Shown here: positions 1 to 30,504 of the stretch, piece by piece | Position numbering within the stretch: the stretch's first letter is position 1 | How the letters are laid out: the number at the start of each line of letters is the position of its first letter | Source: a virus | Reading direction: 5' to 3' (one strand) | DNA length: 30,504 bases | Virus record (IMG/VR): IMGVR_UViG_3300034096_000377 | Coordinates: 1-30,504 of that record | The notes under the pieces: model-generated | The model's database searches: none | What the model saw: the letters and a program-made list of their open reading frames with translations, nothing else | Told to the model about the DNA's origin: nothing | Made by a program: the position numbers and the translations under genes

Positions 1-106
1 AAATTACAACCAGACAGACTTGAAGAAACACATCAGCACCATTGCTGGTGACAACAGAAAGAACCAAAATCATAATTTGTTTAACACTCAAACACCACAA
101 CCATGA
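1..106 (+). CDS. RecT-like annealing protein, C-terminal tail only (partial)
   Basis: The reading frame is open from the window edge (codons start at base 2) to TGA at 104-106. It encodes the last 34 residues of the same protein that is complete at 29458-30435, and the two copies are identical in protein sequence over this part. The tail is polar, rich in Asn and Gln, and probably a flexible linker. Its stop overlaps the start of the next gene in an ATGA arrangement, which suggests translational coupling. This is a consequence of the window wrapping round, not a broken gene. Confidence 0.85.
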   Translation, partial: NYNQTDLKKHISTIAGDNRKNQNHNLFNTQTPQP

Positions 107-175
107 AACTGACAATTCAATTTTTAGAACAGAACATTGACAAGTTTGAAAGAATCTATGCTGAAAAGTATTTTG
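1..175. repeat. Imperfect terminal redundancy, left copy
   Basis: Bases 1-175 align without gaps to 30330-30504. I count ten mismatches, at 16, 19, 135, 136, 141, 143, 144, 156, 172 and 173, and a perfectly identical core at 20-134. The two mismatches in the recT tail are synonymous. Those in the next gene give conservative changes (Ile to Leu, Lys to Arg) plus Phe to Ala. This looks like natural strain divergence, not sequencing error. The simplest reading is a circular or circularly permuted genome of about 30,329 bp assembled from a mixed population. A real tandem duplication is the alternative. Confidence 0.9.
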
Positions 176-423
176 AAAGAAAAGGTTTCAAACATGACTT
201 CATTTATTTCACTGTTGAACACAAGTTCACTTCTGATGGAAATGAAATGAATTTTGAAGCATGTGTCATTCTTGCAAAGATGGATTCAAAATACATGCAC
301 AAAGACTTCAGAATCTTTGAAACTGGTTCTTTTTTCACATGCTTTGTTGAAAAGGTTCAGACAGAAGAAGCACTTGTTTCAAAAATGATTAAACTACTTG
401 AAGAACATGAAGCCATTTCATAA
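103..423 (+). CDS. Hypothetical early protein, 106 aa
   Basis: I do not recognise a family. The product is a small soluble alpha/beta-looking protein with alternating charged and aromatic residues and a helical, Glu-rich C-terminus; there is no signal peptide or membrane segment. The ATG at 103 overlaps the recT stop (ATGA), so it is probably translated by re-initiation after the annealing protein and may act in recombination or replication. The leader is A/C-rich (ACCACAACC before ATG) like other early genes here. A diverged second copy begins at 30432, where the first 24 residues differ at three positions. Steady synonymous drift between the copies supports its being a real protein-coding gene. 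Confidence 0.75.
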   Translation: MKLTIQFLEQNIDKFERIYAEKYFERKGFKHDFIYFTVEHKFTSDGNEMNFEACVILAKMDSKYMHKDFRIFETGSFFTCFVEKVQTEEALVSKMIKLLEEHEAIS

Positions 424-742
424 AAAGAAAACCAAAGAATTCATTGAAGAACTTCTGGTGTTGAAACCAGAACTGAAAGACAATGATGAAAAGCTGGTCA
501 GCAATGTTCTGTTCAGATTCTTGCAACTTGGAAAACATGATGCACACCAGATGTCAGCTTGGAAGCTTCTTGAAATGTATGCAAAGAATGAACTTCCATC
601 TGTTGACTACATCACCAGAATCAGAAGAAAGATTCAAGAAGAATATCCAGCTTTGCGTGGTGAAACTTGGAACAAAAGACACAAGAAAGCTGAATCAATA
701 AGAAAAACAATCAACAACACTGACATTCATGAAGTACTTTAA
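407..742 (+). CDS. Hypothetical early protein with basic C-terminus, 111 aa
   Basis: A small, highly charged helical protein. The second half carries a dense basic stretch (ITRIRRKIQEE, then KRHKKAESIRK) that could contact nucleic acid. The general pattern of a hydrophobic helix followed by an IxRxRRKIQE block resembles unannotated proteins I associate with replication regions of Bacteroidota phages, but I cannot name a family. I place the start at the ATG at 407. A TTG at 398 in the same frame would add three residues. The gene overlaps the end of the preceding gene by 17 bases and the start of the next by 14, so it sits in a tightly coupled cluster with the replication genes. Confidence 0.7.
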   Translation: MKPFHKKKTKEFIEELLVLKPELKDNDEKLVSNVLFRFLQLGKHDAHQMSAWKLLEMYAKNELPSVDYITRIRRKIQEEYPALRGETWNKRHKKAESIRKTINNTDIHEVL

Positions 743-1361
743 ATTTTTTACAGCTGATTTTCTGATTGGAACACACCACTTCACTGATGCTGAAGTTGGT
801 GTTTATGTCAGAATGTTGTGTCACCAATGGGACAAAGGTCAGCTTCCAGCAACTGATGCTGAACTGAAGTCAATCTTTGGTGCTGGAATCACAGCAAAGG
901 TCATGGACAAATTCACCAGAACTGATTCTGGCTTCAAGAATGAACGATTGGACAAAGAAAGGTGTCTTGCTATCACAAAGACCATGAAAATGTCTAAGAA
1001 TGGAAAAAAAGGTGCTTCAGTGAAGTGGTCTGGTTTGACTGGAACACCACCACCACCATCAGATGGAACACCACCACCATCATTCTATGTTGGAATTCAT
1101 GGATTCAACCAGACACCAGCTGAATGGTTGAAAGAAAATGGTCAAACCTACATTGAAGCACAGTTGATGAAGCACAGTCTTGGTTCACAAGCTGAATCAG
1201 TGCTGACCAGAACCAATGAACTGTTCAATTCAAACTATCTTGGCTACCAGTTTAAAGATTCAAACCATGTGAAGAACAGTTTCAGAACTTGTCTGGAAAA
1301 GATTCTGAACCAGAAACAATCTTCAAAGCTTTCAATTGATGGTTCTGATTCTTTTGCATAG
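729..1361 (+). CDS. DUF1376-like replication protein, 210 aa
   Basis: The N-terminal ~90 residues have the pattern of the DUF1376 (YdaU-like) domain: YFKFFTADFLIGT at the start, a TDAEVGVYVRMLCHQW core, then a Gly/Leu-Pro turn and an acidic helix. In many phages a DUF1376 protein lies just before a DnaC-type helicase loader, and it is thought to act in replication initiation. The same order is seen here, with the loader at 1564. Residues ~104-118 form a Pro-rich linker (TPPPPSDGTPPPSF) made by a short DNA duplication. The C-terminal part (about 125-205) is helical and unassigned; it may bind the origin-like repeats just downstream. Direct origin binding is inference. Confidence 0.75.
   Translation: MKYFKFFTADFLIGTHHFTDAEVGVYVRMLCHQWDKGQLPATDAELKSIFGAGITAKVMDKFTRTDSGFKNERLDKERCLAITKTMKMSKNGKKGASVKWSGLTGTPPPPSDGTPPPSFYVGIHGFNQTPAEWLKENGQTYIEAQLMKHSLGSQAESVLTRTNELFNSNYLGYQFKDSNHVKNSFRTCLEKILNQKQSSKLSIDGSDSFA
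1038..1082 (+). repeat. Short tandem CCA-rich repeat inside the DUF1376-like gene
   Basis: The unit TGGAACACCACCACCA occurs twice (from 1040 and from 1064), with an extra CCA in the first unit. It encodes the proline-rich linker between the two domains of the protein. Such CCA runs can expand or contract by slippage in frame, changing linker length without breaking the gene. Confidence 0.7.
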
Positions 1362-1547
1362 CAATTGCCATGAATTTGCTATCAATTTGCCAGTATAATA
1401 ATATTATAAAAAGAATACTTAAAAGGGATTTGTTTTTTTATTTAATGTCAATATGATGGCAAATTGATAGCAATTGCCATTGTGTTGCTAACAATCAAAG
1501 CAAGTTGCTAACAATGACAGAAATGAATATAAACTTTTATAAATTTG
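1361..1547. other. Candidate replication origin: iterons, 17-bp inverted repeat and AT-rich core
   Basis: This is the only gene-free stretch of about 200 bases in the rightward block. The 11-mer TTGCTAWCAAT occurs at 1376-1386, 1485-1495 and 1505-1515 on the plus strand (the last two exactly 20 bp apart) and inverted at 1463-1473. GCAATTGCCA occurs at 1361-1370 and 1470-1479. A perfect 17-bp inverted repeat (1376-1392 with 1457-1473) flanks an AT-rich core at about 1393-1456 that contains TAATAATATTATA. The core could be the DNA-unwinding element. The position between a DUF1376-like protein and a helicase loader fits an origin with initiator-binding iterons. A TATAAA/TTTATA palindrome (1528-1541) and a TAAATTTG box (1540-1547) follow, so an operator/promoter for the loader is an alternative or additional role. 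Confidence 0.6.
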
Positions 1548-1563
1548 CCAAATATCCGACAAC

Positions 1564-2289
1564 ATGAATTTTGACACCATGCCATTGAAAGAAAGATTCT
1601 GGAAGTATGCACAACACATCACTTCTGGAACATACACTGTTGACTTTGAAAACAAAGAACAGCTGAATCAAATCATCACCATCATGGAAGCTGGTCAGAA
1701 AGGAATTGTTTTGTGTGGAAAGACTGGTTCTGGAAAGTCATTCATCTTTCAGATTCTTCAGAAGATTTTCAAACCACCATTTCATCCAGACAGAATGCAA
1801 TTCAAACACGTGAATGAAATTGTTGCTGTCTATGAAAAGAAAGGTGATGAAGGTTTGTTTGCATTCACACATTCTTCAATTTGCTTTGATGAACTTGGAA
1901 GGGAAAAGAATGGAAAGTTCTTTGGTTCAGAACAAGATGTCATGCAAATGTTGATTTCACACAGATACAATCTTTGGAAGTATGAAAACAAGCTTTCATT
2001 TTTTACAAGCAACTATTCAAAAGCTGACCTTGCTTCCAGATATGGTTCACACTCCATGTCCAGACTTCAAGAAATGTGTGAATTCATCAATCTTGGTGTC
2101 AGCACTGGACACACAGACAGAAGAATTGGTGCAGCAAAGTTGATTGGATTTCCAGAAGTGCTGACCAGACACACCACCACATCAGTTGTCAAGATGACTG
2201 AAGCTGAAAAGAAAGCACAAGCTGAAATCAACAAGACTGGTTTCCAGAAAATCACTGAAATGTTAACTGATAAATTGAAAGACAAATGA
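1564..2289 (+). CDS. DnaC-like helicase loader ATPase, 241 aa
   Basis: This is an AAA+ P-loop ATPase of the DnaC/IstB-like type. Walker A is GKTGSGKS at residues 52-59, Walker B is ICFDE at 106-110, a sensor-1-like FFTSN lies near 146-150, and an arginine-finger candidate is in SMSRLQE (Arg167). The N-terminal ~45 residues lack the zinc site of some loaders. The C-terminal ~40 residues are charged and helical. DnaC-type proteins load the replicative helicase onto the origin. No phage helicase is encoded here, so the likely partner is the host DnaB. The start follows the ACAAC leader typical of the early genes, directly downstream of the candidate origin. Confidence 0.85.
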   Translation: MNFDTMPLKERFWKYAQHITSGTYTVDFENKEQLNQIITIMEAGQKGIVLCGKTGSGKSFIFQILQKIFKPPFHPDRMQFKHVNEIVAVYEKKGDEGLFAFTHSSICFDELGREKNGKFFGSEQDVMQMLISHRYNLWKYENKLSFFTSNYSKADLASRYGSHSMSRLQEMCEFINLGVSTGHTDRRIGAAKLIGFPEVLTRHTTTSVVKMTEAEKKAQAEINKTGFQKITEMLTDKLKDK

Positions 2290-2483
2290 CACCACAAGAA
2301 ATTGAAAAACGAATTGAAGAAATTCTTTCAGATGAAAGACTTTCTTATAAGACAGCAACTGTGTTTGTGAATGCACCACTTGCATTGATTCAAAACAGTT
2401 TGGAAGTTGAACTTCACACACTTCAAAAAGTGATTTCTGTTCCAATGACTGACATCAAAAAACTAAGACATGAACGGACATAA
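2286..2483 (+). CDS. Hypothetical early protein, 65 aa
   Basis: A short, mostly helical acidic protein with no recognisable motif. Its ATG overlaps the stop of the helicase loader (ATGA at 2286-2289), so it is very likely translationally coupled to it. Its own end overlaps the next gene by 14 bases. The codon pattern follows the genome rule (NNT before G, NNC before A), which supports it as a genuine coding region. A helper or small partner of the loader is possible but unsupported by any motif. Confidence 0.65.
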   Translation: MTPQEIEKRIEEILSDERLSYKTATVFVNAPLALIQNSLEVELHTLQKVISVPMTDIKKLRHERT

Positions 2484-2682
2484 AATCACAGACACAGCAT
2501 TCTTCAAATCACTTGTTGAAATGAATGACAAAGAAAAGATTGCAACTGCAATTGCATCTGACATTCTGAATCAAGTTGAATCTGGATTCAAAGTCATGGA
2601 ACACTTTGGATTCACTGGTGAAGATGTCACAGCTGTCAATGTTTATGTTGTTGCTGAAGAAATAATCAAACTAAAAAAATAA
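2470..2682 (+). CDS. Hypothetical early protein, 70 aa
   Basis: Small acidic helical protein with no family I can name. It starts inside the end of the previous gene (14-base overlap) and stops four bases before the next start, so it belongs to the same polycistronic unit. The last codons (ATAATCAAACTAAAAAAATAA) are unusually rich in TA compared with the gene body. The same relaxation of TA avoidance is seen at several gene ends that contain the leader of the following gene. Confidence 0.65.
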   Translation: MNGHKITDTAFFKSLVEMNDKEKIATAIASDILNQVESGFKVMEHFGFTGEDVTAVNVYVVAEEIIKLKK

Positions 2683-2686
2683 CTAC

Positions 2687-3118
2687 ATGACAAAACATGA
2701 TGCTGGTGAATGGTTGATTGGTTTGCAAGAACCAGAAGTTTCAGAAACTGGAACAATCATCTTGACAAATACACTTGTCAAAATCTATGTGAAAACAAAT
2801 TCAATTCCATCTGGTGAAATGACAATTGCATTGATTGGTCACAATGGAAATCAGAATGTGAATGAAAATGCAAAAAGAATTTGTGACTGTGTGAATGCAA
2901 TGAATGGAATTGATGAACCAAAAAAACTGATGCAAAGCTTCAACCAGCTGAAAAGAATTCTGGAACTATTGACTGAACAGAATGAATTGCTTCACAAAGC
3001 ACTTGACATCACTTTGAATCCAGACAAATATTCATCAGAAGAAGAACTTCACACAATCATGAAAGGAATTAAAAATTCATTCATCATGATGGAAGAAATT
3101 AAAAACATGAAACAATGA
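2687..3118 (+). CDS. Hypothetical early phage protein, 143 aa
   Basis: The central segment NENAKRICDCVNAMNGI (about residues 59-75) resembles a motif I associate with small early proteins of unknown function in Bacteroidota phages, where an Asn-Ala-x-Arg-Ile stretch precedes a Val-Asn-Ala-Met/Cys helix. The N-terminal half is predicted mostly beta and the C-terminal ~65 residues a long helix (KRILELLTEQNELLHKAL). No catalytic motif is visible. It starts just after the previous stop and ends in an ATGA overlap with the downstream XRE regulator, so both are expected to be made together. Confidence 0.7.
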   Translation: MTKHDAGEWLIGLQEPEVSETGTIILTNTLVKIYVKTNSIPSGEMTIALIGHNGNQNVNENAKRICDCVNAMNGIDEPKKLMQSFNQLKRILELLTEQNELLHKALDITLNPDKYSSEEELHTIMKGIKNSFIMMEEIKNMKQ

Positions 3119-3405
3119 AGAAACCACACACACTGACACAGCTGAACATCAATCTGAAGAAGTTCAGACTTGCAAAAGGTATTTCACAACAAAAGCTTTC
3201 AGACCATCTTGGATTCAAAAGAAGCACTTATGGTCAATGGGAAACAGCAAACATTCAACCATCAATTGGTCAAATCATTCAAATTGCTGAATTCTTTGAC
3301 ACTGATGTTGTTGTTTTATATTCAAAAAATATTGAAGTGATTCACTATGGTGAAAGCTTTGGTGAATCTTATATTAAACTAAAAACAGAAAACAATGCAG
3401 AATAA
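3115..3405 (+). CDS. XRE/Cro-CI family transcriptional regulator, 96 aa
   Basis: Residues ~10-68 form a classic Cro/CI-type HTH domain: LNINLKKFRLAKGISQQKL, a HLGFKRSTYGQWET recognition region, then IQPSIGQIIQIAEFFDTDV. There is no C-terminal oligomerisation or protease domain, so it is Cro-like in size, not a cleavable CI-type repressor. It lies deep within the early operon and has no obvious promoter of its own. Candidate targets are the palindromes that overlap promoter boxes at 28164-28179 and 1528-1541. That assignment is inference; the second HTH protein at 28633 competes for it. Confidence 0.85.
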   Translation: MKKPHTLTQLNINLKKFRLAKGISQQKLSDHLGFKRSTYGQWETANIQPSIGQIIQIAEFFDTDVVVLYSKNIEVIHYGESFGESYIKLKTENNAE

Positions 3406-3628
3406 AACAAAAACAACACCACCAGAAGCAAACATTTCAACAGCTGGTTGTATGATTGCTTTTCTTCTGATTCTTTTTCTTTTTGCACCACTTGCAATCT
3501 TCATGCTTCAGATTCTTCACAATGACTTTGAATTGAAACCTTACTTGCTTTGGTCAATTCCTTATGGATTCCTTGTGCTGATTGCTTTGCTTTACAAACT
3601 ATTGAAAAAGAAATCAAATCAAGTATGA
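3395..3628 (+). CDS. Small membrane protein with two transmembrane segments, 77 aa
   Basis: After a short polar N-terminus, residues ~16-37 (AGCMIAFLLILFLFAPLAIF) form one hydrophobic helix. A second lies near 51-69 (WSIPYGFLVLIALLYKLL), followed by a Lys-rich tail, which by the positive-inside rule places the C-terminus in the cytoplasm. No family is recognised. It is embedded in the early operon, overlapping both neighbours, so it acts early and is less likely to be a lysis protein. A host-membrane or superinfection-exclusion role is possible but not demonstrated by sequence. Confidence 0.65.
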   Translation: MQNKTKTTPPEANISTAGCMIAFLLILFLFAPLAIFMLQILHNDFELKPYLLWSIPYGFLVLIALLYKLLKKKSNQV

Positions 3629-4020
3629 AATCAAACAGCATTCAAGACATTCATGGAAACACTGTGACAACAAAGAATGATGGAAAAGTCATCCATGTTT
3701 TTTTGAAACTGAAAGATGATGAAAAAGAAAAGAACATTGGATTCATCACAGAAGATGACCAGACATTTCACATCACCAGAAAACGTGACAAACATCTGTT
3801 CAGAAAAGCTTCAGCTTATGGATTCAATCACATGGTTCTTGAAAAGACCAAAAGATTCTACAACATAAGATTGACAGATGAATTCAATGTCTGGTTGATT
3901 CCAGTCAAGTTCATTCTTGGAAGTGGATTCTTTCTGAACTTTCTTGAACAAGGTTTTGAAAGACAAATCTTTGTGACACTGGAACAGATAAAAAAATTTA
4001 TTATAAAATCAAATACATAA
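3625..4020 (+). CDS. Hypothetical early protein, 131 aa
   Basis: I place the start at the ATG at 3625, which overlaps the preceding stop as ATGA. The frame is open further upstream to 3550, but that part lies inside the membrane-protein gene and reads as shadow sequence. The product begins MKSNSIQDIHGNTV and is a basic alpha/beta protein without recognised motifs; the second half has aromatic and hydrophobic stretches (FNVWLIPVKFILG). Its last ~30 bases are TA-rich, unlike the gene body. The downstream gene begins 13 bases later. Confidence 0.65.
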   Translation: MKSNSIQDIHGNTVTTKNDGKVIHVFLKLKDDEKEKNIGFITEDDQTFHITRKRDKHLFRKASAYGFNHMVLEKTKRFYNIRLTDEFNVWLIPVKFILGSGFFLNFLEQGFERQIFVTLEQIKKFIIKSNT

Positions 4021-4033
4021 AACAACACCACAC

Positions 4034-5107
4034 ATGGAAACAGAAACAAAACAAAATCAACTGACCATTGTTCAACAAGGTCTTGAAAAGTTCACCAGCT
4101 TGAAAGAAGAACTGGTTGAAATGAAAACAAAATCATCAGAACTTGTGTTCACTTCTTTTGATGACAAAGAAACAATCAACAGCATTGTTGAAACCAGAAA
4201 GACACTGAAGAATAAACGTGTTGAAATTGAAAAAGCTGCAAAACTTCTTCGTGACCAAATCAATCCAGTCATCAAAGAAATTCTTTCCAAAGAAAAAGAA
4301 TTGATTGCTGTCATTGAACCAGAAGAAAAAAGATTGCTGGAAATTGAAAAGACAATTGAAGCTGACAAAGAAGCAAAGCGCAAAGAAAAAGAACGTGCTG
4401 AAATGGAAATGGTTCAGAACAGAATCAACCAGCTTCTTGAATTTGGTCATGTTGCTGATTTCTTCACTGTCAAGTCTTGGTCTGATGAACAGTTTCAACA
4501 TGAACTGAAAACAATCAAGCAAGAATTTGAACAAGAAGAAGCCAGAAAAGAAACTGAAAGACTTCATGCTGAAGAATTGGAAAGAATAAGACTTGAACAA
4601 GAAGCTTCAGAACGTGCTGAAATGGAACGAATCAAAGCTGAACAGCAAAAGGTTCATGAAGAACAAGAACGTGTCAGAATGGAACAAGAAACCATCAAGA
4701 AAGCACAAGAAGCTGAAGTCAGAAAGATTCAAGAAATGAAAGATGAACTTGAACGTGAAAAGGAAAGAAACAGATTGCAGAAACTTGAATTGAATATTGC
4801 TGAAGAACTTGCAAAGACATCAGAACAATTCTTCAAAGAACCAGTTCCAGAAACACTGTTTCCAGAAACTAAGAATGAAAAAGAATCTTTTGAAGTTCTT
4901 GCAAAAGCTGTTGAAAGGTTTCCAGCAACTGATGAACATGAAGAAAAGAATCTGATGAAAGATGATGCTTCATTGCTACTTGAAGAACTTGAATTCATGA
5001 TAAATGAATTTCCAATTCTTGATGCTATAAAAGTAAAAGTGTCAACACTTAAAAAAATAAAAACATGTCTTGAAAATTTCATGTTTCCATTGAATGCAAA
5101 CAAATAA
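4034..5107 (+). CDS. DUF1351-like coiled-coil protein, 357 aa
   Basis: The N-terminal ~115 residues (SIVETRKTLKNKRVEIEKAA... NPVIKEILSKEKELIAVIEP) resemble the DUF1351 family of phage proteins, often found near annealing proteins and replication genes. Residues ~105-275 are an almost uninterrupted, Glu/Arg/Lys-rich coiled coil (heptads of the ERAEMERIKAEQ type). The C-terminal ~80 residues are acidic and helical. The protein is cytoplasmic and probably oligomeric. The match rests on pattern, not alignment, and coiled-coil composition alone can mimic homology. Several long open frames on the opposite strand here are shadows caused by the low TA content. Confidence 0.6.
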   Translation: METETKQNQLTIVQQGLEKFTSLKEELVEMKTKSSELVFTSFDDKETINSIVETRKTLKNKRVEIEKAAKLLRDQINPVIKEILSKEKELIAVIEPEEKRLLEIEKTIEADKEAKRKEKERAEMEMVQNRINQLLEFGHVADFFTVKSWSDEQFQHELKTIKQEFEQEEARKETERLHAEELERIRLEQEASERAEMERIKAEQQKVHEEQERVRMEQETIKKAQEAEVRKIQEMKDELEREKERNRLQKLELNIAEELAKTSEQFFKEPVPETLFPETKNEKESFEVLAKAVERFPATDEHEEKNLMKDDASLLLEELEFMINEFPILDAIKVKVSTLKKIKTCLENFMFPLNANK

Positions 5108-5121
5108 AACAACATAAGAAC

Positions 5122-5550
5122 ATGAACGAAATTGAACAACAACTGACTTCAATGTCAGAACTGGAAAGAAAGAACTGGTTGAATGACAATGCTTCAAAGA
5201 TTGAAGAAAATTGCACCTATCACAGAACCATGACCAATGAAGAAATCATTGTTTCAAAAGAAATCTTTGCTGAACATGCAATTGCATTGAATGCAAAGAC
5301 TGAAGCTTTCAAAGAAATCAAAGCTGAATTCACCAAAGAAGCTGGAAAGATTCAAGACCAGATGAAAGCTGAACTGAACAAATTCAGAACTGGAAAAGAA
5401 GAACTTCATGGAAATCTTTACTTCATGGATGACCAGACAAATTCTTTGATGTATGTCTATGACCAAACTGGAAAAAATATTGAATGCAGACCACTAAGAC
5501 CAGATGAAAAACAAAAATCAATTTTTTCAATAAAAACTGGAACAAACTAA
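5122..5550 (+). CDS. Hypothetical early protein, last gene of rightward operon, 142 aa
   Basis: The product has a helical central part (KTEAFKEIKAEFTKEAGKIQDQMKAEL cut at about residues 58-85) followed by a beta-rich C-terminal region with LHGNLYFMDDQ and MYVYDQTGKNIECRPLRPDE. I cannot assign a family. The start follows the ACATAAGAAC leader 14 bases after the coiled-coil gene. It is the last rightward gene before the convergent terminator at 5617-5644. Its last codons are AT-rich. Proximity suggests it works with the DUF1351-like protein, but no motif shows this. Confidence 0.65.
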   Translation: MNEIEQQLTSMSELERKNWLNDNASKIEENCTYHRTMTNEEIIVSKEIFAEHAIALNAKTEAFKEIKAEFTKEAGKIQDQMKAELNKFRTGKEELHGNLYFMDDQTNSLMYVYDQTGKNIECRPLRPDEKQKSIFSIKTGTN

Positions 5551-5616
5551 AAACAAGACATAAAAAGTTTCATTTGTATTGGTCAAATATAAGACCACCA
5601 GAACCATTAAAATCAA

Positions 5617-5644
5617 AAAGGTCAGCAACTATGTGCTGACCTTT
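5617..5644. terminator. Bidirectional rho-independent terminator between converging operons
   Basis: An 11-bp perfect stem (AAAGGTCAGCA at 5617-5627 paired with 5634-5644) encloses a 6-base loop ACTATG. The stem base supplies A and T runs on both sides, so it can stop the rightward early transcript and the leftward lysis transcript. It lies exactly between the convergent gene ends at 5550 and 5666. The rest of this gap (5551-5616) is AT-rich. It holds a small GGTC/GACC hairpin around a CAAATATA box (5584-5591) that I do not call a promoter. Confidence 0.85.
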
Positions 5645-5665
5645 CTTCATTCACCTGACACCACA

Positions 5666-6328
5666 TCAGAATGCTTTGAATGACCAACAACCCCAATCTG
5701 AATATCTTGGATGAAGAAACCAGTTCTGGTTGAAATAACTTTTGTTTGATGCACCAGCTTGTGACTGCAATGGTTCAAACATTCCAGATTGACTTTTCAA
5801 TGCTTTGTGTTCTGGTGTTTCTGGAACAATTGCTGTGATGTGTCCAGACCTTGAAACAATCTTTTGCTTTCCAACAAGAATCACAATCTGACCTTCATTT
5901 GCTTTCTTCTGTGCTTGTTCCAAATCGGTTTCTTTTTTCCAACCAAAATCATCAGACCATTCATTGAACCAGTCAAGAAGTGAATTTGCATTCAATTCAA
6001 AAACAGTTTCACCATATTTTGCAACAACATCTTTTCCAGCTTTCACTTCTTTTGCAGCAACACCAGACCACCACACACGTGGCAAATATCCACCAGCAAG
6101 ATTGCAAAAGTCAAAAGCATAGATGTTGCAATAAGTTGCAACAATCTTTCCATCACGTGACAGTGGTTTGTATCTTGCAGACTTTTCAACAGCAAGAAAC
6201 TTGATGATGTCACCAAGACTTTCTGGTGTTCCATTTCCTTTTGGCATTCCATTTTCATTCAATGGAAAAGCTTTTGAACCTTCTGTTCTGGTGACTGGTC
6301 TTTGACTGGTCAGAATTGCTTTCTTCAT
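5666..6328 (-). CDS. Putative endolysin, Cys-His peptidoglycan hydrolase, 220 aa
   Basis: Last gene of the late operon, just after holin and spanin-like genes. The pattern YCNIYAFDF (Cys67) followed by a Trp-rich YLPRVWW and, about 95 residues later, SGHITAIVPE (His163) is that of the NlpC/P60-CHAP-like cysteine hydrolases, where Cys and His form the catalytic pair. A polar third residue could be Glu170 or an Asn near 200. There is no signal peptide, consistent with holin-dependent release. The C-terminal YFNQNWF...DWGCWSF segment is aromatic and may complete the fold. The cut bond (amide or peptide) cannot be told from sequence. The family is inferred from motif spacing. Confidence 0.65.
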   Translation of the reverse strand: MKKAILTSQRPVTRTEGSKAFPLNENGMPKGNGTPESLGDIIKFLAVEKSARYKPLSRDGKIVATYCNIYAFDFCNLAGGYLPRVWWSGVAAKEVKAGKDVVAKYGETVFELNANSLLDWFNEWSDDFGWKKETDLEQAQKKANEGQIVILVGKQKIVSRSGHITAIVPETPEHKALKSQSGMFEPLQSQAGASNKSYFNQNWFLHPRYSDWGCWSFKAF

Positions 6329-6948
6329 TTTTTATGTTTATTGAAATTAAGTTTGAAACCAAATCCAAACTGATACATTGGTTGTCCACCAGTTGGTGAA
6401 AATGAAACACCAGCACGATAAATGAAATCTTTTTTGTCTGTCAATGACAAATCAAGTCCAGCATAAAAGTTTTTTGCATCAGTCATCATGTTTGCACCAA
6501 GAAAAACTTTGATTCTGTTTGGTGCAATGATGGTGGTGCTGGTCACTGGAAACTTTATTTTGTAGCCAGATTCCATCTTCACAATTCTGTTGTTGCTGAC
6601 TTGACTTCTGATGAACAAGTCAACAGAATCATTCTGAAGTGTGTCTGAATAAAATCTGGTTGACAGATAGTCCATTGCAATTTGTTTGCAATAGTTTGAA
6701 TCTAAGAATGGAATGTGAATGGTGTCTGATGGAAGCTGAACAAATTGTGGTGTTGGAACATAGACTGGAAACATGTGTGGAACTGTGTCAAATTTATAGA
6801 CCACAGAAACAGTGTCAGTGTGACTTGATGTGTGTGTGCTTTTTCCTTTGCATTGTTGCAAGTACAGAATGTAAACAAGCAACACACCAAAGCAAATGAA
6901 CCAGATTCTATTTTCCTTCAGCATCAGTGTCAGATTTGTCATTGTCAT
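6325..6948 (-). CDS. Membrane-anchored spanin-like protein, 207 aa
   Basis: A single N-terminal transmembrane segment (IWFICFGVLLVYILYL, about residues 15-30) is followed by a Thr/Ser-rich periplasmic linker and a beta-rich C-terminal region. That region ends in alternating hydrophobic/aromatic strands (FYAGLDLSL, YRAGVSFSP, YQFGFGFKLNF). This architecture, between holin and endolysin, fits a protein that spans the periplasm and touches the outer membrane, as spanins do. No Rz/Rz1 pair or clear lipobox is seen, so a single-protein spanin is the best guess. The start is ambiguous: ATG at 6948 or at 6924 (MLKENRIW); both overlap the holin gene. The stop overlaps the endolysin start. Confidence 0.5.
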   Translation of the reverse strand: MTMTNLTLMLKENRIWFICFGVLLVYILYLQQCKGKSTHTSSHTDTVSVVYKFDTVPHMFPVYVPTPQFVQLPSDTIHIPFLDSNYCKQIAMDYLSTRFYSDTLQNDSVDLFIRSQVSNNRIVKMESGYKIKFPVTSTTIIAPNRIKVFLGANMMTDAKNFYAGLDLSLTDKKDFIYRAGVSFSPTGGQPMYQFGFGFKLNFNKHKK

Positions 6949-7357
6949 CTTCTTGGTCTTTCTTTGGATTCAGCTTGTCAATGATTGCACCAAACAAAGA
7001 ATGACCAGTGATTTTTTCCAAGTTTTCATCCAGACTTTTGATTTCAATGAATGCAATCAGACCAGACACCATCTTTGTTGCTGGAAAGTCTTGAAAGAAA
7101 AGCAATTCAAGTGCATGTGCTGCAATGATTGCAATTGAATAAGCAATGTATTTTGGAATAGTTCTGAACATCTTTTTGCTTTCAATCTTTTTTCCAGATT
7201 TTTTTGCTGCAAGAATTCCAGTCACAAGGTCTGCAACAACAAAAAATCCAACAGCAATCATGAACCATTTTATTGGTGACAAGAATGCAAGAAGATAGGT
7301 CAATGCAAGTGTGATGATGTTCATTTTTATCACAAGCAATGTTTTCAATTTCAACAT
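6908..7357 (-). CDS. Phage holin, 149 aa
   Basis: Three or four hydrophobic helices (about residues 12-27, 31-50, 69-87, perhaps 91-104) and a strongly charged acidic C-terminal tail (PKKDQEDDNDKSDTD) are typical of the holins encoded beside endolysins. The FFVVADLVTGILAAKKSGKKI stretch (cut at residues 38-57) matches the conserved Asp-Leu-Xaa-Thr-Gly turn of the toxin-secretion/phage-lysis holin family. Holins form inner-membrane holes that time lysis and free the endolysin. The start at 7357 is preferred because its leader AAATAAAATC is the same as that of the gene at 7682. An internal ATG at 7324 would lose 11 residues and might give a second, regulatory form. Confidence 0.8.
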   Translation of the reverse strand: MLKLKTLLVIKMNIITLALTYLLAFLSPIKWFMIAVGFFVVADLVTGILAAKKSGKKIESKKMFRTIPKYIAYSIAIIAAHALELLFFQDFPATKMVSGLIAFIEIKSLDENLEKITGHSLFGAIIDKLNPKKDQEDDNDKSDTDAEGK

Positions 7358-7376
7358 GATTTTATTTTTGTTTCAT

Positions 7377-7682
7377 TTATACAATATTAACAATATATCC
7401 AGCTTCTTCATAAGCTTTTGCAGCATACTTTTCAGCCATCTTCAAATCTTGAATTTCACCTTTAGCAAGTGTGACATTCAGATTCTGATTCACAACATCA
7501 CAAGCTATTGGTTCTTGTCTATTATAGAAATCTTCATCTTGAAATAAGATTCCAGCAACTTCCATTGTCTTTCCATCAGCACGTGCAACAAATTCCAGTC
7601 TATTATAAACAGATGGAATTTCAACTGTTGTTCCATTGATGATGATTTTCTTTTCAGCTGTTGCACAAATTTGTAAAGCCAT
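7377..7682 (-). CDS. Hypothetical late protein, 101 aa
   Basis: No family recognised. The first ~60 residues are beta-rich (KIIINGTTVEIPSVYNRLEF), and the last ~25 form a helix (KMAEKYAAKAYEEAGY). It stands between the fibre-like gene and the holin in the late operon, so it may be a minor virion component or fibre accessory protein. The start is preceded by an AATTAAAAAATAAAATC leader, A-rich and without Shine-Dalgarno. The segment 7683-7710 is such a leader and contains no gene. Confidence 0.65.
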   Translation of the reverse strand: MALQICATAEKKIIINGTTVEIPSVYNRLEFVARADGKTMEVAGILFQDEDFYNRQEPIACDVVNQNLNVTLAKGEIQDLKMAEKYAAKAYEEAGYIVNIV

Positions 7683-7710
7683 GATTTTATTTTTTAATTA
7701 TTATTTATTT

Positions 7711-8580
7711 TTATGGTAGGTCAATATATCTTCTCCAAGCTGCACCATTCCACATGTTCAATTGATTTGTTGTTGTATTAAAAACAAACAAACCAAGTGC
7801 TGGTGCAGCAATTGCATTTCTTTGAACTGTGGTCATTCTTGGAAACAAAACACCACGTGTTGTTGAATCCATCTGGCAAAGTGCTGAAGGTGACAACAAA
7901 GCACCAGTGCTTCCAATTTTTGTCTGACCAGTTCCAGTCACAACAAAATCATCTTGTGTGTTTGCACTGTTTCTGACACGAATTGCAAGGTCTGTTGACA
8001 ATGCACCTTTTGAAAATACATCAACAACAGCACCATCAAGAATCTGATTTCCAATTGAAAGCTGTTTGCTTTGTGAAAGTCGCATTGCTTCTGTTGCTGG
8101 TGTCAATGTTGCATTGTTTGTCACAGTCCAGTTCCATCTTGTTCCTTGTCCAACCGATTGCTGTGCAAGTGCAAATGTTCCAACAGTCACAGCACCACCG
8201 ACAGCACTTAAAGACATCCAGTTTGTACTACTATTATAGACACCAGCTGGTCTTTCAAATATCACTTGCAATGGCTTTGCATCAGCATTGGTGTCACCTT
8301 TCATGTTCACACGTGCAATTGGTGCAACTGTTCCAAGACCAATTCTTTTGTTCACAAAATCATAGTACAAATTTGCATTGTCTTGTTCAAGTGCAGCGGC
8401 TGCACCAACAAACAAGAATGAACCAATTGTTCCACCAGATACAGCACCACCAATGGTCATTCCAACTGGTGGTGAACCAACATTCACTTTGGAATCAATA
8501 AAATTGTGGAACTGTTGTTCTGTTGGAACATTACCAGTTAAAAAATATTGTTTTAGTTCTGCATCTGATTTAATTGCCAT
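7711..8580 (-). CDS. Tail fibre-like structural protein, 289 aa
   Basis: The N-terminus DAELKQYFLTGNVPTEQQF is an attachment-type helix seen in fibre-like proteins. It is followed by Gly/Ala-rich beta repeats, IGLGTVAPIARVNMKG (about residue 76 on), and a C-terminal MDSTTRGVLFPRMTTVQRNA...LFVFNTTTNQLNMWNGAAW block typical of fibre and receptor-binding proteins. It lacks an obvious S74 intramolecular chaperone at the end. It lies between the connector and lysis genes. It is a candidate for host recognition, together with the beta-helix protein at 22370-23635. Its start overlaps the connector stop by 11 bases. Confidence 0.65.
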   Translation of the reverse strand: MAIKSDAELKQYFLTGNVPTEQQFHNFIDSKVNVGSPPVGMTIGGAVSGGTIGSFLFVGAAAALEQDNANLYYDFVNKRIGLGTVAPIARVNMKGDTNADAKPLQVIFERPAGVYNSSTNWMSLSAVGGAVTVGTFALAQQSVGQGTRWNWTVTNNATLTPATEAMRLSQSKQLSIGNQILDGAVVDVFSKGALSTDLAIRVRNSANTQDDFVVTGTGQTKIGSTGALLSPSALCQMDSTTRGVLFPRMTTVQRNAIAAPALGLFVFNTTTNQLNMWNGAAWRRYIDLP

Positions 8581-9259
8581 AAAAATCTTCTTCTGTTTGA
8601 TTTATTGGTCTTTGATTGTTTGGTAAGTTGTTGATGATATTTGGAACACCAACTGGTCTGATGTTAAAAGTTTTTCTTGGATTCACCTTGAAGTTTCCAT
8701 CAGTCTGTGAATAGTTCACAGCATCAAAAGTGTCATTCACTTCACACATTCTTCTTTTCAATCTGGACAACCAGACATTTGCTTTCTTTGAAACATTTGC
8801 AATCAATTCAGCACGTCTTTGGTCAGTGATTTGTTCTGAAGTGTCTTCATCAATTTGAACAATTCCATATTGTGTCAAGTTTGTTCCAGCCCACAACAAA
8901 AAATTTCCATAACTAACAAACACCAAGAATGGTTTCAAGAAGTTCAAGAAGAATGTTCCAAGTTGATTCACTGACCAGTCAGCTGGATTCAATGATGGTT
9001 GACTTCCAGTGTTTGCATTGATAGCAATATAAACTGAAGAACCATCAACAACCAAATCATTCACAGCATAAACTGTCAAAGCATTCCAATCAGCATATCC
9101 ATTTGGTGCAGCAAGAATCAAAGCATTGAACATATTGTTTCCAATGACTGGCTTCAAATCAAATTCTTGTGCATCCAGAATGTTGTGATTGAAAATTCTG
9201 TCTTCAATGTTCTGTGTGAACTGTGTTAATTGTTGTATGTCAATTTTATTTATCAGCAT
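8570..9259 (-). CDS. Head-tail connector-like protein with inserted carbohydrate-binding-like module, 229 aa
   Basis: The helical scaffold (LGTFFLNFLKPFLVFVSYGNFLLW about 100-123, then FGIVQIDE-like YGIVQIDEDTSEQ and a long helix) resembles DUF6712-type connector/adaptor proteins of Bacteroidota phages, and it directly follows the portal gene. Inserted at residues ~57-95 is a short module with the spacing W58, T62, Y64, ND68xV, Y77, P88, W95. That is the signature of CBM5/12-like (chitin-binding type 3) domains: W...T.Y..GD.V...G..Y......P......W. Such modules often decorate virions or exoenzymes. Both the connector role and sugar binding are inferred from patterns. Its start shares base 9259 with the portal stop. 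Confidence 0.6.
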   Translation of the reverse strand: MLINKIDIQQLTQFTQNIEDRIFNHNILDAQEFDLKPVIGNNMFNALILAAPNGYADWNALTVYAVNDLVVDGSSVYIAINANTGSQPSLNPADWSVNQLGTFFLNFLKPFLVFVSYGNFLLWAGTNLTQYGIVQIDEDTSEQITDQRRAELIANVSKKANVWLSRLKRRMCEVNDTFDAVNYSQTDGNFKVNPRKTFNIRPVGVPNIINNLPNNQRPINQTEEDFYGN

Positions 9260-10659
9260 TATTGTGGTGGTGTTGGTGGTGCTGGTGGTTGTCCACCAAA
9301 GACCATAAGGTTTGCTTTTTCTTCTGCTAAATTAAACAAAATAATCAAGATTTGAACTTTCTGTTGTGGTAACAACACAGCATCAGTCAACACTGATTGA
9401 AGTGATTGTGTTCCACCAACACCAAGTGTTTCAGCAAGTGACACACCACCACCAGTGTCAGTCTTTGGAAGTGCATCAAAGCCACCGATGATTCTTTTTT
9501 CATCATTGGTCAGCACAGCAAGAATTTCAGCTGGAATGAAATCAATGATGTTCAATGTGGTGATTGTCCAGTCAAGTGGATTTCCAGCTGCATCTTTTGG
9601 AAACATCATCCTGAATGCTGATGACAAAAGATTCTGGTCATTCACAATTGAATGATTGAACAGCTTCATGTTGTTTGCAATTGCTTGTGTGTTTCCAAGT
9701 CCTTCTGGCATAGACAAACCAACAAGCACTGGTGGAACACCGATGTGTCTGCAAACTTTTCTTGCAACCCTGTCTGTTGCTTTGTCAACACCATCAAGCA
9801 AGTCAGCAAGTGGAAACTGTGTGACTTCTGGAAGTCCTTCTTTTGTTGGTGACTGAAGATGAAGAACTGTTGCAGCATCTTCACCAGTGAATGCAAGAAG
9901 ATTTTTGTCAAACTGTTGTGCATCTGTCAAACCAGTTGTTGAATCAATTTGCTTGTCATCAATTTCACCAACAGTTGCAATGATGACATTTGGTCTGAAA
10001 CCTCTGTTGATGTTTCTGAATTCCAAGCGCATCAAACCAGCATCACTTCTGATGTCATCAAGTCCAGCATAATATTGTGGCACTGGATAGTGTTGTGAAT
10101 AGGGTGAAAGTGTATAAGAATAAAGCAATTCACCACGCTGTGTTCCATGTGTCTGAATGTCTTTCTTGATTTCTTTCAGTCTTTCTTCTGGTGTCAGATT
10201 TGGATTGAAAACTTTGTATCGAATATTTTTTTCTTTCTTGAATTCTTTGTTTCCAAGTGTTTCATTGTACACAAAATTTCCATCATCAGTCTTTCTGACT
10301 TTCTGAAATGGAAGCAATGTGACTTCACCAACACTTCCATCAAGTGCAAACAAGATGTGAAATGCAAATCCATTGAACATTGCTTGATAGTATGAAGCTT
10401 CAGCAAGAAGGTCTTTTGCTGTCTGGTCTGGATTGACCTTCTTCAGATTTTCATTGTCTTTTGTGAATCCATCAGCTTGAATGAATGCTGATAGTTGTGC
10501 CATGCAAGAAGTTGCTGTTCCAGAATCTGAAACAACCTTCAACAATTCTTGTGGCAAAAGGTTTTTGAATCCGTAATTTATGACACCATCAGATTTGTTG
10601 ATTGAATTGTCTGGAATTACTGCTTCAATTAGCTTGACCAGTTGACTTTTCAGACCCAT
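9259..10659 (-). CDS. Portal protein, 466 aa
   Basis: This is the dodecameric gate through which DNA is packaged. Supporting features are the size, the position with head genes, a central clamp region (QYYAGLDDIRSDAGLMRLEF about 205-224), and the conserved VCRHIGVPPVLVG (about 326-338) followed by GLGNTQAIANNMKLFNHSI. This 'IGVPP..L.G..' plus Asn/Gln helix pattern is shared by HK97/SPP1-type portals. The C-terminus has LGVGGTQSLQSVLTDAVL and ends in a Pro-rich PPAPPTPPQ tail. It is transcribed after protease and capsid, the reverse of the usual portal-protease-capsid order. The start overlaps the preceding small gene by 35 bases. Confidence 0.85.
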   Translation of the reverse strand: MGLKSQLVKLIEAVIPDNSINKSDGVINYGFKNLLPQELLKVVSDSGTATSCMAQLSAFIQADGFTKDNENLKKVNPDQTAKDLLAEASYYQAMFNGFAFHILFALDGSVGEVTLLPFQKVRKTDDGNFVYNETLGNKEFKKEKNIRYKVFNPNLTPEERLKEIKKDIQTHGTQRGELLYSYTLSPYSQHYPVPQYYAGLDDIRSDAGLMRLEFRNINRGFRPNVIIATVGEIDDKQIDSTTGLTDAQQFDKNLLAFTGEDAATVLHLQSPTKEGLPEVTQFPLADLLDGVDKATDRVARKVCRHIGVPPVLVGLSMPEGLGNTQAIANNMKLFNHSIVNDQNLLSSAFRMMFPKDAAGNPLDWTITTLNIIDFIPAEILAVLTNDEKRIIGGFDALPKTDTGGGVSLAETLGVGGTQSLQSVLTDAVLLPQQKVQILIILFNLAEEKANLMVFGGQPPAPPTPPQ

Positions 10660-10876
10660 GTTTCAATTTTTTTTTGTTGTGTGGTGTGGTGGTTTTAGTT
10701 TCTTTTGCATCTGTTTCAATTGATACTTCAACCTTTTCAATAACTTTCTCATATTGACCAGACTTGAAAAGATATTCACCAATTTCATCTGTGAAATTTG
10801 CTTCAGTCACAAGACCAAACTTTCTGGTGAAGATTTGAACACCTTCAATTTTCAATTTATAGTTCTGTGATTCCAT
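10625..10876 (-). CDS. Hypothetical small head-region protein, 83 aa
   Basis: The first ~50 residues look like a small beta/alpha fold (YKLKIEGVQIFTRKFGLVTE). The rest is a basic, Thr/Lys-rich disordered tail (ETKTTTPHNKKKLKHG). The gene lies between capsid-proximal genes and the portal, overlapping both neighbours (20 bases upstream, 35 downstream). A small head accessory or connector role is possible. No family is recognised. Confidence 0.6.
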   Translation of the reverse strand: MESQNYKLKIEGVQIFTRKFGLVTEANFTDEIGEYLFKSGQYEKVIEKVEVSIETDAKETKTTTPHNKKKLKHGSEKSTGQAN

Positions 10877-11078
10877 CTTTCAAATATGTTTGAAGTTTTC
10901 TGTATGCAAATTGTCTATCACTTTGACATGTTCTGCACAACTGTGCTGGTTTCCCTTGAAAGGTGAACACTTCAGCAAACATGTCAATGATTCTGGTGTC
11001 AGTTAAAAGTTTTGCAAGTGGAACTTCAAGTAAAAGTTCAACCTTTTTCTTCAAGTCACCACTTGCATAAACTTCCAT
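10857..11078 (-). CDS. Hypothetical small late protein with CxxC, 73 aa
   Basis: A short protein with a helical N-terminus (KKKVELLLEVPLAKLL) and a CRTCQSDRQFAYRKLQTYL segment near the C-terminus. The Cys48-x-x-Cys51 pair could bind a metal only with partners from another chain, since no second Cys pair exists. It starts four bases after the tube-like gene ends and overlaps the following gene. I cannot assign a function beyond membership of the head/neck cluster. Confidence 0.6.
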   Translation of the reverse strand: MEVYASGDLKKKVELLLEVPLAKLLTDTRIIDMFAEVFTFQGKPAQLCRTCQSDRQFAYRKLQTYLKDGITEL

Positions 11079-11082
11079 TTTT

Positions 11083-11679
11083 TTATGGTGCTAAATTTGG
11101 ATAGGTAATTGCATCCAATCCAATCAAATTGTTTGCCAGTGTGTCAGCTGGTTTGTAATTCATTGGAAGGTTTGGAACATTTCCAGATAGTGTCACACGA
11201 TAAACTTTGTCGTCATTAATTAACACACCAGTTCCATTTCCAGTTCCAGCTGTTGCTTCAAGACCAAATGAAGCAAAGTCAAGCAATGGTTTGTTGGAAA
11301 TTCCATAAGCTTCAATCACACCATCATTTGTCTGAACAAAAGCAAACATGTTTTCTGAATTCACCAATTCATCAACAGCACTTCTTTCAGCTGCACTTCT
11401 GAAATAAAGTGCAAGAATCACTGATTGATTGAAAAGATTCACTGTTTCACCAGCTGTCAATTCATAAGTTCCTTGATGTTTTTCTTTCTTTCCAGAAAAA
11501 GCTTTCAATGATTTTCCAGTCAACAAACTGAAGGTCAAAATTTCACCATCAGCACCAAAGGTGATTGTGTCAATGTCATCTAATTGACCAACACGAATCA
11601 ATAAATTCACACCACCAACAGCTTGTAGAGCTTCACATGATGGAATTAAATTTCTGGTTAAAAAATTACAACTTGCCAT
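11083..11679 (-). CDS. Putative major tail tube or decoration protein, 198 aa
   Basis: A beta-rich virion-type protein: TITFGADGEILTFSLLTG, YELTAGETVNLFNQSVILAL and a C-terminal VYRVTLSGNVPNLPMNY strand pair. The alternation of strands around one helix and the length are in the range of siphovirus tail tube subunits, and similar sequences in Bacteroidota phages are often called tail proteins. Its place next to the capsid, not the tail module, leaves a head decoration role open. The leader is AAATAAAAATATAAAA, the strong A-rich type used by the capsid gene, which suggests high expression. Confidence 0.45.
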   Translation of the reverse strand: MASCNFLTRNLIPSCEALQAVGGVNLLIRVGQLDDIDTITFGADGEILTFSLLTGKSLKAFSGKKEKHQGTYELTAGETVNLFNQSVILALYFRSAAERSAVDELVNSENMFAFVQTNDGVIEAYGISNKPLLDFASFGLEATAGTGNGTGVLINDDKVYRVTLSGNVPNLPMNYKPADTLANNLIGLDAITYPNLAP

Positions 11680-11710
11680 TTTTATATTTTTATTTTTTGA
11701 TTTCTAAAAA

Positions 11711-12706
11711 TTAACCAACATAGTTCACTTTCTGTGTTTGAACAGTCACAGCCGCTGCACTTGTGAACACTTGCTTGATGAATCTTGTGTCAGCATTGTT
11801 CTGAACAACATCAACTTTCACATAGCTGAAGTCAGAAGTCAAATCAGTTCCAAGAAGATAGTCAGACCATCTTCCAGCTGTCATTGTGTTTTCAGCTAAT
11901 GGAACAAACATGATGCGAACACCTAAGAAATAGAAATTGCCTTGTGCATCAACACTGAATTTGTCACGATAAAGTTGGTCGGTGTTATAAATTTGAATCA
12001 ATTGAAGATGACTTTCTGGTGCAAAAATTCTCACATCACCAATGTTTGATGATTGAAGCAACACGTTTGGAATTGCTGAATAGATTCTTTTGTATTCATC
12101 CCAAATGTTTATTGATGTAATTGCAACACCAGCAACATCAATTGAATTTCCAACAGCACCACGATTGTAAATTAAATAAGTGGTGATACCATCACAAAGT
12201 GTCAATGGTGCAGCTGCAACATAAGCTTTTTCTTCAGCTGTTAAATTTGGTCCTACTGGCAACAATGCAACAGCTGCTTTGGTTGCTGCACTTGCACCAT
12301 TCCAAAAGTTCTGTTCAATCAGTCTGGAAGTTTTTGTTCCATAAGTTTCCATAACAATGCGAAGCCATTCTTCTGGCATGATTTCCCAAGCACCAGAACG
12401 CATCTGTGTGCTGAATCTTGAAAACCTCAAATCATCTGGACAAAATTCATTGTAAGACATTTGCTTACATGGTGCAAGAATTGCATCATTGATGTCAATA
12501 GAACCACCAGCAACTGGTGCAGCACAAGTGTAAGCTTGTAAGGTCACATCAACATTCATTTCAGTGATGATTGTTTGTGCTTTGATGTCAGTGATTAATC
12601 TGACTTTGTTTTGTGAAACAGTTTCATTCTGGTGAAGAACTTCCATGAAGATTTCTTCAAAATATGTTCCAGTGAATTCAATCGGTGAATAAGCAATTCC
12701 AGCCAT
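11711..12706 (-). CDS. Major capsid protein, 331 aa
   Basis: Identified by position (after ClpP-like protease/scaffold and a small gene, before portal), size, and HK97-fold-like features: an N-terminal helical arm with YFEEIFMEVLHQNETVSQ, a spine helix region around WDEYKRIYSAIPNVLLQSSN, and the strand SDVRIF-like NIGDVRIFAPESHLQLIQIY. Near the end comes FYFLGVRIMFVPLAENTM, the P-domain/E-loop type ending seen in many capsids. It has no separate protease-cleaved delta domain that I can delimit. The Cys residues (58, 80, 89 region) could be structural. The ATG is preceded by an AAAAAATAGAAAA leader. Confidence rests on context as much as motif. Confidence 0.75.
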   Translation of the reverse strand: MAGIAYSPIEFTGTYFEEIFMEVLHQNETVSQNKVRLITDIKAQTIITEMNVDVTLQAYTCAAPVAGGSIDINDAILAPCKQMSYNEFCPDDLRFSRFSTQMRSGAWEIMPEEWLRIVMETYGTKTSRLIEQNFWNGASAATKAAVALLPVGPNLTAEEKAYVAAAPLTLCDGITTYLIYNRGAVGNSIDVAGVAITSINIWDEYKRIYSAIPNVLLQSSNIGDVRIFAPESHLQLIQIYNTDQLYRDKFSVDAQGNFYFLGVRIMFVPLAENTMTAGRWSDYLLGTDLTSDFSYVKVDVVQNNADTRFIKQVFTSAAAVTVQTQKVNYVG

Positions 12707-12734
12707 TTTTCTATTTTTTGTTTGATTTTTAAAT

Positions 12735-12932
12735 TTATTTTTTCTTTTTTACTTCTTTGATTTCTTCCTTCTTTCCAGATACCTTTTCAAATATCTTTCC
12801 AAGAAGTGTTTCATCTTTTGCAATGAACATTTCTGCAATTGCATCAGTCAAGTTTTCATTGGTGATTGAACTTCTTTCACCATAAGGTTTGAAAACAACA
12901 CCTTCTTTGATTTTATATTTTGCCGCTGCCAT
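12735..12932 (-). CDS. Small basic head-region protein, 65 aa
   Basis: The product starts AAAKYKIKEGVVFKPYG, has a short acidic helical middle (LTDAIAEMFIAKDETLLG) and ends in a Lys-rich stretch. Its first base coincides with the last base of the protease/scaffold gene, so the two are coupled. Small genes in this slot often encode head decoration or stabilising proteins, but no motif proves it here. The segment 12707-12734 is an AT-rich leader for the capsid gene. Confidence 0.6.
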   Translation of the reverse strand: MAAAKYKIKEGVVFKPYGERSSITNENLTDAIAEMFIAKDETLLGKIFEKVSGKKEEIKEVKKKK

Positions 12933-13483
12933 TACTTTGCACGATTTTCACGAATTCTGTTCAATTTCTTTTTCCAGTCTGGTGCATTTTCATCAGAAGT
13001 CACAACAGCTTTCTTCTTGTCATCAGCTTTTGAACCAATCACAATCTTTTTCACAGCTGTCAATTCATCTGAAATCAACTTCACAGCTTTTTCAGCTTCA
13101 ACATTTGCTTCAACTGCAACTTTCTTTTCAGCTTCAACATCAGAAAGCTTTCCTTCCAATTCAGCAACCTTTGCTTTCAATGCTGTCACTTCAGCATCTG
13201 GTTCAACAACAACAATTGCTGTCACCATTCCACCAGCAACAGACATCACATTTCCATCTTGCAACTTGTGGTCACCATCTGGTGCTGGAATTGTCATTGC
13301 TTCATCAGTGAACACAGCTTTTCCAACTTCAAGTTCACCTTCATGATAGATGTTTGAACCATCTTCAAGTGGTGTTGCATCAGCAACAATTTCAGCTTTC
13401 TTTTTTGTGGTGAATAGTGCAAGTATTTTTGCAACTGACTTTTCAAGACCAGTGATTTTTTCTTCAACTTTTACAGAATCCAT
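12932..13483 (-). CDS. Possible nested scaffold protein from internal ATG, 183 aa
   Basis: In frame with the protease gene, Met212 (codon at 13483-13481, protein start MDSVKVEEKI) is preceded on the minus strand by AATCAAATAAAAATTCAAAC. This A/T-rich stretch is nearly the same as the leaders before the capsid, tube-like and holin genes, and stands out from the TA-poor coding sequence around it. Nested scaffold genes within protease genes are well known (lambda C/Nu3). Initiation here would give free scaffold lacking the protease domain, in excess over the fusion. This is an inference from leader composition and domain boundaries. Confidence 0.55.
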   Translation of the reverse strand: MDSVKVEEKITGLEKSVAKILALFTTKKKAEIVADATPLEDGSNIYHEGELEVGKAVFTDEAMTIPAPDGDHKLQDGNVMSVAGGMVTAIVVVEPDAEVTALKAKVAELEGKLSDVEAEKKVAVEANVEAEKAVKLISDELTAVKKIVIGSKADDKKKAVVTSDENAPDWKKKLNRIRENRAK

Positions 13484-14116
13484 GTTTGAATTTTTATTTG
13501 ATTTTTGTTTATTATAAGCCATTATCATTTCAGCAATTGATGCTTTTGATTTGTTGCTGTTGCTTTCAAGATAACCAGTTGCAAATCCAAATCTGATTGC
13601 TTCATCTGCACCCAAATCAGAATCCACTGACATCAGTTCACTAAGCTTCACTTTTTCAGAATCATTCAGCTTCAATTTTGTTGCATAGAAATTGAACATC
13701 TTATCTTCAGATTGTTGCATTTCAATTGTCAATTGTTCAAGTGCATCAGCTGTCAAGACCATTCCATTCAGTGCATCACCAGACAGTCTTGGATTGTGAA
13801 TGATGAATTCAGCATTCTTTGAAAGCAATCTTTTTGAACCAGCTAAAAAAATAACAGTTGCAATGCTGTTCACTCTATATCCCTTTGTGATGATTGTCTT
13901 TCCAGAATTTACAAGCTGGTCATAAATGTCAAAGCCATGTGAAACAGAACCACCATTTGAACGAATTTCAACTTCAATTGTGTCTGCTTCATCATTGTCT
14001 TCAAGAAACTTTGCAACATACTGACTGGAAATTGTTGAATCTGGAACACCAAATGCTGTCAGCATTGGGTCAGCTTCACCAATTATTCCATCAATTACAA
14101 GTTTTGCTTTTGACAT
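12932..14116 (-). CDS. ClpP-like prohead protease fused to scaffold, 394 aa
   Basis: Residues ~1-190 have the ClpP/S14 pattern: VEIRSNGGSVSHGFDIYDQL, a Ser nucleophile at VNSIAT (Ser84), His107 in FIIHNP, and a later acidic segment (about 163-172) expected to give the third residue. Such proteases mature phage proheads. The second half is the scaffold: a linker at ~200-215, a small beta domain (EGELEVGKAVFTDEAMTIPAPDG cut at about 260-280, ending GGMVTAIVVVE), a long coiled coil (about 305-360) and a basic capsid-binding-type end (WKKKLNRIRENRAK). The protease would cleave the scaffold during maturation. An internal start at 13483 may give free scaffold. Confidence 0.85.
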   Translation of the reverse strand: MSKAKLVIDGIIGEADPMLTAFGVPDSTISSQYVAKFLEDNDEADTIEVEIRSNGGSVSHGFDIYDQLVNSGKTIITKGYRVNSIATVIFLAGSKRLLSKNAEFIIHNPRLSGDALNGMVLTADALEQLTIEMQQSEDKMFNFYATKLKLNDSEKVKLSELMSVDSDLGADEAIRFGFATGYLESNSNKSKASIAEMIMAYNKQKSNKNSNMDSVKVEEKITGLEKSVAKILALFTTKKKAEIVADATPLEDGSNIYHEGELEVGKAVFTDEAMTIPAPDGDHKLQDGNVMSVAGGMVTAIVVVEPDAEVTALKAKVAELEGKLSDVEAEKKVAVEANVEAEKAVKLISDELTAVKKIVIGSKADDKKKAVVTSDENAPDWKKKLNRIRENRAK

Positions 14117-14143
14117 CTAAGAATTTATATTTGATTCAAATGA

Positions 14144-14175
14144 TTTGATGAACAAAGCTAAATTGTTTAAATTTG
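14144..14175 (+). promoter_or_regulatory. Promoter for the ribbon-helix-helix gene
   Basis: TTTG at 14144-14147 and TAAATTTG at 14168-14175 are separated by exactly 20 bases, the Bacteroidota sigma-factor consensus (-33 TTTG, -7 TAnnTTTG). The expected start site is about 14182, giving a leader of roughly 36 bases to the ATG at 14218. The spacing equals that of the early rightward promoter at 28151-28182. Confidence 0.7.
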
Positions 14176-14184
14176 ATTTTCTAA
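14153..14184 (-). promoter_or_regulatory. Possible leftward head-operon promoter, face to face with the RHH promoter
   Basis: On the minus strand TAGCTTTG (14160-14153) fits TAnnTTTG. Twenty bases upstream is TTAG (14184-14181), one mismatch from TTTG. It would fire leftward into the protease/scaffold gene at 14116. It overlaps the opposing RHH promoter along almost its full length, so both could not be occupied at once. The -33 mismatch keeps confidence low. Confidence 0.35.
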
Positions 14185-14217
14185 TGTTAGTACTGAAAAT
14201 TAAAAACATGCACCATA

Positions 14218-14376
14218 ATGTCAGACCAAAAACAATTAAAAGGCTACATCAGTCCAGAACTGAAAGAAAAGTTTGATGCAAAAGTTGAAAAGCAATTTGG
14301 AAAAGGGAAACACACAACTGAAGTCATCAGAAAGCTGGTCATCAAATATGTTGATGGTGAAATAAAACTAAAGTGA
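14218..14376 (+). CDS. Small ribbon-helix-helix-like DNA-binding protein, 52 aa, opposite strand to its neighbours
   Basis: ATG at 14218-14220, 52 codons, stop TGA at 14374-14376. The protein begins MSDQKQLKGYISPELKEKFD. A short beta-strand-forming segment (LKGYISPEL) is followed by two helices separated by GKGKHTT and a TTEVIRKLVIKYVDG second helix. This matches the Arc/MetJ/CopG-type ribbon-helix-helix layout. Such proteins dimerise and act as repressors. It is the only rightward gene inside the 22-kb leftward late block and has its own promoter. Its 3' end overlaps the tape measure stop by nine bases. It could control the adjacent, overlapping head promoter. Codon use follows the genome rule (GAAC avoided before G, CAC before A), so it is not recently foreign. 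Confidence 0.65.
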   Translation: MSDQKQLKGYISPELKEKFDAKVEKQFGKGKHTTEVIRKLVIKYVDGEIKLK

Positions 14377-17300
14377 TGACCTGACTTGTGCATTCTTCAC
14401 ATTATTTTGAACACGATTGATGTCAGACACCAGAACAACTGGTTGAATTCCTTCAATTCCATTCAACAACTTTGATGATAGAATTTCAATGTCAAGTGAA
14501 TTCACAACACCAGCATTGATTTGACTTGATGCAAGTCCACCATCAGCAAATCCAGACATTCCAAGACTTCCAATTTTATTCAATCGCATTGCTTCCAGTT
14601 TTCCAACAAGTGCTGAACCATGTGGTGTTCTTAGCACCTTAGATGGGACAACATATTCATCAGCATGATATTGATATGGTTTTTTTCCAAGCTTTGTTGA
14701 CACTGTTCTTGGATTTCCTTCACCAGTATAACCACCTTTTTCAAATGGTGGTGGTGGTGGTTGTTGTGAAGCAATGATTCCAATTTGTGCCGCACCAGTT
14801 GCAGCCAAAATTCCAGCACGAATTCCAGACAACACTCCAAGTGTTGGGTCTGGTGTTGCAAATATTGCAATGATTCCTTGTGCTAAATTAGCAACAGCAC
14901 TTGCAATGTCAATTGCTTGTTTGAATTTAAAAGCTTCAACATCAAGTTCATATTTTTTCTTTGCACCTTCTTCTTGTGCTTTCTGAATCTGTTCTTCTTT
15001 TTGAAGTTCAGTCAGTGTTGTTTGTTGAATTGATTTGATTTGCTTGTTTGTCACAGCATCAACTTCTTTTGAAGCATTGGAAAAAGAATTGGAAACAGCA
15101 TCAGCAAGACTTCCAAAAACTTCTTTCAACTGGTCAATTGCAAAGTTTGCTTTTTCTGCAAAGTCTTTTGGAATCAAACCTTCAGAAGCTTTCTTTTGAA
15201 TTGCATTGATTTCAATTTCAACACCATTCAAAGCTGTTGCAAGTTCATCAATTCTTTTCTTTTCTTCTGGGTCAATGATGTTATCTGTCAATGCAAATTG
15301 CTTTGCAAGTTCAAGTGCTTTTGTATAGAAATTTTTTAAGTTTTCAAGTCTTTGAATTTCTGATTTCTTTTGTTCATCCCTTCTTTCCTGTTCATTGATT
15401 GCTGTTGATTTTGTCACCAGACCTTGAAACTTTTCTTCAAGAACCAGTGATTGTGTCAACAGTTCAAGTTGTGCTTGATAGTCATTTGCAATCTGGTCTT
15501 TTTTGATTTCTTGTGCTTCCATTGAAGTTTCTTCAATCAGCTTCAATTCATCTTGTTTAATTACTTCCAGATTTCTCAAAGCAATTTCTTCAAGCAAAAG
15601 AATTCTTTCTTTTTCTTGTTGCTTTATTAGTGTGACATCAATTCCATCAGCTTGAAGGTCTTTGATTCTTTGTGCTGATGCTTGTCTTTCTTCAATCAGA
15701 CCTTGTTCAATTTCTTTCCTTCTTCTTTCAAATTCATTTTTTTCTAAGCTGATGCGAAGTCTGTTCAGTTCATTTGTCAAATCAAGAATTGTTGCATTTC
15801 TTGTCTTGGTTCTTTCAATTGATTTCTGTCTTTCTTGTTCTTCAAAGATTGCAAGGTCTTGCTGTGCTTGAATGAAAGCATTCTTTCTGTCATTGTAAGC
15901 TTTTTCTTGGTCACCAGTCAACTGGTCAACACTGATTTTTGTTTTCTTTCTTATTTCTTCAGCAACTTCAAAAGCACGTCTTTCAGCTTCAATGTTTTGT
16001 TTCAACAGTTCACGTTGAAGTTTTGCAACTTGCTGTGACTTATTTCCAGAAGCTTGAAGCAATGCAATTTGATTCTTCAATGCAACTTGTGATTGTTCAA
16101 GTTGATATTTGAAACTGTCATAAAATTTTCCAAGTTCTTCAATGTCTGTTTTGAATTTCTTTTTCCCCATCAGACCAAGTGAGGTTGCAACTTGATTTGC
16201 TGTTTTTATAACTGCTTCAAGATTTCCAACAAAGAACTTCACAACATCACCAAGAATTGGAATGTCTGATGTCAAGTCTTTCACACGATTTGCAAGGTCA
16301 AGAACAGCTGTTTGAACTTCTTTCACTGTTCCTTCAAAATCAGAAATCAAACGAATGATTGTGACTAATGGTGAAGCAAACAGAAGAAGAATGTCAAGCA
16401 ATGACTTCACAACTTTATTCCCATTTGAAACATTTGCTGAAAAGTCTTTGATTCTGTTCACTGTTCTGTTCACCACTTTTGAAACAGCATCAAAATTGAA
16501 AATCAATTCAGAAAGAAGAATGACAACAGCACCAATTCCAGTTCCAGCAAGTGCAAGTTTGAAAGCTTTCATGCTTCCAGTTGACTTTCCAACAACTTGT
16601 GCATAGACTTTTTGTGCAACAGACATTGTTCCAGTTGCTTGTGCATTGGCTATTGATGCGGCTGTGAAGTTCTTCATTTGAAGTATTTTCAACTTTTCAA
16701 TTGCAACTTGTTTCAAATCATTGACAGCACCAACAGACTTTGCAACATTCACAACAGCTTGTTGAACTGCAACAAGTTTCAAGATTCTTGCTTGTGCTTC
16801 AGCTGTTGAATTTGACTTTCCAAAAGCAATTTCAGCAAGTTGAATTCCACCGACAACACCAGCTGTTGCATCAGCAAGGTCATCATAAGATTTTTTGACA
16901 AGGTTCTTTGGTTCTTTGTTTCCAAATTCATCTACCTTTCCTTGAACTTTCTGAATCTGAAATTCAGTGTCTTTGATTGCTTTGTTTGTCTTTTCAAAAG
17001 TTTCACTTCCAATTTCTTGTGTTGCAAGTTGCTTTTTCAAATCAGAAACTTTCTGTGTCAAACCAGCAAGATTGTTTTCATATTGAACAGCACCTTCTGA
17101 ACCTTTGTTCACATTGGTTGTGAATCCAATCATGGTTCTTTCCAGATTTTCAATTTCAGCATTGTTTGCAGCAATCTGATTTGTTGCTGATTCATAGACC
17201 TGTTCATTGGTCATCAATGCTTTGTTTTCTTGATTCAATGAATTGGTGAATCCCTTTGTGACAACTGTTCCATCTTTTGTCACATCATTGAATCCAATTC

Positions 17301-17865
17301 CCTTCTTGATGTTGTTCTGTGTTGTTTGCTGAACTTGTTCAAGACTTTGATTTTCTTTCTTCAGTGCAGCAATCAATTCAGCAAGTTCAATCTTTGTGTA
17401 GTTTCCAACATTCCTTCTGTTGTCACCAACAGCTGATTCATTTGCTTTCAACTGGTCAGTGATTTCAAGAACAGTTTGTGCAAGTTGTTTTCCTTTTTCA
17501 GTTGTCTGTCTTTCACCTTCACCAAGTGCATTCAGTTCAGCTGTCAACTTTGAAAGCAAAGCACGAAGCTGATTGTTTGAACCAACATTGCTGTTGACAA
17601 TCTTTGCATTCGTTTCAAGTTCTTTGTTGACTTCTTTCTGTCTTGCAACAAGTTGTTTCTGTTCTTTCTGAATATCGAAAAGCTGTGTCTTTAACTTTTC
17701 ACGTGCTTGTGGATTTGTTTCTTTTGAAAGTTCTTTGTTCAAGCTTTTCACTTGTTCTTTCACATCAATCAATCTGGAAGCAATATTTTTTTGTTCCTTT
17801 TCAAGATTGCTGGTGTCAAGCTTCAGACTGACAATGACTTCTTTTTTTATGTTTTCCGATGCCAT
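14368..17865 (-). CDS. Tape measure protein, 1165 aa
   Basis: The longest gene. Tape measure proteins set tail length and are ejected with the DNA. Residues ~1-330 are heptad-rich coiled coil (LEKEQKNIASRLIDVKEQVK type). Hydrophobic segments lie at ~436-460 (LALAGTGIGAVVILLSELIF) and ~489-507, as expected for a protein that crosses the host membrane on entry. A second long coiled-coil part runs ~610-960. The C-terminal ~200 residues have an Ala-rich membrane-like helix (IASAVANLAQGIIAIF), PPPPPFEKGGYTG and YHADEYVVPSKVL, the Gly-rich/His motif common near tape measure C-termini. By usual scaling (about 1.5 angstrom per residue) the tail would be near 170 nm; that figure is an estimate. Confidence 0.9.
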   Translation of the reverse strand: MASENIKKEVIVSLKLDTSNLEKEQKNIASRLIDVKEQVKSLNKELSKETNPQAREKLKTQLFDIQKEQKQLVARQKEVNKELETNAKIVNSNVGSNNQLRALLSKLTAELNALGEGERQTTEKGKQLAQTVLEITDQLKANESAVGDNRRNVGNYTKIELAELIAALKKENQSLEQVQQTTQNNIKKGIGFNDVTKDGTVVTKGFTNSLNQENKALMTNEQVYESATNQIAANNAEIENLERTMIGFTTNVNKGSEGAVQYENNLAGLTQKVSDLKKQLATQEIGSETFEKTNKAIKDTEFQIQKVQGKVDEFGNKEPKNLVKKSYDDLADATAGVVGGIQLAEIAFGKSNSTAEAQARILKLVAVQQAVVNVAKSVGAVNDLKQVAIEKLKILQMKNFTAASIANAQATGTMSVAQKVYAQVVGKSTGSMKAFKLALAGTGIGAVVILLSELIFNFDAVSKVVNRTVNRIKDFSANVSNGNKVVKSLLDILLLFASPLVTIIRLISDFEGTVKEVQTAVLDLANRVKDLTSDIPILGDVVKFFVGNLEAVIKTANQVATSLGLMGKKKFKTDIEELGKFYDSFKYQLEQSQVALKNQIALLQASGNKSQQVAKLQRELLKQNIEAERRAFEVAEEIRKKTKISVDQLTGDQEKAYNDRKNAFIQAQQDLAIFEEQERQKSIERTKTRNATILDLTNELNRLRISLEKNEFERRRKEIEQGLIEERQASAQRIKDLQADGIDVTLIKQQEKERILLLEEIALRNLEVIKQDELKLIEETSMEAQEIKKDQIANDYQAQLELLTQSLVLEEKFQGLVTKSTAINEQERRDEQKKSEIQRLENLKNFYTKALELAKQFALTDNIIDPEEKKRIDELATALNGVEIEINAIQKKASEGLIPKDFAEKANFAIDQLKEVFGSLADAVSNSFSNASKEVDAVTNKQIKSIQQTTLTELQKEEQIQKAQEEGAKKKYELDVEAFKFKQAIDIASAVANLAQGIIAIFATPDPTLGVLSGIRAGILAATGAAQIGIIASQQPPPPPFEKGGYTGEGNPRTVSTKLGKKPYQYHADEYVVPSKVLRTPHGSALVGKLEAMRLNKIGSLGMSGFADGGLASSQINAGVVNSLDIEILSSKLLNGIEGIQPVVLVSDINRVQNNVKNAQVRSSL

Positions 17866-17868
17866 AAA

Positions 17869-19821
17869 TTAATTTCTTAAAAGTATAAGTTCAACTGGTG
17901 TGCTGTCTTGTGTGGTCAGATTGAATTGGTCAATCAGATTCAAATAAAAATATGCACCAAAGAAATCAATCCAGATTGGTTCTTTGAAATTGATTGTGTT
18001 CACATCAACTGAATTCAACTTAATCAGACACTTGACTGATTTCATGTTGTTCAGAATCTGTGAATATAGTGGATAGTATTTGGGCAATAGCTGACCAAAT
18101 TCCAAATCTTTGAAGAACACATTTGGTTGTGGATTTGTGAAGAATCCAGATGGTTGAATTGTCAACAATGCTGAAGTGTCTTGTTCAACACAAGCAATTC
18201 TTGCATTCACATCATTTGTTCCAGTACCTTCATAGACTGGAATATAAAACAATTCAATTGTTCCAGAATAGGAAAGCAATCTGACTGAAGCTGAAAACAC
18301 AGATTCAAAAAGAACTTGTTCAGCAATCAGATTTGCTTGATTGATGTCAAGTGATGCACGACCAAGCAAAGGTTGTCTGGTCAAATATTCATCAACTGTG
18401 TCTGGTGCATATTGAAAGAAATTCTTTTTTGCATAGCTGTCAACTTCAAATGTGATGACTGGTTCATCTGACAAGTCAAGTTTGTTTGACCAGTCTTTTG
18501 GATTTGTCAAATTGTTGATGACATCAGAAAATTGAAAGATTTCAATTGTGTTTGTGTTTGCACTTTCTTGGAATATCAATCCATATTGGTTTGCAAGTGT
18601 CAAGATGAAATCAGTCACAGCCATGTCTGGAAGTGTTGCACCAAGTTCAACCCAATTGAAAACTGTGTTAATGTCCAAAGCACCAGAATCAGATGACAAT
18701 TCAAATCCAGTTATTTCAATAGTGCTTCCAGCTTTCCAGATTGCATTGGTTTCAGTTCCAAAAGCAACAGCACCACGACCAATTGGAAGTGTCACTTCAC
18801 CTTGAAAATTGTATATTCCAATAGGTTGTGACATCAAGTCATAAATTTGAAAATACTGTTGATTTCCAGCATGGTCATAGTAAAGAATTTGTGAATAGTC
18901 AAATGATGCTGTGTTGAATTGTCTGTCAACTGTGATGTCATACTTGAATTTGACAAAAGCTGAATCCATAAACAACCAACACTTTCCAGCATTGATGTCA
19001 AAGAATGGAATTGAAAATGGGTCAATCCATTTCACTTGGTTCACATAGGGATAGCAAGATGTTTCATTTGTGTTCATGATGTGAAACTTGTCACCATTTG
19101 GTGCAAACAAATTTGATGGTGGTGAAAAGTCAGCTGATGCTGTTGATTTCAATTGGTCACGAAGTGAAGTGTCTGTGCTTCTTTGAAACCTTGCACTGAA
19201 TGGAATGATTTGTTTTTGAAATGTTGTGTTGTTGTCAAACCAGTCACTGTTGATGTTGTAGCCTATGTCATTGAAAATTTTCTTCAATAAGAATTTGCAA
19301 TAAATTGATGGAAGCAATTCATTCCAGTCAACATTGCTTCCAGCTAAAAAGAATAAATTTCCATAATCAATGTTAGGATAAATAAAAACATCTGACCAGA
19401 TATTTGAACGGCTTCCAGTCACAGTTGATTCTTTCCAGAATTGTGTGAATTCACAACTGAAAAGAACACTTTGCAAATTCAAGTCTTGAAGTTTGTCAAT
19501 CCAGTTTCCATTTCCAGCAACAATCAAAATTTCATATTCAAATCTGGATGCTGATTGAATCTGTGCAATTCCAGCAACAGCAATCAATCCGTTCACATAG
19601 ATTTCACATGAAAGTGATTCAAATGGAATGTTTGATGCTGAAAGAATATTGTTTGAAATTCCAAAAGCAAGATTGTTTTTGTGTGTTGCTGGAATCTTGA
19701 ATGTGTTTGAATAGACACCTTGTGTGCTTTCAATTGAAAACAAATTGTTGACACCAAATGAAAGAACAATTGTTTCATCATTTAGGTCAATCGCTTTTCC
19801 ATTTATGAAGATTTCTGTCAT
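17869..19821 (-). CDS. Tail tip/baseplate structural protein, 650 aa
   Basis: The N-terminal region (FINGKAIDLNDETIVLSFGV then GVYSNTFKIPATHKNN, residues 5-50) is a pattern I associate with large tail proteins next to the tape measure in Bacteroidota siphophages, where a 'YS.TF.IP.T..N' motif recurs. The rest is beta-rich with many aromatic residues and no enzyme motif visible. It precedes the tape measure gene in transcription with three bases between them. A distal tail or baseplate hub role is probable from size and context; receptor contact is possible. The assignment is not backed by a named domain. Confidence 0.6.
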   Translation of the reverse strand: MTEIFINGKAIDLNDETIVLSFGVNNLFSIESTQGVYSNTFKIPATHKNNLAFGISNNILSASNIPFESLSCEIYVNGLIAVAGIAQIQSASRFEYEILIVAGNGNWIDKLQDLNLQSVLFSCEFTQFWKESTVTGSRSNIWSDVFIYPNIDYGNLFFLAGSNVDWNELLPSIYCKFLLKKIFNDIGYNINSDWFDNNTTFQKQIIPFSARFQRSTDTSLRDQLKSTASADFSPPSNLFAPNGDKFHIMNTNETSCYPYVNQVKWIDPFSIPFFDINAGKCWLFMDSAFVKFKYDITVDRQFNTASFDYSQILYYDHAGNQQYFQIYDLMSQPIGIYNFQGEVTLPIGRGAVAFGTETNAIWKAGSTIEITGFELSSDSGALDINTVFNWVELGATLPDMAVTDFILTLANQYGLIFQESANTNTIEIFQFSDVINNLTNPKDWSNKLDLSDEPVITFEVDSYAKKNFFQYAPDTVDEYLTRQPLLGRASLDINQANLIAEQVLFESVFSASVRLLSYSGTIELFYIPVYEGTGTNDVNARIACVEQDTSALLTIQPSGFFTNPQPNVFFKDLEFGQLLPKYYPLYSQILNNMKSVKCLIKLNSVDVNTINFKEPIWIDFFGAYFYLNLIDQFNLTTQDSTPVELILLRN

Positions 19822-20700
19822 TTATTGTGTTTGAATGTTTATTTCAGTTGCAAGTTTCAGATTCAAATTGTATGTCATCAATCCATTTCCTTCTTCATAA
19901 AGCACAAAATCTTTTTCATCCAATAACATTGGCAAATAGCCAACAGTTGTGATGACATAAGCTTGAATTGAATATTTAAGTGACTTCAAGAATGCAGCAT
20001 GTGAAACTGGAATTTCACCAGACAAGACACCAATGGTGTCATAAATTCTTGACCGTGAATAGTGTTTTTCAATTCTATTTGTTGTTTTGAATTGTCTTGA
20101 ATCACCAATGGTCACACCAAATGTTTTCCTTCCTTTGAAGCAATAAGATGACCAACCACCAGCTGGATTCAACCACAGAACTGGAATTCGATATGGTGAA
20201 CAAAAATTGTATTCTGTCAAACATGATGAAATCACAATCTGGACAAGGTATGTTTCAGAAAGTGGATTGGTTGTTGTCTGGAACATCAAGTTCAATGTTG
20301 TCACTTGACCAGCAATTGACACAGCAACAATTCCAAATCCAAATGGAAGTAGTGAAATATAATCTGGATAAAATGAACCACTGAAAACCCATGCACCAGA
20401 TGGTGGTGCTGGAAGTGGAAACAGCTGGTTGATGTCAGCAAGACAAAGATTGTGAACTTCATCTGGAACTTTTGCAATGACTGTCAATGTAATTGTGTCC
20501 ACTTGAACATTCAAAGCATTCATCACAGCAAAGTTTGTGATTCCAGCTGCACCAGCAACATCAACTTGGAAAGAATAAGTTCCATCAAAGTTGTTTGTCA
20601 ATCCAATGTTGTCTGGAACATTCTGAATATAAAGACCAGCTGTCGCATTCACATAACTGAATGTAAAGCTTTGAAATTGATTGATGGTGAATGATGCCAT
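19822..20700 (-). CDS. Tail structural protein, 292 aa
   Basis: A beta-rich protein with an Ig-like N-terminal part: FTINQFQSFTFSYVNATAG and FDGTYSFQVDVAGAAG, followed by WVFSGSFYPDYISLLPFG. The later segment WLNPAGGWSSYCFKGRKTFG (about 178-197) is distinctive and recurs in my memory in Bacteroidota phage tail proteins without assigned function. It abuts its upstream and downstream neighbours with gaps of three bases or less, so it is co-translated with the tail-tip genes. Probably a tail-tip or tail-tube-associated component. Confidence 0.55.
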   Translation of the reverse strand: MASFTINQFQSFTFSYVNATAGLYIQNVPDNIGLTNNFDGTYSFQVDVAGAAGITNFAVMNALNVQVDTITLTVIAKVPDEVHNLCLADINQLFPLPAPPSGAWVFSGSFYPDYISLLPFGFGIVAVSIAGQVTTLNLMFQTTTNPLSETYLVQIVISSCLTEYNFCSPYRIPVLWLNPAGGWSSYCFKGRKTFGVTIGDSRQFKTTNRIEKHYSRSRIYDTIGVLSGEIPVSHAAFLKSLKYSIQAYVITTVGYLPMLLDEKDFVLYEEGNGLMTYNLNLKLATEINIQTQ

Positions 20701-20703
20701 AAT

Positions 20704-21525
20704 TTAACCGACTTGAAGTGTTTCTTCAACAATCATTGCACCAATTCCAAATGGTGTTCCATCTGGACATGCAAAAATGTTGAATGCTCTGTTTGTGATT
20801 ATTTTTGTTAATACATTGCAACAGTCACCAAAAAAGATTGGTTCAACTTCAGCAATGAATTTGTTGTTTGCAACTAAGTTCTGAAGTCTTGAATGTGGAA
20901 TTGCAGAATTCAAAGCATAATAAATTTCTGTCGTATAAATCCATCCAGTGAACAATGGAATTGTCAATGAATAAAGATTCAAGAAATCAATTGTTTCATC
21001 AAGTGGAATGATGTCAATTTGAAAATATGTGTACATGTTTTCATCAAATCCAGTCACTGGTGGAAAGATGCTGAATGTGTTCTTCAGAAGTTCACCAACA
21101 TTCACAAAAGCTGTTGCATCATATTTGTGAAAAGCTTTGATGTCAATGAAATTTGTTGGTGATGGATAGCCATAATAAAGACGATACCCAAAAGGAATGA
21201 CACAATAAAACAACCGCTGCAATGCTGGAAACACTGGGTCTGCACCAACAAATGGTGTGTCAGTGTAGATGTCAAAATTTATTGCATCATAAGAAATCAC
21301 ATTGTGAAATCCAGAATAAATTCCAGCTTCAACCCAAAACTTTTTTGTGAATTCTGGGAATGGATATGGAACAAGACCAGACAATCTGAAAACTGTTTTT
21401 CCAAATCCATCATCAGTTGCTGTCTGATAGCCTTGAACATAAAATGGTTGATTCAATCCAAAGTTGATTGGTTGGTGTGCAGAATACCACAATTGGTCAG
21501 ATGGATGCAAGACTGTCAAACTCAT
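20704..21525 (-). CDS. Tail structural protein, 273 aa
   Basis: An aromatic-rich, beta-type protein. The N-terminus SDQLWYSAHQPINFGLNQ, followed by repeated Tyr/Phe/Gly/Pro strands, resembles virion surface proteins. Two adjacent Cys residues lie near the end (FFGDCCNVL). No enzyme motif is visible. Its start overlaps the stop of the neck-type gene (ATGA-like, four bases), and a three-base gap separates it from the next tail gene. It is most likely part of the tail tip; the exact part is unknown. Confidence 0.55.
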   Translation of the reverse strand: MSLTVLHPSDQLWYSAHQPINFGLNQPFYVQGYQTATDDGFGKTVFRLSGLVPYPFPEFTKKFWVEAGIYSGFHNVISYDAINFDIYTDTPFVGADPVFPALQRLFYCVIPFGYRLYYGYPSPTNFIDIKAFHKYDATAFVNVGELLKNTFSIFPPVTGFDENMYTYFQIDIIPLDETIDFLNLYSLTIPLFTGWIYTTEIYYALNSAIPHSRLQNLVANNKFIAEVEPIFFGDCCNVLTKIITNRAFNIFACPDGTPFGIGAMIVEETLQVG

Positions 21526-22043
21526 ATTTCAATATTCAGTTGTTCAATGTTTATAAATTGTGAAAGCATTTTTGTTTCAGCTTCATTTGCTAAATTCACA
21601 GCAAGTTTTTCACCAAGTTCATTCAATAGTTCATCAAGTGGAATTCCTTCAAGCAATTCATTTGGTTGTCCACCAGTTGACTGAAAGATGCTGTTTCCTT
21701 TTTTTGCCATTGAATTAGCAATTGCAAAAGGTGACACACCAACAATTCCACGTTCTTGCATCCATCTTTCAATTTCAGTGATTGGTGGTCTTTTTGCATC
21801 AGCACCACGACCATAAAGAACATATCTGATGTATGAATTGACAGAAATTTCAATTGTTGCACCAGTGAAATTCCATTCACCACTGTTTGCAAGTTGACCA
21901 GTGTTGTTCACTGTTGATTTGAATGCACCTTTTGACACAGACTGTCTTGAAACTTTTTGTGTTTCAATAGCTTTCTTGAATTCTGAAATGTATGCTTCAG
22001 AAAATTCACGAATCGCTTGTGCTTCAAACAGTGTTGTGTCCAT
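21522..22043 (-). CDS. Neck/tail-completion protein, HK97 gp10-like, 173 aa
   Basis: The core IRYVLYGRGADAKRPPITEIERWMQERGI (cut at about residues 72-100) has the pattern of HK97 gp10-type neck/tail-completion proteins. Those have a 'Y....G....RPP...I..W....G' element followed by a helix, here FAIANSMAKKGNSIF. Members of this family join tail to head. The N-terminal helices and the acidic C-terminal helix fit that fold. It is odd that it sits in the tail module, far in the transcript from portal and connector. Confidence 0.65.
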   Translation of the reverse strand: MDTTLFEAQAIREFSEAYISEFKKAIETQKVSRQSVSKGAFKSTVNNTGQLANSGEWNFTGATIEISVNSYIRYVLYGRGADAKRPPITEIERWMQERGIVGVSPFAIANSMAKKGNSIFQSTGGQPNELLEGIPLDELLNELGEKLAVNLANEAETKMLSQFINIEQLNIEI

Positions 22044-22367
22044 TTATTTTGAAATCTTCTTTGGTTCTTCTTCAAATCCAACAACAACAATTTCAAATCC
22101 AGCTTTAAACAGAATCAAAATCATTCCATCACAGCAACTTGCATCAATGATGTCTGGTTCTGTTTCTGGATTCACAACAACTTCTTGAAATGTTGAAGTG
22201 ACATTTGCAATCACTGGTTTGTTTGCAAGATGTGTGAACAATCCGACTTCAATCTGTGTTGAAGCTTCATTTGGTGTCAATGTGATTGTTGCATTCACAT
22301 AAGGAACACCAGCACCATTGATGGTGACTTGTGCTTCTGGTGTGCTAAAAATGATTATCTGGTGCAT
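22044..22367 (-). CDS. Hypothetical small tail-region protein, 107 aa
   Basis: The product begins MHQIIIFSTPEAQVTING and is rich in beta-forming residues through the middle (ATITLTPNEASTQIEVGLF), suggesting an Ig-like or other beta sandwich. The C-terminus has a Cys pair (SCCDGMILIL) and a charged tail. It lies between the spike and the neck-type gene with gaps of one and two bases. It is likely a minor virion protein; I do not recognise a family. Confidence 0.55.
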   Translation of the reverse strand: MHQIIIFSTPEAQVTINGAGVPYVNATITLTPNEASTQIEVGLFTHLANKPVIANVTSTFQEVVVNPETEPDIIDASCCDGMILILFKAGFEIVVVGFEEEPKKISK

Positions 22368-22369
22368 AT

Positions 22370-23635
22370 TTAATTTGTATAAAGTGGATTGACATAAAAG
22401 TTTCCAGTGATGATTCCAATTGGTGCAACATTTCCTTTGCTACCTTCAGACAGAACTGAACCACCAGCATTGTTGATTGTTGTTGCTGCACCATCTGACA
22501 CAACTGTTGTTGACATCAATGAAAGTGTTCCACCAGAAACAGAAACTGGAATCACAGTTGTGTTCTTCACAAGTGAATTCTTCAGCTTCAGCAATCCAGC
22601 AACAACAGTGCTTGTTCCAGATGAAACACCTTCATCAACTTGAAGTGTGACATCAGCCTTAGCATTCTGAATGTTGAACAAAGGTCTGGTTGTTTGTGTC
22701 TTTTTTATTCTGATGTTGATTTTTGCACCAGTATTGGTGAAAGCATTGTTGATTCTGATTGCTGGTTGTGCAACATTGCTTGTGTCAATCAGTTCATCAA
22801 GTTCAATGTTCAAGTTGAATCCAACAAGATTGTCACAATAGATGTGACAGCTGAAACCACCAACAACATTTGATGGAATCACAAATGACTTTGCTTTGAT
22901 GTTAGCTTGTCCACTCCAAGAAGTTCCAGAAATCCAGAAAACACCATTTGAAGCATTTGCAAAAGTTCCAGTGCAATCACCACCAATGTCAGCAAATATC
23001 TTTCCAGTCAACCTTGTGCTGAAATTCCTTCCAGCACAAGTGTAATTTTCACGAATCTTCAAGAAGATTGTTCCATCTTGTGCAAGAATTCCATTTGAAA
23101 TGTTGTTCACTTGAACACTGTCAAATTCAAGAAGAATGTTTGCTGATGGATTTGATTTCACATTGATTAAATTTCCAGTGCATTGCATGATTCTGGTGTG
23201 ACCAGTCCATGCAAATGGTGTGGTCAATGTTTCACCACCAATGGTTGTGTCAAAGTTCATCAGTGTTGTGAAGCAATAAACTTCAGAACCAGTTTCACCA
23301 TCAATCTTGATTCCATCTTTTCCAACACTGGTGAAGATGTAGTGCTGACCAGCACGAAGCTTTATTGTGTCACCATATTGTGCAGCCAAAACAGCTGCAT
23401 CAACAGACTGAAATGGTTTGTCTTGTCTTTCTCTTAGTGCTGTTGAATCATCACCATAAAGTGAATCAACAAAGACTGTTTGTGCAACATAGATTGGTGC
23501 AACAAGACCAGACAAAAGTTCTTGCATGGTCATTTTATAATTGTTCACACCAGCACGTGTGACAACAAGAAGGTCTGATGGTTGAAGGTCTGCAAACAGA
23601 ACTTCATCAAGCTGTGAAATTTTTACATTTGGCAT
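22370..23635 (-). CDS. Beta-helix tail spike or receptor-binding protein candidate, 421 aa
   Basis: After an N-terminal attachment-type segment (VKISQLDEVLFADLQPSDLL), residues ~54-100 read VFVDSLYGDD...KPFQSVDAAVLAAQYGDTIKL. This is the typical entry of a right-handed parallel beta-helix (pectate-lyase-like 'D...G.DS......PF.S...A...A..GD.I.L..G'). The following ~250 residues repeat short strands with Asn/Gly/Ile turns (VNNISNGILAQDGTIFLKI, INNAFTNTGAKINIRI), consistent with helix coils. Such folds bind or cut surface polysaccharides. I see no confident catalytic residues, so binding rather than depolymerisation is the safer call. It sits between tail terminator-like and neck genes. Confidence 0.65.
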   Translation of the reverse strand: MPNVKISQLDEVLFADLQPSDLLVVTRAGVNNYKMTMQELLSGLVAPIYVAQTVFVDSLYGDDSTALRERQDKPFQSVDAAVLAAQYGDTIKLRAGQHYIFTSVGKDGIKIDGETGSEVYCFTTLMNFDTTIGGETLTTPFAWTGHTRIMQCTGNLINVKSNPSANILLEFDSVQVNNISNGILAQDGTIFLKIRENYTCAGRNFSTRLTGKIFADIGGDCTGTFANASNGVFWISGTSWSGQANIKAKSFVIPSNVVGGFSCHIYCDNLVGFNLNIELDELIDTSNVAQPAIRINNAFTNTGAKINIRIKKTQTTRPLFNIQNAKADVTLQVDEGVSSGTSTVVAGLLKLKNSLVKNTTVIPVSVSGGTLSLMSTTVVSDGAATTINNAGGSVLSEGSKGNVAPIGIITGNFYVNPLYTN

Positions 23636-23637
23636 AG

Positions 23638-24126
23638 TTATTCTATTAATATTACATTTTCAAATTCAGTGATAAAAACATTTCCAGATTCAGTTCCCAA
23701 AAACAATGGGTCTGGAAAACATGAAATCTTTCCAGACAATGTGAATGCAAGACCATAGCCAGAAACAGTTCCAGCAAGTTGTCTGAATTCTGGTGTCTTT
23801 CTTGCATTGGAAATGTTCACACCATCTTCAGCATTCAACAACAAAAGAAAGTTTGTTGACAGTGTGTCCATCTGTGCAATGATTGCTTCACGTTCTTCAT
23901 TGGTTGAATCAGTGCTGTCTTGCTGCCAGAACATAAGAAGAACTTCAGCTGTGACATTTGATGTGTTGATGTCAACTGTTTCCCTTAATGGGTAAAGATG
24001 TATTTGTGGAAATGTTTTTGGATATTCAAGTGAACCATCAGTTCTTCTTGCATTCATGAAGATTCCAGTTGGATTCACAAAATAAGCTGTGTTTCTTAAA
24101 AGGTCAATGATGCTTTGATAAGTCAT
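23638..24126 (-). CDS. Putative tail terminator-like protein, 162 aa
   Basis: A protein of tail-terminator size: an N-terminal helix (YQSIIDLLRNTAYFV), a strand pair around TFPQIHLYPLRETVDI, then VLLMFWQQDSTDSTNEEREAI followed by a helix and a C-terminal strand (YGLAFTLSGKISCF). The alpha/beta order with a central long helix recalls lambda gpU-like terminators that cap the tail tube. Position next to the tail assembly chaperones agrees. The motif match is loose. It overlaps the preceding GT reading frame by 23 bases. Confidence 0.45.
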   Translation of the reverse strand: MTYQSIIDLLRNTAYFVNPTGIFMNARRTDGSLEYPKTFPQIHLYPLRETVDINTSNVTAEVLLMFWQQDSTDSTNEEREAIIAQMDTLSTNFLLLLNAEDGVNISNARKTPEFRQLAGTVSGYGLAFTLSGKISCFPDPLFLGTESGNVFITEFENVILIE

Positions 24127-24382
24127 GATGTTGTTGATAAATGTTTTTTAAGTTCTTTTCAAATTTTCTTTTTTCTTTTTCAAACATCAATGTCATGAAG
24201 ATTGTTTCAGCTGGTGTTTCAAGAATCTTGTCAAACTTCAAAACATCACCTTCAGCAAGTGCATAAACAGTGTTGAAGAAACCATATTTGTCAAACACTT
24301 CAATTCCAGCTGATTCTTCAAGGTCTGTCACTTCTTTTTCGTTCAATCGTTTGAATCTGTCAAAAAAGTCAAACATTTGCAC
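24104..24382 (-). CDS. Tail assembly chaperone, T domain reached by -1 frameshift
   Basis: A 92-codon frame if it starts at GTG 24382 (or ATG 24376). It overlaps the upstream chaperone frame by 40 bases and lies exactly in its -1 frame. The product is charged and helical (MFEKEKRKFEKNLKNIYQQH). In siphoviruses the two-frame arrangement produces G and a longer G-T fusion that loads onto the tape measure protein. A -1 shift at 24367-24361 would join about 180 residues of G to about 85 residues from here (about 265 in total). Independent translation from GTG is possible, but no good leader is visible because the T-run occupies that site. Confidence 0.65.
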   Translation of the reverse strand: MQMFDFFDRFKRLNEKEVTDLEESAGIEVFDKYGFFNTVYALAEGDVLKFDKILETPAETIFMTLMFEKEKRKFEKNLKNIYQQHHDLSKHH

Positions 24383-24900
24383 AAAAAAAAATTTGCTTGT
24401 CCAATTGCTTCAAGAACTGGAAGCTGACCAATATCTTTTCCAGTGTAGATTTTCACAATTTCTTTTGCTGAATTGATTGAATCTTTTGCTGGTGTGTGGT
24501 CAATTACTGTCAAGACTTCAACATCATTTTCATCTTTCACCATTCCAGTGATTGGTTGTGGTGAACAAAGATTGATTGCTGTCTTTGCTTGTTCCAGCTT
24601 TGACCATGATTCATCACCAATGTTCCATTCTTCAAATCCATCTGGTGTCTGAACATGATTGATGATTTCAGTTCTGTCAAAAACAAAAAAACAAACTTTT
24701 GAAAGAACAATGAATTCATCAGCACTTATGTTGATGATGTCCAGCAATGGAACACCAGACAGAATGCTGATGACATTTTCAATCTTTCCTTCATCACCAT
24801 TGACCAGTTCAACATATTTGTCAAATGTAACTTCTGACCAGTTTGATGGAACTGAAACTTTTGTTTCAACACCATCTTTGGAATAAAGAAAATTTATCAT
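24343..24900 (-). CDS. Tail assembly chaperone G-like protein, 185 aa
   Basis: The N-terminal NWSEVTFDKYVELV and ENVISILSGVPLLDI patterns are those of tail assembly chaperones in Bacteroidota phages: a 'W.e.t...y..l' strand-helix, then 'isilsG.....i....'. The rest is alpha-helical and mildly acidic. The C-terminal codons run into two T-rich slippery sequences, and the frame ends at 24343, shortly after them. It is the first gene after terminase, following a hairpin and a possible promoter at 25003-25032. It would chaperone the tape measure protein during tail assembly. Confidence 0.65.
   Translation of the reverse strand: MINFLYSKDGVETKVSVPSNWSEVTFDKYVELVNGDEGKIENVISILSGVPLLDIINISADEFIVLSKVCFFVFDRTEIINHVQTPDGFEEWNIGDESWSKLEQAKTAINLCSPQPITGMVKDENDVEVLTVIDHTPAKDSINSAKEIVKIYTGKDIGQLPVLEAIGQANFFLCKCLTFLTDSND
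24361..24367 (-). other. Slippery heptamer for -1 programmed frameshift
   Basis: On the minus strand the zero-frame codons ACT TTT TTG contain the heptamer T TTT TTG (XXXYYYZ). Slipping back one base lets both tRNAs re-pair and continues as GAC AGA in the downstream frame. A second run of nine T (24391-24383), 15 bases upstream, offers another T TTT TTT site. The location in the overlap of two chaperone-like frames is diagnostic. I did not find a clear downstream pseudoknot by eye. Confidence 0.65.
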
Positions 24901-24944
24901 TCAAATTTAGTTTAAAAATTAAGGTTATATTTTTTTAAGTACTG

Positions 24945-24978
24945 AAAAAAGCTGGTCACACTCCGACATGTGACCAGC
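24945..24978 (-). terminator. Leftward rho-independent terminator/attenuator after terminase
   Basis: A perfect 10-bp stem GCTGGTCACA (24951-24960) with TGTGACCAGC (24969-24978) encloses the loop CTCCGACA. On the minus strand it is followed directly by six T (24950-24945). It would stop transcription coming out of the terminase genes. Because a promoter candidate lies 25 bases upstream, it may also attenuate the tail transcript. Confidence 0.8.
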
Positions 24979-25002
24979 AAACAACATGACAATCTTTGAT
25001 TG

Positions 25003-25032
25003 CAAATATAAGTTTTTAAATTAAGAACCAAA
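25003..25032 (-). promoter_or_regulatory. Possible tail-operon promoter inside the end of the terminase gene
   Basis: Minus strand TATATTTG (25010-25003) with TTTG (25032-25029) 18 bases upstream. The spacing is two shorter than in the two best promoters of this genome. The predicted start (about 24996) is followed at once by the hairpin 24951-24978. It would feed the chaperone gene at 24900. Confidence 0.45.
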
Positions 25033-26352
25033 GCTTTTGCTTCTGATTGTTGTTGATGGTGCAAGTTCAAAAAACATTCTCATCATCATTGCATCTGAAA
25101 TGTCTGGTGACCTTCCAATCAATTCTTTGATTTTGTCTTTTGGAATCACTGCAAGTTTTCCATCTTTGTCAACATCTTTCCTTTTCACTTGTTCCAGTTC
25201 TTCAATCAGCTTCTGTCTGGTGACAATATCAATGTCAATCCATGAAATTCTGTTTGCATTGATTGCATCAGATAGCTTGAAATAACATTGTGACTTTAGA
25301 TTGATGAACTGTTCATCATTCAATGGTTTGCTTCCATTCAAGAAACCTTTGCACTTCAGCTGGTCAACCAGACCACCACCAACACCATCTTCATCACAGA
25401 CAATTTGTGACATTGGAATGCTGTGAAGCTTTGCCAGTTCTTTGATTCTTTCAGCTGTGTCAGTGGTGCTTGATTTCTTCAGAATATAAAAACTTATAAC
25501 TTGAAAACCATACCAGACCAGAATTGTGGTGCTGTCATTCCCATATCGTGCAACATCACATGTGATGAATTTCTTTCCAGCAAGAACATGTTCATTGGTG
25601 AAGATGTTCATGATTGATTCAAATTCAATCAGTTTTGATGGGTCATTGTCAAATTCCCAATTTCCAAACAGCAATCTTTCCCTTGACACATTGTCAAGTG
25701 TTTTCAAGTTTTCAATGTAGTGTCTGGAAATGTGTGGATTGTCACCAACAAGTGACTGAATGAATTTCTTTTTTGGGTCAAGCTTTCCTTCTTTGTGTGG
25801 TGTGTAGAATTGTTGATATGTCCAATTCTTTGCTGGATTGCAAGTGTATAAAATTTTAGGAATCAAATTGAATTCATCCAGCTTGAATCTGATTCTTGAC
25901 TTCAAGATGTTCTTGCACTTTTCACTGATTTGGTTTGCTTCATCAACAAACACACCAGTGATTTCAAGTGAACCAAGTTCATCAAAGTTCAAGTCTGATG
26001 GATATTGAAAAAGGTCTTTCAAAAGAATCTGTGAACCATTCCAAAGATTGACAGTGGAACTGGTGCTGTTCAATTTGTAGTGAACAGATTCAACCAGACC
26101 TTGCATCTTCATGACTTCAAACAATGTGACCAGTGTTGTTTCCTTCAGTGTTTTCAGCACAGCACGACCAATCAACCACCTTGTTGATGGAAACATGATT
26201 GCACACTTCAAAATCCAATAACAACCAAATGCTGACTTTCCACCACCAGCACCACCACCAAACAACACTTCTGTTGTGATGTCATCATTCAGAAATTTCA
26301 GTGCTGTTGATTGTTTCTTTGTCAGATTCATTTGTTTGGTCTTGTGCATCAA
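25021..26352 (-). CDS. terL: Terminase large subunit (packaging ATPase-nuclease), 443 aa
   Basis: Complete two-domain terminase. ATPase: Walker A GGGAGGGKS (residues 32-40), Walker B GVFVDEA (133-139), and a coupling motif in YTCNPAK (169-175). Nuclease: first Asp in ITCDVARYGND (Asp266), second in CDEDGVGGG (Asp320/Glu321/Asp322), third in SPDISDAMMM (Asp417/Asp420). The acidic residues are all present, so both activities should be intact. It translocates genomic DNA into the prohead through the portal and cuts the concatemer. The start at 26352 overlaps terS by 68 bases; ATG 26349 and 26331 (MNLTKKQ) are alternatives. It is followed by a terminator-like hairpin. Confidence 0.95.
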   Translation of the reverse strand: MMHKTKQMNLTKKQSTALKFLNDDITTEVLFGGGAGGGKSAFGCYWILKCAIMFPSTRWLIGRAVLKTLKETTLVTLFEVMKMQGLVESVHYKLNSTSSTVNLWNGSQILLKDLFQYPSDLNFDELGSLEITGVFVDEANQISEKCKNILKSRIRFKLDEFNLIPKILYTCNPAKNWTYQQFYTPHKEGKLDPKKKFIQSLVGDNPHISRHYIENLKTLDNVSRERLLFGNWEFDNDPSKLIEFESIMNIFTNEHVLAGKKFITCDVARYGNDSTTILVWYGFQVISFYILKKSSTTDTAERIKELAKLHSIPMSQIVCDEDGVGGGLVDQLKCKGFLNGSKPLNDEQFINLKSQCYFKLSDAINANRISWIDIDIVTRQKLIEELEQVKRKDVDKDGKLAVIPKDKIKELIGRSPDISDAMMMRMFFELAPSTTIRSKSFGS

Positions 26353-26728
26353 TGATTGTTGTTTCGTGCCAGTTCACTGAAATGCTTTTGACATCAAGTT
26401 GTTGTCTTTCAACATAACCTCTGTCTTGACAAATTGTTTTGGCTGCAAAGATGACAGCTGCTGGATTTCCTTTTGCAACCAATGACATCAGCTTTGATTC
26501 AATGAAGTCTTTCTTTGCTTCAAGAAAGTCATCTGGTTTGATTCCAGCAATGATTGCTTCAAACTGTTCATCATTGTTTTTCCAGTCATAAAATGTCTGT
26601 CTGTGAATTCCAGAAAGCTGTGCAGCTTGTGACACATTTCCAAAGCACTTCAGCAAGTTTTCAATGAATGCTTTCTTCTTTGCATCCAGAAGTGAATTGT
26701 CTGACATTGTTGGTTGTTTTGATTCCAT
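26285..26728 (-). CDS. terS: Terminase small subunit, 147 aa
   Basis: N-terminal HTH of the terminase small-subunit kind: CFGNVSQAAQLSGIHRQTFY (residues 28-47) followed by DWKNNDEQF, which recognises the packaging site. The middle part (about 70-105) is helical, with the MSLVAKGNPAAVIFAAKT pattern found in oligomerisation domains of such subunits. The C-terminus is acidic and polar and would contact TerL. It lies directly before terL with overlapping frames. A second Met (MSDNSLL, at 26707) is an alternative start. Confidence 0.85.
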   Translation of the reverse strand: MESKQPTMSDNSLLDAKKKAFIENLLKCFGNVSQAAQLSGIHRQTFYDWKNNDEQFEAIIAGIKPDDFLEAKKDFIESKLMSLVAKGNPAAVIFAAKTICQDRGYVERQQLDVKSISVNWHETTIIDAQDQTNESDKETINSTEISE

Positions 26729-26779
26729 GATGTAAGAAAATGTAAGATGTTATATTTGAATGATGCTTCTTTGTTATAA

Positions 26780-27337
26780 CTACAAACCAAGCAATTTCAT
26801 GATTGTGTTTTCCTTTGTTCCTTCATGCTTGTTAAAAGCTTCCAGCACTTTTGGAAACTGTTCATCAGTGAATTCAAGACTGATTTTGTGTGTTGTTCTG
26901 TCACCAAGATTTTCTTCTGGTGAATCATCTTCATCTGGTGTTTGCCAGACATCAAGACCCCATTCAACCAGCTGGTCATTGTCAAACTGATTTGCTAACA
27001 TTTCAAAATCCCATTCACCAAATCCAACATTGTCTTTGATGATGAATTCTTTCTTCTGTTCTTCAGTCCAGTCTTTCACAATGATGACTGGAACATCTTT
27101 CAATCCAATTTCAAGACATGCTTTCAAGCGCATGTTTCCACCAAGAACCACCAGCTGTTGCACTGGTTTGTCATCAATGATTCTTTCTTCATAGGCTGCA
27201 ACAATTGGTCTGGTGTTCAGCATATCTGGAAAGTCAATGATTGATTGACACAGCTTCTTGAACTTGTCATCAGTGATGAATCTTGGATTTGATTCATGGA
27301 AGTGAAGCTGGTTCACTGGAATGTTTTGTGCTTTCAT
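26780..27337 (-). CDS. ParB/sulfiredoxin-fold protein, 185 aa
   Basis: ParB N-terminal domain pattern: IPVNQLHFHESNPR (Asn17-Pro18-Arg19) with RPIVA near 43-47, then VVLGGNMRLKA (about 64-73), corresponding to the G-x-x-R box of ParB, and VPVIIVKDW, EEFIIKDN. In this phage subfamily GGNMR replaces the usual GERR. The C-terminal ~70 residues are acidic (TPDEDDSPEEN) and unassigned. ParB-fold proteins act as CTP-dependent DNA clamps, nucleases or methyltransferase partners. Phage versions just upstream of terminase are common but poorly understood. The 51-base gap to terS holds a TATATTTG box on the plus strand without a matching -33 element. Confidence 0.8.
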   Translation of the reverse strand: MKAQNIPVNQLHFHESNPRFITDDKFKKLCQSIIDFPDMLNTRPIVAAYEERIIDDKPVQQLVVLGGNMRLKACLEIGLKDVPVIIVKDWTEEQKKEFIIKDNVGFGEWDFEMLANQFDNDQLVEWGLDVWQTPDEDDSPEENLGDRTTHKISLEFTDEQFPKVLEAFNKHEGTKENTIMKLLGL

Positions 27338-27363
27338 TTTAGTTCATTCATTTTTTTAATAAA

Positions 27364-27621
27364 TTATTTTTGAAGTTCATCAAGCTGAATCTGAATCACT
27401 TCTTTGTCATCAGCATCAGTGAAAAGTCCAGACATTTTCTGAAAGCTTCCAAGTGCAAGTGCTGTCAAAGAAACTTGATTCACAAAGAACAGCAATGGTT
27501 CAACACCATCAATCTTGTCATGTGATGACACCAGAAAGAAACCATCTGATGGATAGTTTGCAGCTTTCCACATTAGACCAAAGTCAAGTTTGATTTCTTT
27601 GATTTCAATTTGCTTCTTCAT
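27364..27621 (-). CDS. Hypothetical late protein, 85 aa
   Basis: The product has two basic/acidic strands at the start (KKQIEIKEIKLDFGLMWKAA) and a middle FFLVSSHDKIDGVEPLLFFV region followed by a helical acidic tail. No family is recognised. It overlaps the zinc-ribbon gene upstream by 17 bases and lies 26 bases before the ParB-like gene, so it belongs to the first part of the late operon. Confidence 0.6.
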   Translation of the reverse strand: MKKQIEIKEIKLDFGLMWKAANYPSDGFFLVSSHDKIDGVEPLLFFVNQVSLTALALGSFQKMSGLFTDADDKEVIQIQLDELQK

Positions 27622-27856
27622 AGTTCATTGATGTTTCACAGATTGCACACACACCATCAACTGGAAATGGAACATGACCAGTGCATTGACTGGATTTGAA
27701 TTCAACAACCTTGCATTCAAGACCACAAGAACCACAGACACACTTTCCATTGGTCACTGTTGGTGAATAGTCACCACACGACTTGCATTGAAGCACAACC
27801 AGCAATGATGCTGGTGACTTAATATGTGAATGATTTGATGACATGACTTGAATCAT
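27605..27856 (-). CDS. Zinc-ribbon protein, 83 aa
   Basis: Cys residues at 24, 27, 39, 41, 44, 48, 58, 70 and 73 form pairs (CKSC, CGSC, CAIC) typical of zinc ribbons; His61 could also take part. Two metal sites are likely. There is no recognised catalytic motif. Small zinc-ribbon proteins at the head of late operons can act as DNA- or RNA polymerase-binding regulators, but no sequence signal proves this here. A second Met (MSSNHSHI, at 27844) may be the real start. The stop overlaps the next gene. Confidence 0.65.
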   Translation of the reverse strand: MIQVMSSNHSHIKSPASLLVVLQCKSCGDYSPTVTNGKCVCGSCGLECKVVEFKSSQCTGHVPFPVDGVCAICETSMNYEEAN

Positions 27857-28024
27857 TTATTTCTTTTTCAATTTAGCTTTCAACTTGAAACACTTCTTGC
27901 AGACCTTTTCATGAATCTGGACAACATATCTTTTTCCAACAGTGCTGGAATAAAGATGAAGCTTGTGAACTGACCATTCAGACCAGTCATGGATGATGCA
28001 AGATTTGTGATTCTGTGAAGCCAT
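27857..28024 (-). CDS. Small CxxH/CxxC zinc-binding protein, 55 aa
   Basis: I take the ATG at 28024. Upstream in frame the reading frame continues to 28159, but that part is hydrophobic shadow sequence over the control region. The product, starting MASQNHKSCI, has Cys9-x-x-His12, DWSEWS, and Cys42-x-x-Cys45, followed by a Lys-rich tail. This resembles small phage zinc proteins with an 'H.WS.W' element and a CxxC. It is the first gene of the leftward block. The promoter candidate at 28029-28059 places the transcript start at or next to the ATG, so a leaderless message is possible. Confidence 0.6.
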   Translation of the reverse strand: MASQNHKSCIIHDWSEWSVHKLHLYSSTVGKRYVVQIHEKVCKKCFKLKAKLKKK

Positions 28025-28028
28025 GTTG

Positions 28029-28059
28029 CAAATGTAGTTGACACAATTGAAACAACCAA
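28029..28059 (-). promoter_or_regulatory. Leftward late promoter candidate
   Basis: Minus strand TTG (28059-28057) - 20 bases - TACATTTG (28036-28029). The -7 box fits TAnnTTTG, and the spacing matches the best promoters in this genome, but the -33 element is CTTG instead of TTTG. It lies five bases from the ATG at 28024, so the message would be almost leaderless. Confidence 0.5.
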
Positions 28060-28150
28060 GCAAAAGTGTCAGAAATGTGACCAAATGGCAAAAGCCATGA
28101 AAAAGAATTGAATTGATTGTCAGCACGTTACAAGAAAAGATGCAACCACA

Positions 28151-28182
28151 TTTGGTCAATAAGATATAAGAACTTATATTTG
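28151..28182 (+). promoter_or_regulatory. Early rightward promoter with overlapping palindromic operator
   Basis: TTTG at 28151-28154, 20 bases, TATATTTG at 28175-28182: a full match to the Bacteroidota consensus. The predicted start is about 28189, with an A-rich leader to the ATG at 28215. The near-perfect palindrome ATATAAG-AA-CTTATAT (28164-28179) overlaps the -7 box and is a likely operator. Related TATAA...TTATAT elements lie at 28559-28574 and 28613-28630. The surrounding control region 28025-28150 has no other gene I can support. Confidence 0.75.
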
Positions 28183-28214
28183 ATGAACAAATTAAAACTT
28201 AAAAACAAAACAAC

Positions 28215-28553
28215 ATGAACTTGACATTTTTAGTGCCAGAAAACTTCACTGGAAGGAAACTTCAGAACTTCAAAAGAAAGCATTCAGCTGAACTTGACAG
28301 CTTGAAAGAAGGAAAGCATGTGATTGATTCAGTGACCATCATTGCATCCAAGACCAAAGCAAAACAAGCTGAAGCACCAAAGACCAGCATTGAACTTTTC
28401 ATTCCATCTGGAATGTTTGGAATCAATCTGGTTGAATGGAAAGTGAAAAACAACTATGAAGCCATGATTGAAGAAATGAAAGCTTCTAGTGAACAATTCA
28501 GAACCATTGATGGTGTGACCATCAGAATCAGTCAACAGATGTTTGAACATTAA
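28215..28553 (+). CDS. Hypothetical first early gene, 112 aa
   Basis: The first gene of the rightward operon, so probably made first after infection. It encodes a basic N-terminal half (FTGRKLQNFKRKHSAELDSL) and an alpha/beta C-terminal half containing IELFIPSGMFGINLVEWKV and a Met-containing tail (ISQQMFEH). No family is recognised. The promoter at 28151-28182 serves it, with the leader AAAAACAAAACAAC before the ATG. As an immediate early protein it is a plausible host-takeover or anti-defence candidate, but that is position-based guesswork. Confidence 0.65.
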   Translation: MNLTFLVPENFTGRKLQNFKRKHSAELDSLKEGKHVIDSVTIIASKTKAKQAEAPKTSIELFIPSGMFGINLVEWKVKNNYEAMIEEMKASSEQFRTIDGVTIRISQQMFEH

Positions 28554-28558
28554 GCTGT

Positions 28559-28630
28559 TTATAAAATCTTATATCCACATGAACAACACAGCCATCAGTC
28601 CACTATGTTTGCAATATAAAAACTTATATT
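28559..28630. promoter_or_regulatory. Paired TATAA/TTATAT palindromes, possible operators
   Basis: The gap between the first and second early genes contains TATAAAATCTTATATC (28559-28574) and AATATAA-AAAC-TTATATT (28613-28630). Both resemble the operator-like palindrome at 28164-28179. Neither has a well-spaced TTTG/TAnnTTTG pair, so I call them possible repressor sites, not promoters. Confidence 0.4.
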
Positions 28631-28632
28631 CA

Positions 28633-28857
28633 ATGGACACACAGACACAGAACACAATGAAACCACAGCTGAAAGATTCAGTTGCAGACTACATGATGAA
28701 ACCAGACAACAGAACCATCATTGGAAATGTTGTTGGTGTTTCAGACCAAACAATCAGACTTTGGATTCTGAAGAAAGACATCAGATTGCTTTCATATCCA
28801 ATCATGAAACATGTTGCAACAACACTTGATTGCACAATTGATGAACTATTGAAATAA
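28633..28857 (+). CDS. Small helix-turn-helix regulator, 74 aa
   Basis: The segment RTIIGNVVGVSDQTIRLWILK (cut at about residues 27-46) is a helix-turn-helix of the Cro-like kind, followed by IMKHVATTLDCTIDELL, the helix that closes such domains ('...a..l.ctidel' as in many XRE proteins). Start choices are ATG 28633, ATG 28579 (18 residues longer) and ATG 28657 (MKPQLKDSV, eight shorter). I chose 28633 because it follows the TTATATTCA box. It lies beside palindromes it might bind, so autoregulation or control of the early promoter is likely but unproven. Confidence 0.65.
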   Translation: MDTQTQNTMKPQLKDSVADYMMKPDNRTIIGNVVGVSDQTIRLWILKKDIRLLSYPIMKHVATTLDCTIDELLK

Positions 28858-28881
28858 CAAATCCGACTAAAAAACAACAAC

Positions 28882-29232
28882 ATGAAAACACAATTTGATT
28901 TCCACTACACTGACACAGATGAAACACAACCAGATGTTGTGCTTCCAGTTGAATTCCAGATTCAAGTTGACTGGAATGCTGAATTTGTTGGAAGAACACC
29001 AACAATCACAGCAACCATTGACAAGATTCTGAACAATGAACAACCAGACCAGTTTGAATTTTCATTCAGTCTTGATGATGTGAAAGACATTCCAGAACAG
29101 TATTGCACCAATGGTGGAACTGATGAAGAACAATGGCATGACCATGACCATCTGACCACTGGTTTTGAATGGTGTGCTGATGAAATTGAAGAATATATTA
29201 TTGACAATCGTGCATCATGGGTAAAAGTATAA
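28882..29232 (+). CDS. Hypothetical acidic early protein, 116 aa
   Basis: A very acidic protein (TDTDETQPDVV, LDDVKDIPEQ, TDEEQWHDHDHLTTGF) with an alpha/beta look and an aromatic-rich C-terminus. The charge and size recall DNA-mimic phage proteins, which block host DNA-binding enzymes, but this is not shown by any motif. The WHDHDHLTTGFEWCADE stretch holds His and Asp residues that could bind a metal. The leader ACTAAAAAACAACAAC before ATG is typical of the early genes. It overlaps the next gene by 16 bases. Confidence 0.6.
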   Translation: MKTQFDFHYTDTDETQPDVVLPVEFQIQVDWNAEFVGRTPTITATIDKILNNEQPDQFEFSFSLDDVKDIPEQYCTNGGTDEEQWHDHDHLTTGFEWCADEIEEYIIDNRASWVKV

Positions 29233-29474
29233 CTGTTGCACAAAGAATTCAACAGCTTCAAAGTGATGTTGCTGAATTGAAAAGCTGGATTGAAGAAATA
29301 AAAATCCAGAAGAACTTCCAGAAGTACACTGATTCAATGTTTTTCACATTGGTCATCCAGCAAGAAAATTTTGAAACACTTGTCAGAAAGAAAGAACAAG
29401 CAATTCAGAATCTGAAAGAACTAACAAAATTCAAAAATCAAATCTTAATCACATACAATGATGGAACAAATTAA
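29217..29474 (+). CDS. Small coiled-coil protein preceding recT, 85 aa
   Basis: Nearly all helix: AQRIQQLQSDVAELKSWIEE and a later KKEQAIQNLKELTKFKNQIL segment have heptad hydrophobic spacing. It overlaps the previous gene by 16 bases and the recT-like gene by 17, so its translation is coupled to both. A structural helper of the annealing protein is possible; no family is recognised. Its last codons (CAAATCTTAATCACATAC) are AT-rich where the recT leader lies. Confidence 0.6.
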   Translation: MGKSITVAQRIQQLQSDVAELKSWIEEIKIQKNFQKYTDSMFFTLVIQQENFETLVRKKEQAIQNLKELTKFKNQILITYNDGTN

Positions 29475-30435
29475 AATTTCAACAATTGAAAGTGGTCTTT
29501 CACATTACAAAGACCAGCTTGACACCATCATCACCAAAGAAAAGCTTGTGAAAGAAATTGGATTTGCTGTACAAGCTGTCAATTCAAACAAGAAACTTCA
29601 AGAATGTTCACAAACTTCAATCATTAAAGCTGTTTACAATGTTGCATTGACTGGTCTTTCACTGAATCCAATTCAGAAATTTGCTGCACTTGTTCCAAAA
29701 TACATTTCTGGTTCTGGAATGGAAGCTGTTCTGTTTCCACAATATCAAGGTTTGGTGAAACTTTTGACTGACACTGGAAGTGTCATCAGCTGCACCACAA
29801 ATCTAGTGTACAAAGGTGACGAATTTGAATATTCACTTGGATTGCACCAAGACATCAAGCACAAACCAAAGCACTTGTCAAAAGAAGTTGAATTTGCTTA
29901 TGCAATTGGAAAGATTGCTGATGGTTCATTCATCATTGAAGTGATGGACAAAGAATCACTTGACTTCATCAGAAGCTTGTCTGACACTTGGAAAGCTTAT
30001 GAAGCTGGAAAGATTTCAAAAGAACTTTGCATCTGGTTTCAGCATGAAGGTGAAATGTACAGAAAGACAGTATTGAAAAGATTGTGCAAATATCTTCCAA
30101 AGACAGAACAATGGAACAAGGTTCATGAAGCAATCAACATTGACAATGAACAATTCACAATCAGTGAAGGTCAAGAAGATTTTCTTTTCAAGCTTATCAA
30201 CACATCAAGCTTTGATGATGACACAAAAGCAATTCTTGAAAGAAAGATTTCAGCTGGTCTGAATCCAAATGAATTTGAAGTCATGAAGATGGAATTGGAA
30301 CAGAACCAATTGAATCCAGTTCTGTCTGGAAATTACAACCAGACTGATTTGAAGAAACACATCAGCACCATTGCTGGTGACAACAGAAAGAACCAAAATC
30401 ATAATTTGTTTAACACTCAAACACCACAACCATGA
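29458..30435 (+). CDS. RecT-family single-strand annealing protein, 325 aa
   Basis: The pattern of the RecT family is clear: residues ~55-75 IIKAVYNVALTGLSLNPIQK, then LVPKYISGSGMEAVLFPQYQ and GLVKLLTDTG, followed by LVYKGDEFEYSLG and AYAIGKIADGSFIIEVMD. The second half has WFQHEGEMYRKTVLKRL and CKYLPKTEQW, also typical. RecT proteins anneal complementary DNA strands for recombination and end processing of concatemers. They usually pair with an exonuclease (RecE/YqaJ type), and none is visible in this window. The C-terminus is a polar tail. Start ATG 29458 or 29461. The stop overlaps the next gene (ATGA). Confidence 0.85.
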   Translation: MMEQIKISTIESGLSHYKDQLDTIITKEKLVKEIGFAVQAVNSNKKLQECSQTSIIKAVYNVALTGLSLNPIQKFAALVPKYISGSGMEAVLFPQYQGLVKLLTDTGSVISCTTNLVYKGDEFEYSLGLHQDIKHKPKHLSKEVEFAYAIGKIADGSFIIEVMDKESLDFIRSLSDTWKAYEAGKISKELCIWFQHEGEMYRKTVLKRLCKYLPKTEQWNKVHEAINIDNEQFTISEGQEDFLFKLINTSSFDDDTKAILERKISAGLNPNEFEVMKMELEQNQLNPVLSGNYNQTDLKKHISTIAGDNRKNQNHNLFNTQTPQP

Positions 30436-30504
30436 AACTGACAATTCAATTTTTAGAACAGAATCTTGATAGATTTGAAAGAATTTATGCTGAAAAGTAT
30501 GCTG
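30330..30504. repeat. Imperfect terminal redundancy, right copy
   Basis: Diverged copy of bases 1-175 (about 94% identical; identical core 30349-30463). It includes the recT tail and the start of the 106-aa gene. If joined to base 1, the unit length is 30,329 bp. Confidence 0.9.
30432..30504 (+). CDS. Second copy of the 106-aa early protein, N-terminal part only (partial)
   Basis: The ATG at 30432-30434 overlaps the recT-like stop. The 24 residues visible are nearly the same as those of the gene at 103-423, with Ile12 to Leu, Lys14 to Arg and Phe24 to Ala. The frame is open to the window edge. Whether it is the same gene from another strain or a true second copy depends on how the ends join. 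Confidence 0.8.
   Translation, partial: MKLTIQFLEQNLDRFERIYAEKYA

Follow-up and report, generated by a model that had tools for sequence, protein, structure and literature searches.

The position of a 52-codon gene that runs against the leftward late genes of an uncultured phage, between its tail and head genes, raises the question of what the gene is for. An earlier note on this DNA had offered two answers, a switch in late-gene timing or a moron acquired with its own promoter. Here we follow the question through the window, the 30,504-bp virus record that was analyzed as a whole, and through the contigs of its relatives, which bear L-numbers and came from scans whose queries were the protease, the RHH pair and the capsid protein.

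Layout of the window

According to its open reading frames the window holds a leftward late block from ~28159 to 5666 that, in the order of transcription, includes a ParB-like nuclease, the terminase subunits, tail genes, the tape measure and a ClpP-like head protease, followed by a probable major capsid gene and by portal and lysis genes (Table 1). The capsid gene was called by its homology to a structural protein of phi46:1, and the tape-measure frame also matches tape-measure genes of Bacteroides phages. The small gene is present as the earlier note had described it, on the opposite strand, overlapping the end of the tape-measure frame by exactly 9 bases and leaving a gap of 101 bp to the protease start. 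Scans of the junction for sigma-70 promoters and terminators yielded nothing, and no terminator was found between the tail and head operons of the window. None was found between the small gene and the tape-measure gene either, which speaks against an autonomous cargo gene with a terminator of its own. The early region contains an HTH_3 (Cro/CI-like) gene at 3115-3405 on the forward strand. No integrase was recognized among the genes scanned, and genome scans with the protease found no prophages. The TAnnTTTG -7 box, spanning -12 to -5, is the flavobacterial sigma-A element (PMC9723704), and since the window contains elements of this flavobacterial type, its host probably belongs to the Bacteroidota.

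Table 1. Features of the window that bear on the small gene and the two late operons (-7 and box denote promoter elements discussed in the text).
Feature	Position	Strand	Evidence
RHH promoter, TTTG-N20-TAAATTTG, start predicted at ~14180	14144..14175	+	perfect match
Second, upstream promoter-like site, TTTG-N19-TATATTTG	14103..14133	+	perfect match in the window
Head-operon -7 element TAGCTTTG, predicted start ~14148	14153..14160	-	29 nt from box core
Head-promoter box AATTTTCA-GTAC-TAACAT, core 14190-14193	14184..14201	-	rare GTAC; position; relatives
RHH gene, 52 aa, ATG start	14218..14376	+	ORF; orthologues in slot; synonymous-only changes; family profiles
ClpP-like head maturation protease, gene 1 of the head operon	12932..14116	-	Pfam CLP_protease 9.6e-16; PHROG head maturation protease 3.1e-25
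Tape-measure gene, with which the tail operon ends	14368..17865	-	PHROG tape measure 3.8e-5
Tail operon gene 1	24343..24900	-	homologue is first gene past the box in L012, L025, L002, L075
Tail-operon -7 element TAAATTTG	24902..24909	-	N29 from box core
Tail-promoter box TTTTTTCA-GTAC-TTAAAA, core 24939-24942	24933..24950	-	N29 to -7; counterparts past the terminase gene
Intrinsic terminator after the terminase gene, 10-11 bp GC-rich stem, then T6	24951..24978	-	RNA fold
Terminase large subunit, directly upstream of terminator and tail promoter	25021..26352	-	PHROG 8.4e-33

A conserved gene with ribbon-helix-helix profile matches

Orthologues of the gene occupy the same opposite-strand slot, between tape measure and ClpP-like protease, in five other phage lineages. 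The one in L012 (4079-4240, same orientation) is 58% identical to the protein of the window (E 5e-22 in a single comparison), and in the same group the gene is also found in the slot of L021/L027 and, partially, of L022. L023, L024 and L025 carry a version with 50% identity, and more divergent ones stand in the slot of L002, L051 and L075. Between L012 and L027 we counted 9 synonymous and no nonsynonymous changes, between L023 and L024 13 and none. As judged from these comparisons the gene is real and under purifying selection. Its frame is kept in all relatives that bear the box described below, and L028 is the sole close relative without the gene.

On its own, the 52-aa protein of the window gave no match in Pfam (none to RHH_1 at E<=1), none in NCBIfam, no significant one in PHROG, and none among phage records or viral contigs. 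A profile of the eight-member family matched ParG (1p94, 5e-7) and SvtR (2kel, 5e-4), and a stricter profile of six members, with the two most divergent removed, matched ParG at 6.5e-4 and then SvtR at 0.41. The AlphaFold monomer forms two helices where the fold would have them, at residues 13-27 and 33-45 (pLDDT 77), with the N-terminal strand unformed in the monomer, and a Foldseek search with this model placed NikR, ParD and other ribbon-helix-helix entries at the top, but weakly, with E of at least 1.8. At the profile level the protein is a ribbon-helix-helix (RHH) protein of the CopG/Arc/MetJ superfamily. The earlier note's call of an RHH-like regulator thus holds through the family profiles, although not through a Pfam RHH_1 match of the single protein. 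Searches of cultured phages with the RHH proteins of L075 and L023 gave no match, and we found no close cultured relative of RHH.

Promoters and a shared box

The promoter that the earlier note had assigned to the gene is indeed a perfect fit. Perfect matches to TTTG-N19-21-TANNTTTG number 3 in 30.5 kb where 1.18 are expected by chance, a count that is not significant, but their placement is, as two of the three lie in or beside the 101-bp gap and the third before the rightward gene at 28215. Note that this third match (28151-28182, forward strand) probably is an early promoter and has no box. The additional match at the gap precedes the RHH promoter by 41 bp and lies partly within the protease start. 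A 13-mer, TTTGATGAACAAA, common to positions 14144 and 28179 was dismissed, as AT-rich DNA should contain repeats of this length by chance.

An overlapping leftward promoter for the head genes had also been suggested, TTAG-N20-TAGCTTTG (14184-14153). With one mismatch, and with 14 such matches seen in the window against 13.8 expected, it was rejected on its own merits, its frequency being at chance level. It was rescued because GTAC-N29 stands upstream of its TAGCTTTG. GTAC is strongly depleted, with 13 occurrences in the window where 101 are expected and 3 against 56 in the 16.6-kb locus of L051, and its presence in the gap between RHH gene and protease is notable for this reason. Other palindromic tetramers are also strongly depleted in the window (GATC is seen 0 times against ~111 expected), a likely consequence of restriction avoidance, and L013 contains no GATC, GGCC or GTAC. 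Restriction avoidance would account for the scarcity of GTAC, but not for its placement.

A second GTAC box is found ~10.7 kb from the first, in front of the tail operon, and both boxes contain TTTTCAGTACT. The terminator after the terminase gene, with an RNA fold of -20 kcal/mol (z = -3.9), contributes its T-run to this tail box. The combination GTAC-N29-TANNTTTG, for which chance predicts 0.01 occurrences in the window and 0.06 in a 20-kb piece of L051, is found two times in each. It should be kept in mind that the box was spotted by eye and that such single-genome statistics are post hoc, the covariation and the tests in L012 and L075 less so. Other palindromes in the 101-bp gap were weak or absent from relatives and were set aside. 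When the 4-mers found upstream of TAnnTTTG were all ranked without weights, A-tracts dominated and the outcome was uninformative, and the evidence for the box therefore rests on the rarity of GTAC, on position and on covariation.

Counted from the published -7 position, the centre of the box falls at -41.5 to -44.5 at 16 of the 16 late promoters listed (~-43.5 in the window), and at +4.5 to +17.5, or roughly +4 to +18, at the RHH promoters (~+12 in the window). A recognizable -33 element is mostly missing from the late promoters, while that of the RHH promoter of the window is perfect. The link to late-gene control that the earlier note had drawn is supported, with one box common to the RHH, head and tail promoters.

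The same positions bear on what a protein bound there would do. RHH might bind the boxes and yet repress all three promoters, with the late genes staying silent until RHH is removed or replicating DNA titrates it. At the late promoters the box comes near the -33 region, and RHH proteins of the Arc, Mnt, CopG, ParG and SvtR type are repressors. However, a centre at -41.5 to -44.5 is the usual position of a class II activator and leaves the -7 element free, the general lack of -33 elements is what would be expected if the late promoters needed an activator, and a repressor that represses itself has no built-in release. We consider repression of all three promoters rather unlikely, but regard it as the main rival to the activator switch outlined below.

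The start codon of the tail operon lies 1 nt past the -7 element in the window, closer than the expected start site, and 4-7 nt past it in other genomes. Start codons 1-7 nt past a -7 element are seen at the second sites of the window (24890-24909), L012, L022, L023, L025, L002 and L075 and at the head sites of L023/L025, so that the mRNA of the tail operon, and of the head operon in L023/L025, is predicted to be leaderless or nearly so. L028 has the same short distance at both places.

Boxes in related phages

The gap between RHH gene and protease contains an imperfect palindrome whose centre is GTAC in the window, L023, L002, L051 and L075 and GTCC in L012/L027, and the distance from the core of the head box to the -7 element is exactly 29 nt in the window, L051, L012 and L002. 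Sites of the form box-N27-30-TAnnTTTG come as a pair per genome, always on the late strand, in the window, L025, L051 and L075, and two late-strand sites are also present in L002 (one with an imperfect -7) and L012 (with a GTCC core). In five lineages (the window, L012/L022, L023/L025, L002 and L075) the second site follows closely on the terminase gene and immediately precedes the first tail gene; in the sixth, L051, it is found at 12617 (N29) before another set of late genes. The second site of L012, at 5083, combines an AGTCCTT box, N29 and TATATTTG. That of L022 lies at 8829, those of L023 (5906) and L025 (23191) have N30, as does the head promoter of L025, and those of L002 (19509) and L075 have N28 and N27, respectively. 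The head -7 of L023 is imperfect. Hairpins with T-runs are visible at the equivalent position past the terminase gene in L012, L022, L023, L025 and L028.

With the head box of L012 as the sole query, the second-best match in 28.9 kb has a perfect -7 at exactly N29, and both sites of this genome have GTCC. In 5 of the 5 two-site lineages tested in this way the head box is best matched by the second box of its own genome, although the two sites are unlinked, and only 1 of 120 permutations, the smallest number that the test allows, attains the total of the within-genome pairs. In L023 (6462-6543) and L025 (6486-6567) a tandem of two copies of ATTAAGTACCAAA, ~21 bp apart, precedes the RHH start and possibly represents two operators. 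Gene, promoter, boxes, positions and covariation can all be read from the sequences and their comparison.

L028, ~67% identical in capsid and terminase, provides the counterpart. Its tape measure and protease are 27 bp apart, no RHH gene was found in its 20.9-kb partial contig, although one could lie in the missing part, and both boxes are missing while the -7 elements and the terminator are kept. Complete phi46:1 likewise gave no RHH match and no box promoter.

In the window, the RHH promoter and the leftward head promoter overlap across 23 bp. In 7 of 8 sequences an RHH-strand TAnnTTTG lies within the spacer that separates the -7 of the head promoter from its box, as opposed to 4.6% of shuffled spacers and 0 of 6 second sites. 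From this retention, overlapping and facing promoters are a conserved design at the level of sequence. Both the 23-bp overlap and the nesting kept in 7 of 8 would fit a purely local mutual exclusion, in which RHH acts only on its own gene and on the head promoter and sets the timing of the head genes apart from that of the tail. The tail operon past the terminase gene, however, has the same box in five lineages, which implies that both operons share the signal, and we regard exclusion confined to this junction as very improbable. The separate timing of tail and head expression put forward in the earlier note accordingly found no support; with a box at both operons, common control is indicated instead.

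The slot as an insertion site

In the more distant phages L050, L013, L029 and L080 another RHH-like gene occupies the slot, that of L050 with a Pfam RHH_1 match of 3e-5, those of L013, L029 and L080 assigned from the sequence pattern only. The RHH gene is the cassette gene closest to the head operon in L050, L013, L029 and L051, and the farthest in L080. A repeated or shared box pair was not found in L050, L029, L013 or L080, though the slot has an RHH gene. More generally the slot is a hotspot at which opposite-strand cassettes insert (L050, L051, L013, L029, L080, L054, L055, L057, L064 and L065), with a cargo of glycosyltransferases (L013, L080), a lipoprotein-like gene (L050), membrane proteins, and GIY-YIG-like homing endonucleases (L054, L055). 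In further phages it holds unrelated small genes or is empty. Part of the moron idea survives here: the gene has its own promoter, and in L050, L051, L013, L029 and L080 an RHH gene does sit in an opposite-strand cassette. A plain moron is unlikely in the lineage of the window, in view of purifying selection and of a box at two phage operons.

These observations also allow for a reading in which another factor, of host or phage, binds the boxes, with the RHH gene as an autonomous moron that just happens to lie beside one of them. The slot takes unrelated opposite-strand inserts as well, and the HTH_3 protein of the window (3115-3405) would be a candidate for such a factor. Against this, 6 of 6 box-bearing lineages have the RHH gene and the close relative without it, L028, lacks both boxes; the variants of the box differ among genomes but agree within each; and in every box-bearing lineage the RHH promoter overlaps a box. 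We therefore hold a separate box-binding factor to be improbable.

A putative early-to-late switch

We propose, as the rather likely reading, that RHH is an early-to-late switch that binds the box, shuts itself off and turns on both late operons. Early in infection host RNA polymerase would use the strong RHH promoter, which is of host type, and this use would keep polymerase off the nested, opposite head promoter. Accumulating RHH dimers would then occupy the box, which at ~+12 should block the RHH promoter and at ~-43.5 should recruit polymerase to both late promoters, head and tail, and the two structural operons would then begin together. Binding of the box by RHH and activation from it are the steps that we infer. 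Counting against the proposal are that most RHH proteins are repressors, that transcription of the tail operon could continue into the head operon, and that the tail start codon of the window lies so close to its -7 element, besides the partial contig of L028 and the lack of a shared box pair in L050, L029, L013 and L080.

The wider statement, that RHH is a master early-to-late activator of Bacteroidota phages, that it closes its own nested promoter and opens two structural operons far apart by way of a single coevolving box, and that box-N27-30-TAnnTTTG without a -33 element is a previously undescribed class of late promoter, appears to us to stand a little better than even. The proposal gives a concrete regulator, base-level predicted binding sites and two target promoters in uncultured phages, and predicts a promoter class open to searches elsewhere as well as a minimal activator, limiting itself, for hosts in which genetic tools are few. 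If RHH proteins do act as late activators of phages, a family known chiefly for its repressors would become broader.

Comparison with known systems

The timing of late genes in tailed Bacteroidota phages appears little studied, and no paper on it was found in the open-access literature searched. Arc and Mnt of phage P22, like CopG, ParG and SvtR, resemble the protein of the window as RHH proteins of ~50 aa with an operator at their own promoter. Their known roles are in repression or partition, while the site in the window recurs at an activator position before late operons. Mu C, P2 Ogr and T4 MotA are similar to the proposed switch in that they are phage-encoded activators and stand in for an upstream element that late or middle promoters lack, but they have other folds and other hosts and are not divergent from a nested late promoter.

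Protein p4 of phi29 represses the early promoters A2b and A2c and activates the late promoter A3, which has a poor -35 (PMC3100819). Like RHH in the proposed switch it is a small early regulator, with sites at inverted repeats between early and late promoters (PMC3100819), and the layout in the window is similar, the box lying over the RHH promoter at ~+12 and upstream, at -43.5, of late promoters with mostly poor -33 elements. The two differ in that p4 has an N-hook and works with p6, whereas profile and fold matches of the protein of the window point to RHH and not to p4. The phi29 switch moreover acts at one promoter cluster, while the window has a second box ~10.7 kb away at the tail operon, and here the regulator gene lies inside the late region on the opposite strand. 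The earlier note knew of no described equivalent, and within the open-access literature searched this stands for the anatomy of the locus; in function, p4 of phi29 is a close analogue.
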